The notes beneath the pieces are model-generated. The model worked only from the letters and a program-made list of their open reading frames with translations. It was not told the DNA's origin and searched no databases. Below are positions 1-64,000 of a stretch of 64,000 nt of DNA, one piece after another. The DNA comes from Gammaproteobacteria bacterium (GTDB taxonomy: Bacteria > Pseudomonadota > Gammaproteobacteria > HK1), in assembly GCA_022824305.1 (NCBI GenBank), contig JAJEAD010000011.1, forward strand, positions 124,001 through 188,000, read 5' to 3'. The position numbers and the translations under genes were made by a program. Positions within the stretch are counted from its first letter, which is position 1. Every line of letters starts with the position of its first letter.

Positions 1-152
1 CGCAGCGAGTGGCGTTCGGGGTGAGGACTCCCCGGCACACTCTCCTTGCGCGGATGGCCTCGCGTGCGCGCCACATCCGTGGAGTCGGGCTGCCCGCATC
101 CCATGAAGCGTTTGTGCGCGTTCTCTACTGCCGGTATCGCTAAGACCTGAGC

Positions 153-3100
153 TCATCGCGCCAGCCGGTCCCGCGCTGCCGCGATCTCGGCAATCGCCAT
201 GTCGATGTCTTCATGACATCGCCAGGCGGGTATCCGCAGGACCGTCCAGCCGATGTTGGACAGCACGCGATCACGGGCCACATCCTGGCGTCGCTGTCTG
301 CCCCGGATATCGAGGTGCTGGTCGCCGTCCACCTCGACGTTCAGCTTCATCCCACGCTCCATCAACGCGAAATCGAGTTCATATCCTTCAACATTGAGCT
401 TGGCGTAGGGTCGAAGATCACCGCGCTGCATGGCGTCGAACAGCATCTGCTCCGACCTGCTGTCGATCCGGAATTCCGCGACGGCCGGACCGTCCTTCGC
501 ATACCCGGGCAACTCGTCGGACAGATAGGCGCGCAGAGCGGCCAGAGTCGGGCTTCCCAATGCGCCGATGGACGGATGGCCGAGAACGACGAGTGCCTGA
601 CGGGCGCGGCTGACGGCGACGTTCAGGAGGTTCCTCTCCCGCTCGATCCAGCGGGCGCTGCTTCCGGACATGCCGGGAGCCAGAACCGGGGAGATGAGGA
701 CGGCGTCGCGTTCGTCGCCCTGAAGGCGGTGCGCGGTTCCGCATACGAAGCCGGCTTCGTCCAGCATCGGACGACCGAAGCGCTCCTGGGCAAGCCCTTC
801 GATGAGGTGCGCCTGCGCGGCGTACGGGGTGACGACACCGACGCTCCAGCCGGACTTCAGCAGGTCGCCGAGCCGCTCGGTCGCCCGTCCCGCTTCTGCG
901 CGGTTGCACCAGCTCGTGCCGGAACGGGGCCTTTCCGCTTCGCCTTCGACGTCCTGCCACAGGATGGCCCGGTCTCGCTCCGAGACCCCGGTCAGCACGG
1001 TGAGCTCGTCGTTGTAGAACGTTCGGTTGAACCAGCGGGCAATGTGCGGGTGGCAACGGTAGTGCTCGTTGAGCAGAACCGGGGGCGCGGACTTTCCTGC
1101 GGGGTATTCGAACGCGAGGTAGGCCGAGCCCGACTTGTGGTGGATGCCGCGGCGGCGCAGGTCGTCGCTGTCGAACCCCGCCTCCTCGGCGATCGTCTGC
1201 AAGAGCCCGTCGCCGAGAGGAACGATCGGCTGCAATTGGCACGGATCGCCGACCGCCGCCAAGCGCTTGGCGCGATAGGCCAGGGGCAGCACCGCGGCCA
1301 GGCTGCACTGACTGGCCTCGTCCACGATCACGAGGTCGAACAGACCGGCCTCGAGAGGAAAGTTCGAGCCGGCGGACAACGCCGTGCATGCCCAGCCTCG
1401 CAAGTCCGGAAGAGCGTTGCCGACGATGTTGCGGAATGCTGGGCCACCCGCTTGCGACCTGCCGACGATCCCGAGCCGGCCGGCGCCGGAACGCATGCGC
1501 GCCGCCGAATCCGCGCGAATCGCGCAGAGGCTCGCTTCCGCCCATCTCCGGTCCCGGCCCGAGATCGCGATTGCAGGGTCGCCTACTTCGGCTTTCAGCT
1601 TCCGATGTTCTTCGCGTCCGGCTTCAAACCGGCGGTTCAGCGTCGACCGGCGCCCGTCGAGCCGGGCCCAGGTTGCGATCTGCTCCAGGGAAGCGGTCTC
1701 GACACAGCCGAGCCGCCTGCGAAGGCGCCGCGCCCTCAAGCGACGGAAGAACCACGCGCGCAGGAGCCGTTCGGCCCGCCGGCCGATCCTGCCGGAATCG
1801 AAAGGCGGGGTGGGAGCACGTCCGCCGGACCAGAGCGTCTGCACGACCGCCGCCAGGTCCGAACGGGTCGTTTCCATCTCCTCGACGACCGACAGCAATT
1901 CGTCGTCCAGCCTGTCGAGACGCGTCAGCTTCTCCATCAAGGCCGCACGCTCATCGGCACTGCGTCTCAACGCGGCGCGCGCTTCCGCCGGGTCGCCCTC
2001 CTCCTTCTTCGCCCTGTCCAGGGCGGCTGTAATGCGTCCTGGAACCTGCTCGCGTTCGACACGTCTGCCGGTTCGCACCAGCAATCCGCCGCCGATGTCC
2101 TGTTCCGCGCGCTCGACGGCGACGTCGACCGCGCCGTTGTTGGTCGAGGTCACTAGGACCTTGTCGCCGTCGAGCCATGCGTTCGTCACAGCATTCACGA
2201 CGAGTTGTGTCTTGCCCGTGCCCGGCGGGCCGGTCACGATCGTGAGGGGTTCGCGGCGGAGGCGCTCGAGCGCCTCTTCCTGGGATTGGTTGGATAGAAG
2301 AGGCGCGGCAAGCGGTCCGGACGGGGGCAGCTTGTCCCGCTTCGGCGCGAATCCGCCGACGACGAGATGTGCCGCTGCCGTGTTCGCCCAGTCCGTTCGG
2401 GCTTCCAGACGTTTCAGTTCGTCGAGAAGGACGACGTTGAATGCGGAGCGTTCGGCCAGGACCGATATTGCGGCGTTGTAGACGCCTTGCGCGCGACGGA
2501 CATGCGAGTCGAGCGTTCCAGGATCGAGCGGCGACAGGATGCCGAAGCCCAGCAGGCCGGCGGTGTCGGCGGCAATCTCGGCAAACGCTTCTGCGTCGCC
2601 GAAGGGCAGCCCGTTGCGGAGAAGATCGGCGATGTCTTCGGCGGCCGATGGATCGAAGCCGCCGCCAGCCGTGATGGCCGTATTGTATTCCGGCTCGGTG
2701 CTGGCATGGAGTTGCCACCCGTTGGCGGAATCCTTCTCCGGCTCGATCTGGACGACGAAGAGCGGGGCCACTCTGGGCTTGCGGTCTCGGCCAACGGTTA
2801 CGACCGTCGGCCAACCGTAGATTACCGCTTTCCTGTTCCCCGATTCGTCGGGAGGGCCCAGCTTGCGGGCAAGCTTGTCGGGTGCGGGTATTGAGTCGCT
2901 GTGCCCGACCACGAGCTTCTCTTCGCCGGAGTGGCGGAACCACCGGGAATCCAGCTCATCGTGCGAAACGAGCGATCGCGTCGCTTCCGCCTCGACGCAC
3001 CTTCGCGCATATCGACAGAGCTGCTGCCAGGCGGCTTGTGAATCGCTTCGGTACGGCTCCCGAGACCCGGCCTGGTTCGGACTTGCGCTACGTGCGCCGC

Positions 3101-3296
3101 TTCGCGAATCGCCTGCCGCACCTTCCCCCGCGGTGGGAACCCGGGTGCTGTCGGCGCCGGCGCAGCCACTGCAAATCACCCCCCTGGTCGAGGGTGCCCA
3201 GTGCGCCCGGTCCCCCACATCCAGCTCCGCTCCGCAGTTCCGGCAGCGGTCGGCAAACTTCAATCGGATTACACGCGCATCTTCGGGGAGTTGCAT
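153..3296 (-). CDS. Superfamily 1 helicase with N-terminal zinc ribbon and C-terminal nuclease domain
   Basis: The 1047-residue protein begins with a Cys4 zinc ribbon (CxxC at residues 18/21 and 42/45). A superfamily 1 helicase core of the DNA2/NAM7 type follows: Walker A GPPGTGKT near residue 355, Walker B IVDEASQC near 653, and a late motif NVAVSRARQ typical of UvrD/Upf1-like helicases. The last ~100 residues resemble DUF559/Vsr-like PD-(D/E)xK nucleases, with ELDFAL followed by NVEVDGDQH. It probably unwinds and cuts nucleic acid. Such helicase-nuclease fusions are common in phage-defence islands, but I cannot assign a named system. It diverges from an AbiEii-like unit. The ATG at 3296 has only a weak ribosome site, so the exact start is uncertain. 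Confidence 0.85.
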   Translation of the reverse strand: MQLPEDARVIRLKFADRCRNCGAELDVGDRAHWAPSTRGVICSGCAGADSTRVPTAGEGAAGDSRSGARSASPNQAGSREPYRSDSQAAWQQLCRYARRCVEAEATRSLVSHDELDSRWFRHSGEEKLVVGHSDSIPAPDKLARKLGPPDESGNRKAVIYGWPTVVTVGRDRKPRVAPLFVVQIEPEKDSANGWQLHASTEPEYNTAITAGGGFDPSAAEDIADLLRNGLPFGDAEAFAEIAADTAGLLGFGILSPLDPGTLDSHVRRAQGVYNAAISVLAERSAFNVVLLDELKRLEARTDWANTAAAHLVVGGFAPKRDKLPPSGPLAAPLLSNQSQEEALERLRREPLTIVTGPPGTGKTQLVVNAVTNAWLDGDKVLVTSTNNGAVDVAVERAEQDIGGGLLVRTGRRVEREQVPGRITAALDRAKKEEGDPAEARAALRRSADERAALMEKLTRLDRLDDELLSVVEEMETTRSDLAAVVQTLWSGGRAPTPPFDSGRIGRRAERLLRAWFFRRLRARRLRRRLGCVETASLEQIATWARLDGRRSTLNRRFEAGREEHRKLKAEVGDPAIAISGRDRRWAEASLCAIRADSAARMRSGAGRLGIVGRSQAGGPAFRNIVGNALPDLRGWACTALSAGSNFPLEAGLFDLVIVDEASQCSLAAVLPLAYRAKRLAAVGDPCQLQPIVPLGDGLLQTIAEEAGFDSDDLRRRGIHHKSGSAYLAFEYPAGKSAPPVLLNEHYRCHPHIARWFNRTFYNDELTVLTGVSERDRAILWQDVEGEAERPRSGTSWCNRAEAGRATERLGDLLKSGWSVGVVTPYAAQAHLIEGLAQERFGRPMLDEAGFVCGTAHRLQGDERDAVLISPVLAPGMSGSSARWIERERNLLNVAVSRARQALVVLGHPSIGALGSPTLAALRAYLSDELPGYAKDGPAVAEFRIDSRSEQMLFDAMQRGDLRPYAKLNVEGYELDFALMERGMKLNVEVDGDQHLDIRGRQRRQDVARDRVLSNIGWTVLRIPAWRCHEDIDMAIAEIAAARDRLAR

Positions 3297-3666
3297 CGTC
3301 GGATCCCGGTGCGAACGGGGGCGCAGAAACGGTGGAGTCCGGAACGGGTCGGATCAATGGTGCCGTACCTGCCGGAGCCGTGCCAGCGACACCGGAGCAT
3401 GTGGGCGGCGGCCCATCGAGTAGCTAGGGCAGTTCAGGCTGGTTCGATGTCTGCCTGGATCTCCGTATTGGCCGTTCACCTGTTCTCGCATTCGTGTGTA
3501 TTCCGTTGTAACGAAGCCGAACGGGAACCTGTCAACGGGACACTCGCTTTCTACCTCCTTGTCAATCACCATCATCGCCCGTCCGGACTCCATGCAGAGT
3601 CATCTTCCTGCCAAACCCGAAGCTCTTTGCGCCGTGGTTCGCTACGGCCTTAGACTATGACCTCAT
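3297..3666. other. Divergent intergenic region with promoter-like sites
   Basis: No convincing gene lies in these 370 bases, which look less GC-rich than their surroundings. On the minus strand TTGACA (3535-3530) is followed after 18 bases by TTACAA (3511-3506), a possible promoter for the helicase gene with a ~200-base leader. A 79-codon minus-strand reading frame here (3354-3593) resembles nothing I recognise and was not called. Confidence 0.45.
3627..3656 (+). promoter_or_regulatory. Putative sigma70 promoter for the AbiEii-like unit
   Basis: TTGCGC (3627-3632) and TAGACT (3651-3656) are separated by 18 bases. The predicted start is near 3663, only a few bases before the ATG at 3667, so the mRNA would be leaderless or nearly so. 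The hexamers match consensus only moderately. Confidence 0.4.
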
Positions 3667-3912
3667 ATGGCGAACGATGACGAGAGCGAACTCCGCGCCT
3701 TCGTCGATGCATGGCGGATTGCATCGGAACGGCTGGAGGCGCTACGGCGCGAGGACCTTCGCAACGTCGAGGCATCCCACCACATCGAGGCGCTGACCAG
3801 CGCATTCGAAGCCACGCTTGCGGGCCCGGTGAGGAAGAGCTCCGGGCTGGTAGAGCAACAGAGGATCTTTGCCAGGATGACGGATGCGGAATCTCTTTCT
3901 CCTCGCGGATGA
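3667..3912 (+). CDS. Small hypothetical protein, partner of AbiEii-like gene
   Basis: An 81-residue, acidic, largely helical protein with no recognised family. Its 3' end overlaps the next gene by 29 bases in another frame, which suggests translational coupling and a joint function. By position it could be the antitoxin or chaperone partner of the nucleotidyltransferase, but no DNA-binding motif is visible, so that role is inference only. Confidence 0.55.
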   Translation: MANDDESELRAFVDAWRIASERLEALRREDLRNVEASHHIEALTSAFEATLAGPVRKSSGLVEQQRIFARMTDAESLSPRG

Positions 3913-4456
3913 GATTCAGTCCTTCTGCCGGGAGCGAGGGTGGAGGTTCTGCTTCATCGGCGGTATCGCCCTGCAGCGCTGGGGAGAGCCCCGACTCACC
4001 GCAGATGTCGATCTCACCATCCTGACCGGCTTCGGCAGAGAGGCAGAGTATATTGAAGAGCTCTGCCGTGCCTTTGCCGGGCGAGTTCCCGATGCCGCCG
4101 AATTTGCGCGCCGCAGCCGGGTGCTTCTCCTTCAGTCCAGGCGAGGCGTCCCAATCGACATCTCCCTCGGCGCGCTGCCCTTCGAGGAGCGCGTGGTCGA
4201 TCGTGCAAGCCTCTTTCGATTCCTCGATACCGTGAGCCTGAACACGTGCTCGGCGGAAGATCTCGTTACGTTGAAAGCCTTTGCCGATCGCGCTCGGGAC
4301 TGGGCCGACATCGAGGGGATAGTGCTGCGGAGCGGACATTTTCTCGATTGGGGCTCGCTCGAAGCCGAGCTCCAGCCCCTCTGTGAAGCAAAGGATGCAC
4401 CGCACGTCCTGCCTCGATTGCGGGCGCTGCGATCCTCAGCCGGCGAGAGGAGCTGA
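3884..4456 (+). CDS. AbiEii/AbiGii-like nucleotidyltransferase
   Basis: This 190-residue protein has the minimal nucleotidyltransferase signature: FIGGIALQRW near residues 23-32, then the acidic motif TADVDLTI about ten residues later. A third acidic position is likely in VPIDISL. Proteins of this family include the AbiEii toxin, which transfers nucleotides to tRNA and causes abortive infection, and related uncharacterised enzymes. It overlaps the preceding small gene by 29 bases and sits opposite a helicase-nuclease gene, giving a defence-like context. No AbiEi-type winged-helix antitoxin is present, so a classical AbiE system is not supported. Confidence 0.7.
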   Translation: MRNLFLLADEIQSFCRERGWRFCFIGGIALQRWGEPRLTADVDLTILTGFGREAEYIEELCRAFAGRVPDAAEFARRSRVLLLQSRRGVPIDISLGALPFEERVVDRASLFRFLDTVSLNTCSAEDLVTLKAFADRARDWADIEGIVLRSGHFLDWGSLEAELQPLCEAKDAPHVLPRLRALRSSAGERS

Positions 4457-4563
4457 CGGTAGAAACCCTTCGCCGGAACCGGCTTGTTCGGGCGCCTGCT
4501 CCCGGAACGGTCGCGCCCGGGGCGAGACTCGGGCTGCGGCCCCGGGAGCGGACCTTGAGGTCC

Positions 4564-5796
4564 TCAGCCTCCGGCGAGGCAGCGCAGCCGGGTGACGCTG
4601 CTCAGCGCGTCGAGGCCGCGTCCCAGATCCGCCTTGATGTCCTCGGGATCCTCGAGGCCGACGCCGACCCGGATCAGCGCCTCCGTCACTCCGGCCGCCG
4701 CCCGCTCTTCGGCCGTGATGCGGCTGTGGGTAGTGGAGGCGGGATGGGTGACGGTGGTCTTGGCGTCTCCGAGATTCGCGGTGATGGACAGCCAGCGGGT
4801 GTGATCGAGCACCCGCCATGCCTCTTCCCGGCCACCCCGGATCTCGAAGGACACGATGCCGCCGAAGCCCTTCTGCTGGCGCCGGGCGAGGTGGTGCTGG
4901 GGGTGGCGCTCGAGCCCGAGGTAGTGAACCCGTTCCACCGCGGGGTGGGATTCCAGCCAGCGTGCGACCTTCATTGCGCTCTCGCAGTGGGCCTGCATGC
5001 GCAGGCGCAGCGTCTCGAGGCCCTTCAGGAAGACCCAGGCATTGAAGGGACTCATGCTCGGACCGGCGGTGCGCATGACCTTGTATGCCTCGTTTCCGAC
5101 CGAGTCGTCGTTGGTCACGATGGCGCCACCCACGCAGCGGCCCTGGCCGTCGAGGTACTTCGTGGCGGAGTGCACCACCACGTCGGCGCCGAGGTCGAGC
5201 GGACGCTGAAGGACCGGAGTGCAGGAGACATTGTCCACCGCAAGAAGCGCCCCGCGTTCGTGGGCCAGCGAGGCGACCTGCTGGATATCCACTACCTCCC
5301 CGAGCGGATTCGAAGGGCTCTCGAGCAGCAGCAGGCGGGTTTCGCGCCGCATCGCGTCGTGCCACTGGTCGAGGTCGGCGAGATCCACGTAGGTCACCTC
5401 CACCCCGAAGCGCCCGAACACATTGTTGAACAGCGAGATGGTGGACCCGAACACGTTGCGCGAGACCACCACGTGGTCTCCCGCTTTCAGGACGGCGAGC
5501 CCGAGGGTGAGGATGGCTCCCATGCCCGATGCGGTGGCGATGCAGCGGGAACCGCCTTCGAGCGCGGCGAGGCGTTCCTCGAAGGTGCGCACGGTGGGGT
5601 TGGTGAAACGCGAGTAGACGTTGCCCGGCTCGGTCTCGGCGAATCGGGCCGCCGCCTCCGCCGCGCTCCGGAATGCGAAGCTCGACGTCAGAAAGACGGG
5701 ATCGTTGTGCTCGCCTTCCGGGCCGCGGCGCTGGCCCTCGCGAACCGCCAGCGTATCGAAAGCGGCGTCGCTTCCCCTCTCGTAGTCCCGGTTCAT
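4564..5796 (-). CDS. metZ: O-succinylhomoserine sulfhydrylase
   Basis: A 410-residue PLP enzyme of the Cys/Met metabolism family. It makes homocysteine from O-succinylhomoserine and sulfide for methionine synthesis. The family pattern is clear: SRFTNPT, the phosphate loop ATASGMGA, and the PLP lysine in VVHSATKYLDGQG. The ATG at 5796 was chosen over an upstream one because GGAGG lies 5 bases before it and it gives the usual MetZ N-terminus. The start overlaps the stop of the upstream sulfurtransferase as ATGA, so the two are probably translated together. MetZ and the related MetB/MetY are hard to separate by eye; the overall pattern favours MetZ. Confidence 0.88.
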   Translation of the reverse strand: MNRDYERGSDAAFDTLAVREGQRRGPEGEHNDPVFLTSSFAFRSAAEAAARFAETEPGNVYSRFTNPTVRTFEERLAALEGGSRCIATASGMGAILTLGLAVLKAGDHVVVSRNVFGSTISLFNNVFGRFGVEVTYVDLADLDQWHDAMRRETRLLLLESPSNPLGEVVDIQQVASLAHERGALLAVDNVSCTPVLQRPLDLGADVVVHSATKYLDGQGRCVGGAIVTNDDSVGNEAYKVMRTAGPSMSPFNAWVFLKGLETLRLRMQAHCESAMKVARWLESHPAVERVHYLGLERHPQHHLARRQQKGFGGIVSFEIRGGREEAWRVLDHTRWLSITANLGDAKTTVTHPASTTHSRITAEERAAAGVTEALIRVGVGLEDPEDIKADLGRGLDALSSVTRLRCLAGG

Positions 5797-6614
5797 GACA
5801 CCTCCACGGGCAGGTCTTCCCGATTTCCCCACTCCGACCAGGAACCCGGGTAACCACGCACCCGCGGGTAGTCCAGGCTCTTGAGCATGACGTAGCTCTG
5901 AGAGGAACGGTGGTGGGTCTGGCAGTAGGTGATCACCTCCCGATCCGGGGTGATCCCCCGAGCCTCGAGCATGGCGCGCAGCACCGGGTCGGGCTTCAGT
6001 CGCCGGTGCCGGGCCTCGTCCATCGTTTCAGTCCAGTTCAGATTGACCGCACCGGGAATGTGTCCGCCCCGCAGCGCGCGGCGGTCCCGGCCGGAGAACT
6101 CGTCCGGAGAACGGGCGTCGAGAAGGATCGTGTCGCCGTCTCCGAGCCGCGCCCGGACATACTCCACATCGGCCAGCGCCTCACCGCTGAGCACGGCCCG
6201 GTAGCGGCTCGGTTGTGACTCGGCGATCTCCTCGCTGATCTGCAGTCCGGCCGCCACCCAGCCCGCGAACCCCCCGTTCAGCAGCGATCCGCCGGGGTGG
6301 CCCAGCGCGTGGAGCGTCCACAGGAGGCGCGATGCGTGTCCTCCGCCCTCGTCGTCGTAGGCGACAACGTGCCGATCGGGCGCGAAGCCGATTCCGGCGA
6401 GCGCATCGGACAGCCGCTCCTCGTCCGGCACCTGTCCCGTGGCGGGCTTGGAACCGCTCACGAGCCGGGAGTACTCCAGCGACCGCGCGCCGGGCAGATG
6501 TCCGGCCCGGTACTGTTGCGGGCTCCTGAGGTCGACCAGGAGCGTGCCGTTCGCATCGAGCGCGCGGGAGAGCACCTCGGGCTCGACGAGCAGCGGAAAG
6601 CGGGGCATGCGCAT
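5793..6614 (-). CDS. Two-domain rhodanese sulfurtransferase (SseA-like)
   Basis: A 273-residue protein with two rhodanese modules. The N-terminal one has VDLRSPQQYRAGHLPGA near residues 25-41. The C-terminal one has LLDARSPDEFSG and the active-site loop ITYCQTHHRSSQ, with the sulfur-carrying cysteine. Such enzymes move sulfane sulfur from thiosulfate or 3-mercaptopyruvate to cyanide or cellular thiols. The loop CQTHHR differs from both the CRKGVT of classical thiosulfate sulfurtransferases and the CG(S)GVT of mercaptopyruvate enzymes, so substrate is unassigned. It heads a two-gene operon with metZ and follows a promoter with an operator-like palindrome. Confidence 0.85.
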   Translation of the reverse strand: MRMPRFPLLVEPEVLSRALDANGTLLVDLRSPQQYRAGHLPGARSLEYSRLVSGSKPATGQVPDEERLSDALAGIGFAPDRHVVAYDDEGGGHASRLLWTLHALGHPGGSLLNGGFAGWVAAGLQISEEIAESQPSRYRAVLSGEALADVEYVRARLGDGDTILLDARSPDEFSGRDRRALRGGHIPGAVNLNWTETMDEARHRRLKPDPVLRAMLEARGITPDREVITYCQTHHRSSQSYVMLKSLDYPRVRGYPGSWSEWGNREDLPVEVS

Positions 6615-6711
6615 CGCTCGACCTCACCCTCCGTCAAGGGGCCATCGGCTCCCGTAACGCGACGGGTCACGAGCCACCGCCCTGGCAGATCCTTTACCCA
6701 TGCCATGGACG

Positions 6712-6757
6712 ACTATAGGTCAGCCGCGAGGCCCCGGGAAAAGAACCTTTGGTTCTA
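6712..6757 (-). promoter_or_regulatory. Activator-type promoter for the sulfurtransferase-metZ operon
   Basis: On the minus strand TATAGT (6717-6712) is a five-of-six match to the -10 consensus. The position 17 bases upstream reads TCCCGG, a very poor -35. A perfect inverted repeat AGAACC-TTT-GGTTCT (6743-6757) lies just upstream of that -35. This layout is typical of promoters needing a LysR-type activator, and a cysB gene lies 1 kb away. CysB control is inference from context. Confidence 0.5.
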
Positions 6758-6837
6758 CCCTTATGCGAGACTGTACGAAGACTGAACCCAACCTGCCGAG
6801 TCGTCCTCGTGCTCGGCGCCGGACGGGAGCCCGACCA

Positions 6838-7245
6838 ATGATCAGGATCAAGGGGCTGGATCACGTCGTGCTGCGGGTCGCGGACCTGGACCGAGCCCTG
6901 CACTTCTACTCGGTGGTTCTCGGCTGCCCGGAAGAACGCCGGCTGGAGGAGCTCGGCCTCTACCAGGTGCGTGCCGGCACGGCGCTGATCGACCTCGTAC
7001 CGGTGGCGAGCCAGCTCGGCCGCCTGGGCGGGGCGGCTCCGGGCCAGGAGGGCCACAACATGGATCACTTCTGCGTTCGCGTCGATCCCTTCGACGCGGA
7101 GGCCATCGCCGCTCACCTCGAGCGCCACGGCATCGACGCCGGCGAGGTCTCCACCCGCTACGGCGCCGAGGGCGACGGCCCCTCGATGTACATCCGGGAC
7201 CCGGACGGCAACTCGGTCGAGTTGAAGGGACCGCCCGACCGGTAG
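6838..7245 (+). CDS. VOC-family (glyoxalase/bleomycin-resistance fold) protein
   Basis: A 135-residue single-module vicinal oxygen chelate protein. It starts with the family pattern IKGLDHVVLRVADLDRALHFY and ends with IRDPDGNSVELKG, holding the usual metal-binding His and Glu. HNMDHFCVRVD supplies the second strand pair. Substrate cannot be read from the sequence; relatives include glyoxalase I, dioxygenases and resistance proteins. The ATG at 6838 was preferred to earlier ones because the family begins with this first strand. It is separated from cysB by a ~430-base leader region. Confidence 0.82.
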   Translation: MIRIKGLDHVVLRVADLDRALHFYSVVLGCPEERRLEELGLYQVRAGTALIDLVPVASQLGRLGGAAPGQEGHNMDHFCVRVDPFDAEAIAAHLERHGIDAGEVSTRYGAEGDGPSMYIRDPDGNSVELKGPPDR

Positions 7246-7426
7246 CGTCCTGTGCCGCAGAGCAGTCGAGGCCATCCGAGGGCTGCCCCATGGTGGACGC
7301 CAGGATTCTCGACCGGCCGCAAGCCCGTCGAGTCCAGGAAGGGACCGCTCGCATTGGTGAGACGGGACCTGGCGCCCGAAGGCGGGTGGCGGCGGGGTCG
7401 AGGTCGGTCCGAGCGCGCCGGACAGT

Positions 7427-7455
7427 TTGACGCTCCTCCGCGTCTGGAACATACT
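7427..7455 (+). promoter_or_regulatory. Strong sigma70-like promoter of the cysB leader
   Basis: TTGACG (7427-7432) and CATACT (7450-7455) are separated by exactly 17 bases, an excellent match in such GC-rich DNA. The predicted transcription start, near 7461-7463, falls on the ATG of the cysteine-rich leader ORF, so the transcript would be leaderless. Confidence 0.65.
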
Positions 7456-7461
7456 GCCGCA

Positions 7462-7557
7462 ATGAAGCGCGACCGGTGCCCGCCCTGCGTCTGTATCTGT
7501 CCCCGGATGAAGCTCCGGGCGGCGTGCGCTGGTCGAACGGAGGGAGAGTGCCTCTAG
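7462..7557 (+). CDS. Putative 31-residue cysteine-rich leader peptide upstream of cysB
   Basis: ATG at 7462 to TAG at 7555-7557. Six of 31 codons are Cys (residues 6, 9, 11, 13, 22 and 29), with four packed into RCPPCVCICP. It begins at the predicted +1 of a good promoter, has no ribosome-binding site, and ends 31 bases before an intrinsic terminator that precedes cysB. This is the arrangement of amino-acid attenuation leaders such as trpL, but with cysteine as the sensed residue. A metal-binding or copper-sensing upstream peptide is the main alternative, since CxxCxCxC could bind metal. Translation of the peptide is not proven. Confidence 0.6.
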   Translation: MKRDRCPPCVCICPRMKLRAACAGRTEGECL

Positions 7558-7603
7558 CCTGATCTCGGGACTCTTCCCCTCCCCCTGAAAGCCACCACCC
7601 GGG
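7501..7603 (+). promoter_or_regulatory. Candidate attenuator: mutually exclusive RNA helices in the cysB leader
   Basis: CCCGGA (7502-7507) can pair with TCCGGG (7514-7519), loop TGAAGC. The same CCGGG plus following CGGCG can instead pair imperfectly with CCACCACCCGG, the 5' arm region of the terminator (7592-7602). A ribosome paused on Cys codons 6-13 would cover 7502-7507 and favour the second pairing, preventing termination. A further helix of 11 base pairs with two bulges joins 7539-7549 to 7570-7582 across the stop codon. Helices were found by eye; energies were not computed. Confidence 0.4.
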
Positions 7604-7626
7604 CCCCCGGCTGGTGGCTTTTTTCG
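7589..7626 (+). terminator. Intrinsic terminator in the cysB leader
   Basis: AAGCCACCA (7589-7597) pairs perfectly with TGGTGGCTT (7612-7620) around a GC-rich loop, and the T-run continues to 7624. It lies between the leader ORF and cysB, 46 bases before the cysB start, so cysB transcripts from the 7427 promoter must read through it. Confidence 0.8.
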
Positions 7627-7672
7627 TTTTGGAGCGCGCCCGGAACTTCCCAAACTCCCAAGGACCACTGCC

Positions 7673-8584
7673 ATGAAGCTACAGCAACTGCGCTATTTCG
7701 CTGCCGTCGCGCAGAACAATCTCAACATCTCGGCCGCAGCCGAGCGGCTGTACACCTCACAGCCGGGAATCAGCAAGCAGATCAAGATGCTGGAGGACGA
7801 GCTGGGCATGGCGCTCTTCCGGCGCTCGGGACGCAGCCTCACCGCCATGACCGACGCCGGAGAACTCGTGCTGGAACGCGCCCACCGCGTGCTGCGCGAG
7901 GTCGAGAACATCCGCCGGGTGGCCGCGGACCTGCGCGGCAGCGAGGACGGCACCCTCTCCATCGCGACCACCCACACCCAGGCCCGCTACGTGCTTCCGG
8001 AAGTGATCTCACGCTTTCGGCAGCGCTTTCCCAAGGTACGGATCGAGCTGCACCAGGGCACTTCGGAGCAGATCGACTCGCTCTTCTCGGAAGGCGAGGT
8101 GGACCTTGCCATCGCTTCCGGCAACTCCACCCCCACCAGCGCCATCACCTTTCCCTGCTACCGCTGGCGCCCGGTGGTGGTGGTCCCCGAGGCGCATCCC
8201 CTGGACGGGCTCGAAAGGGTGGGCATCGAGCACATTGCGGAGCATCCGCTCATCACCTACTCGTTCAGCACCCGGCCCGGCTCTTCGCTGCTTCGCCCCT
8301 TTGCCGACGCCGGACTCGAGCCCAGAGTCGCGCTCACCGCCCGCGACGCCGACATCATCAAGACCCATGTCAAGCTGGGCCTCGGGGTCGGAATCATCGC
8401 CGGAATGGCTTTCGATCCCGACGACGACAGCGGCCTGCGCGCCATCGAGGTAGCGGACCTCTTTCCGGAGATCACCACGTGGGTGGCGGTCCGCCGGGGG
8501 CTCCACCTGCGCTCCCATGCCGTGACCTTCATCGAGTACTTCGCGCCCAGCCTGGCGGGCAAGATCACTACCGAGGTCATGTGA
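7673..8584 (+). CDS. cysB: LysR-type regulator of sulfur assimilation, CysB
   Basis: A 303-residue LysR-family protein. The N-terminal winged helix begins MKLQQLRYFAAVAQNNLNIS and continues with TSQPGISKQIKMLEDELG, very close to gammaproteobacterial CysB. The effector domain has the CysB-like TTHTQARYVLP and LHQGTSEQI. CysB senses N-acetylserine or O-acetylserine and sulfide/thiosulfate and activates cysteine genes. It is slightly shorter than the 324-residue E. coli protein. AAGGA lies 11 bases before the ATG. The leader upstream carries a promoter, a Cys-rich ORF and a terminator, so expression may be tuned by cysteine supply. The next gene's GTG overlaps its stop. Confidence 0.9.
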   Translation: MKLQQLRYFAAVAQNNLNISAAAERLYTSQPGISKQIKMLEDELGMALFRRSGRSLTAMTDAGELVLERAHRVLREVENIRRVAADLRGSEDGTLSIATTHTQARYVLPEVISRFRQRFPKVRIELHQGTSEQIDSLFSEGEVDLAIASGNSTPTSAITFPCYRWRPVVVVPEAHPLDGLERVGIEHIAEHPLITYSFSTRPGSSLLRPFADAGLEPRVALTARDADIIKTHVKLGLGVGIIAGMAFDPDDDSGLRAIEVADLFPEITTWVAVRRGLHLRSHAVTFIEYFAPSLAGKITTEVM

Positions 8585-9747
8585 AGGAGCCGGAAGCGCG
8601 CGGCGCCGGCTCCGAACCGGAGGGAATCAGCACCGCGCTCAAGGCGCGGATTCGGGAGGAAATCCACGCGCAAGGGGGCACGCTCCCCTTCTCGCGTTTC
8701 ATGGACCTCTGCCTGTACGCGCCGGGCCTCGGCTACTACCGCAACGCCGCGCCCAAGTTCGGGCCGGCGGGCGACTTCGTCACCGCGCCGGAAGTCTCCG
8801 CTCACTTCGGCAGATGCGTGGCGCGCCAGGTGGCGGAGGTTCTCGACCGGGTTCCCGACGCCGCGGTCCTGGAGGTCGGCGCGGGCTCCGGGCGCCTGGC
8901 CTCCCAGGTGCTGCATGCGCTCGCGGGGCAAGGCCTCGAGCCTCCCTACCTGGTGCTCGAATCGAGCGCGGAGCTCAAGCGCCGACAGGCGGAGCACCTG
9001 CACGGAGAAGGACTCGGAGGGCGCGTGGAGTGGCTCGACGACCTCCCCGCCCCCGGATTCCAGGGAGCGGTCGTGGCGAACGAGCTGATCGACGCCTTCC
9101 CCGCAAGCCTTCTGCGGGTGACGGACGGGGCAGTGCAGGAGGCCCACGTCGTGCACGAGGACGAGGCCTTCCGACAGGCATGGCGGGCGCCGTCCCGCGA
9201 AGCGGCAAGTGCGTGGGAGGCGATTCACCGGGATCTCGAACACCCCCTGCCGGCGGGCTATGTCTGTGAGGTGCAGCTCGCCGCCCCGGCGTGGACAAGG
9301 GCGATGGGGGCGCGGATCGCGCAAGGAATGCTGCTCCTCATCGACTACGGCTACCCCCGGCGCGAGCTCTACCACCCCGACCGTCGCACGGGCACCCTCG
9401 TCAGCCACTACCGCCACCGGGTGCACCACGATCTGCTCGTCCGCCCCGGCCTTCAGGACCTGAGCGCCCATGTCGACTTCACCGCGCTTGCGCGCGCGGG
9501 AGCATCGGCCGGGCTGAGGGTGGCCGGGTTCACGACCCAGTCCGAGTTCCTGCTCGCGACCGGGCTGCTGGCGCAGGGAGAGCGATTGGCGCCCGGCAGC
9601 GACGCCTATCTGCAATTCGCCCGCGCCGTGAAACGCCTCACCCTGCCGGCGGAGATGGGCGAGGCGGTCAAGTATCTCGCGCTGACCCGCGGCATCAACG
9701 GCCCGCTCGTCGGATTCGGCGGCCGCGACCACCGTCCCCGTCTCTAG
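8581..9747 (+). CDS. MidA/NDUFAF7-family SAM-dependent methyltransferase
   Basis: A 388-residue protein with the features of the MidA family: GTLPFSRFMDLCLYAPGLGYY near residues 29-50, FGPAGDFVTAPEVS, the SAM-binding loop VLEVGAGSGRLA, and NELIDAFP. In mitochondria NDUFAF7 dimethylates an arginine of a complex I subunit; bacterial roles are less clear. The GTG at 8581 overlaps the cysB stop (ATGTGA), so the genes are probably co-transcribed. A longer in-frame start at 8479 lies inside cysB and was rejected. Confidence 0.85.
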   Translation: MKEPEARGAGSEPEGISTALKARIREEIHAQGGTLPFSRFMDLCLYAPGLGYYRNAAPKFGPAGDFVTAPEVSAHFGRCVARQVAEVLDRVPDAAVLEVGAGSGRLASQVLHALAGQGLEPPYLVLESSAELKRRQAEHLHGEGLGGRVEWLDDLPAPGFQGAVVANELIDAFPASLLRVTDGAVQEAHVVHEDEAFRQAWRAPSREAASAWEAIHRDLEHPLPAGYVCEVQLAAPAWTRAMGARIAQGMLLLIDYGYPRRELYHPDRRTGTLVSHYRHRVHHDLLVRPGLQDLSAHVDFTALARAGASAGLRVAGFTTQSEFLLATGLLAQGERLAPGSDAYLQFARAVKRLTLPAEMGEAVKYLALTRGINGPLVGFGGRDHRPRL

Positions 9748-9902
9748 CGCCCTGTTTCGCCGATTTGCTGTTGCGGACGGCCATCCGTCCGCGGCCGGAC
9801 CGTCTCTCTTGCGGGCAAGCGCGGCGCCCGAGGTCCCGAAGGGCGGCCGGCAGGCCCGCCTCGTCAGGGCGGGCGCCCTTCCCGCACAGTGGGTTGCGAC
9901 CC

Positions 9903-11054
9903 TCAGGCCGAGGATCTCTTCGCCCGCAGCTCGGTCGAGGAGAGGTCCATGCGAAAGTCCGATTCCGGTATCGCCTCGAAGAGCCGCTCGAAGCCGCGCG
10001 GTACCGCGCAGTCCGCGAGCGTCCTCACCCGGCCACTCGAAGGCTCCAGGCGTGCGGCGACCAGGAAGCGACAGCCGGACTCCCGGATCCGGGCGAGCGC
10101 GCCCGGCACTCCGTCCCGGTCCCCGGCGTAGAAGCAGGGATCGACGAGGCGGGCCAGGGTGTCGGCGCCGAGGACGAAGACGCTGTCGCGCACCCACCGC
10201 GTCTTGTCGACGAAGCGCGGTTCCGCGGTGAGCAGCACCGGCGCGTAGCCCGCGAACTGCACGGCTCGGCGCGCGGCCTCTTCTTCCGCGATGGGCGACT
10301 TGTCCGCGTTGATGAGCCCCAGCTCGAACATCGGGTCCCGTCCCAGCCGGTCCGCCGCCACCTCCGCGAGACGACGATGGGCATCGTGCAGGGGATTGAA
10401 GGAGCCGGAGAGCAGGACCGCGCCCGACAGACGCCGGCCGGGGGTCTCGATGCCGACGGGGGAGCGCAGAAGCCAGTCGAAGTCGCCGCCGACCACTCGC
10501 GCGAGCAAGGGGCTCGACTCGCGCCGGCGCTCCAGGCGGTCGCCCGGCCCGAGTGGCAGCCTGAGCCCCTCGCACTCGGGCAATGCGCTGGCGAGGGCGC
10601 TGATCACGAGCAGTCCGACGAGGCGCTCCTCCTGCTCGCGCGTGCGCGCTCCCTTCTCGAGGTGCAGCGCGAAGCTCGACACTCCCGACGCATCGCAGAG
10701 CGCGAGATGGCAGCGGTGGTCCCCGCGACGCCGGCGCCCGGTCGCAACCGCCGCTGTCCAGCCGACGCCGGTCAGCCCTTCTCCGGGGCCGGCCAGGGCA
10801 CAGGCCCGAACCAGGGCGGCGCTCGCGAGCGCCCTCGCGACGTCCGGGTGCACGTGCTGCCGGGGAACGAAGCCGGCCGCCTCCGCGAGCGAGGCGGGCG
10901 CGTAGCGATCGCTCGCTTCCAGCACCGTGCGCGAGGAGCCGGCACGCCCGTGGAGCCACGCGAGCGCCGGCGCCCCGGCGCCGGCAAACTCGATGACCGC
11001 CCGCAGATCCGAGGCATGGATGGCGTCGATGACACGCGCAAGCGCAGACTCCAA
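9903..11054 (-). CDS. Fusion of CinA-C (NMN deamidase-like) and nucleotidylyltransferase domains
   Basis: A 383-residue two-domain protein. The first ~160 residues resemble the CinA C-terminal/PncC domain, which deamidates nicotinamide mononucleotide (the GAGAPALAWLHGRAGSS and LTGVGWTAAVATGRRRRGDHR segments). The second half is a nucleotidylyltransferase with SGSFNPLHDAH (the GxFxPxHxxH motif) and a late SSTELR, like NadD and NMN adenylyltransferases. The halves could catalyse consecutive steps, NMN to NaMN to NaAD. The TTG at 11054 is favoured by GAGGGG upstream; a longer ATG start at 11150 is possible. The exact substrate of each half is inference. Confidence 0.7.
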   Translation of the reverse strand: MESALARVIDAIHASDLRAVIEFAGAGAPALAWLHGRAGSSRTVLEASDRYAPASLAEAAGFVPRQHVHPDVARALASAALVRACALAGPGEGLTGVGWTAAVATGRRRRGDHRCHLALCDASGVSSFALHLEKGARTREQEERLVGLLVISALASALPECEGLRLPLGPGDRLERRRESSPLLARVVGGDFDWLLRSPVGIETPGRRLSGAVLLSGSFNPLHDAHRRLAEVAADRLGRDPMFELGLINADKSPIAEEEAARRAVQFAGYAPVLLTAEPRFVDKTRWVRDSVFVLGADTLARLVDPCFYAGDRDGVPGALARIRESGCRFLVAARLEPSSGRVRTLADCAVPRGFERLFEAIPESDFRMDLSSTELRAKRSSA

Positions 11055-11242
11055 CCCCTTGCCCCTCTCTTTACCGCACCCCCTGTGATGCAAGGGGGAC
11101 GATAGACGATCAGCGCCTTCCCGCGCTGCTCGAGCGTCCCGTCGTGTCATTCACCGTCGGGCCGCGCCATCTTCTCGAGCGCCGGCGGGCGCGACCCCGC
11201 GGTCGCCGGCCCCCACTGCCTCGCGATTGGAGTCGGGTCCGC

Positions 11243-12025
11243 TCATGGACCGGGCTCCTCCTCCACGAAACGGCGGAAGTCCGCGGCCACCTCGCGGGCC
11301 GCGACCGCAAGCAACGCCTTGCCGTGCGCGGCGCTCGACAGGGCCGGATTGGAGCCGACCCGGCCGTCCGGGAACGCCGCACGGTGGGCATGGGCGTCTT
11401 CATGGGCGTCTCCCGCCCGGTCACGGAGCTGCTCGGCCGACAGCGGTGACCAGTGCGCCGTCGTCCGCTCCGTTTGCGGGACCCTCGATAGCGCCCGGGT
11501 GATGGATATCTCGCTCGGGGTCGCGTGCATCCCCTCGCCCGCGCCGTAGTACCTGCGCCGCAGGGCGTCGGTCTCGGGTAGCTCCCACCAGCTCTTCAGG
11601 CGGAAACGCAGGGGCGGCACCGGCGGATTCGCCAGGGCCCGGCGCTGGTGGATGTCGTGGCAGGCGGAGCGAAGCGGCGCGGCATTGGCCCCGTGGCCGT
11701 TGAGAAAGTAGAACGCGCGGAAGCCGCTCCCGGCGAGAGAATCGACGACATCCTCGATCACCCGCGCGAAAGTCCCCGCGCGGAGCGAGACGGTACCCGG
11801 AAACGCGAGGTTGAACTGGGCGGGCGTGTAGGCAATGACCGGCGCCACCAGGATGCCGTCCCCGTGCGAGGCGGCCCGGCATGCGATGCCCTCGGCCACC
11901 AGGGCATCGGTCCCGATCAGCCCGCCGGGGCCGTGCTGCTCGGTGGATCCGAGGGGGATCAGGATGCCCGTGGAGCGTTCGAGGTAGGCCTCCACCTCGG
12001 TCCAGGTCGAGCGCTCGAGCCGCAT
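11243..12025 (-). CDS. Creatininase-family amidohydrolase
   Basis: A 260-residue metal-dependent amidohydrolase. Family signatures are LIPLGSTEQHGPGGLIGTDA (residues 22-41), FLNGHGANAA and the GEGMHATPSEIS segment, which supply the metal ligands and catalytic residues. Members hydrolyse creatinine, related lactams or ring amides, and include MftE and riboflavin-type deformylases, so the substrate is open. GAGGTGTC precedes the ATG. It lies between the NMN-like fusion gene and an amino acid ABC binding protein, all on the minus strand, but gaps over 100 bases argue against a tight operon. Confidence 0.82.
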   Translation of the reverse strand: MRLERSTWTEVEAYLERSTGILIPLGSTEQHGPGGLIGTDALVAEGIACRAASHGDGILVAPVIAYTPAQFNLAFPGTVSLRAGTFARVIEDVVDSLAGSGFRAFYFLNGHGANAAPLRSACHDIHQRRALANPPVPPLRFRLKSWWELPETDALRRRYYGAGEGMHATPSEISITRALSRVPQTERTTAHWSPLSAEQLRDRAGDAHEDAHAHRAAFPDGRVGSNPALSSAAHGKALLAVAAREVAADFRRFVEEEPGP

Positions 12026-12141
12026 CCCGACACCTCAGGCTTCCCGGTCCCCGTACCCCGCTCCCGGCGCTTCGCCGGCGCGAGCGCCGGCGGCGCAGGT
12101 CCGCACGGCGGAATGGTCCGCCTCCCCCTCCGCGAGGGATC

Positions 12142-12927
12142 TCAGCCCTGTCCCTGGATGCCCCACTTCTCGTTGAGCGACTCGAAGTAGCCGCCCTCGT
12201 GCTGGATGCGCATCCAGTTGTTGAGAAAGTTGAGCCACACCTGGTCGTCCTGGGGGACGATGAACGAGAGCGGCAGGCTGTTCGCGACGGTCTGGAAGGG
12301 AATCACCAGGTCTTCATGGGTGTCGGAGAGCTCGCCCGCCTCCAGGATGCTCGAGATGGTGATGTCCACCCGCCCCGCCAGCAGGTCCTGCCAGTCCCGG
12401 GCCGGTGATTCCACCTCCTTCCTCGTGGCGTTCGGGAGACGCAGCTTCACGAAGTCGGCAAAAGAGGTTCCCAGGTTGTAGCCGACGGTGACCTCCGGAT
12501 TGTTCAGGTCCTCCCACGTCTCGAATCGATCCGCCAGCTCCCTGCGGGTCAGGGGCAGGTAGCCGGTGCGGCCCCAGGGGATGGTGTATCCCGCCGCTTT
12601 CGCTCGGGTCACGGTCATGGAAGTACCGGTCATGGCGATGTGGTACTTCTGGGCGACCACGCCGTTGATCAGGGTCTTCCAGTCGGTAGCCACGAACTCC
12701 ACCTCCACCCCCATGTCGGCGGCGAGCTGCCTGGCGGCGTCGATCTGGTGGCCCCGGTACTCCTTGGTCTCCGGATCCTTGAACGACATGGGGTTGAAAT
12801 CACCCGTGGTCCCCACCTTGAGTGTCCCGCTGTCGAGGACCTCGTGAAGGATGGAGCGCTCCTGTGCGGCTGCCCCTCCGCAGGCCACCGACAGCGCGAC
12901 GGCAAGTGTGCCAAGCCATTTCATCAT
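12142..12927 (-). CDS. Periplasmic polar amino acid-binding protein of an ABC transporter
   Basis: A 261-residue family 3 solute-binding protein with a clear signal peptide (MKWLGTLAVALSVACGGAAAQ). The mature part begins ILHEVLDSGTLKVGTTGDFNPMSF, has YRGHQIDAARQLAADMGVEVE, and ends with a typical bilobal pattern. It should capture an amino acid or amino-acid-like ligand outside the cytoplasmic membrane. GGAGGAAGAGACG precedes tandem ATGs, the first at 12927. Its likely permease lies beyond the Rieske gene on the other strand, and no ATPase gene is in the window. Confidence 0.85.
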   Translation of the reverse strand: MMKWLGTLAVALSVACGGAAAQERSILHEVLDSGTLKVGTTGDFNPMSFKDPETKEYRGHQIDAARQLAADMGVEVEFVATDWKTLINGVVAQKYHIAMTGTSMTVTRAKAAGYTIPWGRTGYLPLTRRELADRFETWEDLNNPEVTVGYNLGTSFADFVKLRLPNATRKEVESPARDWQDLLAGRVDITISSILEAGELSDTHEDLVIPFQTVANSLPLSFIVPQDDQVWLNFLNNWMRIQHEGGYFESLNEKWGIQGQG

Positions 12928-13024
12928 CGTCTCTTCCTCCTTGGGTATCGAGGCGTCCCGGCCGGAACGATTGCGGCGGGGGCGCATCTTAGCGGGAGGG
13001 GGGACTGGTCGCCAGACGCCGACC

Positions 13025-14368
13025 TCAGAGGGCGGTCTTCCCCGAGCCTCCGACCGTCTCGCGCAGATGCGCCTCGCGCTGCTCCGGAGCGAGCCGGTCG
13101 GAGCCGAGCACGGCATCCGCAACCCGCCGCCCCGCCGCGCGAAGATCTTCCCCGACCGGCCGGTCCGACTCCGGCCAGCGAAAGACCGTGTCCTGGCAGT
13201 AGGTGGGCACGGCATCGAGGCCGAAGGGATCCGGCTGGGGTACCGGCTCGCCGGCCGCCAGCGCCCGGATACGCCGTCGCAGAAGCCTGCGCAGCCTCGC
13301 GACGCCCGCATCGGAGGATGCGCGGTGCTCGAGGTCATGGATGGCGATGGGGCGCTGCGAGACCTGGGCCTCGTAGTCGCCGGGCTGGCGCTGCCGCTCC
13401 TCGTAGGGACGCTCGCCTTCGCTCTGCCCGACGAAGTCGATGGACTCCCTGCCGACCTGCTCCGGATCGTCCTGCCCTCTCAGGTCGAGCCGGGGGCTGA
13501 AGAAGCGCCAGCCGATGGTGCGGGTGGCGGTGTCGTCCACCGGCACCATCCACCGCAGCATGGCGCAGCGCTGAAAGGTCTTCGGCGCCTCCGCCTCTTC
13601 CCAGATCGCACCGGTCTGGTTGGCGTTGGGCAGGATCGAGTCCACCGTGCGAACCCAGACGCGATCGTCCACCGGCCGGGTCTGGATGTTGATCATGCCG
13701 AGCGGGGTGTCGCGGTACTCGATCACCTGGTCGATGCCGGACGCCGCGCCGAACTGCACCCCGCTCGAACGGGCGTGCAGGTGCAGGACGTGGATGGGAT
13801 CCTGGGTGTTCTCGTAGATCTGGAGCCAGTTGCAGGGCGTGGTGAGAGAGAAGGGCTTGCGCGTGGTGTCGGGCATCCGCTCGCTGTCGAAGACCGGGAA
13901 GGGAGGGAGCTCCTCCGGCGGTCCGAAGTATGCGAAGAGCAGGCCGTGGTGCTCGTGGACCGGATAGGCCCCCTGCACCACGTTGCGGCACACGGGGCTC
14001 TCGGGAGGCTCCGACCCGGCTCGGAGGATGGTGCCGTCGATGTCGTAGTGCCAGCCGTGGTAGCAGCAGACGATGCCCCGTTCGGCGACGATCCCGTACT
14101 CCAGCGACGCGCCGCGATGCGCGCAGTGGCGGTGCAGGAGCCCCGGCCGCCCGGAGCCGTCGCGGAACAGCACCAGGTCCTCGCCGAGGATCCGCACCAC
14201 CCGGGGCAGGGCGCCCAGCTCCTCCGTCATCGCGACCGGTTGCCAGTAACGGCGCAGGTACTCCCCGCAAGGGGTGCCCGGACCGACGTGCGTGAGCTCT
14301 GCGTCTTCCTGCGCGATCCGGGTCCGGTGGTAGCCCTGGAAGCCCGGGGGTCGTGTCGCGTTGCTCAT
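13025..14368 (-). CDS. Rieske non-heme iron oxygenase, catalytic subunit
   Basis: A 447-residue ring-hydroxylating oxygenase alpha subunit. The N-terminal Rieske [2Fe-2S] site is HRHCAHRGASLEYG with CCYHGWHYDIDG, the CxH...CxxH pattern. The C-terminal domain has the mononuclear iron site in NWLQIYENTQDPIHVLHLH. Such enzymes hydroxylate or demethylate aromatic or N-methylated substrates using electrons from a separate reductase, none of which is encoded nearby. GGGAGAG precedes the ATG at 14368. It interrupts the parts of an amino acid ABC transporter, so the substrate could be an imported amine or amino acid derivative; that link is inference. Confidence 0.87.
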   Translation of the reverse strand: MSNATRPPGFQGYHRTRIAQEDAELTHVGPGTPCGEYLRRYWQPVAMTEELGALPRVVRILGEDLVLFRDGSGRPGLLHRHCAHRGASLEYGIVAERGIVCCYHGWHYDIDGTILRAGSEPPESPVCRNVVQGAYPVHEHHGLLFAYFGPPEELPPFPVFDSERMPDTTRKPFSLTTPCNWLQIYENTQDPIHVLHLHARSSGVQFGAASGIDQVIEYRDTPLGMINIQTRPVDDRVWVRTVDSILPNANQTGAIWEEAEAPKTFQRCAMLRWMVPVDDTATRTIGWRFFSPRLDLRGQDDPEQVGRESIDFVGQSEGERPYEERQRQPGDYEAQVSQRPIAIHDLEHRASSDAGVARLRRLLRRRIRALAAGEPVPQPDPFGLDAVPTYCQDTVFRWPESDRPVGEDLRAAGRRVADAVLGSDRLAPEQREAHLRETVGGSGKTAL

Positions 14369-14680
14369 GATCTCTCCCTCAAGCTGACCGGTGGACGCGC
14401 GACGCCCACTCTCCCTCGTACGCTCCGATCTGATTTCCCGCCCTGCCCCGGCGGGAGCCCGGAGCGGATCTGCATGCCGCAGTGCTCGCGCGTACTCCCC
14501 GCTTCCATTCCCATCCTCCCGCTCCGCCGGCGGGCGGATCCCTCGCCGAGTCACCTCACGGGCTCGAGCGGCACCTGCGAAGGTTACCATGCACCGCGCT
14601 GCCGGCCGGCCGGCGGAGACGGGTCGAAACGCCATCGGCCTGCCCTCCGGAGCCCCTCTCCATCGACCGAGGATGTCCCG
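14369..14680. other. Divergent intergenic region, Rieske gene to ABC permease
   Basis: About 310 GC-rich bases without a convincing gene. It contains a GCCGGCCGGCCGGC palindromic run near 14607 but no good promoter hexamers or terminator that I can see. Confidence 0.4.
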
Positions 14681-15448
14681 ATGAAAACGATACGTCTTGG
14701 CCTCGTGGCCTGTCTCGTCCTGGCCTGCGGCGGGTGTGCGAGCTCGCAGACCTGGGGGTGGTACGTGATCAACCCCGTGACGAAGCAGGGGCGAATCAAC
14801 GTCGAGTTCCTGCTCTCCGGGGTGCAGTGGACGGTGGCGCTCACGCTCGCCTGCGTGGCGCTCTCCGTCACTCTCGGGTTTCTGTTCTACCTGCCGCGGG
14901 TGGCGGAGAAGCGCTGGCTCGATGCGCTGAACCGGGGCCTCGTGGAGCTCTTTCGGTCCATCCCGCCGCTGGTCTCCATCCTGTGGGTCTACTACGGCCT
15001 GCCGGTGCTCACCGGTGTCGACCTCAACCCCTTCCTCTCGGGCACGGTGGCGCTGTCGCTCTACGGCGCCGCCTTCATGGCGGAAATCTACCGGGGCGGC
15101 ATCCAGTCCATCGCCCGCGGCCAGTTCGAGGCGGCGGACGGTCTCGGTCTCTCCACCTTCGACAAGATGGTGTTCGTGATCTTTCCCCAGGCCCTGCGTC
15201 GCTGCCTGCCCGCGATGGGCAATCAGTTCGTCATCCTGCTGAAGATGTCCTCCCTGGTCTCGGTCATCGGCCTCGCGGAGGTGGTGCGGCGGGCGAACGA
15301 GCTGGCCGTGACCGAGTACCGCCCCCTGGAGATCTACTCCTTCCTCGTCCTCGAGTACCTGGTGCTGGTGCTGCTGGTCTCGGCCGGGGTGCGCTGGGTC
15401 GAGCGACGGGCGGGCGCCGACGAAGCCCAGCGCATCGGCGAAGGATAG
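14681..15448 (+). CDS. Polar amino acid ABC transporter permease with lipobox-like N-terminus
   Basis: A 255-residue permease of the histidine/glutamate/glutamine family. The family core is clear: SGVQWTVALTLACVALSV, the LFRSIPPLVSILWVYYGLP segment, and the EAA loop EAADGLGLSTFDKMVFVIFPQALR. About five membrane segments are visible. The N-terminus (VACLVLACGGCASSQTWGWY) reads like a lipoprotein signal with a lipobox LACGGC. This is unusual for an inner-membrane permease, although I recall similar starts in some proteobacterial relatives. The partner binding protein is probably 12142-12927. No ATPase follows within the window. Confidence 0.82.
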   Translation: MKTIRLGLVACLVLACGGCASSQTWGWYVINPVTKQGRINVEFLLSGVQWTVALTLACVALSVTLGFLFYLPRVAEKRWLDALNRGLVELFRSIPPLVSILWVYYGLPVLTGVDLNPFLSGTVALSLYGAAFMAEIYRGGIQSIARGQFEAADGLGLSTFDKMVFVIFPQALRRCLPAMGNQFVILLKMSSLVSVIGLAEVVRRANELAVTEYRPLEIYSFLVLEYLVLVLLVSAGVRWVERRAGADEAQRIGEG

Positions 15449-15689
15449 AGGCCGGGGAAGCGCAGTGAGGCGTCCGTCGAACGGCCCGTCGAGCCTCGCC
15501 GCGGCTGGTGTGGCGGCTCGCGAGGCGAGGCCGACCCGCCCCGGTGGATCCCTTCTTCGAAGGACCCGAAGGGTACGAATAGCGATGCGACGGGGCGAAT
15601 CGGCGACCGCCTCGGATCGGCATCGAAAGCGGTGGAGACGGCGCGAGGACGACGGTACGCACGGATGCGGCGGAAGAGTGGGCGTGGTG

Positions 15690-15695
15690 CATAAT
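15690..15695 (+). promoter_or_regulatory. Putative -10 element before the NfeD/FloA operon
   Basis: CATAAT is a five-of-six -10 match 15 bases before the ATG at 15710. No good -35 is visible at 16-18 bases. The 5' leader would be under 10 bases. Confidence 0.35.
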
Positions 15696-15709
15696 CGCGT
15701 TACGGGAAG

Positions 15710-16153
15710 ATGAGCGAAGACCAAGCGAAGGAAGAGGGCTCCGGCGCGCCGTCCACGCCGATCGAGCGGGCACGGGCGCAACTCCTTGCCCGGTGGCGCG
15801 ACTTTCCGGAAGCCGACGATGCGGAGCTGCGGGCGCTGCTCGAGTCCGCCGTCGCCCGTGCCGCGGAAGCGGAGGCGGAGCTCATGACGGTGATGAACCC
15901 GGTGAGCCGGCCGATGCGCCTGCGCCTCGGCGTTCTGGTGAGCGATGCCGGCCTCGACCGGATGTACCGCCAGGAGTGGGCCGAGCTCAGCCTCGACCGC
16001 GAGGGCCGCTGCTATCTCGTCTACCGCCGGGGCGACGGCGGCAAGTACGCGATCGAGTGGTCGCCCGCGACCACGGTTCCGGAAAGCATGATGAAGGCGC
16101 TGCCGGAGTGCCTGGCCCTCGCCATGCTCGGGGGGGACTCCGATGAGACCTGA
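15710..16153 (+). CDS. Hypothetical protein, first gene of NfeD/FloA operon
   Basis: A 147-residue soluble protein with no recognised family. It has an Ala/Glu-rich helical first half (residues 20-60) and a mixed second half ending ECLALAMLGGDSDET. Its 3' end overlaps the next gene by 11 bases, so it is probably co-translated with the NfeD protease gene. No signal peptide or membrane segment is evident. Confidence 0.65.
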   Translation: MSEDQAKEEGSGAPSTPIERARAQLLARWRDFPEADDAELRALLESAVARAAEAEAELMTVMNPVSRPMRLRLGVLVSDAGLDRMYRQEWAELSLDREGRCYLVYRRGDGGKYAIEWSPATTVPESMMKALPECLALAMLGGDSDET

Positions 16154-17660
16154 AGGGGCGCGCTGGTTCGGGATCGCCCTGCTCGGCGCGCTCGCTCTCG
16201 GCGGGGCCGTGGACGGCCTCGGCGAGGAAGACGCGGAGACCGATTCCGCGCAGGTCGGATATGCGCACCTCAGCGGCACCATCGACCGGCTCCGCCACCG
16301 TTACCTCGAGCGCGCCATCGACGACGCCCGCGAGCAGGGGCTCGACACCCTCATCGTGCACATCGACACCGACGGCGGAGAGGTGTCGCACGCCCGCGAG
16401 ATGTTCAAGAAGGTGATCGACCAGCGCCACGAAGGGCTGCGGATGATCGCCTACGTGGACTTCCGCGCGATATCGGCCGGCGCCATGATCGCCTACGCCC
16501 ACGAAGAGCTGTACGTGGCGCAGACCGCCTCCGTCGGGGACATCGGCGTCATCTTCGTCAGCCGCGAAGGCAAGATCGAGTACGCGCCGGAGAAGATCGA
16601 GACGGTGGTGCGCACGCTGCTCGTGCAGGCGGCGGAGCAGAACGGGTGGGACCGGGCGCTGCTGCTCAAGATGACCGCGCGCAACCAGAAGCTGTACCGC
16701 GCGATTCTCCCGGACGGCGAGACCGAGTTCGTCATCGAGGACGACCTGCCGGACTTCCTGCTCGCCCATCCCGAGCTCGACGCCGACGACGAGCGCCAGC
16801 TCGTGCTCTACCGGGGCGAGGACCGCCTTCTCACCCTGACCGGCCGCGAAGCCCTCTCGATGGGGATGGCCACCGGAGAGGCGGAGAACATCGACGCGCT
16901 GTACGCGGCGCTCGACATCGACCCTGACTCAGTGAGGGACCTGAGCCCGAAGGGAACGGAGACCACCGCGTGGTTCCTTTCGACCTTCGCGCCGCTGCTC
17001 GCGGGCCTCGCCTTCCTGTTCATCCTCTTCGAGCTGAACACTCCCGGAGTCGGCTGGTGGGCGCTGATCGCGGGGGCGCTCGGCGGGCTCTTTCTGCTTG
17101 CCCAGTACTATCTCGACCTTGCAGAGAACATCGAGATCCTGCTCCTGATTGCCGGCATCACCCTGATCGCGGTCGAGTTTCTCACCGCGGCGGGAGGGGG
17201 GCTCATCGGCGTTGCGGGAGGCACGCTCACCCTCGCCGCGCTCGTGATGCTCTTCCTGCCCAACGAGCTGGACTTCGACTTCGCCAATCCGGAGTTCATG
17301 GACGCCCTGGGAGGCGCGGTCGGGAGGAGCTTCATCGCGCTCGGCATCGTGGCCGTGGGCGCCGCCGGGTTCTTCTTTCTCCTGCCGCGCTCTCCCTGGC
17401 GGCGGCGCTTCACGCTCGTGAACGAAGTCACCGGCACCAGCAGCGGCGCGGTCGAGGCACGAGCCCCTTCCCTCGTGGGGCGGCAGGGTCATACCCCCGA
17501 CGGCCTGCACCCGGGCGGCACGGTCTTCATCGACGGTGAACCGCACAGCGCACGCGCCGAACACGGAGCCTGGATAGCGCCGGGCGCGATCGTGGAGGTG
17601 CTCGCGGTGGAGTTCGGCGAAGTGCTGGTGCGCGCCCGCCGGGAGGAGGAAAGGGCCTGA
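16143..17660 (+). CDS. NfeD-family membrane-bound serine protease (ClpP-like)
   Basis: A 505-residue membrane protein. After a signal-like segment it has a ClpP/SppA-like domain: IDTDGGEVSHAREM (oxyanion glycines), the catalytic-serine region FRAISAGAMIAYAHEELYVA, and SVGDIGVIFVS. The C-terminal half has four or five membrane helices and ends in an OB-fold NfeD domain (GAVEARAPSLVGRQGHTPDG). Long NfeD proteins are known to cleave stomatin/flotillin-type partners and help organise membrane microdomains. Downstream are a short NfeD and a flotillin-like FloA, the usual genomic partners. The first catalytic serine is inferred by position. Confidence 0.83.
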   Translation: MRPEGARWFGIALLGALALGGAVDGLGEEDAETDSAQVGYAHLSGTIDRLRHRYLERAIDDAREQGLDTLIVHIDTDGGEVSHAREMFKKVIDQRHEGLRMIAYVDFRAISAGAMIAYAHEELYVAQTASVGDIGVIFVSREGKIEYAPEKIETVVRTLLVQAAEQNGWDRALLLKMTARNQKLYRAILPDGETEFVIEDDLPDFLLAHPELDADDERQLVLYRGEDRLLTLTGREALSMGMATGEAENIDALYAALDIDPDSVRDLSPKGTETTAWFLSTFAPLLAGLAFLFILFELNTPGVGWWALIAGALGGLFLLAQYYLDLAENIEILLLIAGITLIAVEFLTAAGGGLIGVAGGTLTLAALVMLFLPNELDFDFANPEFMDALGGAVGRSFIALGIVAVGAAGFFFLLPRSPWRRRFTLVNEVTGTSSGAVEARAPSLVGRQGHTPDGLHPGGTVFIDGEPHSARAEHGAWIAPGAIVEVLAVEFGEVLVRARREEERA

Positions 17661-17674
17661 GGGCCGGTCCGCGC

Positions 17675-18205
17675 ATGCCCGAGATCGACTGGATCTACAC
17701 CGGCTACGCCCTGGCCCTGCTCGCGCTCGGCGTGGTGCTGCTCGTCTTCGAGTTCTTCATCGTTTCCTTCGGATTCCTGCTCGCCGGCTCCATCGCATCC
17801 ACCGCCGCCGCGATCTACTTCGCGTTCCGTGCGTCCGACGTGGTCGGCTGGGGCATGGTCGTCGTCGTGCCGATTCTCGCCGTCTTTCTCGTGCGCCGGG
17901 GCTTCGCCCGCCTGCGCACCTCGCACATCGTGCCCAAGCGCGAGATCACCGAGGAGGCCGGCTACCACCACGTGGCGGATCGGCTCGGGATCGGGCCGGG
18001 CTCGGTCGGCACCATGGTCACCCCGGCGCGCCCTTCCGGCCGCGCCCGCTTTCCGGGAGGCGAGTGCGACGTGCAGGTGCGCGGCGGCACCCTCGAAACC
18101 TCCGCCCGGGTGGTCGTCGGGGAGATCGACGGTGCGATCGTCTTCGTGCGACCGGCCGGCGACGAGCCGGCATCGGAAGGGGCGGCTGACGACGAGCGCA
18201 CGTGA
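17675..18205 (+). CDS. Short NfeD-like membrane protein
   Basis: A 176-residue protein with two or three N-terminal membrane helices (residues 9-70) and a C-terminal soluble OB-like domain. That domain contains GPGSVGTMVTPARPSGRARFPGG, the NfeD-type pattern in which a glycine-rich turn marks the OB fold. It lacks the protease domain of the preceding gene. Short NfeD proteins are typically encoded beside FloA and are thought to help assemble it. Confidence 0.78.
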   Translation: MPEIDWIYTGYALALLALGVVLLVFEFFIVSFGFLLAGSIASTAAAIYFAFRASDVVGWGMVVVVPILAVFLVRRGFARLRTSHIVPKREITEEAGYHHVADRLGIGPGSVGTMVTPARPSGRARFPGGECDVQVRGGTLETSARVVVGEIDGAIVFVRPAGDEPASEGAADDERT

Positions 18206-18323
18206 ACTTCCGCTATCGCGCGCGCCGTATCGGAGACGGGCCCCGAATGCGGGTTAACATGGGCGCTCCTGCCGCCGGCACGCCCCCTGCCCCGGGGCAC
18301 GGCGTCTAACGGAGATTGCAACC

Positions 18324-19340
18324 ATGAGCTTCGACATCATCGGCCTGCTCACCATCGTCGTCGTCGCGATCATCGCGCTCGCGATCATCGCGCTCATCTG
18401 GAACGCGTTCTGGCTCTGGTGGCAGTCGATTCTGTCCAATGCGCCGGTGAGCCTCCTGCAGATCATCTTCATGCGCTTTCGCAAGGTGAACCCGGCGATC
18501 ATCGTGCGGGTCCGGATCACCGCGAAGAAGGCGGGCATCGACCTGAGCGCGGACGAGCTCGAAGCCCACTACCTCGCCGGCGGAGACGTGGAGCGCGTGG
18601 TGCAGGCGCTGATTTCGGCGCACAAGGCGAACATCACCCTGAGCTACGACCGTTCCTGCGCGATCGACCTCGCGGGCCGCGACGTCAAGGAAGCGGTCGG
18701 CACCTCGGTCAACCCCAAGGTCATCGACGTGCCCTCCGGCGCCATGGCGCGCGCCAACATCGACGCGATCGCCGGCGACGGCATCCAGCTCAAGGTGAAG
18801 GCGCGGGTCACCGTGCGCACCAACCTCGACCGGCTGGTGGGAGGCGCAACCGAGGAGACGGTGGTCGCGCGGGTCGGCGAAGGCATCGTCACCACCATCG
18901 GCTCCGCCCAGAACCACATGCAGGTGCTGGAGAACCCCGACCGCATCTCCAAGGTGGTGCTGGAGCGGGGCCTCGATTCCGGCACCGCCTTCGAGATCCT
19001 CTCCATCGACATCGCCGACGTGGATGTCGGCGACAACATCGGCGCCCGGCTCAAGATCGACCAGGCGGAGGCGGAGAAGAAGGTCGCGCAGGCGCAGGCC
19101 GAGCGCCAGCGGGCACTGGCGGTTGCCCGCGAGCAGGAGATGGTGGCGCTGGTGCAGGAGAACCGGGCCAAGGTGGTGCTCGCGGAGGCCGAGGTGCCGA
19201 AAGCGATGGCGGACGCGTTCCGAAACGGCCGGCTCGGAGTCATGGACTACTACCAGATGCAGAACGTCATGGCCGACACCCGCATGCGCGCGAGCATCGC
19301 GGAGCCCGAGCGCCCGGACGACAACGCCGCGCCCGAGTAG
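18324..19340 (+). CDS. floA: Flotillin-like protein FloA
   Basis: A 338-residue flotillin-like protein. A single N-terminal membrane hairpin (residues 6-32) is followed by the SPFH-like domain with [34 protein letters not shown] and [15 protein letters not shown]-type segments. A coiled coil rich in Ala, Glu, Lys and Gln (about residues 235-290) follows, with [19 protein letters not shown]. FloA proteins form membrane scaffolds that organise signalling and secretion. GGAG lies before the ATG. The upstream NfeD pair is the standard neighbourhood. Confidence 0.9.
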
Positions 19341-19346
19341 GCCGCA

Positions 19347-19715
19347 TTGAGACTGCTTCCCAACTTCCGCGCCCGCCTCAAGGAGGCGTTCGAGAGGCAC
19401 CTCGATGAGTGGCGCCCCGGGGGCGAGAGGGCAGAGGCGGCGCCCTCGCAGCGCGAGGCCCGTGCGGCGTTCGTCGCCGACCCGGAGCCCGCCGCCGAGC
19501 CTTCTCCTCTTTCCCCGACTCGCCACGCCGCGGCTGACCCGTGGGCCGCCGCCGCTTCCCGCGCGCCTGGAGACGGGGCGGCAGCGGGGTCGCGCGTCGC
19601 TCTGCTCGCACGCCTGCGAAACCCCGATTCCCTTCGGGAGGCCTTCGTCGTCAAGGAGATCCTGGACCTCCCCGTCGGCCTCAGACCCCTGCGCGGACGC
19701 GGCGTCCGGAGCTGA
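19347..19715 (+). CDS. Small hypothetical protein linked to FloA
   Basis: A 122-residue reading frame that starts at a TTG six bases after the floA stop. It has a charged N-terminus, an Ala/Pro/Arg-rich low-complexity middle, and a more ordered C-terminus (LRNPDSLREAFVVKEILDLPVGLR). That tail looks like a helix conserved in small proteins encoded after bacterial flotillins, as far as I can recall, so I consider it real. No catalytic motif is visible. Confidence 0.5.
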   Translation: MRLLPNFRARLKEAFERHLDEWRPGGERAEAAPSQREARAAFVADPEPAAEPSPLSPTRHAAADPWAAAASRAPGDGAAAGSRVALLARLRNPDSLREAFVVKEILDLPVGLRPLRGRGVRS

Positions 19716-19773
19716 GACCCGATCCCCGGCACGGCGGCACGCCTCGAAGCGGCGTCCGCGGGCGCCCTCCCGG

Positions 19774-20766
19774 TCAGGCCGCCGCCTTCTCGGGAAGCTG
19801 CCCCTGCAGCACTCGAATGTGTTCCAGACCCATGCCGCAGCATCCGCCGATCACCTGCACGCCGCGCTCAGTCCACGAGCGAGCGGCGGATACCCATTCG
19901 TCGAGCGTGTGCGGATTCTCGGCGTTGGGATCGGCGAAGGCCTGGACGTAATCCCGCCGGCCCGCTTCGGGGTAACACCCGATTGCCCCGGACCACCTGG
20001 ACTGCACCACCGGCAGGGCCCGGTCGGTGTCCTCGATGGTCGAGTGGAAGAGGCTCAGCACGTCGGACTCGAGCGGCAGCTTGTCGTCCAGCTCGTCGGC
20101 CAGCAGCAGGTCGGAGAAGTAGCCGCTCCGGACCGCTTCCTCGCCCTCTCGCACGTGACACTTGAATCCGGCCCAGTACGGAACGCCCGCGCTCGCGACG
20201 GCGTCGAGCACCCATCGGCGCTGCCGGTCGTTTCCCGTCGCCTCCGCTATGAGGAAGTCCACTCCGGCGTCGACGAGAAGGGCGACCTGCTCCTTCAGGT
20301 TGCGCTTCGCCTGCTCCTCGGTGATGAGTCCGCGCATGCGCATCCCGCCGGTGATGGTCCGGCCGGCGCCGGTACGATATACCTCGTACTGCGACTCCGT
20401 CTGCGCCCCGAAGTTCGACACCGAGCCCGCAATCCAGACCGGCTTGTCCGCGACCCGATCGCGCGCCTCCCGCGCGAGGGCGACTGCGCGATAGTTGAGC
20501 TCGCCCACGAGGTCGCTCAAGCCCGCCGCTTCGTAGCTGTGCCGCGCCGCAGAGTAGGTGTTGGTCGTGATCACGTCGACGCCGGCACGGATGTAGTCCT
20601 CGTGCATCTTGCGCACCGTGTAGGGATGGGTGTGGTTCCCGATCGCGGCCCAGCAGTAGGGGTTCATCGGCACCCCGGTCGCCTGGAGCTGGGTGCCGAC
20701 GGCGCCGTCGAGGAGAATCACTTCTCGGTTGTCGAGACGCTGCTTGAGATCGCGGTAATCCGACAT
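19774..20766 (-). CDS. Homocysteine S-methyltransferase family protein
   Basis: A 330-residue zinc-dependent methyltransferase. It begins VILLDGAVGTQLQATGVP, the family's substrate strand, and has the zinc ligands in the C-terminal IGGCCGMG together with an upstream Cys in GFKCHV. These enzymes move a methyl group from S-methylmethionine, betaine or similar donors to homocysteine or selenohomocysteine. The methyl donor is unknown here. GAGGAAACAGCGC precedes the ATG. It lies between a 5' gap and a lyase-like gene on the same strand and may add to the methionine supply built by MetZ in the same region. Confidence 0.85.
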   Translation of the reverse strand: MSDYRDLKQRLDNREVILLDGAVGTQLQATGVPMNPYCWAAIGNHTHPYTVRKMHEDYIRAGVDVITTNTYSAARHSYEAAGLSDLVGELNYRAVALAREARDRVADKPVWIAGSVSNFGAQTESQYEVYRTGAGRTITGGMRMRGLITEEQAKRNLKEQVALLVDAGVDFLIAEATGNDRQRRWVLDAVASAGVPYWAGFKCHVREGEEAVRSGYFSDLLLADELDDKLPLESDVLSLFHSTIEDTDRALPVVQSRWSGAIGCYPEAGRRDYVQAFADPNAENPHTLDEWVSAARSWTERGVQVIGGCCGMGLEHIRVLQGQLPEKAAA

Positions 20767-20899
20767 GCGCTGTTTCCTCTTCGTTCAATCGGCTTGCACT
20801 TCCGTGGCCGGCCTGGACCGGGCCGAAGCTCGTCGGCAGCGATTATCGGGCGAATCGGGCCATCGCGACATCCCGTCGGCGCCCGCCGGAATCCGGGCC

Positions 20900-22381
20900 T
20901 CAGCCTGCGCCGTGCGTCGCTCCCCGGCCGCCCGTGTCGTCGAACACCTCGCTTCGGAACACCTCGTGGAGCGCTTCCAGGTCCGGCCCCAGCAATCTCG
21001 GCGCGTCGAGGGGCGGGACGCGCTCCCTGACGGCGGCATGGAGGCCACGGAGCGGGGGCGCGGGCGTGCGCTCGCCGACATCGAGCGCCCGGGCCGAAGT
21101 GGCGGCGAGCACCGCCAGCGCGGCGAGCAGGCAGTCCCCGGATTCCGCGTCCGCATACCACGCGGCGAATACCGGCGTGCCGATGTCGGACTGCCCTCGG
21201 GCCGCGTACTCACCGCTTCCCGGCAGAAAGGTGCGTTGCGCGGCACGGCGGGCCTGCTCTCCGAGCGCCACGAGGGAGCCGGGAAGGTAGCGCGGCGCAT
21301 CGTACGCCGCCCCGCCATCCAGTCCGTGCGGCAGGCCCGACACATCGCCGTCCAGGGTCTTGGCGCACAGGCGGTCCGCGAGCAGGACCAGATCGGCCCA
21401 CGCCCCGGAGAGCGCGTTCAAGGCGGTGTAGGCGCTCGCATTGTGAAAGCCCCCGGCGTGGATCACCCTCCCATGCGGAAACTCGGACGCGGGTGCGTGC
21501 TCGGAGCCGGGAGGGAGATAAGTCGGGTTGTCGGTGACCGACGCAAGAGACCATTGCGCACATTCCTCCGCCTCTTCGAGGGCCTGAAATGCCTGCCCGA
21601 GCAGACGCGGGATGACCCGGAAGCTCACCGGAGCCTGCCAGGCGCGCCGCTCGCCCCCGGCCCCCTCGAGGCAGTGCGCCAGGGTGGCCAGCGCGCTGCG
21701 GTCGTGCGGACTCCCCCAGCAGTCCGCAAGTATCGGATCGTAGTGCTCGAGGGGGGCGCGGAATCCCTCGATGGCGAGCGCGAACACGCGAGCGGCGAGG
21801 CTGATGCGACCTCTCGCCGCCAGGGCGGCATCCGCCACCAGAGCGCTCGCGCACGGCGAGCCGTTGGTCAGCGCGCTGTTGTCCTTGGGCCCCATTGTTA
21901 CCCGATCCGCAATCTCGAAGAAGAGATGGCCGAGCGCGTTGATCTCTCCGGCCGCTCCGTTGCCGCGGCCCGGAAGCGGGGGCAGAGCCCTGCCGTCCAG
22001 CATGTCGGCAACCTCCTCCACCACCGGCAGAGAGATCCCGGAATTGCCCTCCACGAAGTTTGCGAGACGGGCGAGCAGGATGCCGCGCACGACGCGAGTC
22101 GGAAGCTTCTCCCCGAAGGAAACTCCCGCCGCGCCGGGGCGACGCGCGCTCTGGGCGCGTAGCTCTCCGTGTCGGAGCACCGTCTTCACTCCGGGGCCGA
22201 CCCTGGTGTTCGCCCCGTAGACGCGCCGATCCGGATACTTCTCGATGTACTCGAGAAAGGTCTTCCTCGCCGCCGCGATGCGCTCTCTCGCCGCACCACC
22301 GAGGACGACCGGCTCCCCCTCCCAGGCGACGCGCCGAAAGCTCTCCAGGTTGATGTCAGCGCGGCGTTCGAGGACGTGCAT
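20900..22381 (-). CDS. Aromatic amino acid lyase-family protein lacking the MIO serine
   Basis: A 493-residue homologue of histidine and phenylalanine ammonia-lyases. Recognisable parts are YGANTRVGPGV near residue 55 (Tyr-containing loop), NFVEGNSGISLPVVE, and DNPTYLPPG with the later SVTDNP region. The segment that should contain the Ala-Ser-Gly triad for the self-formed MIO cofactor reads GNGAAGEINALGHLF, that is Ala-Ala-Gly. The codons are GCG GCC GGA, so this is not a translation error. Without the serine the normal MIO should not form. It may be a non-catalytic or differently acting homologue. GGAGG lies 10 bases before the ATG at 22381. Confidence 0.75.
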   Translation of the reverse strand: MHVLERRADINLESFRRVAWEGEPVVLGGAARERIAAARKTFLEYIEKYPDRRVYGANTRVGPGVKTVLRHGELRAQSARRPGAAGVSFGEKLPTRVVRGILLARLANFVEGNSGISLPVVEEVADMLDGRALPPLPGRGNGAAGEINALGHLFFEIADRVTMGPKDNSALTNGSPCASALVADAALAARGRISLAARVFALAIEGFRAPLEHYDPILADCWGSPHDRSALATLAHCLEGAGGERRAWQAPVSFRVIPRLLGQAFQALEEAEECAQWSLASVTDNPTYLPPGSEHAPASEFPHGRVIHAGGFHNASAYTALNALSGAWADLVLLADRLCAKTLDGDVSGLPHGLDGGAAYDAPRYLPGSLVALGEQARRAAQRTFLPGSGEYAARGQSDIGTPVFAAWYADAESGDCLLAALAVLAATSARALDVGERTPAPPLRGLHAAVRERVPPLDAPRLLGPDLEALHEVFRSEVFDDTGGRGATHGAG

Positions 22382-22488
22382 CGAATCAGGACCTCCAGGA
22401 AAGCGACCGGTCGCGTGGCCGGCAGCGCCGACCCAGTCCCGCCCGATTCCGCGGGCGGCGAGATTGCGCCTGGTTCGGCACGGCCGAC

Positions 22489-23034
22489 TCAGGCCTTCGC
22501 AGACCCCGCACCCGCGAACACTTCTTCCCCTCGCTCGTGGGCGAGCAGGAGCGCCTTGCGGTTCAGGCCGCCTCCATAGCCGCCGAGGGTTCCGTTCGCA
22601 GTGATGACGCGATGGCAAGGCACGACGATCGCGACGGGGTTCGCGCCGTTCGCCGTGCCCACCGCGCGGGCGGCGCCGCTGTGGCCGGCCACCCGGCGGG
22701 CGAGCTCACCGTAGCTCGAGGTCTCGCCGTAGGGTATGCGAGCGAGCTCGGCCCAGACCCGGCGCCGGAACTCGCTTCCTTCGGGCTCTACCGCCATCTC
22801 GAACTCCCGCAGCTCGCCCGCGAAGTAGGCCTCGAGCTCGGCCAGCTCGCGGCGAAGCCCGGCGTCGTCCCGGATCCAGCCGGCGCCGGGCGCCACCGCC
22901 TTCGACGCTCCGGGCCGAGGCGAGTCGGGCCGCTTGGGGTCGCGGTCCGGAATGGTGACGTGGCGGACCGCGACCTCGTCGCGGGCGACCATGAGCGCCC
23001 CGATGGGGGAGTCGTACCAGGCGTATCTCAGCAT
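22489..23034 (-). CDS. Methylated-DNA-protein-cysteine S-methyltransferase
   Basis: A 181-residue suicide DNA repair enzyme of the Ogt/MGMT family. The C-terminal domain has the nucleophile motif IVVPCHRVI, the Arg finger region and the helix-turn-helix segment YGELARRVAGHSGAARAVGTANGANP. It removes alkyl groups from O6-alkylguanine. The N-terminal part is a short version of the Ogt domain. The ATG at 23034 follows a GAGG. It is read in the same direction as the lyase-like gene, ~107 bases upstream of it, with no evidence that they work together. Confidence 0.9.
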   Translation of the reverse strand: MLRYAWYDSPIGALMVARDEVAVRHVTIPDRDPKRPDSPRPGASKAVAPGAGWIRDDAGLRRELAELEAYFAGELREFEMAVEPEGSEFRRRVWAELARIPYGETSSYGELARRVAGHSGAARAVGTANGANPVAIVVPCHRVITANGTLGGYGGGLNRKALLLAHERGEEVFAGAGSAKA

Positions 23035-23411
23035 GATCGCCGACCTCGATGTGTCCTTCCGGTCATTCTTGAGACGGCGGTGCCGCCGGGATGAGGATAC
23101 CTCGCGCATTCTCGAATGCCAGTCACAACCCCGTGTCGAGTTCACCATGGGAAAGGTCGGCTTTTCCTGTTCGATCGATTCGGAGCTTCGCCCCACCAGA
23201 CAACGGGTTATGGGCTCTCATCCAGTGCCCTGCGCCCATGCGATCCGACGCCGGCGTCCCGCCCGCAGCGGGGAAAGCCGCACGGATCGCCGGTACCCCG
23301 GGCACGGTCAGGCGTTCCGGTGCCCGTTCGTTGAAAAAAGCGCATGGCGGCCTCAAGCTGGCGGCATCACGGACACCCACTCCCGCCAAACCGAAACCGA
23401 GGGAAGCCTGC
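23035..23411. other. Divergent intergenic region, MGMT to cupin
   Basis: A 377-base spacer between divergent genes. An open frame continuous with the cupin gene runs back through part of it, but its translation (from 23091) does not look like protein. Slightly lower GC than neighbours near 23140-23230. No promoter with two good hexamers was found by eye. Confidence 0.4.
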
Positions 23412-23780
23412 ATGACCACCAAGCCAGTCAGACTGAACGCCGGAGGCCACCCGAACACCGGAATGACTCCATCGAACATGGTCGAGCCCGGCGACTTCAC
23501 CACCGACGACCGGACCGAGCTGATTTCCCATCACTTCACGACCGACGACCAGAGCATTCTGACCGGCGTCTGGGAGTGCGCGCCGTGCAGGGAGGAGATC
23601 GACGCCTACCCCGTCCACGAGATGATGACGGTGCTCGACGGCTCGGTGACGGTGACCGATGCCGACGGGCGGGCGGAAACGTACGAAGCGGGAGACACGT
23701 TCTTCATCCCCAAGGGCACACCGTGCACCTGGGAGATCACCCGGAAGATGCGCAAGTTCTACATGATCGCGGACGTGTGA
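23412..23780 (+). CDS. Cupin-domain protein (DUF861-like)
   Basis: A 122-residue small cupin. The barrel pattern is visible: GVWECAPCREEIDAYPVHEMMTVLDGSVTVTDADG, then YEAGDTFFIPKGTPCTWEI. This matches the (S)-ureidoglycine aminohydrolase-type and DUF861 cupins, in which one histidine and glutamates bind metal. WEITRKMRKFYMI is the typical terminal strand. Function is not assigned. The ATG at 23412 is the only one that gives a sensible N-terminus. Confidence 0.8.
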   Translation: MTTKPVRLNAGGHPNTGMTPSNMVEPGDFTTDDRTELISHHFTTDDQSILTGVWECAPCREEIDAYPVHEMMTVLDGSVTVTDADGRAETYEAGDTFFIPKGTPCTWEITRKMRKFYMIADV

Positions 23781-24027
23781 GGGCAGAGTCGGCCAGCGGC
23801 CGCGAAAGGGAGCGGCCCTGCTCCGCCGTGGCGAAGGCAGGGACGGGACAGCGCGGCGATGGGAATGTCGACGGCGCCGCGCCCGCCCGACTCCGCACCC
23901 CCGTTCCGGTGGCCTCGATCGCCTATACTCGCGGAGGTGAAAGTCGATGCGAATTCGAGACGGATGCCTCTGGCTTCTCACCTGATTGATCGTTGCATCA
24001 TCTAAGGTCCCCGAAGGCGGCGAGTGG

Positions 24028-24492
24028 ATGAGCATGACCCCGGAAGCCTGGACCCTGATCGGTATCGGAGTGGCGATACTGGTAGCGATCGCGACTTCCC
24101 ACCGCCAGACCCGCGTCGACGTGAAGTCGTTTCGAGACGAGCTTCGCGCGGACATGAAGGCCGAACGCGACGCACTCCGCGAGGAGATGAAAGCGGACCG
24201 CGAAGCGCTCCGCGTAGAGATGAAGGCCGACCGAGACGCGCTACGTGCAGAGATGAGGGCGGACCGCGATGCGCTCCGTACGGAGATCAGGGCCGACCAC
24301 GATGCACTTCGAACGGAGTTGAAGGCAGATATCGATGCGCTTCGCACGGAGTTGAAGGCGGATGTCAGTGCGCTGGACAGAAAGATCGACGACATTCGCG
24401 AAGAAATCAGCGGCCTCCGGGAACGCATGGCAAGGCTGGAAGGACTTCTCGAGGGCCTGCGGGAGGCGATAAGCGGTCGCCAGGTCGCTTGA
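24028..24492 (+). CDS. Membrane-anchored coiled-coil protein with hendecad repeats
   Basis: A 154-residue protein with one N-terminal membrane helix (EAWTLIGIGVAILVAIATS, residues 5-23) and a long cytoplasmic or periplasmic helix. Residues 43-119 are seven 11-residue repeats close to MKADRDALRTE, followed by a short heptad coil with leucines. An 11-residue period gives a right-handed coiled coil. The family is unknown; such proteins occur as phage- or membrane-associated spacers. The ATG at 24028 was chosen over 23986, which would add a non-conserved tail. The repeats suggest copy number may vary between strains. Confidence 0.7.
   Translation: MSMTPEAWTLIGIGVAILVAIATSHRQTRVDVKSFRDELRADMKAERDALREEMKADREALRVEMKADRDALRAEMRADRDALRTEIRADHDALRTELKADIDALRTELKADVSALDRKIDDIREEISGLRERMARLEGLLEGLREAISGRQVA
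24154..24384 (+). repeat. Seven 33-base tandem repeats in a coiled-coil gene
   Basis: Seven consecutive 33-base units, each encoding one hendecad (MKAERDALREE, MKADREALRVE, MKADRDALRAE, MRADRDALRTE, IRADHDALRTE, LKADIDALRTE, LKADVSALDRK). Units are highly similar at the DNA level in the middle and drift at both ends. Such repeats can expand or contract by slippage. Confidence 0.85.
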
Positions 24493-24517
24493 GGCGCGCG
24501 AGGAAGGCCGGACGCGA

Positions 24518-25147
24518 GTGACCGCGAGTCCCGTGCAACTGCTTCTCTACCGCTGGGCGGGCCGGTGGGGACCCTTCAAGGTGAGCATTCCCTGCGGCGA
24601 GTGCTCCCTCACCGCCGATGTCATTCAGGACACCCTTGCCACCGAGCTCGCGGGCATTCCCGTCGAGGTGGAAACGAGGGAGTGGCTGAGCGAGTGGTGG
24701 AAGCCCCTGCCCAGGGGCGGCTGGCACGCCCCGATCGTGATGGTGGAAGGCAGGGTCGTGAGCCAGGGCCACGCCCTGAACCGAGGCGTGCTCACCGAGG
24801 CGGTGATCGCCGCGCACGTGGAGCGCGCCGGAGTCTCCGGCAACCACCTCTACGGCAAGGAGACCTGCCCCCACTGCGTGCGGGCCAAGGGCTACTTTGC
24901 CGCCGCCGGCATCGACTACGCGTACCACGACGTGGTGAAGGATCCGCGCGCGCTCTACGAGATGCTCGGCCGGGTGAAGCCCATCGTCGGGCCGAAGACC
25001 CCGATCACCGTGCCGCAGATCTGGATCGACGGGAACTACATGGGCGGCGCCGACGAGCTCGGCCGTCACCTGGGACTGAAGGTCGAGCCCAACCCCGAGC
25101 GGGGTCAGAACTCGATGACCGACCGGCCGAACCTCGCGCGCACCTGA
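24518..25147 (+). CDS. Two-part glutaredoxin-domain protein
   Basis: A 209-residue protein. The C-terminal half is a classic glutaredoxin with the active site HLYGKETCPHCVRAKGYFAAAG and a VPQIWIDGNYMGGADEL cis-proline/glutathione-binding segment. The N-terminal ~100 residues form a separate unit with IPCGECSLTADVIQDTL, a second CxxC. This looks like a thioredoxin-like or metal-binding domain. Together they suggest a thiol-disulfide relay or glutathione-linked reductase. GTG at 24518 has AGGAAGG 11 bases upstream. It is convergent with NAD synthetase, with 7 bases between the stops. Confidence 0.82.
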   Translation: MTASPVQLLLYRWAGRWGPFKVSIPCGECSLTADVIQDTLATELAGIPVEVETREWLSEWWKPLPRGGWHAPIVMVEGRVVSQGHALNRGVLTEAVIAAHVERAGVSGNHLYGKETCPHCVRAKGYFAAAGIDYAYHDVVKDPRALYEMLGRVKPIVGPKTPITVPQIWIDGNYMGGADELGRHLGLKVEPNPERGQNSMTDRPNLART

Positions 25148-25154
25148 GGGCGTC

Positions 25155-27098
25155 TCAGGTCCCGCCGCCGATGCCCGCTTCGAGAGGCATCGAAAGCACC
25201 CGCCGTCGAAGCGCGGCGTAACCCCGAAGCGGGTACGCGGGGAGCTGGCTCTCGCGCAGGTCGAAGCCGAAGGCACGCTTGCTCAGCACGACGATGGGCG
25301 GCGCCTGGATGCGCTTGAAGACGCTGGCGCGCACCTGCCCGGCCAGCCACTCCAGGTCTTCCACCCAGGCCGCGGCATCGGCGAAGCAGCGGCGGAAGCG
25401 CTCGGCGTCGTGCCAGCCGATGCGCTCGAGGAGCTCGCCGTCCGCGAACCAGCCGAGCAGGTCGGCGGGGTGGCGGCGATACTCGATCAGCTGGCGCAGC
25501 AGCGCGTCGTGATAGCCGTACTTGATGGGGTCGCCCTGCCCCTTCGTCACGTCCTGCTCCGCCGAGAGCTCGGCGCTCGGCACGGTGCTGCCGTCGTAGA
25601 GGTTCTCGGGTATGACGGTCCTTCCGTACACGGACTCGTTGAGATGGCGGGCGAGCTCGAAGACCTGCGTCTTGTAGAGATCGCCGAGCGGAGCCACCGC
25701 GCCGCTCACGTCTCCGTAGAGCGTCGCGTAGCCGAGCGCGATCTCGGTCTTGTTGCCGTTGTTGGTGAAGAGCAGGCCGTGCCGGGCGGCGAGACCGGCG
25801 AGGATTCCCGCGCCGCGCAGGCGCGCCTGCACGTTCTCGTCCACGAGGCCGGTGTACTCTCCCGGCACGCCGGCGAACCCGCAGGAACGGAGGCGCTCCG
25901 AGAACGCCGCGTGCAGGTCGTCGATGGGACACACCAGGTAGTCCACGCCGAGGGCGGCGCAGAGCGATCGGGCGTTGTCGCGCGTGCGCCCGGAGTTGAA
26001 GCGCGTGGGCATGTTCACCGCGAAGACCCGTCCCGCCCCGAACGCGCGCACCAGCAGGCAGAGCGCGACGCTCGAGTCCACGCCTCCGCTCACGCCGACG
26101 AGAAAGCGGTTCTCGGCGCCGCGCACGTGATCGAGGTGGCGGAGCCCGGTGATCACGCCGTCGCAGATCGCGGCGCTCTCGGACTGCGCGGGCGCCACCT
26201 CCACCGCGCCTTTCTCCGCGGCGTCGCCGGTCACGAGCAGCGCTTCCCGCCAGGCGGGAGCGCGGGCGGCCAGGGTAGCGTCGGGCGCATACGCGGAGGA
26301 GTCACCGTCGAACACGAGGATGTTCTTGCCGTTGTTGAGCGCGCCGACGTGATTCACGTAGAACAGGGGAAGCGGGGAACGGCGCAGGACCTCGCGCACC
26401 GTGCGGTGGCGCTTGTCGTTCTTCTGCCAGGTCCACGGTGAGGACGAGAGGTTGATGACGGCTTCGGCACCGCGCTCGCGGTACATGTGCAGGGTGTCCA
26501 GCGCTTCGCCGTCCTGCTCGTAGTCCTCGCACCACAGGTCCTCGCAGAGCTGCACCCCGAAGCAGAACTCACCGCCATCGCGCCGCGGCACCCGGTAGGG
26601 AACGAGCCAGTCGCTGACGGGGCGGCCCGCCGAGGACGCGAGCTTGCGCAGCGAGTAGAAGTGCCGGTCGTCGTCGAAGAAGCGGTAGTTGGGCTGCAGG
26701 GTCTTGGCGTGCGCTCCCCCCGGGACTCCGGGGGGCAGTCCGGCGCGCCGGACGGCAACGCCGTCCCGGCATACGTGCACCGCATTGAACTTGCGCACGC
26801 GCCCGTCTTCGCCGATCCGTCCCGGATCGAGCGCGACATTGCCGTAGACCACCGTGATGCCGCGGCTCGCCGCCCTCACCTCTTCGTCCCATTCCGCGAA
26901 GTCGCGCACCAGGGCATCACTCTCCCAGGCATCGCCCACGATGTACCCGGGAACACAGAGCTCGGGAAACGCGACGAGATCGAGGGCAAGCTCGCGCGCC
27001 TGCTCTATCATCTCCAGCATGCGCGCAACGTTCCGGTCCGGGCGCCCCGGCCTCACGTCCATCTGCGCGAGCCCGATGCGCGGAAGCGGGCGCGCCAC
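25155..27098 (-). CDS. nadE: Glutamine-dependent NAD synthetase
   Basis: A 647-residue two-domain NAD synthetase. The N-terminal carbon-nitrogen hydrolase domain supplies ammonia from glutamine: LVAFPELCVPGY (Glu), a Lys near AKTLQPNYRFFDD, and VQLCEDLWCEDY (Cys). The C-terminal NAD synthetase domain has the ATP P-loop VGVSGGVDSSVALCL and TNNGNKTEIALGY. It makes NAD from NaAD. The GTG at 27098 is a judgement; an open frame reaches far upstream but is antisense to the AI-2E gene and non-conserved. Together with the nucleotidylyltransferase fusion at 9903 it would complete late NAD synthesis. Confidence 0.87.
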   Translation of the reverse strand: MARPLPRIGLAQMDVRPGRPDRNVARMLEMIEQARELALDLVAFPELCVPGYIVGDAWESDALVRDFAEWDEEVRAASRGITVVYGNVALDPGRIGEDGRVRKFNAVHVCRDGVAVRRAGLPPGVPGGAHAKTLQPNYRFFDDDRHFYSLRKLASSAGRPVSDWLVPYRVPRRDGGEFCFGVQLCEDLWCEDYEQDGEALDTLHMYRERGAEAVINLSSSPWTWQKNDKRHRTVREVLRRSPLPLFYVNHVGALNNGKNILVFDGDSSAYAPDATLAARAPAWREALLVTGDAAEKGAVEVAPAQSESAAICDGVITGLRHLDHVRGAENRFLVGVSGGVDSSVALCLLVRAFGAGRVFAVNMPTRFNSGRTRDNARSLCAALGVDYLVCPIDDLHAAFSERLRSCGFAGVPGEYTGLVDENVQARLRGAGILAGLAARHGLLFTNNGNKTEIALGYATLYGDVSGAVAPLGDLYKTQVFELARHLNESVYGRTVIPENLYDGSTVPSAELSAEQDVTKGQGDPIKYGYHDALLRQLIEYRRHPADLLGWFADGELLERIGWHDAERFRRCFADAAAWVEDLEWLAGQVRASVFKRIQAPPIVVLSKRAFGFDLRESQLPAYPLRGYAALRRRVLSMPLEAGIGGGT

Positions 27099-27218
27099 GT
27101 TCAGCCCGGCCCCGGCCAAGGTCCCGCTCCGGGGCGCCGCGGGCGGCGGGCCCGCGCTTTCGGAGCCCGCCACAATGCAGGCACAATGCGCGCGCGGCGG
27201 CTCGCGGGGCGAAGCGCG

Positions 27219-28283
27219 GTGAGCGAAGGCACTCTCAAGGCATCCACCAACGCGCTGCTCTGCGCGGCGGCGCTGGTCGTGGTGGTGGCGGGCATGAAAC
27301 TTGCCCAGCCCATCATCGTGCCCTTTCTCCTGTCGGTGTTCATCGCCGTGATCAGCGCCCCGCCCCTGCTCTGGCTCGAGGAGCACCGTCTTCCCCGACC
27401 GGCCGCGATGCTGATCGTGATCGTCGGGATTATAGCGGTGGTGTTCGGCCTGACCGCGGTGGCCGGTCCTTCCATCGGCGCCTTCACCCGCGACATTCCC
27501 GAGTACCAGGCCCAGGTGAACGCGCAACTCAACGCGCTCTTCTCGTGGCTCGGCGACAGGGGAGTGGGCGTGACCCCCGGAACCCTGTCGGAGATCGCGA
27601 ACCCGGGCGCGGTGATCGGACTCGCGGGCGATCTCTTCAACAGCCTCGGCGGGCTGCTCGCCAACGCGTTCCTGATCTTCCTGACCGTGGTCTTCATCCT
27701 CTTCGAGGCCTCCGGCCTGCCGGAGAAGCTCGAGCGGATATCGGGCAACGCCGAGCACTCGCTCGACCGCTTTCGGCACTTCACCGGCAATCTGCGGCGC
27801 TATCTCGCGATCAAGACGCTCGCGAGCCTGGGGACGGGGGTGGCGGTGGCGCTCTGGCTCTGGGTGCTGGGGGTCGACTACCCCATCCTGTGGGGGATGC
27901 TCGCCTTCCTGCTCAACTACGTGCCCAACATCGGCTCGATCATCGCCGCGGTGCCCGCGGTGCTGCTCGCGGCAGTGCAACTGGGAGCGGGGGTCGCGGG
28001 AGCGGTGGCGGCAGGGTACGTGGTCGTCAACGTGGTGGTCGGCAGTATGATCGAGCCGCGTTTCATGGGACGGGGCCTCGGACTGTCGACGCTGGTGGTC
28101 TTCCTCTCCCTCGTGTTCTGGGGATGGGTTCTCGGGCCGGTCGGCATGTTCCTCTCGGTGCCGCTCACCATGACCGCGAAGATCGCGCTCGAGACGCGCG
28201 ACGACACGCGCTGGATCGCGGTGCTGCTCGGACCGTCCCCGTCGGGAGACGGCCCGCAGGGCCGCCAGGGAGGAAGGAGCTGA
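27219..28283 (+). CDS. AI-2E family transporter
   Basis: A 354-residue membrane protein of the AI-2E/UPF0118 family with about seven or eight helices. Marker segments include LKLAQPIIVPFLLSVFIAV-like first helices and LLNYVPNIGSIIAAVPAVLL, the conserved loop near residue 230. SMIEPRFMGRGLGLSTLVVFLSL is the C-terminal signature. Members export quorum-sensing autoinducer 2 or other small solutes; function is often unknown. The start could instead be the ATG at 27186. Its stop overlaps the next gene's ATG as TGATG, so the two are coupled. Confidence 0.85.
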   Translation: MSEGTLKASTNALLCAAALVVVVAGMKLAQPIIVPFLLSVFIAVISAPPLLWLEEHRLPRPAAMLIVIVGIIAVVFGLTAVAGPSIGAFTRDIPEYQAQVNAQLNALFSWLGDRGVGVTPGTLSEIANPGAVIGLAGDLFNSLGGLLANAFLIFLTVVFILFEASGLPEKLERISGNAEHSLDRFRHFTGNLRRYLAIKTLASLGTGVAVALWLWVLGVDYPILWGMLAFLLNYVPNIGSIIAAVPAVLLAAVQLGAGVAGAVAAGYVVVNVVVGSMIEPRFMGRGLGLSTLVVFLSLVFWGWVLGPVGMFLSVPLTMTAKIALETRDDTRWIAVLLGPSPSGDGPQGRQGGRS

Positions 28284-29473
28284 TGAAGACGTCGGAGCTC
28301 GCCGCGATGGCGGGCAACTGGAACTACCCGGCCGCAATCCGTTTCGGCGCGGGACGGATCGTGGAGCTGCCCGAAGCCTGTCGCGAGCTCGGCATCGCCC
28401 GCCCACTCCTCGTCACCGATCCCGGCCTCGCCGCCCTGCCGCCGGTGCAGCGGAGCCTCGAGGTCTGCCGCGATGCGGGGCTCGGGTGCTCGCTCTTCTC
28501 CGAAGTGCGCGGGAATCCCGTCGAGGCGAACGTGGACGCCGGGGTGCGCGCGTTTGCGGAGGGTGAGCATGACGGGGTGATCGCGCTCGGGGGCGGCAGC
28601 GCCCTGGATGCGGGCAAGGCGATCGCGTTCATGGCCGGCCAGCGGCGCCCGATCTGGGACTTCGAGGACCGGGAGGACTGGTGGACGCGCGCCGAAGAGG
28701 ACGGCATCGCGCCGGTGGTGGCGGTCCCCACGACCTCCGGGACCGGTTCGGAAGTGGGCCGGGCCTCCGTCATCACCGACGAGCGGGACCACACCAAGAA
28801 GATCATCTTCCATCCCCGGATGCAGCCCGCCCGGGTCATCCTCGACCCCGAGGTGACGGTGGGCCTCCCCGCTCACCTCAGCGCGGCGGTGGGCATGGAT
28901 GCCCTGTCGCACAGCCTGGAAGCCTTCTGCAGCCCGGTGTTCCACCCGCTCGCCCAGGGCATCGCGGTCGAAGGCATCAGGCTGGTCCATGACTGGCTGC
29001 CCCGGGTCTGCGAAGACGGAAGCGATCTCCCCGCGCGTGCCCACATGCAGGTCGCTTCCTCCATGGGCGCCACCGCCTTCCAGAAGGGGCTCGGCGCGAT
29101 GCACTCCCTGAGCCACCCCTGCGGCTCGGTGCTCGACACGCACCACGGCCTGACCAATGCCGTGGTCATGCCCTACGTGCTCGCCTTCAACCGGGAGACG
29201 GTGGAGGACCGCCTCACCGCCCTCGCCCGTTACCTGGGCCTGCCCCGACCCGGATTCACGGCAATGCTCGACTGGGTGCTGGACCTCCGCGAGCGGATCG
29301 GCATCCCCCACACGCTTCGCGACATCGGAGTGGAAGAGGAGCACGTTGCGCGCCTCGCTCCCATGGCCGAGAAGGACCCTTCCTCGGCCACCAACCCGGT
29401 GCCGCTCACCACCGGGAACCTCGACCGCCTGTACCGGCGCGCCATCGCAGGCGAGCTGGGGCGCTCCGGATGA
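28283..29473 (+). CDS. Iron-containing alcohol dehydrogenase
   Basis: A 396-residue group III (Fe-type) dehydrogenase. The N-terminal domain has a Rossmann-like NAD site (ALGGGSALDAGKAIAFMAG), then VVAVPTTSGTGSEVGRASVI, and the metal ligands in DALSHSLEAFCSP and LGAMHSLSHPCG. Such enzymes reduce aldehydes or oxidise small alcohols. The AGGAAGGAGC ribosome site precedes an ATG that overlaps the AI-2E stop by one base. Substrate is not evident. Confidence 0.87.
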   Translation: MKTSELAAMAGNWNYPAAIRFGAGRIVELPEACRELGIARPLLVTDPGLAALPPVQRSLEVCRDAGLGCSLFSEVRGNPVEANVDAGVRAFAEGEHDGVIALGGGSALDAGKAIAFMAGQRRPIWDFEDREDWWTRAEEDGIAPVVAVPTTSGTGSEVGRASVITDERDHTKKIIFHPRMQPARVILDPEVTVGLPAHLSAAVGMDALSHSLEAFCSPVFHPLAQGIAVEGIRLVHDWLPRVCEDGSDLPARAHMQVASSMGATAFQKGLGAMHSLSHPCGSVLDTHHGLTNAVVMPYVLAFNRETVEDRLTALARYLGLPRPGFTAMLDWVLDLRERIGIPHTLRDIGVEEEHVARLAPMAEKDPSSATNPVPLTTGNLDRLYRRAIAGELGRSG

Positions 29474-29578
29474 GAGCCGCGGCGGCGCCGCGATGCCAGA
29501 GTCCGCCGGCAGCCGGCTCCGAACGGAGCCCGATGCCCGGACCGCGCACCCGGGCGCCGGCTTGAGCGAGCGCGGGCG

Positions 29579-30130
29579 ATGAAGGCGGTGACGGGCGCGG
29601 AAGTGCTCCAGCTCGGCGATCCCGGGCTGCGGCGGCGCAGCCGCGAAGTCGACGATCTCGAGTCCGTGGAGTTCCGGGCCGCGGAGCGCCGCCTCCACGA
29701 GACATTGCGCGCCTTCCGGGCGGAGCACGGGTTCGGGCGGGCGATCTCAGCACCCCAGATCGGTGTGGCGCGGCGCTTCATCGCCGCCAATCTCGGTGAG
29801 GGCGCCTTCTCGATCGTCAATCCCGAGATCACATGGCGTTCCACGGAGACCGTCACCATGTGGGACGACTGCATGAGCTTTCCTTCCCTCCTCGTCCGCG
29901 TGCGGCGCCACCGCTCGATCTCGGTGCGCTTCACCACCGGCGAGGGAGAGAGCGTCGCGTGGGAGAGGCTCGATACCGCCCTCTCCGAACTGCTGCAGCA
30001 CGAGATCGACCACCTGGACGGGGTGCTTGCGGTCGACCACGCCCTGGACCGCAACGCCATCGTCACCCGCGCCGCCTTCGACCTCCACCGCGAGCACCTT
30101 CGGAGACAGGTCGATTACGTCATCGCGTGA
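29579..30130 (+). CDS. Peptide deformylase-like protein
   Basis: A 183-residue metalloenzyme of the deformylase fold. The three family motifs are present but altered. Motif 1 reads GRAISAPQIG instead of GxGxAAxQ. Motif 2 reads DDCMSFPSL, with the metal cysteine, instead of EGCLS. Motif 3 is LLQHEIDHLDGV, a normal HExxH. It removes N-formyl groups from new proteins in the standard case. No fmt gene is next to it, so it may be an additional paralogue rather than the housekeeping enzyme. The ribosome site is weak. Confidence 0.75.
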   Translation: MKAVTGAEVLQLGDPGLRRRSREVDDLESVEFRAAERRLHETLRAFRAEHGFGRAISAPQIGVARRFIAANLGEGAFSIVNPEITWRSTETVTMWDDCMSFPSLLVRVRRHRSISVRFTTGEGESVAWERLDTALSELLQHEIDHLDGVLAVDHALDRNAIVTRAAFDLHREHLRRQVDYVIA

Positions 30131-30203
30131 ATCGCCGGCGCAGAGCCGCGTTCCCTGCTTGCCGGCCCCCGCGCCCCGAACCCACGAAGCGAGGAGTGAA
30201 TAG

Positions 30204-31196
30204 ATGACCCCGAACCCATCGAAACGGAAGCGCTTCGGCGTCGCCGTGATGGCCGCCGGCCTGCTCGCCGCCGCCTTCGCCGCCCACGCCGAGAAGTGGG
30301 ACATGCCGATGGCCTACGCCGACAGCAACTACCACACCCAGAACGGCAAGGCCTTCGCCGAGGCGGTCGGCGTCGCCACCGGCGGCGCGCTGGAGATCGT
30401 CGTCCACGGCGGCGGCTCGCTGTTCAAGGGCAACGAGATCAAGCGCGCGGTCCAGACCGGCCAGGCGCCCATCGGCGAGCGCCTGCTCTCGGCGCACCAG
30501 AACGAGAACGCGGTGTTCGGCTTCGATTCGGTGCCCTTCCTCGTGACCTCCTTCGAGGCCTCCGAGAAGCTCTGGCAGGCGGCGCGCCCCACCATCGAGA
30601 ACATCCTCGCGGATCAGAACCTCGTGCTCCTCTACGCCGTGCCCTGGCCCCCGCAGGGGATGTACTTCGACCGGGAGATCGACGCCGTCGCGGACATGGC
30701 CGGCATCAAGTTCCGGGCCTACAACGCCGCCACATCCCGCCTCGCCGAGCTTGCCGGCATGCTCCCGGTGCAGATCGAGGCGGCGGAGCTCACGCAGGCC
30801 CTGGCGACGGGGGTGGCGGAAGCCTTCATCTCCTCCGGCTCCACCGGCTACGACCGCAAGGTCTGGGAGCACCTCTCCCACTTCTACGAGGTCAACGCCT
30901 GGCTGCCGCGCAACTACGTGTTCGTCAACAAGGAGGCCTGGGAGGCCCTGGACGAGAGCACCCGCAACATCGTGCGGGGCATGGCGATGCTCGCGGAGCG
31001 GGCGGGCACTGCGGAGGCGCAGCAGCTCTCCGACTGGTACGTGGCCCAGCTCGCCGCAAACGGCATGACGGTGCAGGTCGCGGGAGAGGGCCTGCGCGGG
31101 GACCTCGAGGCAATCGGCGTCACCATGACCGAAGAGTGGCTCAGCGTCGCCGGAGACGAGGGAAAGGCGATCGTCGACGCCTTCGCGGAAATGTAG
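30204..31196 (+). CDS. TRAP transporter solute-binding protein (DctP family)
   Basis: A 330-residue periplasmic protein with a signal peptide (FGVAVMAAGLLAAAFAAHAE, residues 11-30). It follows the DctP pattern, with HTQNGKAFAEAV, IKFRAYNAATSRLAEL and a GATP-binding-like hinge GVAEAFISSGSTGYD. It should deliver an organic acid or similar solute to the adjacent permeases. GAGGAG lies before the ATG. It leads a three-gene set with the DctQ and DctM subunits, so this is a complete TRAP system. The ligand cannot be read from sequence. Confidence 0.88.
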   Translation: MTPNPSKRKRFGVAVMAAGLLAAAFAAHAEKWDMPMAYADSNYHTQNGKAFAEAVGVATGGALEIVVHGGGSLFKGNEIKRAVQTGQAPIGERLLSAHQNENAVFGFDSVPFLVTSFEASEKLWQAARPTIENILADQNLVLLYAVPWPPQGMYFDREIDAVADMAGIKFRAYNAATSRLAELAGMLPVQIEAAELTQALATGVAEAFISSGSTGYDRKVWEHLSHFYEVNAWLPRNYVFVNKEAWEALDESTRNIVRGMAMLAERAGTAEAQQLSDWYVAQLAANGMTVQVAGEGLRGDLEAIGVTMTEEWLSVAGDEGKAIVDAFAEM

Positions 31197-31355
31197 CGGT
31201 CGCGGCCGGCCGACCCGGACCCGGGCTCGCGCGAGGAGCATCGGCGGTGTGGGGGCTCGGGCGCGGAGGCGAGGCGGTCCGCCGGACCGGGACCTCCGCT
31301 CGAAGGCGGCCCTGGCGGCCACGATGCCAGGGCGATCGGTGACGGGACGCACTCC

Positions 31356-31886
31356 ATGAGAGCGGCCGGGCGCGTCCTGCGCAAGTCCCTCGACGCGCTC
31401 TACCTCGGGTGCGGGGCGCTCGCCGCCTGCTTCCTGGTGCTGCTGCTCGCGATCATCGTGGCGCAGATGGCGGCCCGCTGGACGGGACAGGTCTTCACCG
31501 GCGCCACCAGCTACGCGGGCTACTGCATGGCGGCCTCCGCGTTCTTCGCGCTCGCCTACGCGCTGAACCACGGGGCGCACATCCGGGTCAACCTGCTCCT
31601 CTCCCGCCTGGGTGCAGCGCGCCGCTGGGGCGAGCTGTGGTGCTTCGCAACGGGAAGCGCGATCGCGGCCTACTTCGCCTTCTACGCCATCAAGACGACG
31701 TGGTGGTCCTACAGGCTCAACGACGTGTCCCAGGGCCAGGACGCCTGGCCGCTGTGGATTCCCCAGATCCCGATGTCGGTGGGCACCGTGGTCTTCGCCA
31801 TCGCGCTCGCCGACCACCTGGTGCGCCTTCTCTTCGTCGGGCTGCCCGAGGGCGGCGCGGCGATCTCCGACCGGCGCCCGGAGTAG
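31356..31886 (+). CDS. TRAP transporter small permease (DctQ)
   Basis: A 176-residue protein with four membrane helices (approximately residues 18-43, 50-70, 90-110 and 135-160). The segment QVFTGATSYAGYCMAASAFFALAYAL is typical of the small Q subunit, as is the late IPMSVGTVVFAIALADHL. It forms the membrane part with the M subunit and anchors the binding protein's docking. It follows the binding protein by 159 bases and precedes the M subunit by 15 bases. Confidence 0.85.
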   Translation: MRAAGRVLRKSLDALYLGCGALAACFLVLLLAIIVAQMAARWTGQVFTGATSYAGYCMAASAFFALAYALNHGAHIRVNLLLSRLGAARRWGELWCFATGSAIAAYFAFYAIKTTWWSYRLNDVSQGQDAWPLWIPQIPMSVGTVVFAIALADHLVRLLFVGLPEGGAAISDRRPE

Positions 31887-31901
31887 CCGCCCGGGCCCGC
31901 C

Positions 31902-33215
31902 ATGGAGAACTTCGCCCTCATCGGCGTCTTCCTGTTCGTGCTCTTCCTGCTTCTCGGCACCGGGGTGTGGGTGGGGCTCGCCCTGATGGGGGTCGCCTGG
32001 GTGGGCATGGAGCTCTTCACCTCGCGCCCGCCCGGCGACTCGATGATCACCACGATCTGGACCTCCTCATCGAGCTGGGCGCTCACCGCGCTGCCCCTCT
32101 TCATCTGGATGGGCGAGATCCTCTATCGCACCCGGCTCTCCGAGGACATGTTCAAGGGGCTCGCCCCCTGGATGGCCCCGCTTCCCGGGAAGCTGCTCCA
32201 CACCAACATCGTGGGATGCACCATATTCGCGGCCGTGTCCGGCTCATCGGCAGCGACGCTCACCACCGTCGGCAAGATGTCCATCCCCGAGCTCCGGGCG
32301 CGCGGCTACCCCGAGTACATGACGATCGGCACGCTGGCCGGCGCGGCCACGCTGGGGCTGATGATCCCGCCCTCGCTCACGCTGATCGTGTACGGGGTGA
32401 CCATCAACGAGTCGATCACCCGCCTCTTCATCGCGGGGGTCGTGCCGGGGCTGGTGCTCGCCGGCCTATTCATGGGCTACGTGGCGATCTGGTCCCTCGT
32501 AATGCGGCGCCACGCGCCGCCTCCCGAGCCGCCCTGCTCGATGGCCGAGCGCATCCGGCGTTCGGTCTTCCTGGTCCCCGTCGTCGCCCTCGTCGCGTTC
32601 GTGATCGGCTCGATGTACACGGGGCTCGCGACCGCCACCGAAGCCGCGGCCTTCGGCGTGGTGGGCGCATTGGCGCTCGCCGCCTTCCAGGGCTCGCTCA
32701 CCTGGCGCACCTTCATCGACAGCCTCCTCGGCGCGACACGCACCTCGTGCATGATCGCGCTCATCCTCGCCGGCGCCGCCTTCCTCTCGCTCTCCATGGG
32801 CTTCACCGGCCTTCCGCGCGCGCTCGCGGAGTGGATCGCCGCGATGCAGCTCGACGCGGTGACCCTGCTCGTCGCCTTGATGCTGTTCTACATCGTGATC
32901 GGCTGCTTCCTCGACGGGATCTCGTCCGTGGTGCTGACGATGGCGGTGGTGGAGCCGATGATCCGGGCCGCGGGCATCGACGTCATCTGGTTCGGCATCT
33001 TCATCGTGGTCGTGGTCGAGATGGCCCAGATCACACCGCCGATCGGCTTCAACCTCTTCGTGCTCCAGGGCATGACGAAGCACGACATCGGCTACGTGGC
33101 GAAGACCGCGCTGCCCATGTTCCTGATCATGGTCGCGATGGTCTTCATCCTCATCGCGGTGCCGGAGCTCGCCACCTTCCTCCCCGACCGCATGCGCGCC
33201 GCCCCCGGGGGGTGA
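31902..33215 (+). CDS. TRAP transporter large permease (DctM)
   Basis: A 437-residue protein with about 12 membrane helices, the large channel-forming subunit. Signature stretches are CTIFAAVSGSSAATLTTVG and GAATLGLMIPPSLTLIVYG in the N-terminal half. ALMLFYIVIGCFLDGISSVVLT and VEMAQITPPIGFNLFVLQG follow in the second half. It moves the solute using a sodium gradient. It ends the three-gene TRAP operon. A convergent SDR gene lies 39 bases beyond its stop. Confidence 0.9.
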   Translation: MENFALIGVFLFVLFLLLGTGVWVGLALMGVAWVGMELFTSRPPGDSMITTIWTSSSSWALTALPLFIWMGEILYRTRLSEDMFKGLAPWMAPLPGKLLHTNIVGCTIFAAVSGSSAATLTTVGKMSIPELRARGYPEYMTIGTLAGAATLGLMIPPSLTLIVYGVTINESITRLFIAGVVPGLVLAGLFMGYVAIWSLVMRRHAPPPEPPCSMAERIRRSVFLVPVVALVAFVIGSMYTGLATATEAAAFGVVGALALAAFQGSLTWRTFIDSLLGATRTSCMIALILAGAAFLSLSMGFTGLPRALAEWIAAMQLDAVTLLVALMLFYIVIGCFLDGISSVVLTMAVVEPMIRAAGIDVIWFGIFIVVVVEMAQITPPIGFNLFVLQGMTKHDIGYVAKTALPMFLIMVAMVFILIAVPELATFLPDRMRAAPGG

Positions 33216-33254
33216 TGCGCCGGGCGCGCCGTCCGGACTCCCCCGCGTACGCCT

Positions 33255-33998
33255 TCAGACGTGCTGTCCGCCGTTGATGTGGATCTCGGTGCCGTTGACG
33301 TAGCTCGCCTGGTGGGAGCAGAGGAAGTAGATGGTGGAGGCGACTTCCTCCGCGGATCCGAGGCGGCGCATGGGAATGTCGTCGGCGAGCTTCTCCGCCC
33401 CCGGCGAGAGGATGGCGGTGTGGATCTCGCCGGGAGCGATGGCATTGACGCGGATGCCCAGGGGTCCGAAGTCCGCCGCCATCTCGCGGGTCAGGCCGGC
33501 AAGCGCCGCCTTGGAGGTGGCGTAGGCCGAGCCGGCAAAGGGATGCACCCGCCCGCCGGCGATGGAGGTCACGTTGAGAATGCACCCGTTGCCGGCGCGC
33601 AGCTCCTCCACCAGGGCCCGCGCCAGCACCAGGGGCGCATAGAAGTTCACTTCGAAGACGTGCCGCCACACGGAGAGCGCGGTATCGATGGTCCCGAGAC
33701 GCGCTCCCGACTCTCCCTTGGGAGAGATCCCCGCGTTGTTCACGAGCGCGTGCAGCGGCTGGCCGCCGAGACGCTCGCGCATCTCCGCCGCTCCTGCCTC
33801 CAGGCTGCCGGGGTCGCCGAGATCGATGACCACGTGGTCCTCCGGACCCGCCTCCCAGGGACAGTCCTCCGGGAAGGGATGGCGGGAACAGGTGATCACG
33901 CGCCAGCCCGCGCTGGAAAAGCGTTTCACGGTGGCATGCCCGATGCCCCGGCTCGCGCCGGTCAGAATCAGGGTACGCCGATCGCCCGATTGCGCCAC
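33255..33998 (-). CDS. Short-chain dehydrogenase/reductase
   Basis: A 247-residue NAD(P)-dependent oxidoreductase. It has the cofactor motif TGASRGIGHATVKRF near residues 12-26, NNAGISPKG (NAG), the catalytic Tyr-Lys in SAYATSKAALAGLTREM, and an intact serine region NVTSIAGG. The GTG at 33998 with AGGAG upstream is preferred to an ATG at 34079. Substrate is not known. Its promoter region faces the threonine aldolase gene. Confidence 0.88.
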   Translation of the reverse strand: MAQSGDRRTLILTGASRGIGHATVKRFSSAGWRVITCSRHPFPEDCPWEAGPEDHVVIDLGDPGSLEAGAAEMRERLGGQPLHALVNNAGISPKGESGARLGTIDTALSVWRHVFEVNFYAPLVLARALVEELRAGNGCILNVTSIAGGRVHPFAGSAYATSKAALAGLTREMAADFGPLGIRVNAIAPGEIHTAILSPGAEKLADDIPMRRLGSAEEVASTIYFLCSHQASYVNGTEIHINGGQHV

Positions 33999-34134
33999 GC
34001 CGTCTCGCTCCTGCCCCGTCCCGGGAGTGCACCGCCTACTATCGGTTAATCGGCGGGTGAGCGACAAGTACGCCGGCATGCACCTCGCTTCGCCGAGCCG
34101 CTATCCTAGTGCGGTTTCGTAAGAGACCCGCACC

Positions 34135-35157
34135 ATGATCGATCTGCGCAGCGATACCGTGACCCGCCCCGGCGCCGCGATGCGCGTCGCCATCGCGGAA
34201 GCCGAGGTAGGCGACGACGTGATGGGCGAGGACCCCAGCGTCAACCGCCTGGAGGCGACGGCGGCGGAAGTGGTCGGACACGAGGCGGCGGTCCTCACGG
34301 CGAGCGGCACTCAGGGCAACCTCCTCGGAATGCTCGCCCACTGCGAACGGGGCGACGAGTACGTGACCGGCCAGGAGGCCCACACCTTCAAGTACGAGGG
34401 CGGGGGAGCGGCGGTGCTCGGCAGCATCCAGCCGCAACCGGTCGACTTCGAGCCCGACGGCACCCTGGACCTCGATCGCGTGGCGGCGGTGCTGAAGCCT
34501 CCCGACGACGATCACTTCGCGCGCACCCGCCTGCTCTGCCTGGAGAACACCCGCTCGGGCAAGGTGCTGCCGCTCGACTACCTCGCGCGGGCCCGGGACT
34601 TCACGCGCGGGCATGGCCTGGGGCTGCACCTCGACGGCGCCCGGGTGTTCAATGCGGCGGTGAAGCTCGGCGTGCCGGTGCGCGAGATCACCCGCCACGT
34701 GGACACCGTCTCCTTCTGCCTGTCCAAGGGCCTCGGCGCTCCGGTCGGGTCCCTGCTCTGCGGCCCCGCCGAGCTGGTGCGCAGGGCGCGGCGCTGGCGC
34801 AAGGTGCTGGGCGGCGGCATGCGGCAGGCCGGTGTCATCGCCGCCGCGGGGCAGGTAGCGCTGGAGCAGAACGTGGGCCGCCTCGCCCTCGACCACGCCA
34901 ACGCGGCGCGACTCGCGGAAGGTCTCACGGAGGCGGGAGGCTTCGCGATCGATGCCGACGCCGTGCAGACGAACATGGTCTTTGCCCGAGTCGAGCCGGA
35001 ACGCCTGCGGCCCCTCATCGACTTCATGCGCGAGCGCGGGGTGGCCCTGAGCGAACGCAACCCCCTGCGGCTCGTCACCCACCTCGACGTCAGCGCCGAG
35101 GACATCGAGCACGTGATCGATAGCGCGCGGGAGTTCTTCGCACGCAACGTGCACTGA
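34135..35157 (+). CDS. ltaE: Low-specificity L-threonine aldolase
   Basis: A 340-residue PLP enzyme. It starts with the family pattern IDLRSDTVTRPG, then GDDVMGEDPSVNRLE, and the lysine in TVSFCLSKGLGAPVGS. It cleaves L-threonine or L-allo-threonine to glycine and acetaldehyde. The weaker -10 TATCCT (34102-34107) precedes the start by 28 bases. The family marker HLDGARVFNA is intact. The activity suggests glycine supply for the one-carbon gene (fhs) a few kilobases downstream, but no operon link is visible. Confidence 0.9.
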   Translation: MIDLRSDTVTRPGAAMRVAIAEAEVGDDVMGEDPSVNRLEATAAEVVGHEAAVLTASGTQGNLLGMLAHCERGDEYVTGQEAHTFKYEGGGAAVLGSIQPQPVDFEPDGTLDLDRVAAVLKPPDDDHFARTRLLCLENTRSGKVLPLDYLARARDFTRGHGLGLHLDGARVFNAAVKLGVPVREITRHVDTVSFCLSKGLGAPVGSLLCGPAELVRRARRWRKVLGGGMRQAGVIAAAGQVALEQNVGRLALDHANAARLAEGLTEAGGFAIDADAVQTNMVFARVEPERLRPLIDFMRERGVALSERNPLRLVTHLDVSAEDIEHVIDSAREFFARNVH

Positions 35158-35347
35158 GCCGTATTCGTGATCGATCCGGATCGCCCCCCGCCGGGCTGCA
35201 CGGCATGGAAACGGGGACACCGGGCTTGAGCGAGCGAAAGGATCGGAAGCCACGGAGGACATGATGGCAAGCAGACGCAATGGGCCCGAGGGCGAATCTC
35301 CCCGCGGCGCCTCGAGATTGGCGGCCTTCGCAGGAGGGCGTTGAGCG

Positions 35348-36106
35348 ATGGCGATCAGGGCCATCACCTTCGACTTGTGGGATACCGTGATTCGCGACGA
35401 TTCCGACGAGGCGAAGCGCGCCGCGCGCGGGCTGCCCTCCAAGCGCGAGGCCCGGCGTGCGCACTCCCATGCGCTCTTCGAAGGGCGGACCGGGGTCACG
35501 AAGCCGGTCTTCGACCTCGTCTACGACACGATGGAGTCGGCCTTCAACCACGTCTGGCACGAGCAGCACGTCACCTGGACGGTGGACGAGCGCCTCGAGG
35601 TGCTCGAGGCGGCATTGCGCTGCCCCCTGCCGAAGGACGAGCGTGCCGCGCTGGTCCGGACGCTGGAGGAGATGGAAGTCGATGTGCCTCCGGACCCGGT
35701 CGGGGGTATCGGAGACGCGATTGCGGAGCTCGCGGCCCGCTTTCCGCTCGCGGTGGTTTCCGACGCGATCTACTCCCCCGGGCGCTGCCTTCGCCGGTGG
35801 CTCGAGATGCACGGCCTGCTCGACTCTTTCGGGGCCTTTGCGTTCTCCGATGAGGTGGGTCACTCCAAGCCGCATCGAAGCATGTTCGCGCACGTTGCGG
35901 CCGAGCTCGGCGTAGCCGTCGACGAGATGCTCCATATCGGGGACCGGGACCACAACGACATCAAGGGGCCGCACGCGCTGGGGATGAAGGCGGTGCTGTT
36001 CACCGCCTCGCGCGACCGCGACCGCGATGCGACTACGGCCGACGCGGTGTGCGAGCGGGCGTCGGAGCTCGCCGAAAGCGTCCTGCGCCTGGCGGGAGAA
36101 GGTTGA
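35348..36106 (+). CDS. HAD-superfamily hydrolase
   Basis: A 252-residue phosphatase-like protein. HAD motif I is FDLWDTVIRDD (nucleophile Asp and second Asp replaced by Thr-Val context), motif II VVSDAIYSP, motif III in EVGHSKPHRSM, and motif IV HIGDRDHNDIKGPHALGMKAV. In motif I the third position after the nucleophile is W-D rather than the usual D-G-T, so D-x-W-D-T is the observed pattern. The AGGAGG lies 7-13 bases before the ATG. A glutamine amidotransferase starts 3 bases after the stop, so the two are likely a unit. Confidence 0.82.
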   Translation: MAIRAITFDLWDTVIRDDSDEAKRAARGLPSKREARRAHSHALFEGRTGVTKPVFDLVYDTMESAFNHVWHEQHVTWTVDERLEVLEAALRCPLPKDERAALVRTLEEMEVDVPPDPVGGIGDAIAELAARFPLAVVSDAIYSPGRCLRRWLEMHGLLDSFGAFAFSDEVGHSKPHRSMFAHVAAELGVAVDEMLHIGDRDHNDIKGPHALGMKAVLFTASRDRDRDATTADAVCERASELAESVLRLAGEG

Positions 36107-36109
36107 GCC

Positions 36110-36967
36110 GTGGGCGCCGAACCTCGCATCCTCGTCGTCGACGGCTACAAGAAGCCCGCCCGCGAGGAGCTCGCGGCGGGCGGCGCCACCCCCGCCGGGC
36201 CGCTCTACGCGGCCATGCTCAAGCGCTGCCACCCGGGTTGCGAAGTCGACGTGGTGTACCCGGCGGACCCCGGGAGCTTCCTCCCGCACGGGGCGGGTTT
36301 GCGCCACTACGACGGGATCGCCTGGACCGGGTCCTCGCTCACCGTGTTCCGGGACGAGCCCGCGGTCCGCGTGCAGATCGAGTTCGCGCGCGCCGCCTTC
36401 GAGGCGGGCGTACCGAGCTTCGGCAGTTGCTGGGCGGCGCAGATCGGGGTGGCGGCGGCGGGCGGGCGCTGCGCGGAGAACCCTCGCGGCCGTGAGATGG
36501 GCATCGCGCGCAAGATCGCGCTCACGCCGGAAGGTCGGGCGCATCCCCTGTACATCGGCAAGGCGAGCGTCTTCGACGCCTTCATCAGCCACGAGGACGA
36601 GGTCACCCACCTCCCGCCCGGCGCCGTCAACCTCGCCTCCAATCCCTTCACGCAAGTGCAGGCGGTGTCGGTCGTCCACCGCGGAGGCACGCTATGGGCG
36701 GTGCAGTACCATCCCGAGTACGACCTCCACGAGCTCGCGCGTCTCACCTGGTGCCGCATCGACAAGCTCGTCGGCCTCGGCTTCTTCCGGGACCGGGAGG
36801 AGGCCGAAGCCTACGTCGGCCTCCTCGAAGCGCTGCACCAGGATCCCTCCCGGCGCGACATCGCCTGGCTGCTCGGCATCGACGCGGACGTCATGAACGA
36901 GGACCTGCGCGTCGCCGAGGTCCGCAACTGGCTGAACCACCTCGTGATCCCGGGCATGCGGCGGTAG
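36110..36967 (+). CDS. Class I glutamine amidotransferase-like protein (GMP synthase-like)
   Basis: A 285-residue class I amidotransferase. The nucleophile cysteine is in PSFGSCWAAQIG and the catalytic His-Glu in AVQYHPEYDLHEL. Its synthetase partner, if any, is not fused. The family includes guanylate synthase-like enzymes and gamma-glutamyl hydrolases, so function is not certain. It starts at GTG three bases after the HAD stop. A second GATase lies 1.9 kb downstream on the other strand, beyond fhs. Confidence 0.82.
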   Translation: MGAEPRILVVDGYKKPAREELAAGGATPAGPLYAAMLKRCHPGCEVDVVYPADPGSFLPHGAGLRHYDGIAWTGSSLTVFRDEPAVRVQIEFARAAFEAGVPSFGSCWAAQIGVAAAGGRCAENPRGREMGIARKIALTPEGRAHPLYIGKASVFDAFISHEDEVTHLPPGAVNLASNPFTQVQAVSVVHRGGTLWAVQYHPEYDLHELARLTWCRIDKLVGLGFFRDREEAEAYVGLLEALHQDPSRRDIAWLLGIDADVMNEDLRVAEVRNWLNHLVIPGMRR

Positions 36968-37022
36968 CCCCGGGGCACGAGAGGGGGGAACGCGGCAGGC
37001 CGGAGCCCGAAGGGCCCGGCGG

Positions 37023-38795
37023 CTAGAAGAGCCCCGTGACCCGTCCCGTCTCGGTGTCGATGTCGATGCGGCGGTAGGCGGGATCCGAGCCCGTGCCGGG
37101 CATGAGCGAGATGCCGCCCGCCACCGGGCAGATGAAGCGTGCCCCGCCGTAGATCAGAAAGTCGCGTATCGGCAGGACCCAGTCCTTCGGAACGCCCTTG
37201 GCGGAAGGCTCGTGCGAGAGCGAGAGGTGCGTCTTGACCATCATCGTCGCGTAGTCGTTGTACTTCGGGTCGCTCTCGAAGCGTTCCGCCTTCGCGCTCG
37301 CCTCGGGCGAGAAGCTCACCCCGCTCGCGCCGTAGACCTCCTTCGCGATGCGCTCCACCCGCTCGCGCAGCGGCAGGTCCATCTCGTAGAGGTACTTGAA
37401 CTCCACCTCTTCCTCGCAGGCGTCGAGCACCGCATCGGCGAGATCGAGCGCGCCCTCGCCTCCCTTGCGCCAGTGCTCCGACACCGCCACGCGAGCCCCC
37501 GCTTCCTCGCAGAGGCGCACCACCAGGGCGGTCTCGGCCGGCGTGTCGCTGTGGAAGGCGTTGATGCACACCACCGGGTTGATCCCCGCCTTCTTGACGG
37601 TCTCGATGTGGTGCAGGAGGTTGGCGGCGCCGTCCTCGAGCCACGCCAGGTTCTCCTCGGAGTACTCCGACGGGATGGGACGGCCGGGCACCACCGGCGG
37701 CGCGCCCGCGTTGACCCCGTGGTGCTTGAGCGCGCGTACCGTCGCGGTGATGACGGACACGTTGGGAATGTTGCCCGAGTAGCGGCACTTGACGTTCCAG
37801 AACTTCTCGAAGCCGATGTCGGCCCCGAAACCGGACTCGGTGATGTGGTAGTCGGCGAGCTTGAGCGCGACCTTGTCGGCGACGATGGAGGACTGTCCGA
37901 CCGCGATGTTGGCGAAGGGACCGGCGTGCACGAAGCAGGGCTGCCCCTCGATGGACTGGAGCAGGTTGGGGTTGACGGCGTCGCGCATCCACGCGGTCAT
38001 CGCGCCCGCCACTTCGAGGTCTTCGGTGGTGACCGGATTGCCCTGCTTGTCGTAGGCGACCACGATCTCGCCCATGCGCCGCCGGAAGTCCGCCATGTCG
38101 CTGAAGATCGAGAGGATCGCCATCACCTCCGAGGACACCGCGATGTTGAAGCGCGACGGCATCATGAAACCGTCCTGCTTGCCCCCGATGCCGATGATGA
38201 TGTTGCGCAGGGCCTGGGCGCAGAAGTCGATCACCCAGCCCATCTCCACCCGGTTGGGATCGATGTCGAGCCGCCGCAGGTTTCGCTTCGCCAGTCCCGC
38301 GTCGCTGTAGTTGAACTCGTGCTGCATGCGCGCGGTGAGCGCGACCATGCCGAGGTTGTGGGCGTTGATGAGCGCGTTGATGTCTCCGGTGAGGCCGAGC
38401 GAGAACTCGGTGAGCGGGATGCACTGCGAGAGCCCGCCTCCCGCTGCCGAGCCCTTGATGTTGAAGGTGGGCCCGCCCGAGGGCTGGCGGATGCAGGCGG
38501 AGACCCGGCCGCCGCGCTTGCCGATTCCCTGCAGCAGCCCCATCGTGGTCGTCGACTTGCCTTCTCCGAGCGGCGTGGGGTTGATGGCGGTGACCTCGAT
38601 GAACTTGCCGTCCGGGCGTCCTTCGAGACGACGCAACACGCGCGCGTAGTCCACTTTCGCAACGTGCCGGCCATAGGGAATCAGCTCGTCGCCGGCGATG
38701 CCGAGCTCTTCCGCGAGCTGCTCGGCGGGCTTCATTCCGACCTCGGCCGCCTGCGCGATCTCCCAATCGGCGTGCTGAGTGGGGTCTAGTGGCAT
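37023..38795 (-). CDS. fhs: Formate-tetrahydrofolate ligase
   Basis: A 590-residue enzyme with the complete family pattern: [19 protein letters not shown] (ATP-binding loop), [18 protein letters not shown], and the later [21 protein letters not shown]. It activates formate with ATP to give 10-formyltetrahydrofolate for one-carbon metabolism. GAGGAGATCGAC precedes the ATG. The protein is slightly longer than the ~556 of some relatives. The GATase that follows on the same strand is separated by 54 bases, so co-transcription is possible. Confidence 0.93.
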
Positions 38796-38849
38796 GTCGA
38801 TCTCCTCAGGAATAGCGGCGTCCCGGCCGTGCCGGGCGGAAAGGCTGGT

Positions 38850-39626
38850 TCAGGCCGCCGTGGCACTCATCGCCGGCACGCTGGACATGGCCGGCCCCTC
38901 GATCTGCGACAGGATGTAGCGCTCCAGGAAGCGCGCCGACCAGACCGCGACCGTGGCGTCATGGCGATCGCTGTCGGCTATCTGGCGCTCCGGGGCGTGC
39001 GCGCCGAGGTCGGTGCGCAGGTGGTCGCCGGGCTCCGACCAGGAGCGCACGGCTTCGCGGTCGACCTCGGGATGGAACTGCAGTCCGTAGGCCCGTTCCC
39101 CGTAGCGGAAGGCCTGGTTCGGGAAGTCGTCGCCGCGGGCGAGAAGCACTGCACCCGGCGGGATCTCGAAGCCTTCCTTGTGCCACTGGTAGACGTTCAG
39201 CTCCGGGGGGAACATGCCGGCGCCGGCCGGGGTCGCGCAGACGCGCCGGTAGCCTACCTCGTGCGCGCCCTGCGGGTGCGGCCCCACCCTCGCGCCCAGG
39301 GCCCGCGCGAGGAGCTGCGCGCCGAGGCACAGGCCGAGGAAGAGCCCGCCGTCCTCCACCCAGCGCCGGATCCAGTCGAGCTCCTCGCGCATCCAGGGCG
39401 AGTCGTCGTTCGCGCTCTGGGGTCCGCCGTAGACCACCACGAGGTCGTAGCTTCCGTCATCGGGCGGCAGGCGGTCTCCATGCGCGGGACAGGCCCACGT
39501 GACGCGCACTCCACGCTCGACGAGCTGGCGCTTGATCCTGTCTTCTCGGGAGCTCGAGTGCTTGACCAGCAAGACCCGCCCCCGGCAACCCGGAATCTCT
39601 CCGCGCATCCCAATCCGTCGCGTCAC
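38850..39626 (-). CDS. Class I glutamine amidotransferase-like protein (GuaA N-domain-like)
   Basis: A 258-residue protein. It has LVVVYGGPQSANDDSPWM, the nucleophile GLFLGLCLGAQLLARALGA, and the second catalytic motif YGLQFHPEVD. This matches the GMP-synthase-like stand-alone glutamine amidotransferases. The C-terminus (after residue 225) is a tail of low similarity. GTG at 39626 follows GGGGAGG. It sits upstream of fhs on the same strand. No partner domain is fused, so it may be a regulatory or general hydrolase. Confidence 0.83.
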   Translation of the reverse strand: MTRRIGMRGEIPGCRGRVLLVKHSSSREDRIKRQLVERGVRVTWACPAHGDRLPPDDGSYDLVVVYGGPQSANDDSPWMREELDWIRRWVEDGGLFLGLCLGAQLLARALGARVGPHPQGAHEVGYRRVCATPAGAGMFPPELNVYQWHKEGFEIPPGAVLLARGDDFPNQAFRYGERAYGLQFHPEVDREAVRSWSEPGDHLRTDLGAHAPERQIADSDRHDATVAVWSARFLERYILSQIEGPAMSSVPAMSATAA

Positions 39627-39788
39627 CGCCCCTCCCCGGGCGGCGCGCTAGCTTGAAGGCAGAGAGGGGCAAAAACAAGCCCGGCCTCGAGGCCTGTCCG
39701 CTGCGTGCAGAACCGCCTCCGGTCCGAGCGGGTCGTCAGTTGAGTGGTGCAGCGCAGCATACGGCCGCCGCCCAACTCCACGACAAGG

Positions 39789-39819
39789 TTGACATACACC
39801 AGCATCGTCGTGGAATAAT
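39789..39819 (+). promoter_or_regulatory. Promoter of the NTPase pair
   Basis: A perfect TTGACA (39789-39794) is followed by AATAAT (39814-39819) at 19 bases or GAATAA at 18. The DNA from 39781 to 39860 is visibly more AT-rich than its surroundings. A start near 39827 gives a ~30-base leader before the ATG at 39860. Confidence 0.55.
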
Positions 39820-39859
39820 TCATACAACCATTCTGCTTTACAACCAAATCGCAGTAGAC

Positions 39860-41089
39860 ATGACAAGTGCTCCTGAGTTCTACACCGGGGCTCCCGTCGA
39901 CCCGGTTGACCTGCGGTTCCGCGAGGATTTCATCGCGGAGCTGTGGCAAACGCTGCGCACCGGGCACGTGGTGCTCACCGCGCCCCGACGAACCGGCAAG
40001 CCCAGCGTCATGGATTACTTGCGCGACCATCCCGAGAGCGGGTTCTCGGTGGTCTCGATTAACGTCCAGGACCTGACCCATCCGGCCGACTTCTTCCAGG
40101 TGCTGCTCGACGGGTTCCATGATGCGCATCCGGAGTTCGTGCGCGATCGCCTTGCCGCAGGCTGGGGACTCGTCAGTGGCGTACTGGAAAAGATCGACAC
40201 GGTCGCGGTCGGCGGCTTCAAGCTTGCGCTCCGCGAGAGCGATCCCGACTGGGACACGAACTGGCGCCGCCACGGGGACACGTTGCTCGCTCGGGCCCGA
40301 AACACCGGAGCCCCGATTCTGTTCATCATCGACGAGTTTCCCGACATGCTGCTCAACCTGTCCCGGCAAGACCATGGACTGCTGCGCGGGTTCCTCGCCT
40401 GGTTTCGAACCCAGCGGCAGCATCCGGCACCGACGAGAGACTCGGTACGGTGGCTGGTGGGCGGCTCGGTCAATCTGGCCGGCACGCTCGACGCGCTCGG
40501 GCTGGTGGATCTCATCAACGACCTCGAAGAGGTTGCTCTTCCTCCGCTCACCGATGCGGACGTTGAGACCTTCGTGGCGGACATGCTGGGCGGCCGGGAC
40601 GTTCCCTGCGATGACGATGTTCCGCAGCGGCTCATCGCCCGCCTGGGGCGTCCCATTCCGTTCTTCATGCAGATGGCGACCCAGGCCCTCTACCGGTTGT
40701 GGAAACGCGAGCAACGCAGAATCGCCGGGACTGACGTCGATGCCGTCTTCGACGCGATGATTGTCGGTTCCGCCGCTCGTACCCGATTGCAGCACTTCCA
40801 CTCCCGGATCAGGCAGTACTACATCGAGCCAAAGGACTCGACTGCCCATGCCTTGCTCGGAAACATCAGCGTGAGCGAGTCGGGGCTGACTCGCGCAATC
40901 CTGCGGCAGGAGACGGAACGAACCCTGGTCGATCTCGGCATCGCCTTTCCGGCACTCGAACGAAGGCAGATGTTCAATGAGCTGTTGCTCGACCTGGAGA
41001 ACGACTTCTACATCGTCGAGGTCGAGGAGGGGCTCTACGATTTCGCCAGCGGCGTGCTGAAATCGTGGTGGAGGAAGTACCATGCCTGA
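39860..41089 (+). CDS. AAA-type ATPase with altered Walker A, first gene of an NTPase pair
   Basis: A 409-residue P-loop ATPase of the type found in archaeal-like and prokaryotic STAND proteins. The Walker A region TAPRRTGKPS lies near residue 40. It has proline at the position after lysine, where serine or threonine normally coordinates magnesium. Walker B is ILFIIDEFPD near residue 153. A winged-helix-like C-terminus follows. The ATG at 39860 follows a good promoter. The gene ends 8 bases inside the next one, so the pair is translationally coupled. It may be a sensor or regulatory subunit; that role is inference. Confidence 0.7.
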   Translation: MTSAPEFYTGAPVDPVDLRFREDFIAELWQTLRTGHVVLTAPRRTGKPSVMDYLRDHPESGFSVVSINVQDLTHPADFFQVLLDGFHDAHPEFVRDRLAAGWGLVSGVLEKIDTVAVGGFKLALRESDPDWDTNWRRHGDTLLARARNTGAPILFIIDEFPDMLLNLSRQDHGLLRGFLAWFRTQRQHPAPTRDSVRWLVGGSVNLAGTLDALGLVDLINDLEEVALPPLTDADVETFVADMLGGRDVPCDDDVPQRLIARLGRPIPFFMQMATQALYRLWKREQRRIAGTDVDAVFDAMIVGSAARTRLQHFHSRIRQYYIEPKDSTAHALLGNISVSESGLTRAILRQETERTLVDLGIAFPALERRQMFNELLLDLENDFYIVEVEEGLYDFASGVLKSWWRKYHA

Positions 41090-43808
41090 ACCGGCCCCCC
41101 ATGCGAATGTCGGCCTGTATCGCTCCGGCGTGACGAGCGCGGAGCGCCTGCGACACACGAGCGTCGCGCGTGAACACCTTCTCGACGACGCCATCGAATC
41201 CGTGCGTGGTTCGGCGGGCAGGAAGTCGAAGAACCACCTGCTGTTCATCGGTCCGCGCGGGATCGGCAAGACCCACCTGCTCTCGTGCATCGAAGACGCC
41301 GTTCAGTCGGACGAAGCGCTGAACGAGCGCGTCGTGGTCGTTCGCTTCCCGGAAGAATCGAACCGGACGCTCTCCTTCGCCGACTTCCTGATCGGCATGT
41401 GCGGAATACTCAAGGAGGTCCTCGAAGAGGATGGGCGGTGGACGGAGTTGTTCGCAACGGTGCAGACCGAAGAAGACGACGCGAAGGTCGCCGACACGCT
41501 GGTGCCCGCAATTCGCGAAGAGAATCGCAGGCACCGCCGGACCCTGCTCATCATGCTCGAGAACCTGGGCGAGATCCTGACCAGGCAGATCCGCGACAAG
41601 AATGACGTCGCTTCCCTGCGCAAGTTTCTCATGGCGGACAACGGTTGCCTGCTGTTGGCGACCGCACCGCTTCATTTCGACGGCATCACCGACATCGGGC
41701 AGCCCTTCTACGACTTCTTCGACGTTCAGATCCTGGAGAGCCTGAGCTTCGAGGAAACGCTTGAGGTCATCCGGCGGAATCTCGAGTGGGAAAGGCGTAC
41801 GGACGTTCTCGCAACCCTGGAAGACACGCGTCCCCGGCTGCAGGCGCTCTACCGCATGACGGGGGGCAATCCGCGGCTGACGATGATGCTCTACGAACTG
41901 ATCGCCCACGAATCGGTCACCAGCGTGCAGCGTCAGTTCCACCTCCTGCTCGATCGAATCTCGCCCTTCTACCAGGGCCGATTGAAGGATCTGCCACCCG
42001 GCCAGCGCGCACTGCTGGAGTGCCTGGCGAGCATGCGAGACCAGGAGAAGACGCCGGCCGCGATTGCCGCGCGAATGCGCATGAGTCAGCAGGAGACCTC
42101 GTCGCTGCTGAAGCGCCTCTCCGATGCGCACTACCTGCGCTCAGCCCCCCATCCGCGAGACCGGCGTTCACGCCTCTACACGATTCGCGAGGGTTTCTTC
42201 GATATCTGGCTCGCGATGAATCTCTCCCGCGGCGCGCGCAAGCGCCTGCCCTTCCTGCTCGAGTTCTTCAGTCTCTTCTACCCGAGCCTTGCTGCGCGCG
42301 AGGAGAAGCGCCGCCAATTGCGCGAGAAGCTTCTCAATGAGGACAGTAGCGACGCGGAAAGAGCTCTCGACTACCTGAGCGAAGCCGGCGAAGCAGCGGA
42401 GCGAGCGAGCGCGAAGTTCGACATGGCCATGATCTTCGCCCGCCGCGGAGTCGCCGAACAGGCAGCGAGCTATGTGCTCGAAGCCGCGCCTCTGGCCGGA
42501 GACGAAGTGAGCCGGTCGATTGCGCGCATTGTTGCGAGCACTCCGTCTGCACCTGACTATCTATCTGACATCGAGGAGATGATCGCAGCCTGGGAGACCC
42601 ACCGAAGCGGTGAGCTCGAAGAGTTCGCCCATCGGCTCGCGGAGATGGGGAAGGGGCTAACGCTCCAGACTTTCTCCGAAACCAGACTGGCCTTTCTGCG
42701 GGACACGCTGGAAAGCCTGGGCGATGCCAAGGCGCGAATCGCGCAACGCCTGAGAATTGCGACGGTGCTGATGGATCTCGCCCGCTGGGAGGAATGCGAA
42801 GAACAGCAGCGCCACGCGCTTGCCGAGGCAACGGCGCTCGACGACGCGGAGTCTGTAGCAGGAGCATCGAACGACCTAGCACAACTGTTACAGCGCACCA
42901 ACCGACTCAGCGAGTCCGAGCCGCTGATGCGGCGGGCGCTGGAACTCGACGAGGCCACGTTCGGCAGGAAACACCCCAGCGTGGCCGTTCGCTTGAACAA
43001 CCTGGCGACTCTGCTGCTTGACACCAACCGGATCCAGGAGGCCGAGCCGCTGATGTGGAGGGCGCTGGAGATCGTCGAGGCCACATTCGGCAAGCACCAC
43101 CCCGCCGTGGCAATCAACTTGAGCAACCTGGCGGAGATGCTAAAGAGCACCAACCGCATCCAGGAAGCGGGGTCGCTGATTCGGCGGGCGCTGGAGATCG
43201 ATGAGGCCACGCTCGGCGGGAAACACCCCAATGTTGCGATCCGCCTGAACAATCTTGCGACCCTGCTGCATGACAACAACCGGATACAGGAGGCCGAGCC
43301 GCTGATGCGGCGGGCGCTGGAGATCGACATGGCCGTCTACGGCGAGCAACACCCGACCGTGGCGACTCATTTGAACAACCTGGCGATGTTGCTAAAGGAC
43401 ACTGAACGCTATACAGAGGCCGAGCCGCTGTTGCGGCGCGCCCTGGAGATCAACGAAGTCGCCTTCGGCAACGAGCACCCGACCGTAGCGACTCATTTGA
43501 ACAACCTGGCCATGCTGCTACGGGCCACCAGCCGGACCGCGGAGGCCGAACCGCTAATGTGGCGCGCGCTGAAGATTGACGAGGCCGCCTTCGGGGAGCG
43601 ACACCCGAGCGTAGCGACCCGATTGTATAACTTGGCACAGATCCTGTGCTCCACTCGCCGGCTCAAGGAAGCCGAACCACTGATGCGGCGCTCCCTCGAC
43701 ATCTTCGAGTCCTTCGGTCGTCAGACCGGGCTCGAACACCCGCACTTCCAGCGCGCCAGCGAGAGCTACAAGGCCCTGAAGCGGACCATGGCGTCCGACG
43801 CAAAGTGA
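41082..43808 (+). CDS. NTPase with winged helix and TPR array, second gene of the pair
   Basis: A 908-residue protein. The N-terminal P-loop domain has Walker A IGPRGIGKTHLL near residue 57 and LLIMLENL near 155, where the Walker B acid is Glu. A winged-helix segment lies near residues 304-360 (AAIAARMRMSQQETSSLLKRL). A helical region follows. From residue 601 there are six 42-residue tetratricopeptide repeats of the kinesin-light-chain type, then a seventh partial one. STAND-like NTPases of this layout act as sensors in bacterial defence, signalling and regulation. The upstream coupled ATPase is probably its partner. Confidence 0.72.
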   Translation: MPEPAPHANVGLYRSGVTSAERLRHTSVAREHLLDDAIESVRGSAGRKSKNHLLFIGPRGIGKTHLLSCIEDAVQSDEALNERVVVVRFPEESNRTLSFADFLIGMCGILKEVLEEDGRWTELFATVQTEEDDAKVADTLVPAIREENRRHRRTLLIMLENLGEILTRQIRDKNDVASLRKFLMADNGCLLLATAPLHFDGITDIGQPFYDFFDVQILESLSFEETLEVIRRNLEWERRTDVLATLEDTRPRLQALYRMTGGNPRLTMMLYELIAHESVTSVQRQFHLLLDRISPFYQGRLKDLPPGQRALLECLASMRDQEKTPAAIAARMRMSQQETSSLLKRLSDAHYLRSAPHPRDRRSRLYTIREGFFDIWLAMNLSRGARKRLPFLLEFFSLFYPSLAAREEKRRQLREKLLNEDSSDAERALDYLSEAGEAAERASAKFDMAMIFARRGVAEQAASYVLEAAPLAGDEVSRSIARIVASTPSAPDYLSDIEEMIAAWETHRSGELEEFAHRLAEMGKGLTLQTFSETRLAFLRDTLESLGDAKARIAQRLRIATVLMDLARWEECEEQQRHALAEATALDDAESVAGASNDLAQLLQRTNRLSESEPLMRRALELDEATFGRKHPSVAVRLNNLATLLLDTNRIQEAEPLMWRALEIVEATFGKHHPAVAINLSNLAEMLKSTNRIQEAGSLIRRALEIDEATLGGKHPNVAIRLNNLATLLHDNNRIQEAEPLMRRALEIDMAVYGEQHPTVATHLNNLAMLLKDTERYTEAEPLLRRALEINEVAFGNEHPTVATHLNNLAMLLRATSRTAEAEPLMWRALKIDEAAFGERHPSVATRLYNLAQILCSTRRLKEAEPLMRRSLDIFESFGRQTGLEHPHFQRASESYKALKRTMASDAK
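42882..43637 (+). repeat. Six 126-base tandem repeats encoding TPRs
   Basis: Six in-frame 42-residue units (residues 601-852) share LNNLA, RALEIDEA and EAEPLM. A seventh, shorter unit follows. Neighbouring units are strongly similar at the DNA level, so recombination could change their number. Confidence 0.85.
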
Positions 43809-43883
43809 TCGGCAGCGCCTGCTCGGTTTCGATGGATGAAGGCGCGCCGCGCCGAATCTCCGCCCCATGCAAGGTCCGGCCCG

Positions 43884-44828
43884 TCAGTCGGATCTCCCAC
43901 CCGCTGCGCGCCGCGCACGCGCGAGTACCGTCTCGCGGTGCACCACGTAGAGGCCACTGCCGCAGATCAACGCCATCCCGGCGTAGGTGATCGGATCCGG
44001 CCAGTTGCCGAAGAGCACGACCCCCCACATGACCGCCATCGGCAACGCCACGTACTCGAAGGGCGCGAGCACCGCGGGCTGCGCAATTCGGTATGCCTGC
44101 GACATCAGGTAGCCGGCGAACCCGTTGAACACTCCGATGGCGACGAACAGCGCGGCGTCACCGAGCGAGGGAAGCGTCCAGGCACGCAGCAGGAAGGCGA
44201 GGCTCGCACCGTCCTCCGGAGCAAAGCGCCCGTCCCCCGCCACGAGGCCGATGGCCACGCTGGTGGCGATGAAGCCCGCCTGCGCGTAGAAGGAGATGGT
44301 GGAGGCCCGTTCGGTCGTGCCGAGCCGGCGGGTGACAATCTGCATGAGCGCATACGCCGCGGCCGAGAAGAGCGGGAGCAGGGCGATCAGCCGCAGGACG
44401 CCCTCGCCGGGGCGCAGCATCACGATCACCCCCGCGAGCCCGATGCACATTGCCGCCCAACGGCGCGGGCCGACCGTCTCGCGCAACACGAGTGCGGAGA
44501 GCGCGGTGATCAGCAAGGGGGCAACGAAGAAGAGCGAGGTGGCTTCGGCAATCGTCATCGCCGCGAGAGCCAGGTAGAACGTGCTGTTGGCAGCGACGAG
44601 GAGCGCACAGCGTGCCAGTTGCAGGCCCGGACGGCGTGTGCGCAAGAGGTGGATGCCGCCTTCGAAGCGCATCACGAAGAGTACGATCGCGATCGCGATG
44701 ACCGAGCGTACCAGGACGATCTCGTGCAGCGGATAGTCGCCGCTCAGCCACTTGATGAGCGCGTCCTGGAGGACGAACAGGGTGACTGCTCCGACGATAC
44801 AGGCTATCCCGGGAAACCTGTGATCCAC
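43884..44828 (-). CDS. EamA-family drug/metabolite exporter
   Basis: A 314-residue membrane protein with ten helices in two EamA modules. The first module has FVLQDALIKWLSG, AEATSLFFVAPLLITALSALVL, and GLAGVIVML; the second begins near AAAYALMQIVTRR. Family members export amino acids, metabolites or drugs. The GTG at 44828 has GGGAGGT 9 bases before it. An intrinsic terminator lies 23 bases upstream of the start on the same strand, which suggests a leader with regulated read-through. Confidence 0.83.
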   Translation of the reverse strand: MDHRFPGIACIVGAVTLFVLQDALIKWLSGDYPLHEIVLVRSVIAIAIVLFVMRFEGGIHLLRTRRPGLQLARCALLVAANSTFYLALAAMTIAEATSLFFVAPLLITALSALVLRETVGPRRWAAMCIGLAGVIVMLRPGEGVLRLIALLPLFSAAAYALMQIVTRRLGTTERASTISFYAQAGFIATSVAIGLVAGDGRFAPEDGASLAFLLRAWTLPSLGDAALFVAIGVFNGFAGYLMSQAYRIAQPAVLAPFEYVALPMAVMWGVVLFGNWPDPITYAGMALICGSGLYVVHRETVLARARRAAGGRSD

Positions 44829-44851
44829 GTTCTCGGAACCTCCCTGTAGAG

Positions 44852-44888
44852 AAAAAGGCAGGGATCAGAGCGTCACTCTCTCCCTGCC
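44852..44888 (-). terminator. Intrinsic terminator just upstream of the EamA gene
   Basis: On the minus strand GGCAGGGA and TCCCTGCC form a perfect 8-base-pair stem around a 16-base loop, followed by TTTTTC. It lies 23 bases before the EamA start and no minus-strand gene precedes it within the gap. This suggests a leader attenuator or a small RNA rather than the end of a protein gene. Confidence 0.6.
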
Positions 44889-45270
44889 CCGACGCTGCCG
44901 GAAACGGAAGCCGGTTGGTGAAAGATCGAGGACCAGGGGCCTCGACGACAAGTATCCCGGAGAGTGGTTCAGGCATGGTCGAAGCGCCCGCTTCGCACTG
45001 GAGCGCGAGGCATCAGAATGGACTGTCCGGCGCCTCGACGCCAGTGCATTCCCATGCACTTCGAACACCGATGGACCGGCCTGGTGCAGACTGCCTGAAT
45101 GCGCCCGAGGCGATGAGCAGGTGATGTGTCCGGGTCCCGGCACGGAGCGTGAGACGACGGTGGCGCTGCCGCCTTGAGTCTCCCATGCCCCGGGCGCGGA
45201 GGCTTCCGGCGAAGGCAAGCCGGGCCGCAACGAATCCACGAGGTGCGGACACCGGCTGCGGGAGGCGCGC

Positions 45271-45276
45271 TATATT
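45271..45276 (+). promoter_or_regulatory. -10 element of boxC with leaderless start
   Basis: TATATT matches the -10 consensus at five of six bases. The predicted transcription start at about 45283-45284 coincides with the GTG of boxC at 45284. No ribosome site precedes the GTG. The -35 is weak (CGGACA at 19 bases). Confidence 0.45.
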
Positions 45277-45283
45277 CCGGTCG

Positions 45284-46930
45284 GTGATAGACGTCCGCAC
45301 CCATCCCGACCGCTACCGCCACTGGCGCCTGCGCATCGAGGACCGCATCGCCGCCCTGTACCTCGACGTTGACGAGGCGGGCGGACTCGATCCGGGCTAC
45401 GCGCTCAAGCTCAACTCCTACGACCTCGGGGTCGACATCGAGCTCGCCGACGCGGTGCAGCGACTGCGCTTCGAGCATCCCGAGGTGGCGGCGGTGGTCA
45501 TCCGCTCCGGGAAGGAGCGCGTGTTCTGCGCGGGAGCAAACATCCGCATGCTGGGTGCGGCTTCCCACGCGCAGAAGGTCGCCTTCTGCAAGTTCACCAA
45601 CGAGACCCGTTGCGCGATCGAGGACGCGAGCGCCCGCTCGGGACAGCGCTACCTGTGCGCGATTCGGGGGAGCGCGGCGGGGGGCGGATACGAGCTCGCG
45701 CTCGCCGCGGACTGGATCCTGCTCGTCGACGACGGGGCGAGCGCGGTGTCGCTGCCCGAGGTACCCGCTCTCGGCGTGCTGCCGGGAACCGGGGGACTGG
45801 TGCGCGTCGTCGACAAGCGCAAGGTCCGCCGCGACCGCGCCGACTTCTTCTCGACCACGGAGGAAGGCATGCGAGGGAAGCGCGCGCTGGAGTGGGGCCT
45901 GGTGGACGAGGTGGCGCCCGCGTCGCGCTTCGAGACCGCGCTCCAACATCGCGCCCGGGCCCTCGCGGCGGCGAGCGACCGACCGCCCGAATCCCCCGGC
46001 ATCCGCCTCGGCCCGGTCGAGCGCCGCATCGAGGGAGAGCGCATCGCGTACGCGCACGTCGAGGCGGAGATTCAGCGGAAAGCTCGCACCTGCCGGATCC
46101 TGATTCGGGGACCGGTCCGGCCGCCGCCCGCCAGCCTCCCGGCCCTGGTCGAAGCGGGTGATGCGTTCTGGCCGCTCGCGCTTGCACGGGAGATCGACGA
46201 CCTCGTCCTGCACCTGCGCCACAACGAAGCCGAGATCGGCACCCTGGTGGTATCGAGTCGAGGGGCGCTGGACGCCGTAGCCGCCCACGATGCCTTCCTC
46301 TTTGCGCACCGCGACCACTGGCTCGTCCGCGAGGTCCTGCTCCTCTGGCGGCGCCTGCTGAAGCGCATCGAGCTCACCTCCCGCAGCTTCGTCGCGCTCG
46401 TGGAGCCGGCGAGCTGCTTCGCCGGCTTTCTTCTCGAGACGGTGCTCGCCGCCGACCGCAGCTACATGCTGGATGGCGCCGGGGAAGACGACGCCGAGCC
46501 GGCGCGCCTGCGCGTCGGTGAGTCCAACTTCGAGTGCTTCCCCGGCCTCAACGGCCTCTCCCGCCTCGCCTCGCGCTGCCTCGACGACGAGTCGGCGCTC
46601 GACCGGGTGCGCCTTCGGGCCGGGCACGACCTCGAGGCGTCGGAGGCGGAAGCGCATCGCCTCGTCACCTTCATACCCGACGAGATCGACTGGGAAGACG
46701 AGGTGCGCCTCGCGCTCGAGGAGCGCGCGAGCTTCTCCCCCGACGCGCTCACGGGCATGGAGGCGAGCCTTCGCTGTCCCGGGCCGGAGACCATGGAATC
46801 GCGGATCTTCGGCCGGCTCAGCGCCTGGCAGAACTGGATCTTCCAGCGCCCGAACGCGGTGGGAGAACGCGGCGCCCTCACCCTGTACGGCAGCGGCGCG
46901 CGCGCCGACTTCGACCGCGGTAGGGTCTGA
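45284..46930 (+). CDS. boxC: Benzoyl-CoA-dihydrodiol lyase (2,3-epoxybenzoyl-CoA hydrolase)
   Basis: A 548-residue crotonase-superfamily enzyme of the length and pattern of BoxC. Key stretches are YALKLNSYDLGVDIELADAV, the oxyanion-hole region VIRSGKERVFCAGANIRML, and the later AIRGSAAGGGYELALAADW. BoxC opens the epoxide of benzoyl-CoA and cleaves the ring to an aldehyde acid with release of formate. The box pathway is used for aerobic benzoate growth. The GTG at 45284 appears to be at the transcription start. An MFS gene reads toward it and ends 5 bases from its stop. BoxB lies 1.4 kb beyond on the same strand. Confidence 0.88.
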   Translation: MIDVRTHPDRYRHWRLRIEDRIAALYLDVDEAGGLDPGYALKLNSYDLGVDIELADAVQRLRFEHPEVAAVVIRSGKERVFCAGANIRMLGAASHAQKVAFCKFTNETRCAIEDASARSGQRYLCAIRGSAAGGGYELALAADWILLVDDGASAVSLPEVPALGVLPGTGGLVRVVDKRKVRRDRADFFSTTEEGMRGKRALEWGLVDEVAPASRFETALQHRARALAAASDRPPESPGIRLGPVERRIEGERIAYAHVEAEIQRKARTCRILIRGPVRPPPASLPALVEAGDAFWPLALAREIDDLVLHLRHNEAEIGTLVVSSRGALDAVAAHDAFLFAHRDHWLVREVLLLWRRLLKRIELTSRSFVALVEPASCFAGFLLETVLAADRSYMLDGAGEDDAEPARLRVGESNFECFPGLNGLSRLASRCLDDESALDRVRLRAGHDLEASEAEAHRLVTFIPDEIDWEDEVRLALEERASFSPDALTGMEASLRCPGPETMESRIFGRLSAWQNWIFQRPNAVGERGALTLYGSGARADFDRGRV

Positions 46931-46935
46931 ACGCG

Positions 46936-48171
46936 TCAGAGGGCGCTGCGGCGAAGGACGGGCAGGCGCCACAGGCAGAGCGCGCAGCACGCCAGTCCTT
47001 CGATCGCAATCACCCGGATTGCGACATCGGCGCCAAGCCACTCCGCCATCGCGCCGGCATGGAGGATTCCCAGCGGCCCGACCCCGATGCACACCACCAG
47101 CAGTCCCATGATGCGGCTGCGCAGGTGGGCGGGCGCGGCGAGAAAGGTGATCGTGGCCTGCATGGCGGCGAATCCGGCCTCGCCGATCCCGCCGAGGAAG
47201 AGCACCACCAGACACGCGGCATACCACGGCAGGGTGGAGAGGACGAAGATCGCACCGAGCATGCTGATGGTGCCGGCGACGAAGAGGCGCATGTACCACG
47301 CGGGGCGCGCGAGCGCCGTCAGCAGCAGGAGCCCGAGGAACGAGCCCGCTCCCGTCATCGAGCTCAGTATCCCGACCAGGTCCGGCCCGACCATGAGCTT
47401 CGACGATCCGATCACCGGCAGCATGGACAGACAGGAAAAGCCGAAGAAGTTGATGGTGAGGGTGATGACGAGCACCCCCGCCACCGGCTGAATGGCCCGG
47501 GCGTGACGAAACCCTTCGACGAGCGAGGCCAGGAACCCGGGCCGCTCTGCCGGCGCCGGCATCCCCCGGGAAGCGGGCGGGCGCACTCCCGCGACGAGGG
47601 CGAAGGCGGCCGACATGAGCACGATGGCGAGCAGGTAGAAGGCGTGGAGACCGAAGTCGCGCATCAGGAATCCGCTCGTCAGGGGTCCCAGCGACAGGGT
47701 GGCGGTCCCGATGGCGATGTCGAAGCTGAGCGCGGTGGCGGCGCGCCGGGCGCCGGCCATCTCCCCGAGCAGCGTCTTGCGCACCGGGTACTCCGTGGTC
47801 CAGAGCAGGCCGCTGGCGAAGGTTCCGGCCGCGACGTGCCACACCTCGAGCCAGCCCTTCAGGGCGACGAAGGCGAGCACGCCGAGCAGTGCGCAGTAGA
47901 CCCCAATCCCGATCAACAGCAGCCGGCGCCGGTCGATGCGCTCCGCGAGGCCGCCGACCAGCGCCCCGAAGAGCGCGTTGGGCACCCAGTTGCAGGCCGC
48001 GACGACCGCCACGAGGAAGGCCGAGGCGGTCTCCGCGTAGGTGTAGATCCCGAGCGCGAGAATCTCGGTCCAGCGCACGATGCCGATGAACAGGGCGGCG
48101 CACCACAGGTTCGGAATCCCCCGGATCCGGACCAGGCGGCGAATTCGCAGCAGGCCGTGCATCGAGCGCAT
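46936..48171 (-). CDS. MFS transporter
   Basis: A 411-residue 12-helix transporter. The loop GALVGGLAERIDRRRLLLIG between helices 2 and 3 is the MFS signature, and the family-like central loop is rich in Pro and Ala. It resembles the enterobactin/macrolide-type exporters more than aromatic-acid importers, so its substrate is unknown. It is placed between boxC and boxB but on the opposite strand, which breaks any single box transcript. Its start (48171 or 48162) lacks a good ribosome site. Confidence 0.8.
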   Translation of the reverse strand: MRSMHGLLRIRRLVRIRGIPNLWCAALFIGIVRWTEILALGIYTYAETASAFLVAVVAACNWVPNALFGALVGGLAERIDRRRLLLIGIGVYCALLGVLAFVALKGWLEVWHVAAGTFASGLLWTTEYPVRKTLLGEMAGARRAATALSFDIAIGTATLSLGPLTSGFLMRDFGLHAFYLLAIVLMSAAFALVAGVRPPASRGMPAPAERPGFLASLVEGFRHARAIQPVAGVLVITLTINFFGFSCLSMLPVIGSSKLMVGPDLVGILSSMTGAGSFLGLLLLTALARPAWYMRLFVAGTISMLGAIFVLSTLPWYAACLVVLFLGGIGEAGFAAMQATITFLAAPAHLRSRIMGLLVVCIGVGPLGILHAGAMAEWLGADVAIRVIAIEGLACCALCLWRLPVLRRSAL

Positions 48172-48340
48172 GGGAGGGAATCATCCGGTGTTTCGGCCCG
48201 AAGAAGAAATGGTCGATGACCCGTGCGCGAAATCCGGAGTCCACGCTGCACCACGCCCTCCGCGTCCGCTGTCGGACGGGGCGAGGTTGTTGCATGATCG
48301 CTCCCGCCACGGCTTCGGGACCGGATGCAAGGGATCGGAC

Positions 48341-49762
<1,422 letters not shown>

Positions 49763-49790
49763 AGGGCCGACGCCCCAGGGGAAGAACGCA

Positions 49791-51371
49791 ATGCAACTCG
49801 CCCGCGTGGACCGTTCCGTGACCCCGACCGCAATCGATGTGCCGCGGGAGTACAACGCCGCGCTCGAGTTCATCGACGCCAACCTCGATCGAGGAAGGGG
49901 GGAGAAGGTCGCCTTCATCGACGAGTCCGGGCGCTATACGTACCGGCAGCTCGCGGAGCGGGTGAACCGGTCGGGCAACGCGCTGCGGGCGCTGGGCGCG
50001 GGGATGGAGACCCGCGTGTTGATGTGCATGGCCGACGGCATCGACTTCCCGGCCCTGTTCTTCGGGGCGATCAAGGCCGGTTGCATCCCCGTCCCGGTGA
50101 ATACCCTGCTCACCGCGAGCGACTACGCGTATCTGCTGCGGGACTCGCGGGCACGTTTCGCGGTGGTGAGCGCGAGCCTGCTGGATCGCTTCGAGCCCGC
50201 CCTCGCCGGCCAGCCTCACCTCGAGCGGGTGGTGGTGGCGGGCGAAGACGCGCACGGGCATCCGCGCCTTGGCGATCTGCTCGAAGCGGCATCCGACTCG
50301 CTCGACGCCGCGCCCACCACCTGCGACGACGTCGCGTTCTGGCTCTACACCTCGGGATCCACCGGCTCGCCGAAGGGCTCCATGCACCTGCACCGCCACC
50401 TGATCGCGACCGCGGAGCACTACGGGGTGGCGACGCTTGGAATCCGCGAAGACGACATCGTCTACTCCGCCGCCAAGCTCTTCTTCGCCTACGGGCTCGG
50501 CAACGCGATGACCTTTCCCTTCCAAGTCGGGGCGACCACGGTGGTGCTCGCGGGACGCCCCACTCCGGACGCGGTCATGGCGCTGATGCGCGCCCACCGG
50601 CCCACCATCTTCTATGGCGTGCCCACGCTGTACGGCGCGCTGCTCGCCGATCCGTCCAACGACCGCGGAAACGCTTCCCCGGCGCTGCGCCTCGCGGTCT
50701 CCGCCGGGGAGGCGCTGCCGGCGGAGATCGGCCGCGCCTTCGAGCAGCGCTTCGGCGCGCCCGTCCTCGACGGGCTCGGCTCCACCGAGATGCTCCACAT
50801 CTTCCTCTCCAACCGGGAGGAGGACCTGCGCTACGGCACCACGGGAAGAGCGGTACCGGGCTATGAGCTCGAGGTCCTCACCGAGAGCGGCGAGCCGGCG
50901 GCGACGGACGAACTGGGGGAGCTGTGGGTGCGCGGCGACTCATCCGCGGTCGCGTACTGGAACCAGCGTGACAAGTCGCGGGCCACCTTCCATGGGAGCT
51001 GGACCCGCACCGGGGACAAGTACACGGTGGACGCCGACGGCTACTACCATTACGCCGGGCGCACCGACGACATGCTCAAGGTCGGCGGGCAGTGGGTGTC
51101 GCCCTTCGAGGTGGAGTCCGCGCTGCTCGCCCATCCCGGCGTCCTCGAAGCCGCGGTGGTCGGGCGGGACGACGAGCAGGGACTCGTCAAGCCCCGGGCC
51201 TTTGTGGTGCTCCGGGAAGGAAGCGAAGCCGGCGACGCGCTCGCGGATGAGCTCAAGGAGTTCGTGAAGGGTCGAATCGCGCCCTTCAAGTACCCGCGCT
51301 GGATCGAGTTCGCCGAGAGTCTGCCGAAGACGGCCACCGGGAAGATCCAGCGCTTCAGGCTCCGGGGCTGA
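49791..51371 (+). CDS. bclA: Benzoate-CoA ligase
   Basis: A 526-residue AMP-forming acyl-CoA ligase. The AMP-binding motif is LYTSGSTGSPKGSMH, then GLGSTEMLHIF, the hinge TRTGDKYTVDADGYYHYAGRTDDMLKVGG, and the C-terminal Lys in KTATGKIQRFRL. Its order and immediate neighbour boxB, and the overall pattern, match BclA/BadA-type benzoate ligases. It activates benzoate to benzoyl-CoA. GGGGAAGAACGCA precedes the ATG at 49791. Related aryl-CoA ligases cannot be fully excluded. Confidence 0.87.
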   Translation: MQLARVDRSVTPTAIDVPREYNAALEFIDANLDRGRGEKVAFIDESGRYTYRQLAERVNRSGNALRALGAGMETRVLMCMADGIDFPALFFGAIKAGCIPVPVNTLLTASDYAYLLRDSRARFAVVSASLLDRFEPALAGQPHLERVVVAGEDAHGHPRLGDLLEAASDSLDAAPTTCDDVAFWLYTSGSTGSPKGSMHLHRHLIATAEHYGVATLGIREDDIVYSAAKLFFAYGLGNAMTFPFQVGATTVVLAGRPTPDAVMALMRAHRPTIFYGVPTLYGALLADPSNDRGNASPALRLAVSAGEALPAEIGRAFEQRFGAPVLDGLGSTEMLHIFLSNREEDLRYGTTGRAVPGYELEVLTESGEPAATDELGELWVRGDSSAVAYWNQRDKSRATFHGSWTRTGDKYTVDADGYYHYAGRTDDMLKVGGQWVSPFEVESALLAHPGVLEAAVVGRDDEQGLVKPRAFVVLREGSEAGDALADELKEFVKGRIAPFKYPRWIEFAESLPKTATGKIQRFRLRG

Positions 51372-51387
51372 CGGAGGGGAGGAAGGC

Positions 51388-52842
51388 ATGACAGGTCCCA
51401 ACCACCTGAGCGATCTCCAGGCGATCATCGAGGACCTCGACACGATGGGCCGCCTGGTGCGGGTGAGCTCCGAGGTGGACCCGGAGCTCGAGCTTGCCGG
51501 CATCGCGGCCCGCCTGGAAGGCGGACCCCGGGCGGTGCTCTTCGAGAACGTGAAGGGCCACGACGCCCCCGTGCTCACCGGGCTCTACTGGTCCAGGGAG
51601 CTGCTCGGCCGCCTCATGCGCCGCGAGGAGCGCGACCTCCCCGAGTACGTCTCCGGGTGCATCCGGTCCTGGCAGCAGGCGCCGGTGGACCCGGTGATGG
51701 TGGAGCACGGACCGATACTCGACGGCAACCGCGGCGAGGTGGACCTCTACCAGCTACCGGTTCCCGTGCACGCGGAACAGGACGGCGGCCCCTACTTCGA
51801 CGCCGGGGTGGTGATCGCCCGCGACCCCGAGACCGGAGTACGCAACGCCTCCATCCAGCGCTTCATGGTGACCGGCAAGGACCGGATGCACATCAACATC
51901 GACGCCGGCCGGCACCTCGAGCTCTACCTCGAGAAGGCGAAGGCGCGCGGAGAGAACCTGCGCTTCTCCATCAACTGCGGGGTGGGACCGGGCCTGCACT
52001 TCGCCGCCGCCACACCGGCCGAGGCGGCCCCGGCCGAGACCGACGAGCTCGGCATCGCGAGCGTCTTTCACGAGGCCCCCCTGGAGCTGGTGGAAGGCCG
52101 CACCCTGCCCGTGCACATCGTCGCCAACGCCATGTACGCGCTCGAGTGCGAGATCGTTCCCGGCGAGGTCGCCGACGAAGGCCCCTTCGCCGAGGTCACC
52201 GGATACTACGCCAGGGTCGCCCCGCGACCGGTGGTGCACGTGCGCGAGATCCACCGCCGCCCGAACGCCGTGTTCCAGACCATCCTCTCGGGCGTCGAGG
52301 TCTGGAACTCGGTCGGGCTGCTCGGGGAAGCCAACGTGCTCGCCCTGCTCGAGCGACAGGTTCCGGGCGTGGAGGACGTGTACTTCAGCCACGGCGGCTG
52401 CGGCTTCTATCACGCGATCGTGCAGATCGCGCAGAAGCGCGCGGGCTGGTCGAAGCAGGCGATCATGGCCGCGTTCGCAGCCTTCCCTCCGCTCAAGATG
52501 GTCACCGTGGTCGACAGCGACGTGGACATCCGCAATCCGAGCGACGTCGAGTGGGCCATGACCACCCGCCTCGACCCGAAGCAGGGGATCGTCACCATCG
52601 ACAACGTGTTCGGGCACGGCCTCAATCCGAGCTTTCCCGACTACATCGGAACGAAGGTGGGGTTCGACTGCTGCCGGCCCTTCCCCTTCACCCCCGAGTA
52701 CGACCGCGCCGCCTACCGGCCGGTGTCGCTGGACGGCGTGACGATGCAGGTTCCCGAGATCTCGGCGCCGGGCGCTCCTCCGGTCCCCCCGTCCGTCGGG
52801 CCCCCGCGAAAACGGAGCCGAAAGCCGCGCCGGCGCAAGTAA
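51388..52842 (+). CDS. UbiD-family decarboxylase
   Basis: A 484-residue prenylated-FMN-dependent decarboxylase homologue. It has LSDLQAIIEDLDTMGRLVRV, DPELELAGIAARLEGGP, the ELPVPVHAEQDGGPYFDAGV-like central stretch and RFMVTGKDRMHINI. Glu/Asp and Arg of the cofactor site are likely within VTGYYARVAPRP and VYFSHGGCGFYHA. The C-terminus is Pro/Arg/Lys-rich (residues 460-484). It begins 16 bases after bclA, with a strong ribosome site, so it is probably in the same operon. UbiD enzymes remove carboxyl groups from aromatic acids, including phthaloyl-CoA. No ubiX gene is nearby. Confidence 0.82.
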   Translation: MTGPNHLSDLQAIIEDLDTMGRLVRVSSEVDPELELAGIAARLEGGPRAVLFENVKGHDAPVLTGLYWSRELLGRLMRREERDLPEYVSGCIRSWQQAPVDPVMVEHGPILDGNRGEVDLYQLPVPVHAEQDGGPYFDAGVVIARDPETGVRNASIQRFMVTGKDRMHINIDAGRHLELYLEKAKARGENLRFSINCGVGPGLHFAAATPAEAAPAETDELGIASVFHEAPLELVEGRTLPVHIVANAMYALECEIVPGEVADEGPFAEVTGYYARVAPRPVVHVREIHRRPNAVFQTILSGVEVWNSVGLLGEANVLALLERQVPGVEDVYFSHGGCGFYHAIVQIAQKRAGWSKQAIMAAFAAFPPLKMVTVVDSDVDIRNPSDVEWAMTTRLDPKQGIVTIDNVFGHGLNPSFPDYIGTKVGFDCCRPFPFTPEYDRAAYRPVSLDGVTMQVPEISAPGAPPVPPSVGPPRKRSRKPRRRK

Positions 52843-52912
52843 GCGGCCGCCTCCTTCGCCAAACGGAAGCGGCCCGGGCACGCTCGGGTCGCGAGATCGT
52901 CGAGTGGAGCGA

Positions 52913-53665
52913 CTACCAGCCGCTCTCGATCGACCACTGCGTGGGCAGCCCCGCGTGCTTCCACGCCTTGAGGCCGCCGCGATACCAGTGGACGTTCGTG
53001 TAGCCGATAAGGCTCGCCCGAAGCGCCGCGTTGTAGGAGGCCCAGCACTCCACGCCCTGGCAGAAGAAGACGATCGGGAGCGACCGGTTTCCCAGCGTCA
53101 GCTCCTCGAGCTTCGTCGCGAGCCGGTCGTTGCTCGTCCTGGAGAATCCGGCTCCCCGCAGCCACCACGCGCCCACCACGGTCTGGTGGCTCGCCTGGGA
53201 GAGCACGTCGATGAGCAGCGGCGGCTCCGGACCGATCATGCGCCGAAGCAGCTCCCGGGTCGTGATGGTGGCAGCCCTGGGGTGCTTCGCGGGAGTGGGG
53301 GCGTGCAGCTTGCCGGAGCGAAAGTCGATGGTCGCCTCGACGTTCCAGTCCCGGTCCTCTTCGCCGTAGAACTCCCGGGCGAGCGAGGCACTGCGCAGCG
53401 TCGCCTCGATTTCGGCCACCGACACCACCGACCCCGCGAAGGAGGAGATGCCGTCCGTGTCCTGGGCCGGGGCGTGCGCACACCACAGGCACAGGGCAAC
53501 GCCCCCCAGGACGGACCGGATTGAAACGCTGTTAATCCGGCGTCCGCGCCCCGCGCCCCGCCCCGCTCCGGTCCGGAAACGCCGGCAAGGGTCCGCAGCA
53601 CGAAGCGTCGGGGTCCCGGAGCGGATCGAAGTCTGTCCGCCCCGGGAATCGACGATGTCGCGCAC
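52913..53665 (-). CDS. Exported rhodanese-like protein with CxxxxCW motif
   Basis: A 250-residue protein. A ~45-residue N-terminal tail is followed by a signal-like hydrophobic stretch (SVLGGVALCLWCAHAPAQD) and a mature domain. That domain has LLIDVLSQASHQTVVGAWWLRG and the active-site loop IVFFCQGVECWASYNAALRA, a CxxxxCW pattern like those of rhodanese-like proteins linked to PQQ-dependent catabolism. It probably acts in the periplasm. The GTG at 53665 follows the trpB2 stop by 9 bases with a GAGGA, so the long tail may be real. No other start codon gives a clean signal peptide. Confidence 0.62.
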   Translation of the reverse strand: MRDIVDSRGGQTSIRSGTPTLRAADPCRRFRTGAGRGAGRGRRINSVSIRSVLGGVALCLWCAHAPAQDTDGISSFAGSVVSVAEIEATLRSASLAREFYGEEDRDWNVEATIDFRSGKLHAPTPAKHPRAATITTRELLRRMIGPEPPLLIDVLSQASHQTVVGAWWLRGAGFSRTSNDRLATKLEELTLGNRSLPIVFFCQGVECWASYNAALRASLIGYTNVHWYRGGLKAWKHAGLPTQWSIESGW

Positions 53666-53674
53666 CGGGAATCC

Positions 53675-55045
53675 TCAGGCCGCCGCAGGCACCGAGGGCA
53701 GGCCCGCGAGCGCCATGGCGAGCTCCTGCTCGTCGTAGGGCTGGTCCTGAAGCGCGCCGGCGAAGTAGTCGGTGTAGGCCTGCATGTCGAAATGGCCGTG
53801 ACCGCAGAGGTTGAAGACGATGGAGCGCGAGACGCCTTCTTCCTTGCAGCGGAGGGCCTCGTCGATCACCGCCTTGACGGCATGGGTCGCCTCGGGGGCC
53901 GGCACGATGCCCTCCGCCCGCGCGAAGCGCACGCCCGCCTCGAAGCAGGCGGTCTGGGTGTGCGCCACGGAGCGGATGAGCCCGAGATCCTGGGCGTGGC
54001 TGACCAGCGGCGCCATGCCGTGATAGCGAAGGCCCCCCGCGTGGAAGCCGGAGGGAACGAAGCTCGAGCCGAGCGTATGCATCTTGACCAGGGGGGTGAG
54101 CTTGCCCGTATCGCCGAAGTCGTAGGCGAAGCGGCCCCGGGTCAGGCTGGGGCAGGCGGAGGGCTCGACCGCGACGACGTCGAGCTCCCCTCCCCCGCGC
54201 AGCTTCTCCCCGATGAAGGGAAAGGCAATGCCTGCGAAGTTGCTGCCGCCGCCGGTGCAGCCCACCACGATGTCCGCCCGGTCGTCGGCCAGCGCGAGCT
54301 GGGCCTGCGCCTCCTGTCCGATGACGGTCTGGTGCATGAGCACGTGGTTCAGCACGCTTCCGAGCGCGTAGCTCGTGTCCCCGCGCTGGGCCGCGTCCTC
54401 CACCGCCTCGCTGATGGCGATCCCGAGACTGCCGGTGCTGTCGGGAGTGGCGGCGAGGATTGCGCGTCCGGAGTTGGTGTGGTCGCTGGGGCTCGCCACG
54501 CACTCCGCGCCGTAGGTCTCCATCATCGCCTTGCGGTAGGGCTTCTGATCGAAGCTGACCCGCACCATGTAGACCTTGATCTCGAGCCCGAAGAGAGAGC
54601 CCGCGTAGGCGAGCGCCGAGCCCCATTGCCCGGCTCCCGTCTCGGTGGCGATGCGCGTGATGCCCGCCTCCTTGTTGTAGAAGGCCTGCGCCACCGCGGT
54701 GTTCGGCTTGTGGCTGCCGACCGGGCTCACGCCTTCGTGCTTGTAGTAGATGCGCGCGGGGGTATCGAGGTCGCGCTCCAGCGCCGTGGCGCGGTAGAGC
54801 GGGGTGGGCCGCCACGCCCGATAGACGTCGCGCACCGGTTCGGGGATCTCGATCTCGCGATCCTGGCTCACTTCCTGTCCGATCAGCGCCATCGGAAACA
54901 GCGGCGCAAGATCGTCGGGGCCTATGGGCTGGCCCGTGCCCGGATGCAGCACCGGAGCCGGGGGACTCGGGAGGTCGGCCTGGATGTTGTACCAGGCCCG
55001 CGGGATCTGGTCCTCACTCAGAAGGTACTTTCTCGTGTCGCTCAT
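53675..55045 (-). CDS. trpB2: Tryptophan synthase beta-like protein, TrpB2
   Basis: A 456-residue PLP enzyme of the TrpB2 branch. It has the pyridoxal lysine context GVSPVGSHKPNTAVAQAF, the glycine-rich phosphate loop GCTGGGSNFAGIAFP, and KMHTLGSSFVPSGFHAGGLRYHG, a marker of this branch. It lacks the usual trpA partner here. TrpB2 can make tryptophan from indole and serine, or work with other indole sources. The ATG at 55045 is MSDTRKYLLSEDQIP, the usual start. The rhodanese-like gene follows 9 bases after it, so they are likely co-transcribed. Confidence 0.88.
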   Translation of the reverse strand: MSDTRKYLLSEDQIPRAWYNIQADLPSPPAPVLHPGTGQPIGPDDLAPLFPMALIGQEVSQDREIEIPEPVRDVYRAWRPTPLYRATALERDLDTPARIYYKHEGVSPVGSHKPNTAVAQAFYNKEAGITRIATETGAGQWGSALAYAGSLFGLEIKVYMVRVSFDQKPYRKAMMETYGAECVASPSDHTNSGRAILAATPDSTGSLGIAISEAVEDAAQRGDTSYALGSVLNHVLMHQTVIGQEAQAQLALADDRADIVVGCTGGGSNFAGIAFPFIGEKLRGGGELDVVAVEPSACPSLTRGRFAYDFGDTGKLTPLVKMHTLGSSFVPSGFHAGGLRYHGMAPLVSHAQDLGLIRSVAHTQTACFEAGVRFARAEGIVPAPEATHAVKAVIDEALRCKEEGVSRSIVFNLCGHGHFDMQAYTDYFAGALQDQPYDEQELAMALAGLPSVPAAA

Positions 55046-55150
55046 GATGGTCGCTTGCGGTCGATGGGTTGGAGTCGAGGGCCGCATTCTCCCGAAGGGG
55101 CCAGCGGGTGGCAACCGGAGCGGCCATCGGCGCTCCGGTCGCGGCGCCGT

Positions 55151-55179
55151 TTGACATTGCCCCTTGCGGGCGGCTCAAT
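55151..55179 (+). promoter_or_regulatory. Promoter before the Liv-type ABC operon
   Basis: A perfect TTGACA (55151-55156) is followed after 17 bases by CTCAAT (55174-55179), a half-matching -10. It would give a ~175-base leader before the ATG at 55360. The leader contains no obvious terminator. Confidence 0.4.
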
Positions 55180-55359
55180 TACCCGATATCGAACACGACC
55201 CTTCCGGACCGGTCGGCACTCGTGTTCGGGAGTCCGCGCGACGGAAACCGATCACCAACGCTCCGGAGAGCCGACTGCTCCCGCGGCACGCTGCGTGCCC
55301 CGGGATGCCGGCTTCACCGGGGATTTTCTCCAGCACCCCCGAACGAGGAGAACACCCCG

Positions 55360-56538
55360 ATGACGAGGAAAACATCCACCCTGGCCGCGGCCCTGACGGT
55401 GCTCGCCTTCAGCTTCCCGGCATACGCCGCGGACCCGATCAAGATCGGCGTGCTGCTGCCTTCTTCCGGCGTCTTCGCCGGTCTCGGCGGTGACCAGACC
55501 CTCGCCCTCGAGATGGGCTTCGACGACTTCGGTCGCGAAGTGGCGGGACGTCCCATCGAGCTCATCCCGGCCGACACCGAATCGAAACCGAACAGCGGAC
55601 TGGCCCAGTTCAAGAAGCTGGTCTTCAAGGACGAGGTCGACATCGTGGTCGGCATCATCTCGTCGGCGGTGGCGGGAGCGGTGCGCGACGCCGCCCACAA
55701 CGCGAAGGTGCCGCTCATCATCTCGAACGCCGGCAACAACCCCCTTACCGGTGAGCAGTGCAGCCCCTGGATCCTGCGCACTTCGTTCTCGAACTCCCAG
55801 ATCGTGCGGGAGATGGGACCGTGGATGGCGGCGAAGGGCTACAACAACGTCTTCCTCATGGCCTTCGACTACGCGGCCGGTCACCAGATGATGGATGCCT
55901 TCCGGGAAGGCTTCGTGGCCGCGGGCGGCAACATCGCCGGAGAGGAGTTCCCTCCGCTGGGAGAGACCAAGGACTTCGGCCCCTATCTCGCCAAGGTGAA
56001 GGCGGCCAAGCCGGACGCGGCCTTCGTGTTCTTCGCCGGCGGACCCGCGATCAAGTTCGTGAAGGAGTGGGCGGCCTTCGGGCTCAAGGGCGAAGTGACG
56101 CTCGCCGGGGCGGGCTGGCTGAACTCCGCCCTCTACGTGAAGAAGCAGGGGATGGACGCCGAGGGTGCGCTCGGGATCCTCAACTACGTGCCCTCGATCG
56201 ACACGCCGGAGAATGCGGCCTTCCAGGAGAACTTCCGGGCCGCGCACGGCCGGGACGGCTCGGAGTTCGGGGTGGCCGCCTACGACAGCGCGCGCCTCAT
56301 CGTGGAGGCGCTGAAGGCGACCGGCGGCGCCACCGACGACAAGGCGGCCCTCGTGGCGGCGATGCGTGAAGTGCACTTCGAAGGACCCCGGGGTCCCTTC
56401 CGCATCGATCCGATGACCAACAACGTCGTCCAGAACATCTACATCTTCGAAGTGCAGCCCCAAGGAGACAGCGTCGCGGCCATCGTGCAGGACGTGATTC
56501 CCGACGTGCAGGACCCGCCCAAGGGCTGCACCCTGTAG
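55360..56538 (+). CDS. Branched-chain amino acid-type ABC binding protein
   Basis: A 392-residue periplasmic protein with a signal peptide (residues 1-23 end FSFPAYAAD). The mature part opens IKIGVLLPSSGVFAGLGGDQTLALEMG, and has IISSAVAGAVRDAAHNAKVPLI, a typical Liv/Leu-binding fold. Proteins of this type also bind aromatic acids; the box genes nearby make benzoate or a related acid a plausible ligand. GAGGAG precedes the ATG. The four following genes encode the permeases and ATPases. Confidence 0.87.
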   Translation: MTRKTSTLAAALTVLAFSFPAYAADPIKIGVLLPSSGVFAGLGGDQTLALEMGFDDFGREVAGRPIELIPADTESKPNSGLAQFKKLVFKDEVDIVVGIISSAVAGAVRDAAHNAKVPLIISNAGNNPLTGEQCSPWILRTSFSNSQIVREMGPWMAAKGYNNVFLMAFDYAAGHQMMDAFREGFVAAGGNIAGEEFPPLGETKDFGPYLAKVKAAKPDAAFVFFAGGPAIKFVKEWAAFGLKGEVTLAGAGWLNSALYVKKQGMDAEGALGILNYVPSIDTPENAAFQENFRAAHGRDGSEFGVAAYDSARLIVEALKATGGATDDKAALVAAMREVHFEGPRGPFRIDPMTNNVVQNIYIFEVQPQGDSVAAIVQDVIPDVQDPPKGCTL

Positions 56539-56673
56539 GAAACGTTGAACCGGGCGCGGCGGCGGGCTCCCGCAAGGCTCCCGTCGCCGCGCGCCACGCG
56601 GTGCCTTGGCATCGCGACCGGGCATCCAGCCCACCCAAGCGGACCCGACCGACCCCCGAACTAGCGCCCTGCC

Positions 56674-57552
56674 GTGCTGCTCGATCCCGAGTTCCTGATC
56701 GTGCAGACCCTGAACGGGCTGCAGCTCTCCGCCCTGCTCTTCCTGCTGTCGATCGGGCTCTCGGTGGTGTTCGGGTTGATAAACTTCATCAACCTCGCCC
56801 ACGGCACCCTGTTCATGCTCGGCGCCTACTTTGCGCTGAGCGCGGCACGGGCCTTCGACTCATTCTGGCTCGTGCTGCTCGTCGCCCCCGTCGGCGTCGC
56901 CGTGGTCGGGGGTCTCCTCTACCTCGTGCTCCTGCGCCACATGCAGCGGGCGGATCCGATGAAGCAGGTGCTGGTCACCTTCGGGCTCATCTTCGTCGGG
57001 CTCGAATCGGTGATGATCGTCTGGGGTCCGCTCCCGCACACCATCGACGTGCCCGCCCTGCTGGCGGGCAGCAGCAGCGTGCTCGGACAGGTGTACCCGA
57101 CCTACCGCCTCTTCATCATCGCGCTCGGTCTGGCGGTGTTCCTCCTTCTCTACCTGGGGCTCGAGCGCACCCGCCTCGGCGCGATCGTGCGCGCGGGCGT
57201 GGACAACCGCACCATGGTGGCCGCGCTCGGCATCGACATCGGGCTGGTCTTCTTCCTCGTGTTCTGCCTGGGATGCGGGCTCGCCGGACTGGCCGGAGTG
57301 GTGGCGGCCCCGGTCTTCTCGATCTTTCCCGGCATGGACATGTCGGTGCTCATCCTCGCCCTGATCGTGGTGGTGCTCGGCGGCCCCGGCAGCCTCAAGG
57401 GCGCCGGCCTCGGCTCGCTCATCATCGGCATCGCCGACACCTACGGGCAGGTCCTGGTGCCGGAGCTCGCGCGGGTCACCATCTACGCGCTGATGGCGCT
57501 CATCCTCATCTTCAAGCCGGCGGGCCTCGTCCCGGTACGCAGCGGCCACTGA
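56674..57552 (+). CDS. Branched-chain ABC transporter permease (LivH-like)
   Basis: A 292-residue inner-membrane protein with eight or nine helices. The first reads QTLNGLQLSALLFLLSIGLSVVFGLINFINLAHGTLFMLGAYFA. The EAA-like loop VDNRTMVAALGIDIG lies near residue 175. It starts at GTG and the next gene's ATG overlaps its stop by one base. The context is a complete Liv-type importer. Confidence 0.88.
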   Translation: MLLDPEFLIVQTLNGLQLSALLFLLSIGLSVVFGLINFINLAHGTLFMLGAYFALSAARAFDSFWLVLLVAPVGVAVVGGLLYLVLLRHMQRADPMKQVLVTFGLIFVGLESVMIVWGPLPHTIDVPALLAGSSSVLGQVYPTYRLFIIALGLAVFLLLYLGLERTRLGAIVRAGVDNRTMVAALGIDIGLVFFLVFCLGCGLAGLAGVVAAPVFSIFPGMDMSVLILALIVVVLGGPGSLKGAGLGSLIIGIADTYGQVLVPELARVTIYALMALILIFKPAGLVPVRSGH

Positions 57553-58562
57553 TGCGCGAGCGCGATCCCATCCAGCTTCCGGTCGCGGGCCTGCTCGCCG
57601 TGATTGCGGTCGCGGCGTGGTTCGGGGCGGGCTACTTCGGCCAGGAGCTGCTCGCGGAGATCGCGATTCTCGCGATATTCGCGATGAGCCTCGACCTGCT
57701 GGTGGGGGTCGCGGGAATGGTGTCCCTGGGCCACGCCGGCTTCCTCGCGCTCGGCGCCTACGCGACCGCCGGGGCCACGGTGTTCTGGGGATGGCCGCCA
57801 GCGGCGGCGCTCGCGTTCTCGGTGGCGGTCGCGGGCGCGTGCGCGCTCGGGGTCGGACTCTTCGCGGTCCGCCTGGGCGGCGTGTTCTTCATCATGATCA
57901 CGCTCGCGATCGGACAGATGTTCTACGCCTACTTCTTCAAGGCCCGGGCCTTCGGCGGAGACAACGGGATGTCGGGAACCCCGCGCTTCGATCTCTCCCC
58001 TCTCGGCCTCGAGACCGGCGATCCCGCGGTGTTCTCCGCGCTCATGCTCGTGATCGCGGGCGCGGTCTACGTCGCGCTGCTGCTGCTCGTGCGCTCCCCC
58101 TTCGGGATGATGCTCACCGCCATCCACCAGAACGAGAACCGCCTCGCGTCGCTCGGCTGCCCGGTGCGCCGTTACAAGCTGGCGGCATTCGGCCTGGGCG
58201 GGGCGATCGCCGGCCTGGCCGGCGCGCTCATGGCGCAGCACACCGGATTCGTGTCCCCCGATCTCGCCTTCTGGACCCTCTCCGGCGAGGCGCTCATCAT
58301 CGTCATCCTGGGCGGCAGCGGCAGCCTCGTCGGGGCGGCGGGCGGAGCGGCGGTGTTCGTGATGCTGCGCGACCACCTGAGCGACGGCTCCTTCTGGGAG
58401 GGTCTCCGCCTGTCCGGGGACATCGCCACCCACTGGCAGCTCGTCATGGGCCTGTTCTTCATCGCGGTGGTGCTGCTCGCCCGGGACGGGCTCTACGGGC
58501 GCCTTTCGTGGCTCGTGGACCGGGTGCGCTCGGCCTGGCGGGGACGGGGAGGCGGCGCATGA
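57552..58562 (+). CDS. Branched-chain ABC transporter permease (LivM-like)
   Basis: A 336-residue membrane protein with about nine helices. Markers are AIFAMSLDLLVGVAGMVSLGHAGFLALGAYA and the conserved AIHQNENRLASLGCPVRRYKLAAFGLGG loop (residues about 195-222), the ATPase contact. It overlaps the ATPase gene by 4 bases. A small Arg/Gly-rich tail ends the protein. Confidence 0.88.
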   Translation: MRERDPIQLPVAGLLAVIAVAAWFGAGYFGQELLAEIAILAIFAMSLDLLVGVAGMVSLGHAGFLALGAYATAGATVFWGWPPAAALAFSVAVAGACALGVGLFAVRLGGVFFIMITLAIGQMFYAYFFKARAFGGDNGMSGTPRFDLSPLGLETGDPAVFSALMLVIAGAVYVALLLLVRSPFGMMLTAIHQNENRLASLGCPVRRYKLAAFGLGGAIAGLAGALMAQHTGFVSPDLAFWTLSGEALIIVILGGSGSLVGAAGGAAVFVMLRDHLSDGSFWEGLRLSGDIATHWQLVMGLFFIAVVLLARDGLYGRLSWLVDRVRSAWRGRGGGA

Positions 58563-59308
58563 GCGAGGTGGTGTTCCGGGCGGAGGGCCTGCGCAAGTCC
58601 TTCGGGTCGCTTCGGGTCACCGACGAGGTTTCGCTGCGCCTGCCCGCCGGCCGCCGGCACGGGCTGATCGGTCCCAACGGCGCCGGCAAGACCACCCTGT
58701 TCGACCTCATCACGGGCGAGGTCGAGGCCGATGCGGGAGAAGTCTTTCTCGGCGGACGCAGTCTGAACCGCGCCCCTCCCGACGCGCGGGCGCGGGCGGG
58801 ACTGGCGCGGAGCTTCCAGCGCAACAACCTCTTCCCCGGACTCACGGTTCACGAGAACCTGGCGCTCGCCTGCGCGCTGAAGCATGGCATCGGCCACGTC
58901 TTCTGGCGCCGCCTGGAACGCTTCACCGCCCTGTGGCAGGAGGCCGAAGAGAACGCCGGGCGCCTGGGGCTCGCCGACCACCTCGGCCAGCGGGTCTCCA
59001 CTCTCGCCTACGGCACCCAGCGCCAGCTCGAGATCGGCCTCGCGCTGGTCCAGGAGCCCCTGCTGCTGCTTCTCGACGAACCGACGGCGGGAATGAGTCC
59101 GGAGGAGACCTCCGGCATCCTCGAGCTGCTTTCCTCCCTGCCCGAATCGCTGACGCTGCTCATCATCGAGCACGACATGGACGTGATATTCGGGCTGGCG
59201 GAGCGCATCACGGTGCTCGACTACGGGCGAGTGCTCCTCGAGGGGACTCCGGGCGAGGTGCGCGGCTCGGACGAAGTGCGCCGTCGCTACCTCGGAGCGG
59301 CCCACTGA
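58559..59308 (+). CDS. Branched-chain ABC transporter ATPase (LivG-like)
   Basis: A 249-residue ATPase. Walker A GPNGAGKTTLFDLITG is near residue 38, the signature reads LAYGTQRQLEIGLALVQEP (less usual than LSGGQ), and Walker B is LLLLDEPTAGMSPEE. A His switch follows in IIEHDMDVIF. It powers the Liv-type importer with the next gene. Overlap of 4 bases with LivM and 1 base with LivF. Confidence 0.9.
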   Translation: MSEVVFRAEGLRKSFGSLRVTDEVSLRLPAGRRHGLIGPNGAGKTTLFDLITGEVEADAGEVFLGGRSLNRAPPDARARAGLARSFQRNNLFPGLTVHENLALACALKHGIGHVFWRRLERFTALWQEAEENAGRLGLADHLGQRVSTLAYGTQRQLEIGLALVQEPLLLLLDEPTAGMSPEETSGILELLSSLPESLTLLIIEHDMDVIFGLAERITVLDYGRVLLEGTPGEVRGSDEVRRRYLGAAH

Positions 59309-60021
59309 TGCCCGACGGAGCGCTGCTGCGCCTCGAGGCGCTCGACGCCTACTACGGCCGGAGCCATGTCCTGCAGGGAGTCTCGCTCTCGGTGGAAAGC
59401 GCGAGCGTGGTCGCCCTGCTGGGACGCAACGGCGCCGGCAAGTCCACGACGCTCAAGGCCATCATGGGCATCGTGGCGCCCGCGGGCGGCAGCATCCGCT
59501 TCGACGGCGAGGCGATTCACCACCTCGCTTCCCACCGGATCGCACGCCGGGGCATCGCCTACGTGCCCGAGGACCGCGGCATCTTCGCCTCGCTCACGGT
59601 GGAGGAGCACCTCTCGCTGACCCTGCCCCGGGCTGTGACGCGCGGCCCATCGTCGAAGGAAGCCATCTACGAGCAGTTCCCCGTGCTCGCGGAACGCCGC
59701 CGGCACCGGGGCAACGAGCTGAGCGGGGGCGAGCAGCAGATGCTCGCGATCGCGCGGGCGCTCACCCAGTCGCCGAGGCTGCTCATTCTCGACGAGCCCA
59801 CCGAGGGTCTGGCGCCCATCGTGATCGAGAGCATCGCCGGCATCGTCCACTCCCTCAAGGGCGCCGGGCTGACGATGCTCCTCGTCGAGCAGAACTATCC
59901 CTTCGCCGTCGGCCTCTCCGAACGCGTCTACGTGCTCGGCAAGGGCCGGGTGCGATGGGAAGGCAGCCCCGCCGCGCTCGAAGCGAGCCCCGAGGTGGCC
60001 GCGACCTGGTTGGGGGTCTAG
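59308..60021 (+). CDS. Branched-chain ABC transporter ATPase (LivF-like)
   Basis: A 237-residue ATPase. Walker A is GRNGAGKSTTLKAIMG, the signature is LSGGEQQMLAIARAL, and Walker B is LLILDEPTEGLAPIV. VEQNYPFAVGLSERVYVL is the typical LivF switch. It ends the five-gene operon. The stop is followed by ~230 bases without a gene. Confidence 0.9.
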   Translation: MPDGALLRLEALDAYYGRSHVLQGVSLSVESASVVALLGRNGAGKSTTLKAIMGIVAPAGGSIRFDGEAIHHLASHRIARRGIAYVPEDRGIFASLTVEEHLSLTLPRAVTRGPSSKEAIYEQFPVLAERRRHRGNELSGGEQQMLAIARALTQSPRLLILDEPTEGLAPIVIESIAGIVHSLKGAGLTMLLVEQNYPFAVGLSERVYVLGKGRVRWEGSPAALEASPEVAATWLGV

Positions 60022-60144
60022 CGCAAGACAGCAGTGCGGGGTGCGAGGCGAAGGTCCGTGTCTGTGGTCGGGAACGGCAGGCGGTACCCATGGATCCCGG
60101 CCGGCCGCGCGCCGGGTCCGGACACGGAGCAGCCAGGAGGAGTT

Positions 60145-60160
60145 TGACCCCTGGGGGTCA
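60145..60160. repeat. 16-base palindrome in the gap after the Liv operon
   Basis: TGACCCC-TG-GGGGTCA is a 7+7 base inverted repeat. It lies between livF and the toxin gene. It could be a REP-like element, an operator or the remnant of an insertion-sequence end. No second copy was seen. Confidence 0.4.
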
Positions 60161-60250
60161 GATTCGTCGTCCCGCCTTCGAGAGCGCCGTCAGGACGGGA
60201 GAAGTCGTGTCGGGAGCGACACCCCGGCCATTGCCGCGGTCGCTTCCGCC

Positions 60251-60709
60251 TCACCGCTCCAGCAGCGCTTCGAGGCGGGCTGCGGATGCTTCCCGGAAGG
60301 GATTGATAATCTCGACGCCGCCCAGTCGCCGGCTGTCCTGCATGTCTTCGCTGAGGATCGCCGCGCAGCCGGATTGCCGAGCGGTGGCCCAGAGCATCGC
60401 ATCCCAGAACGACAGCCGATGCTCTTCCACTGCATCCATGGCATCGCCGAGGGCCTCGGTGCCCGCTGACGCGACCTGAAAGACCTCCAGCCAGGCTCGA
60501 ACGATAACCCCCGCACGCGCGACAGGCAGAAGATTCTTCCGGGTCGTTGCCCGAAAGAACTCGGCGAGCGCCTGTACCGTGAGAACGCAGTCGCACCGGG
60601 CGGCTCTCCCCACGAGTGTCCGGGACCATTCGTGGCGGTCACCGGCATCGAGATCGACGGCGTAGACCAGGATGTTCGTGTCGAGCGAGAAACGCCCCTT
60701 AACGGTCAT
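60251..60709 (-). CDS. PIN-domain toxin (VapC family)
   Basis: A 152-residue PIN-domain protein. The four acidic metal ligands are near SLDTNILVYAVD (Asp in residues 8-16), LAEFFRAT, SFWDAMLWATARQSG and LSEDMQDSRRLGG. VapC proteins are ribonucleases that block translation by cutting tRNA or rRNA. It overlaps the antitoxin gene by 11 bases, the normal layout, with the antitoxin first. Confidence 0.87.
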   Translation of the reverse strand: MTVKGRFSLDTNILVYAVDLDAGDRHEWSRTLVGRAARCDCVLTVQALAEFFRATTRKNLLPVARAGVIVRAWLEVFQVASAGTEALGDAMDAVEEHRLSFWDAMLWATARQSGCAAILSEDMQDSRRLGGVEIINPFREASAARLEALLER

Positions 60710-60944
60710 AGAGGTCTTCCCGCGCGATCTTCAGTCCACCGAGCGAGGCGCCCTCTTCCAACTGCTTCATCATGCGGCGGTAAGCCGCGGTCCACACCGG
60801 GTCCGAAGACTTGTCGGCGCCATGGGGCAGCAGCTTGGCAATGGGGCGACCCCGTCGGGTGATGAGAACGCTTTCACCTCGCTCGACCTCGCGGATCAGC
60901 TTGGAGAACTCCTGGTTGGCAGTCATGAGAGAAACGCTTCGCAT
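60699..60944 (-). CDS. Phd/YefM-family antitoxin
   Basis: An 81-residue protein with the N-terminal DNA-binding pattern ANQEFSKLIREVERGESVLITRRGRPIAKLLP (positions 9-40). Its C-terminus (LEEGASLGGLKIAREDLYDR) would wrap the toxin. Such antitoxins neutralise the toxin and repress the operon. A palindrome lies 18 bases upstream. It starts at ATG 60944, with an in-frame ATG at 60926. Confidence 0.85.
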   Translation of the reverse strand: MRSVSLMTANQEFSKLIREVERGESVLITRRGRPIAKLLPHGADKSSDPVWTAAYRRMMKQLEEGASLGGLKIAREDLYDR

Positions 60945-60961
60945 GGGTCCCGGCCGTCTTC

Positions 60962-60975
60962 CTAGTACATACTAG
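60962..60975. promoter_or_regulatory. Operator palindrome of the VapC/Phd pair
   Basis: CTAGTA-CA-TACTAG is a perfect 6+6 inverted repeat. It lies 18 bases before the antitoxin start and overlaps TAGTAT-like -10 sequence on the minus strand. This is the expected position for autorepression by a Phd-type antitoxin. Confidence 0.65.
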
Positions 60976-61091
60976 AACGCTATCGACATCGGCGGCGACA
61001 TGCAAGGTTCAACCTCGGCCGATCCGGGAAGGACCAGGGTGCAGACCACGGCAGGACCGCAACCGCATGGGCAAGTCCTCGATCCTCGCTC

Positions 61092-61331
61092 AACGCCTTT
61101 CGTCGGTTCATCGAGAAGTATCCGAAGCGAAGCCGCGAGCGGTTCCTGTCGGAGCAGGAGTTCGCGCGGCTGGGGAGCGTGCTCGACGAGCTGGAGGCCG
61201 AAGGCAGGATGTCGACTTCGGCGGCCGCAGGGCTCCCTCTGCTGATGCTGGCCGGCTACCGGCGGAACGAAATCCTGCCGCTGCGCTGGGAGGACGTCTA
61301 CCTCCAACACAACAAGCTACCGGGGCTGTAG
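61092..61331 (+). pseudogene. Tyrosine recombinase (integrase) fragment
   Basis: A plus-strand frame reads NAFRRFIEKYPKRSRERFLSEQEFARL at its start, then LLMLAGYRRNEILPLRWEDV, and stops at 61329-61331. This is the start of the catalytic domain of phage-type integrases, with the first catalytic arginine (YRRNEI) and the helix after it. The rest of the domain, including HxxR and the Tyr nucleophile, is missing. The core-binding N-terminus is also lacking. It is a decayed remnant. Confidence 0.75.
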
Positions 61332-61441
61332 GCGCATGCACCGGGCACGCCGTGTCGGGGAGCCAGAAGTTCGGGCACGGCCGGGCAATGGCGCGAGGAG
61401 CGGTTCGCCATATTGAAACGCCGCCCGATGCCCCATATTGA

Positions 61442-61471
61442 TTGTTCAGGCGCCGCCGAGGCGCGGATAAT
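61442..61471 (+). promoter_or_regulatory. Putative promoter of the HEPN-like unit
   Basis: TTGTTC (61442-61447) and GATAAT (61466-61471) are separated by 18 bases; the -10 matches consensus in five of six bases. A start near 61479 gives a ~33-base leader before the ATG at 61512. Confidence 0.4.
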
Positions 61472-61511
61472 GGATGGTCGCGCCGGACGGTCGGCAGCGG
61501 AGAAGGGTTCG

Positions 61512-61949
61512 ATGGGTACGGTTCTCGAAGACGTGACGAGCGAATCGGTCGATGCGGCGCACATCCAGCGGCGCGTCGAGGACTGGGAAGAGCGCCTGAA
61601 CAGGCTCTACGCCGAGATCGGCGACTGGTTGCCGGACGGCTGGGAGGCCCGCCCGGGCGCTCCGGTGGTCATGCATGAGCCGCTGATGCGCAAGTTCGGC
61701 ATGGATGCGAAACCGATGCCGACGCTCGAACTCCATGACCGCGCCGGCCATGTGGCCAGGCTCAAACCGCGCGGGCTGTGGATCATCGGGGAGAACGGCC
61801 GGATCGATCTCAAGCACGACGGCCACTACTACTACCTCATGGATACCGCCGACAATTTCGAGCAGCCAAACTGGGAGGTCTCCCGCGCCGACCGGCGTTG
61901 TGACCGCGAAGCGGTGACGCGCGCATGGTTGAGGCGCATCCTTCAGTGA
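61512..61949 (+). CDS. Hypothetical protein, first gene of a HEPN-like unit
   Basis: A 145-residue protein without a recognised family. Its sequence contains WLPDGWEARPGAPVVMHEPLM, MPTLELHDRAGHVARLKPRGLWIIGENGRIDLKHDGHYYYLMD, and ends with a basic helix. It has no DNA-binding motif. The ATG at 61512 follows AGAAGGG; a longer start at 61413 is less likely. Its stop overlaps the next gene by 25 bases, so it is probably the partner of the HEPN-like protein, in either toxin or antitoxin role. Confidence 0.6.
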   Translation: MGTVLEDVTSESVDAAHIQRRVEDWEERLNRLYAEIGDWLPDGWEARPGAPVVMHEPLMRKFGMDAKPMPTLELHDRAGHVARLKPRGLWIIGENGRIDLKHDGHYYYLMDTADNFEQPNWEVSRADRRCDREAVTRAWLRRILQ

Positions 61950-62413
61950 GCGACCTTCAGGCCATTGCGGTCGCGTACGAGCGGGTCGATCTCCATCTCC
62001 AAAGCCTGCGCGATGCGGAGGACGGGGGCAGCGAGGACCCGTCGCCCGATTCAGTCGATCGCGAGCAGAGGCTCAACGACCAGGCGTACTTCGTGCTCGC
62101 GTGGGGCCAGTTGGAGGCGGACATCGAGGAGGCGTGCCGGGAGGCCATCCGGGAGGGGCAATCGCACGAGGACTGGCGGCATCGCCGCGCCTGGTCGCTC
62201 TACAACCCGGAGGACCGCCGGCTCTCGGGCCTGAGCTTCCAGAACCGGCTGACGCTGGTAATCGAGAAGGGCAGCGGAGACTGGAAGAGGACCATGGAGC
62301 TCTACAACGTCCGCAACCAGATCGCCCACGGTGCCCTCCTGTCCGGCGGGATCGACATGGCGAGCGTGATCCGGGATTTCTTTCGGATTCAGTCGTCGCT
62401 CGCGCGGAATTGA
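61925..62413 (+). CDS. HEPN-like protein with RNxxxH motif
   Basis: A 162-residue all-helical protein. Near residue 132 it has NVRNQIAHGALL, the RNxxxH motif of HEPN ribonucleases, with the charged helix RLNDQAYFVLAWGQLEADIEEACREAI before it. HEPN proteins act as toxins or RNases in toxin-antitoxin and phage-defence systems. It overlaps the upstream gene by 25 bases, which is typical of paired toxin genes. Its subfamily is not certain and no enzymatic data are implied. Confidence 0.68.
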   Translation: MVEAHPSVSDLQAIAVAYERVDLHLQSLRDAEDGGSEDPSPDSVDREQRLNDQAYFVLAWGQLEADIEEACREAIREGQSHEDWRHRRAWSLYNPEDRRLSGLSFQNRLTLVIEKGSGDWKRTMELYNVRNQIAHGALLSGGIDMASVIRDFFRIQSSLARN

Positions 62414-62675
62414 TCGGCCATAGAGTGTTCGGCCGGCGCGGGGCGACCGCGGCTGTTCCATGAAGAAACACTGGGGAAGCCGTTCCTTGGTGTCTTCCGC
62501 GGGTGCTATCCGGCGCCGACGATCGAGCTGGGGATGGCGTAGTATCCCGGGTCACTTCAGGAAGTCCGCGAGCCGCGACACGCAGGCCGGCATCTCGGAC
62601 GACACGGCCGGTGCACAGCTCTTCCGCGAGTCGGGGCAAGACGAGTGGAGGACTGCGCTCAGGCGGAGACATCAC

Positions 62676-64000
62676 ATGTCCACCCATCGCATCCTCTCCG
62701 CCGCAATCGGCGTCCTTTTCGTTCTGGCGGCTGGCGCCGCTCACCCGCAGGCCGAGTCCGGGGAACGCGCCGTCAGCCGGGCCTTTCTCACGCTCGTCGC
62801 GGGAGAGCAACAGGACGTGCGGCATGCCCTGGAAGTTATCGAGTCGACGTGGGAGCCCTCGCACCTGCCCATGGCCCTCGACGTGCTGCGCCTCATCCGC
62901 AATCCGGGCGCGTCCGTCGCCCTCGTGCAGACCATGCAGGGCGAGACCGGCGCCGAGCACGGCTACGACATCGGGGCCTGGCAGCGTGACCTGTGGAATG
63001 CGCCCGAGGCGCTGCCCTCGCGCTACGCCGCCTTCAAGGGCGCGCTCTACAGCTTCATCGACCCGCGTTTCTCGGCCTACTTCGACGCGGTGGGCGAGCC
63101 GCTGATCCGGCTCGACGAGATCGTCTGGGGAGGCGTGCGCCAGGACGGCATTCCCCCCCTGCGAAACCCCGCGATGCTCGCCGCGGAGGACGCCGGCTAC
63201 CTCGAGGACGGGCACATCGTGTTCGGCATCTCGGTGGACGGCGACGCCCGCGCCTACCCCAAGCGCATCCTCGGCTGGCACGAGATGTTCGTGGACACCG
63301 TCGGCGGAGTGCCCGTCGCCGGGGTGTACTGCACGCTGTGCGGCACCGTCATCCTCTACCTCACCGAGCACGACGGAGTGAACCACGCGCTCGGCACGAG
63401 CGGATTCCTCTACCGGTCCAACAAGCTGATGTACGATCAGGCCACCCAGTCGCTGTGGAGCACGATGCGGGGAACGCCGGTGGCGGGACCCCTCGCGGGC
63501 AAGGGCATCGTGCTCGAACGGGGCAGCGTGGTGACCACGACCTGGGGCGAGTGGCGGCGGCGCCATCCCGATACCCGGGTGCTCTCCCTCGATACCGGTC
63601 ACCAGCGCGACTACGCGGAAGGCGCCGCCTACCGGGACTACTTCGCGACCGACGAGGTGATGTTCGCGGTCCCCGCCCTCGACACGCGGCTCAAGAACAA
63701 GGACGAGGTGTTCACTCTGCTGCTGGCTCGCCACCCCGAGCATCCCCTCGCGATATCGGCCGACTTCCTCGCGGCGAATCTCGTCCATCACGACGCCATC
63801 GAGGACACCGCGTTCGTGGTGCTCACCGACCCGACGGGGGCGAACCGCGCCTACGCGAGCGACGAAGTGCGCTTCACCGCTTACGACGGCGACCGGAGCG
63901 TGCGCGACAGCGAAGGCGGGTCGTGGACTCTGAGCGAGCACGCCCTGAGCGCCGAAGACGGCCGCGTGCTCCACCGTGTTCCGGCGCAGCGGGCGTTCTG
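62676..64000 (+). CDS. DUF3179-family protein, truncated by window end
   Basis: An incomplete gene of 441 codons with no stop before the window ends. It has a signal peptide (residues 1-26, ILSAAIGVLFVLAAGAAHPQ) and the DUF3179 domain with VFGISVDGDARAYPKRILGWHEMFVDTVGGVPVAGVYCTLCGT. The two cysteines of YCTLCG are a family marker, and IVLERGSVVTTTWGEW follows. Function is unknown; members are exported. The ATG at 62676 lies after 262 bases without a gene. Confidence 0.85.
   Translation, partial: MSTHRILSAAIGVLFVLAAGAAHPQAESGERAVSRAFLTLVAGEQQDVRHALEVIESTWEPSHLPMALDVLRLIRNPGASVALVQTMQGETGAEHGYDIGAWQRDLWNAPEALPSRYAAFKGALYSFIDPRFSAYFDAVGEPLIRLDEIVWGGVRQDGIPPLRNPAMLAAEDAGYLEDGHIVFGISVDGDARAYPKRILGWHEMFVDTVGGVPVAGVYCTLCGTVILYLTEHDGVNHALGTSGFLYRSNKLMYDQATQSLWSTMRGTPVAGPLAGKGIVLERGSVVTTTWGEWRRRHPDTRVLSLDTGHQRDYAEGAAYRDYFATDEVMFAVPALDTRLKNKDEVFTLLLARHPEHPLAISADFLAANLVHHDAIEDTAFVVLTDPTGANRAYASDEVRFTAYDGDRSVRDSEGGSWTLSEHALSAEDGRVLHRVPAQRAF

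Follow-up and report, generated by a model that had tools for sequence, protein, structure and literature searches.

A candidate cysteine-responsive transcription attenuator upstream of cysB in a gammaproteobacterial genome

The control of CysB through ligand sensing and autoregulation is textbook knowledge. Control of sulfur genes through Cys codons in a short upstream open reading frame (ORF) has been described elsewhere. In Rhodobacterales, uORFC-8-2 precedes cysS and is a short ORF whose Cys codons fall within a stem that is followed by an intrinsic terminator; these tandem codons lie at positions 14-15, and it is conserved in 145 alphaproteobacterial sequences (PMC8632094). The cys leaders of actinobacteria carry runs of Cys codons near the stop codon, with no conserved terminator hairpin in Mycobacterium (PMC1262725). 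Leaderless polycysteine small ORFs (sORFs) are cysteine-responsive attenuators in mycobacteria, according to Canestrari 2020 as cited in PMC13236596 and PMC9094748. The first-pass annotation of the window (the whole 64 kb stretch of DNA analysed here) had named the actinobacterial leaders as the known cases, which is right, but the proteobacterial leader before cysS had already been described (PMC8632094). It had also stated that no cysteine leader was known before a proteobacterial cysB, and our search of the literature, mainly open-access, likewise found no cysteine attenuator before this gene. As far as we could find, attenuation is a known type of switch and cysB is a new target for it. 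From sequence analysis and modelled RNA folding, we propose that the leader described here is probably functional, as a ribosome-mediated transcription attenuator with charged tRNA-Cys as its signal and cysB as the gene under its control.

Layout of the leader and its target gene

Direct reading of the sequence confirmed the arrangement that the first-pass annotation had reported, namely a promoter-like site, a 31-codon ORF with six Cys codons, an intrinsic terminator and cysB, in this order. The elements, with the RNA arms defined by folding, are the following.

7427-7455, + strand: sigma-70-type promoter-like site TTGACG-N17-CATACT (TTGACG 7427-7432, CATACT 7450-7455), by direct reading
7462-7557, + strand: leader ORF, 31 codons with six Cys, product MKRDRCPPCVCICPRMKLRAACAGRTEGECL followed by the stop codon
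7470-7485, + strand: arm 1, the 5' strand of the protector, overlapping the first Cys codons and pairing with 7517-7535 (hairpin of -36.3 kcal/mol)
7477-7500, + strand: putative regulatory Cys cluster, codons 6, 9, 11 and 13 (C..C.C.C), the stall site with the largest predicted antiterminator formation
7512-7535, + strand: arm 2, pairing with arm 1, or with arm 3 once a ribosome covers arm 1
7539-7582, + strand: middle hairpin holding the leader stop codon (-19.6 kcal/mol), present in the free and the Cys-stalled states
7586-7604, + strand: arm 3, 5' strand of the terminator and 3' strand of the antiterminator, from folding
7607-7624, + strand: arm 4 and U run, 3' strand of the terminator (3:4 hairpin of -24.8 kcal/mol)
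7660-7664, + strand: AAGGA, Shine-Dalgarno sequence of cysB, by inspection, about 36 nt past the U run
7673-8584, + strand: cysB, LysR-type regulator of 303 aa, best PDB match CysB (4gwo, 1al3; 1e-84)
8581-9747, + strand: SAM-dependent methyltransferase gene (PF02636), overlapping cysB by 4 nt

The promoter-like site is the only sigma-70-like match between positions 6000 and 9500, where 0.1 would be expected from shuffled sequences. No promoter-like site was found in the interval from the terminator to cysB, so the gene seems to need read-through. The overlapping methyltransferase gene is likely to share its transcript. The terminator (7587-7624) is formed by a stem of 7587-7597 with 7612-7622, extended by 7599-7602 with 7607-7610, and ends in six T at 7619-7624; a simple terminator scanner missed it, presumably owing to its stem and loop rules. 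Pairing of arms 2 and 3 around the constant middle hairpin gives -41.2 kcal/mol for the two together; with the hairpin alone and the 3:4 stem at the values listed, the antiterminator is about as strong as the terminator, and it is an interrupted helix with several bulges. The full leader folds with z = -4.2. None of the Rfam 15 families (riboswitches, T-box and known leaders) matched the 64 kb window at gathering score.

Two helices that cannot both form had been proposed in the first-pass annotation, and each needed revision. Positions 7502-7507 are indeed complementary to 7514-7519 over 6 bp, yet the main protecting helix is the longer hairpin formed by arm 1. For 7514-7524 with 7592-7602 the right arms had been chosen, one base out of register with the antiterminator of 7512-7535 and 7586-7604.

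The six Cys codons lie at positions 6, 9, 11, 13, 22 and 30 by direct reading, which amounts to 6 of 31 residues, with four inside a stretch of eight. The ATG at 7462 stands 6 nt past the -10 box, at or adjoining the predicted +1, and this promoter position makes a leaderless start at 7462 plausible. There is no Shine-Dalgarno sequence upstream of 7462, in a genome where sites of this kind precede only about 40% of genes and where the -10 signature of leaderless starts shows no clear enrichment. Codon bias in the leader ORF is not gene-like (log-odds -4.8), and GC3 exceeds GC2 only modestly, a trait shared by predicted regulatory Cys sORFs of mycobacteria (PMC9094748). Translation of the leader without a Shine-Dalgarno sequence and dependence on one genome are the main doubts about the attenuator.

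The AUG at the predicted +1 resembles the leaderless polycysteine sORFs of mycobacteria (Canestrari 2020, as cited in PMC13236596 and PMC9094748), and the same leader might instead act through translational or Rho-dependent control, as proposed for those sORFs, with the hairpin being secondary. We regard this as very unlikely: the present leader combines an intrinsic terminator with an antiterminator fitted to it, whereas Mycobacterium cys leaders lack a conserved terminator hairpin (PMC1262725), and cysB has its own AAGGA beyond the U run.

The gated gene fits the amino acid that the attenuator would sense. Its product is CysB-like by PDB and family matches and keeps the ligand residues T100, T102 and Q103 (TTHTQARY), with a score against the NCBIfam CysB model of 368 bits, below the cut-off of 436. 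A rhodanese/mercaptopyruvate sulfurtransferase-type gene and an O-succinylhomoserine sulfhydrylase gene adjoin the leader, and parts of a polar amino acid ABC transporter lie farther along. The transporter's binding protein comes nearest to cystine-binding proteins, at a score far below the family cut-off.

12142-12888, - strand: polar amino acid ABC transporter part
14705-15448, + strand: polar amino acid ABC transporter part

In the 94.7% complete genome, no match was found for CysI, NIR_SIR (the sulfite/nitrite reductase domain) or CysD, leaving it with neither a recognised sulfite reductase nor an ATP sulfurylase, and the PAPS_reduct domain gave one fragmentary match. This bacterium may lack the capacity for sulfate assimilation. 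Together, the neighbouring genes and the missing CysI, NIR_SIR and CysD would fit a dependence on reduced sulfur; in such an organism it would make sense for cysB to respond to cysteine.

Ribosome position and the folding of the nascent leader

The informative state for an attenuator is the nascent RNA in which arm 3 is present and arm 4 has not yet been made, and we folded truncated transcripts of this kind in a thermodynamic test rather than a kinetic simulation. With a ribosome at Cys6-Cys13, arm 3 was predicted to be sequestered upstream with P 0.77 (9.3 kcal/mol), compared with 0.09 (3.4 kcal/mol) without a ribosome and 0.12 (3.6 kcal/mol) with the ribosome at the stop codon. The resulting contrast for the cysB leader (0.65/5.7, P/kcal) was calibrated on known attenuators of E. 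coli: the trp (0.48/8.4), his (0.49/3.9) and leu (0.52/7.2) leaders behave like it, and the thr leader (0.02/9.7) is alike by energy. None of 300 dinucleotide shuffles matched either contrast value, and none of 1200 random segments of the same genome, joined to the cysB terminator, matched both measures. This calibrated stall-dependent folding, along with the anatomy of the leader and its rarity genome-wide, supports the attenuator reading of the first-pass annotation.

Sequestration peaks with the ribosome at codons 11-14, which include Cys11 and Cys13, and declines once the ribosome has moved beyond codon 17 and occupies arm 2. The effect was robust to footprints of +7 to +16, temperatures of 15-37 C and transcript ends from 7600 to about 7614. 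The antiterminator is opened by a stall at any of codons 2-16, so that specificity rests on the Cys codons alone.

Folding the full leader at equilibrium with a ribosome mask kept the terminator at P of about 0.96 whichever codon the ribosome occupied, a result that at first seemed to speak against an attenuator. The four E. coli leaders gave the same result under this mask; the test therefore cannot discriminate and was dropped. Bare complementarity between the leader and the terminator arm was also set aside as evidence, being not above shuffles (13.8% reach it), unlike the contrast that depends on ribosome position.

The codons at which a stall is effective bear on another reading. The first-pass annotation had offered a metal-sensing role for the CxxCxCxC peptide; more broadly, the growing peptide might respond to a metal or to the redox state instead of Cys-tRNA. 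The motif could in principle bind metal, and copper sensing is known for a nascent exported protein (PMC9973294). A stall would be needed at codons 2-16, a stage at which residues 6-13 have yet to leave the exit tunnel; with the ribosome at codons 6-14, a peptide of 31 residues should stay within it. The product has no evident signal sequence and the downstream gene is a cysteine regulator, not a metal gene. We consider metal or redox sensing highly improbable.

Rarity in the genome and occurrence among relatives

Upstream regions were ranked by the Cys content of their short ORFs, at first in 444 kb (235 regions), where the cysB leader ranked first, and then in 1.62 of 4.98 Mb (800 regions), where it tied for the top. 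A terminator within 150 nt upstream was found for 12 of the 800 genes, cysB among them, and a short ORF together with a terminator in 3 of 800 regions, with the cysB leader being the only one to show a ribosome-position-dependent switch. Elsewhere in this genome, neither the cysK-like nor the cysS-like genes carry a Cys leader.

The other leader with six Cys codons (C97, beginning MLLEGSCHCGAI) was rejected, as it looks by eye like a frameshifted GFA-type coding gene. The upstream ORF at G000:C97:174859-175357, beginning MLLEGSCHCGAIHIRVRSAHLCPFNLCCGCPEES, looks like the opening part of a GFA-type zinc protein and is out of frame with the next gene; a frameshift or a pseudogene is possible there.

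These frequencies allow chance to be weighed as an explanation, that is, a Cys-rich ORF of no significance within a 5' leader of high GC content, a terminator that is constitutive or ends an upstream unit, and an unrecognised promoter for cysB. The CxxCxCxC motif by itself is at chance level, with 10 matches across 4.98 Mb against 30 for the reversed control pattern. Absent conservation among relatives, the missing Shine-Dalgarno sequence of the leader ORF and the unremarkable complementarity of the leader to arm 3 (14% of shuffles) also agree with a chance origin. Against it stand a Cys content ranked 1 of 235 and tied for first of 800 directly before a cysteine regulator, the scarcity of nearby upstream terminators, and the occurrence of the stall-dependent switch in none of 1500 null sequences; in addition, 340 nt separate the end of the glyoxalase gene from the terminator. 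On balance, chance appears unlikely to account for the locus, and a functional attenuator remains the better reading.

The genome is the sole member of its genus in the comparison; 16 others belong to its family, two of them with a good CysB match. No comparable element was found among 109 CysB relatives (29 of the class and 80 from GTDB) at identities of 57% or less. In the family relative G011, cysB starts about 40 nt past a deacetylase-like gene with no leader, and the family relative L018 has no Cys-rich leader. Searches of 17 genomes from the order and 369 from the class returned no homologue of the leader peptide, and the loci of the best non-self peptide matches (L156-L158) carry no such leader. 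The first-pass annotation had named absence from related genomes as grounds for rejecting the attenuator; such absence is what we observe (0 of 109), with little force in a comparison that covers relatives of 57% identity or less, all outside the genus. Turnover of leaders is expected at such distances, so the absence neither supports nor refutes the attenuator, and it leaves no covariation evidence.

Ahead of a Woeseiaceae cysB (L075), the candidate peptide VCCRSFQEYCCRSFF was rejected as the antisense of a divergent cysteine synthase-like gene. By sequence, this gene (L075:2000-2194) starts MIYNNILETIGNTPIVRLN and is divergent from cysB; upstream sequence similar to that of L075 occurs in the Woeseiaceae loci L050, L053, L061, L069 and L079.

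Four Wenzhouxiangella genomes have a SAM-II riboswitch (SAM_alpha) directly before cysB, on the + strand, and their loci also hold SAM-I riboswitches.

L087:3842-3917, L077:3838-3913, L066:3843-3918 and L052:3841-3916, + strand: SAM-II riboswitches (RF00521)
L087:2428-2573, L077:459-601, L066:480-620 and L052:2434-2578, - strand: SAM-I riboswitches (RF00162)

Two classes of SAM riboswitch thus lie near cysB in these four loci. A fifth Wenzhouxiangella (L074) has a similar SAM-II-like sequence by eye, and no SAM-II was found in the other named CysB loci. That SAM-II precedes cysB in a different group of Gammaproteobacteria suggests an under-described role for RNA in controlling this gene.

Proposed mechanism and comparison with known systems

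The analysis provides the elements of the leader, their rarity in this genome and a predicted stall-dependent switch; what happens in the cell, from the start of transcription and leaderless translation through stalling to read-through, we infer from these. RNA polymerase would start at about 7462, and a ribosome would begin on the 5'-terminal AUG. With ample Cys-tRNA, the ribosome would move past codon 17 and cover arm 2, leaving arm 3 free for the terminator (7587-7622) to form and cysB unread. When Cys-tRNA is low, a stall at Cys6-Cys13 would cover arm 1, and arm 2 would pair with arm 3 while arm 4 has yet to be transcribed; the terminator would then fail, and cysB and the methyltransferase gene would be transcribed. 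Without a ribosome, arm 1 would pair with arm 2 and the terminator would form. Charged tRNA-Cys would in this manner set the amount of CysB, and CysB's own ligand its activity. If true, this would be a second, translation-based input to the sulfur regulon, with attenuation acting on a master regulator.

In its sequence and predicted folding, the leader resembles a trp-type attenuator, with a cognate-codon ORF, an intrinsic terminator and mutually exclusive helices set by the ribosome. It shares with the E. coli trp, his, leu and thr leaders the cognate-codon ORF, the 1:2, 2:3 and 3:4 arms and the intrinsic terminator. It would differ from them in sensing Cys, in its predicted leaderless AUG without a Shine-Dalgarno sequence, in gating a LysR-type regulator rather than a biosynthetic operon, and in the extra constant hairpin between arms 2 and 3.

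Compared with uORFC-8-2, the proposed logic is the same and both are proteobacterial, but the target there is cysteinyl-tRNA synthetase and here it is cysB, with Cys at 6, 9, 11, 13, 22 and 30, and the cysB leader is not a member of that family. The actinobacterial leaders are likewise Cys-rich short ORFs, predicted leaderless and placed before sulfur genes. Their targets are cys and cbs genes, whereas the present leader has early, spaced Cys codons (6-13 of 31), an intrinsic terminator and cysB downstream, and it does not belong with them either. The Wenzhouxiangella SAM-II riboswitches are also RNA-level elements directly ahead of a cysB orthologue; unlike the cysB leader, they are aptamers for the metabolite SAM and have no leader peptide. 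A broader proposal we judge evenly balanced between right and wrong: that this is a leaderless cysteine attenuator acting on a master activator, not on an enzyme or tRNA synthetase operon, and that, together with the Wenzhouxiangella SAM-II elements, it marks the cysB leader as a recurrent site of independently evolved RNA control.

Follow-up and report, generated by a model that had tools for sequence, protein, structure and literature searches.

Two coupled STAND-type ATPase genes of a Gammaproteobacteria genome: a candidate anti-phage module without a name

Antiviral STAND proteins that have been characterised recognise phage proteins through variable C-terminal domains, TPRs included (PMC10907252). 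In the Avs and bNACHT proteins, a STAND ATPase is followed by such a variable sensor, and an effector is fused at the N terminus. Plant sensor-helper NLR pairs and the apoptosome ATPases of CED-4/Apaf-1 type are built on an NBD-HD-WHD core and carry CC, TIR or CARD signalling domains. The archaeal STAND ATPases of Pfam family PF01637 (2qen, 2fna/SSO1545) are single proteins, and BREX employs ORC/STAND ATPases with winged helices (BrxC and the iSTAND protein BrxB), degenerate partner ATPases included (PMC12839542).

The locus described here is a cassette of two genes, A and B, located within a window of 64,000 nucleotides (the whole stretch of DNA analysed). B resembles Avs and bNACHT in the order of a predicted STAND ATPase and a C-terminal TPR array, but the cassette differs from them in pairing two STAND genes, in having no fused effector and in matching no PADLOC system. 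The cores of A and B are similar to those of plant NLRs and of CED-4/Apaf-1 type ATPases (Z 17-20), and the division between a sensor-bearing B and a sensor-less A recalls the plant pairs, by analogy only; unlike in those proteins, no CC, TIR or CARD domain is present. A is similar to the archaeal ATPases over the whole-chain fold, winged helix included, although these have neither a partner nor a TPR arm. Unlike BREX, the cassette is a two-gene unit, with no PglZ, methylase or BrxA partner. Its features are listed below.

38850-39626, minus strand: flanking gene, glutamine-amidotransferase-like, named by reading the sequence
39777-39814, plus strand: imperfect inverted repeat TCCACGACAAGGTTG-N8-CAGCATCGTCGTGGA, putative operator, 12/15 paired, over the -35 region
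39789-39819, plus strand: sigma-70-type promoter, -35 TTGACA (39789-39794), 19-bp spacer, AATAAT (39814-39819)
39860-41089, plus strand: gene A, 409 aa, predicted STAND/NLR-type ATPase core (NBD, helical domain, winged helix), without sensor or effector
39998-40003, plus strand: Walker A codons K47-P48 of A, AAG CCC (AAG ACC in the relative L003)
41082-43808, plus strand: gene B, 908 aa, predicted STAND/NLR-type ATPase with winged helix and TPR array
41994-42188, plus strand: winged-helix (MarR/ArsR-like) domain of B, about residues 305-369, candidate operator binder
42936-43691, plus strand: six regular 42-aa kinesin-light-chain-type TPRs, B residues 619-870, putative sensor
43809-43819, plus strand: end of DNA homology with relatives, about 10 bases past the B stop
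43884-44828, minus strand: flanking gene, EamA-type transporter, named by reading the sequence

Both reading frames of the original prediction, which had described two coupled NTPase genes with their own promoter in AT-richer DNA, are present as described. They overlap by 8 bases (ATGCCTGA), and the best start of A is the ATG at 39860. TTGACA begins at 39789, and the G+C content of the upstream region (the first 83 bases) is 43.4%, against 62.6% for the cassette and 68.4% for the window. Comparison with relatives over the ATPase parts gave dN/dS values of 0.15-0.21, i.e. purifying selection. These values, the retention of the pair in dozens of genomes and a DNA homology that starts and ends with the cassette place it beyond chance.

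Pfam profiles found AAA_22 in A, weakly (E 8e-5), and AAA_22 (8e-7), a MarR_2 winged helix over the Pfam cut-off (residues 303-363) and TPR_12 in B; the profile of the B winged helix matches ArsR/MarR structures. Together with the six regular repeats, the winged-helix and TPR matches bear out the earlier description of B as a STAND-like NTPase with a winged helix and six TPRs. The description of A as an AAA-type ATPase agrees with its weak AAA_22 match but was incomplete: judged from a profile-profile comparison (328 columns aligned, E 1.6e-19), A and B are paralogous ATPases, A corresponding to the core of B. In both proteins the core is preceded by no more than about 20 residues. Walker A and B motifs are intact in B and in the homologues of A other than the window copy.

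AlphaFold models (pLDDT 86 for A, 84 for B residues 1-480) were compared with known structures by VIA-align. The model of A matched 2qen (Z 25.3, 332 residues, 3.8 Å), the NRC4 resistosome (Z 20.2, 325 residues, 3.7 Å) and CED-4 (Z 17.9, 307 residues, 3.9 Å), and that of B matched 2qen (Z 20.3, 324 residues, 4.0 Å), NRC4 (Z 19.6, 330 residues, 4.8 Å), RPP1 (Z 19.0, 307 residues, 3.9 Å) and CED-4 (Z 18.8, 334 residues, 4.3 Å). Archaeal STAND ATPases are the top matches of A, and 2qen is also the top match of B, which PF01637 matches only below its cut-off; ORC/Cdc6 and TnsC are further matches. Since the similarity to archaeal STAND ATPases, plant NLRs and CED-4 covers the NBD, helical and winged-helix domains, the models place both proteins among STAND/NLR-type NTPases, with the P-loop NBD, helical domain and winged-helix core of that superfamily. 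Its superstructure-forming sensor repeats are represented by the six TPRs in B and are absent from A.

No effector domain of Pfam was found in A, B or 19 homologues of B, in keeping with the earlier statement that none is fused. No named system had been recognised in the pair either, and PADLOC 2.0 and NCBIfam indeed assign none. Searches of open-licence papers turned up none on the pair; PADLOC is dated 2023, so a name may have been given later. The best NCBIfam match of B is the TPR protein of the FxSxx-COOH system (NF040586); it scores 108 bits where the cut-off is 300, and is confined to the TPRs. Membership in MADS (mad8) was considered and rejected: against PDLC04140, B scores no better than E 0.008, and this generic AAA profile finds matches in 184/185 genomes and in all controls. 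An apparent 528-aa N-terminal fusion on the A of L019 was likewise discarded as a spurious open frame in GC-rich DNA, because the homology of A begins at a Met inside that frame.

In order to evaluate the pairing, 369 genomes of the class were searched independently with A and with B. The same 11 genomes were found, and every B match adjoins an A match. Among relatives of the source genome, and likewise within its class and its phylum, B directly follows essentially every full-length A; the exceptions are degraded, namely an A fragment in L082/L095 and a truncated B on a Methylomonas plasmid. A contig scan with one genome per species produced 13 loci, all with B beside A or beside an A remnant. 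The two genes, which the original prediction had proposed to search as a conserved pair, do co-occur, and no match to a characterised regulator pair was found. A is cut short in L012 and deleted or broken in L014 and L015, where B is present; the TPR frame of B is broken in L003 and L009; on the Methylomonas plasmid (L069), B is truncated just past its P-loop. Distant B-like proteins stand alone on some plasmids. Given the loss of A in L014 and L015 and the truncation of B on the Methylomonas plasmid, the system is often dispensable.

The MAGs with a close form of the cassette (70-91% identity) bear the labels Gemmatimonadota, Latescibacterota, Alphaproteobacteria and Gammaproteobacteria, and a good number of them have sponge-metagenome style names, as read from record titles. 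The window B is 87% identical to a Gemmatimonadota copy, versus 82% to a copy in its own family. DNA homology starts at 39777-39823 and stops at the end of B or about 10 bases past its stop, and the flanks differ. By these sequence comparisons, the cassette spreads horizontally as a two-gene unit. L003 (labelled Gemmatimonadota) and L014 (labelled Latescibacterota) have the cassette and several flanking genes in common, so these two phylum labels may not be independent; one of them may be wrong, or a whole island may have moved. No clean empty site was found through the EamA orthologue, which stands in a different context in relatives; in one of these (L063:274-1626), a PtuA-like (Septu) gene lies near it. 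Viral and phage collections contained no match to the cassette.

The genes next to the cassette in the window are, by their sequence, housekeeping and not defence genes: PADLOC matched none of the ten neighbours. No BREX cluster (PglZ, methylase, BrxC) is present, and an all-against-all comparison of neighbourhoods found no third gene common to the loci. The listing of neighbours, also proposed earlier, did reveal defence genes around several distant members (Qat, restriction-modification, Gabija). On a Moraxella plasmid, the pair lies beside QatD and an N6-methylase, and a type I methylase and a GajB-like helicase are found beside distant pairs; in the close group, AbiE, McrBC and a reverse-transcriptase defence gene are among the neighbours. 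Among the nearest neighbours of distant pairs, 5/10 had a PADLOC match, versus 1/10 controls, a modest enrichment in this matched sample, in which some matches are to generic helicase or methylase models. As far as gene content can tell, the neighbourhood supports a defence role without proving it.

Three further loci were recorded. The source genome has a second, distant A-B pair (L030, G000:C38:101000-119000; 28%/25% identity), with a DUF1156/HmaB-like methylase and, identified by eye, vsr-like and C5-cytosine methylase genes as neighbours. The Methylomonas plasmid (L069:7995-17197, CP157006.1) carries its orphan A and truncated B beside type I restriction-, Abi_2-, SLATT- and CD-NTase-like genes, named by eye. 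On a Sphingobium plasmid (L111:1043-6610, NZ_CP128177.1), a lone B-like STAND-TPR protein is found beside an annotated cyclase with Pycsar effector and an AbiE pair.

Newly found here is that, throughout the family, A is preceded by long inverted repeats and by a sigma-70 promoter close to the consensus. Most close relatives have a 16-bp spacer and a -10 element of type TATANT. A sigma-70 match of at least 10/12 was obtained for 34/44 A upstreams versus 7/277 neighbour-gene upstreams, and an inverted-repeat score of at least 10 for 14/44 versus 7/277 (Fisher p 6e-9); p-values are indicative, since the sites are not independent and the control upstreams include genes inside operons. Equivalent or longer repeats are found upstream of A in many relatives, with arms up to 20-25 bp (L024, L092, L100), and overlap the promoter in the close group, L092 and L100. 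As in MarR-type autoregulators, a palindrome, the putative operator, lies at the pair's own promoter. In the three genomes searched it occurs nowhere else, and that of the window is the sole occurrence in its own genome at up to 3 mismatches. This makes it likely that the pair autoregulates, most simply through the winged helix of B on the putative operator.

Within the TPR array of B, the groove columns are the most variable. Positions 2, 9, 12 and 13 have a mean entropy of 2.69, versus 1.11 elsewhere (p 2.5e-4; 37 repeats from 11 close loci, the comparison columns including buried ones). The B orthologues of L034 and L035 have cores 96.5% identical and 10 versus 27 repeats. Concerted evolution of repeats in close-group arrays is slight (74% identity within, 70% between), so the argument for a fast-changing array rests on these two orthologues. 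The TPR arm of B probably recognises invaders. The L034/L035 genes are also a natural pair for the study of array expansion; in L035:7998-19161 (G012), two A-B pairs stand tail to tail, and one B (1745 aa) has about 27 nearly identical 43-aa TPRs.

The copy in the window may itself be inactive, given the GKP of its A Walker A motif, which reads GKT or GKS in every other homologue compared, and its 19-bp promoter spacer. That it is a decayed, non-functional copy is a real possibility, though not the favoured one, and is compatible with any function in intact relatives; several other relatives have frameshifts or deletions. Against decay, neither frame is interrupted, purifying selection acts on both (dN/dS about 0.18 for A against L003), and an inactive STAND partner can stay functional, as does BrxB in BREX (PMC12839542). 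The substitution may disable the window A, or this protein may act as an inactive partner in the manner of BrxB; a single-base MAG error in the codon is also possible.

Taken as a whole, the cassette is best explained as a mobile two-gene STAND (NLR-like) module whose role is most likely anti-phage. The mechanism that we infer comprises autorepression, invader recognition, an A-B complex and a terminal step. In the resting state A or B, the likeliest being B with its MarR-like winged helix, would sit on the palindrome and curb the strong promoter of the pair. B would be the sensor, its TPR groove binding an invader protein and its ATPase core opening up from a closed state; A, the sensor-less paralogous partner, would co-assemble with B, by analogy to sensor/helper NLR pairs. 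Two outputs are favoured: the A-B assembly may interfere directly, by binding DNA in the manner of ORC or TnsC or as an oligomer that arrests growth, or it may recruit an effector of the host or of a neighbouring system. That the cassette is an effectorless sensor-helper STAND defence pair is given about an even chance, the missing effector, the non-defence window neighbours, the modest neighbour enrichment, the GKP in A, the loss of A or B in relatives and the lack of phage or viral matches counting against it. More tentatively, and rather doubtfully, it may represent a new class: a paired sensor-helper immune system with no enzymatic effector, in which the A-B assembly itself would be the output (its winged helices could, for example, bind DNA and so block the replication or transcription of the invader), encoded by a 4-kb cassette whose autorepressed promoter works across phyla.

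The same winged helix, over the MarR_2 cut-off and similar to ArsR/MarR structures, and the long promoter palindromes could instead belong to a signal-responsive regulator pair of MalT/AfsR type, with the TPRs of B sensing a ligand and the winged helices controlling cellular genes. This appears unlikely, as the putative operator is confined to the pair's own promoter in three genomes, no neighbour gene is conserved, a winged helix is part of every NLR core, and the rapid change of the TPR array suits invader recognition better than a fixed inducer.

An isolated two-gene unit that moves between phyla and has an autoregulation-like promoter would also fit a selfish, addictive cassette, autoregulated as type II toxin-antitoxin operons are, in which a harmful protein is neutralised by its partner; but in such systems neither gene is lost alone, whereas B occurs without intact A in L014 and L015 and A without intact B in L069, and both genes encode large paralogous ATPases, which makes this improbable. 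Even less credence is given to a regulatory remnant of a larger ATPase system, either BREX-like ORC/STAND components or TnsC-like transposition ATPases, parted from its partners. The structural matches to ORC/Cdc6 and TnsC, and the use of STAND/ORC proteins such as BrxB by BREX (PMC12839542), speak for it; the neighbourhoods have no conserved partner gene, the loci share no transposase, and the conservation of the promoter implies that the unit is self-contained.

Should the cassette prove to be a defence system, bacteria would have a counterpart of the plant sensor-helper NLR pairs, and the question would arise how a complex of NLR type can act when it has no effector. The fast-changing TPR arrays provide a natural library for finding the sensed ligand, and autoregulation can be tested directly at the conserved promoter palindromes. 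The presence of nearly the same cassette across marine (sponge-type) MAGs of several phyla would mark gene exchange in such communities.
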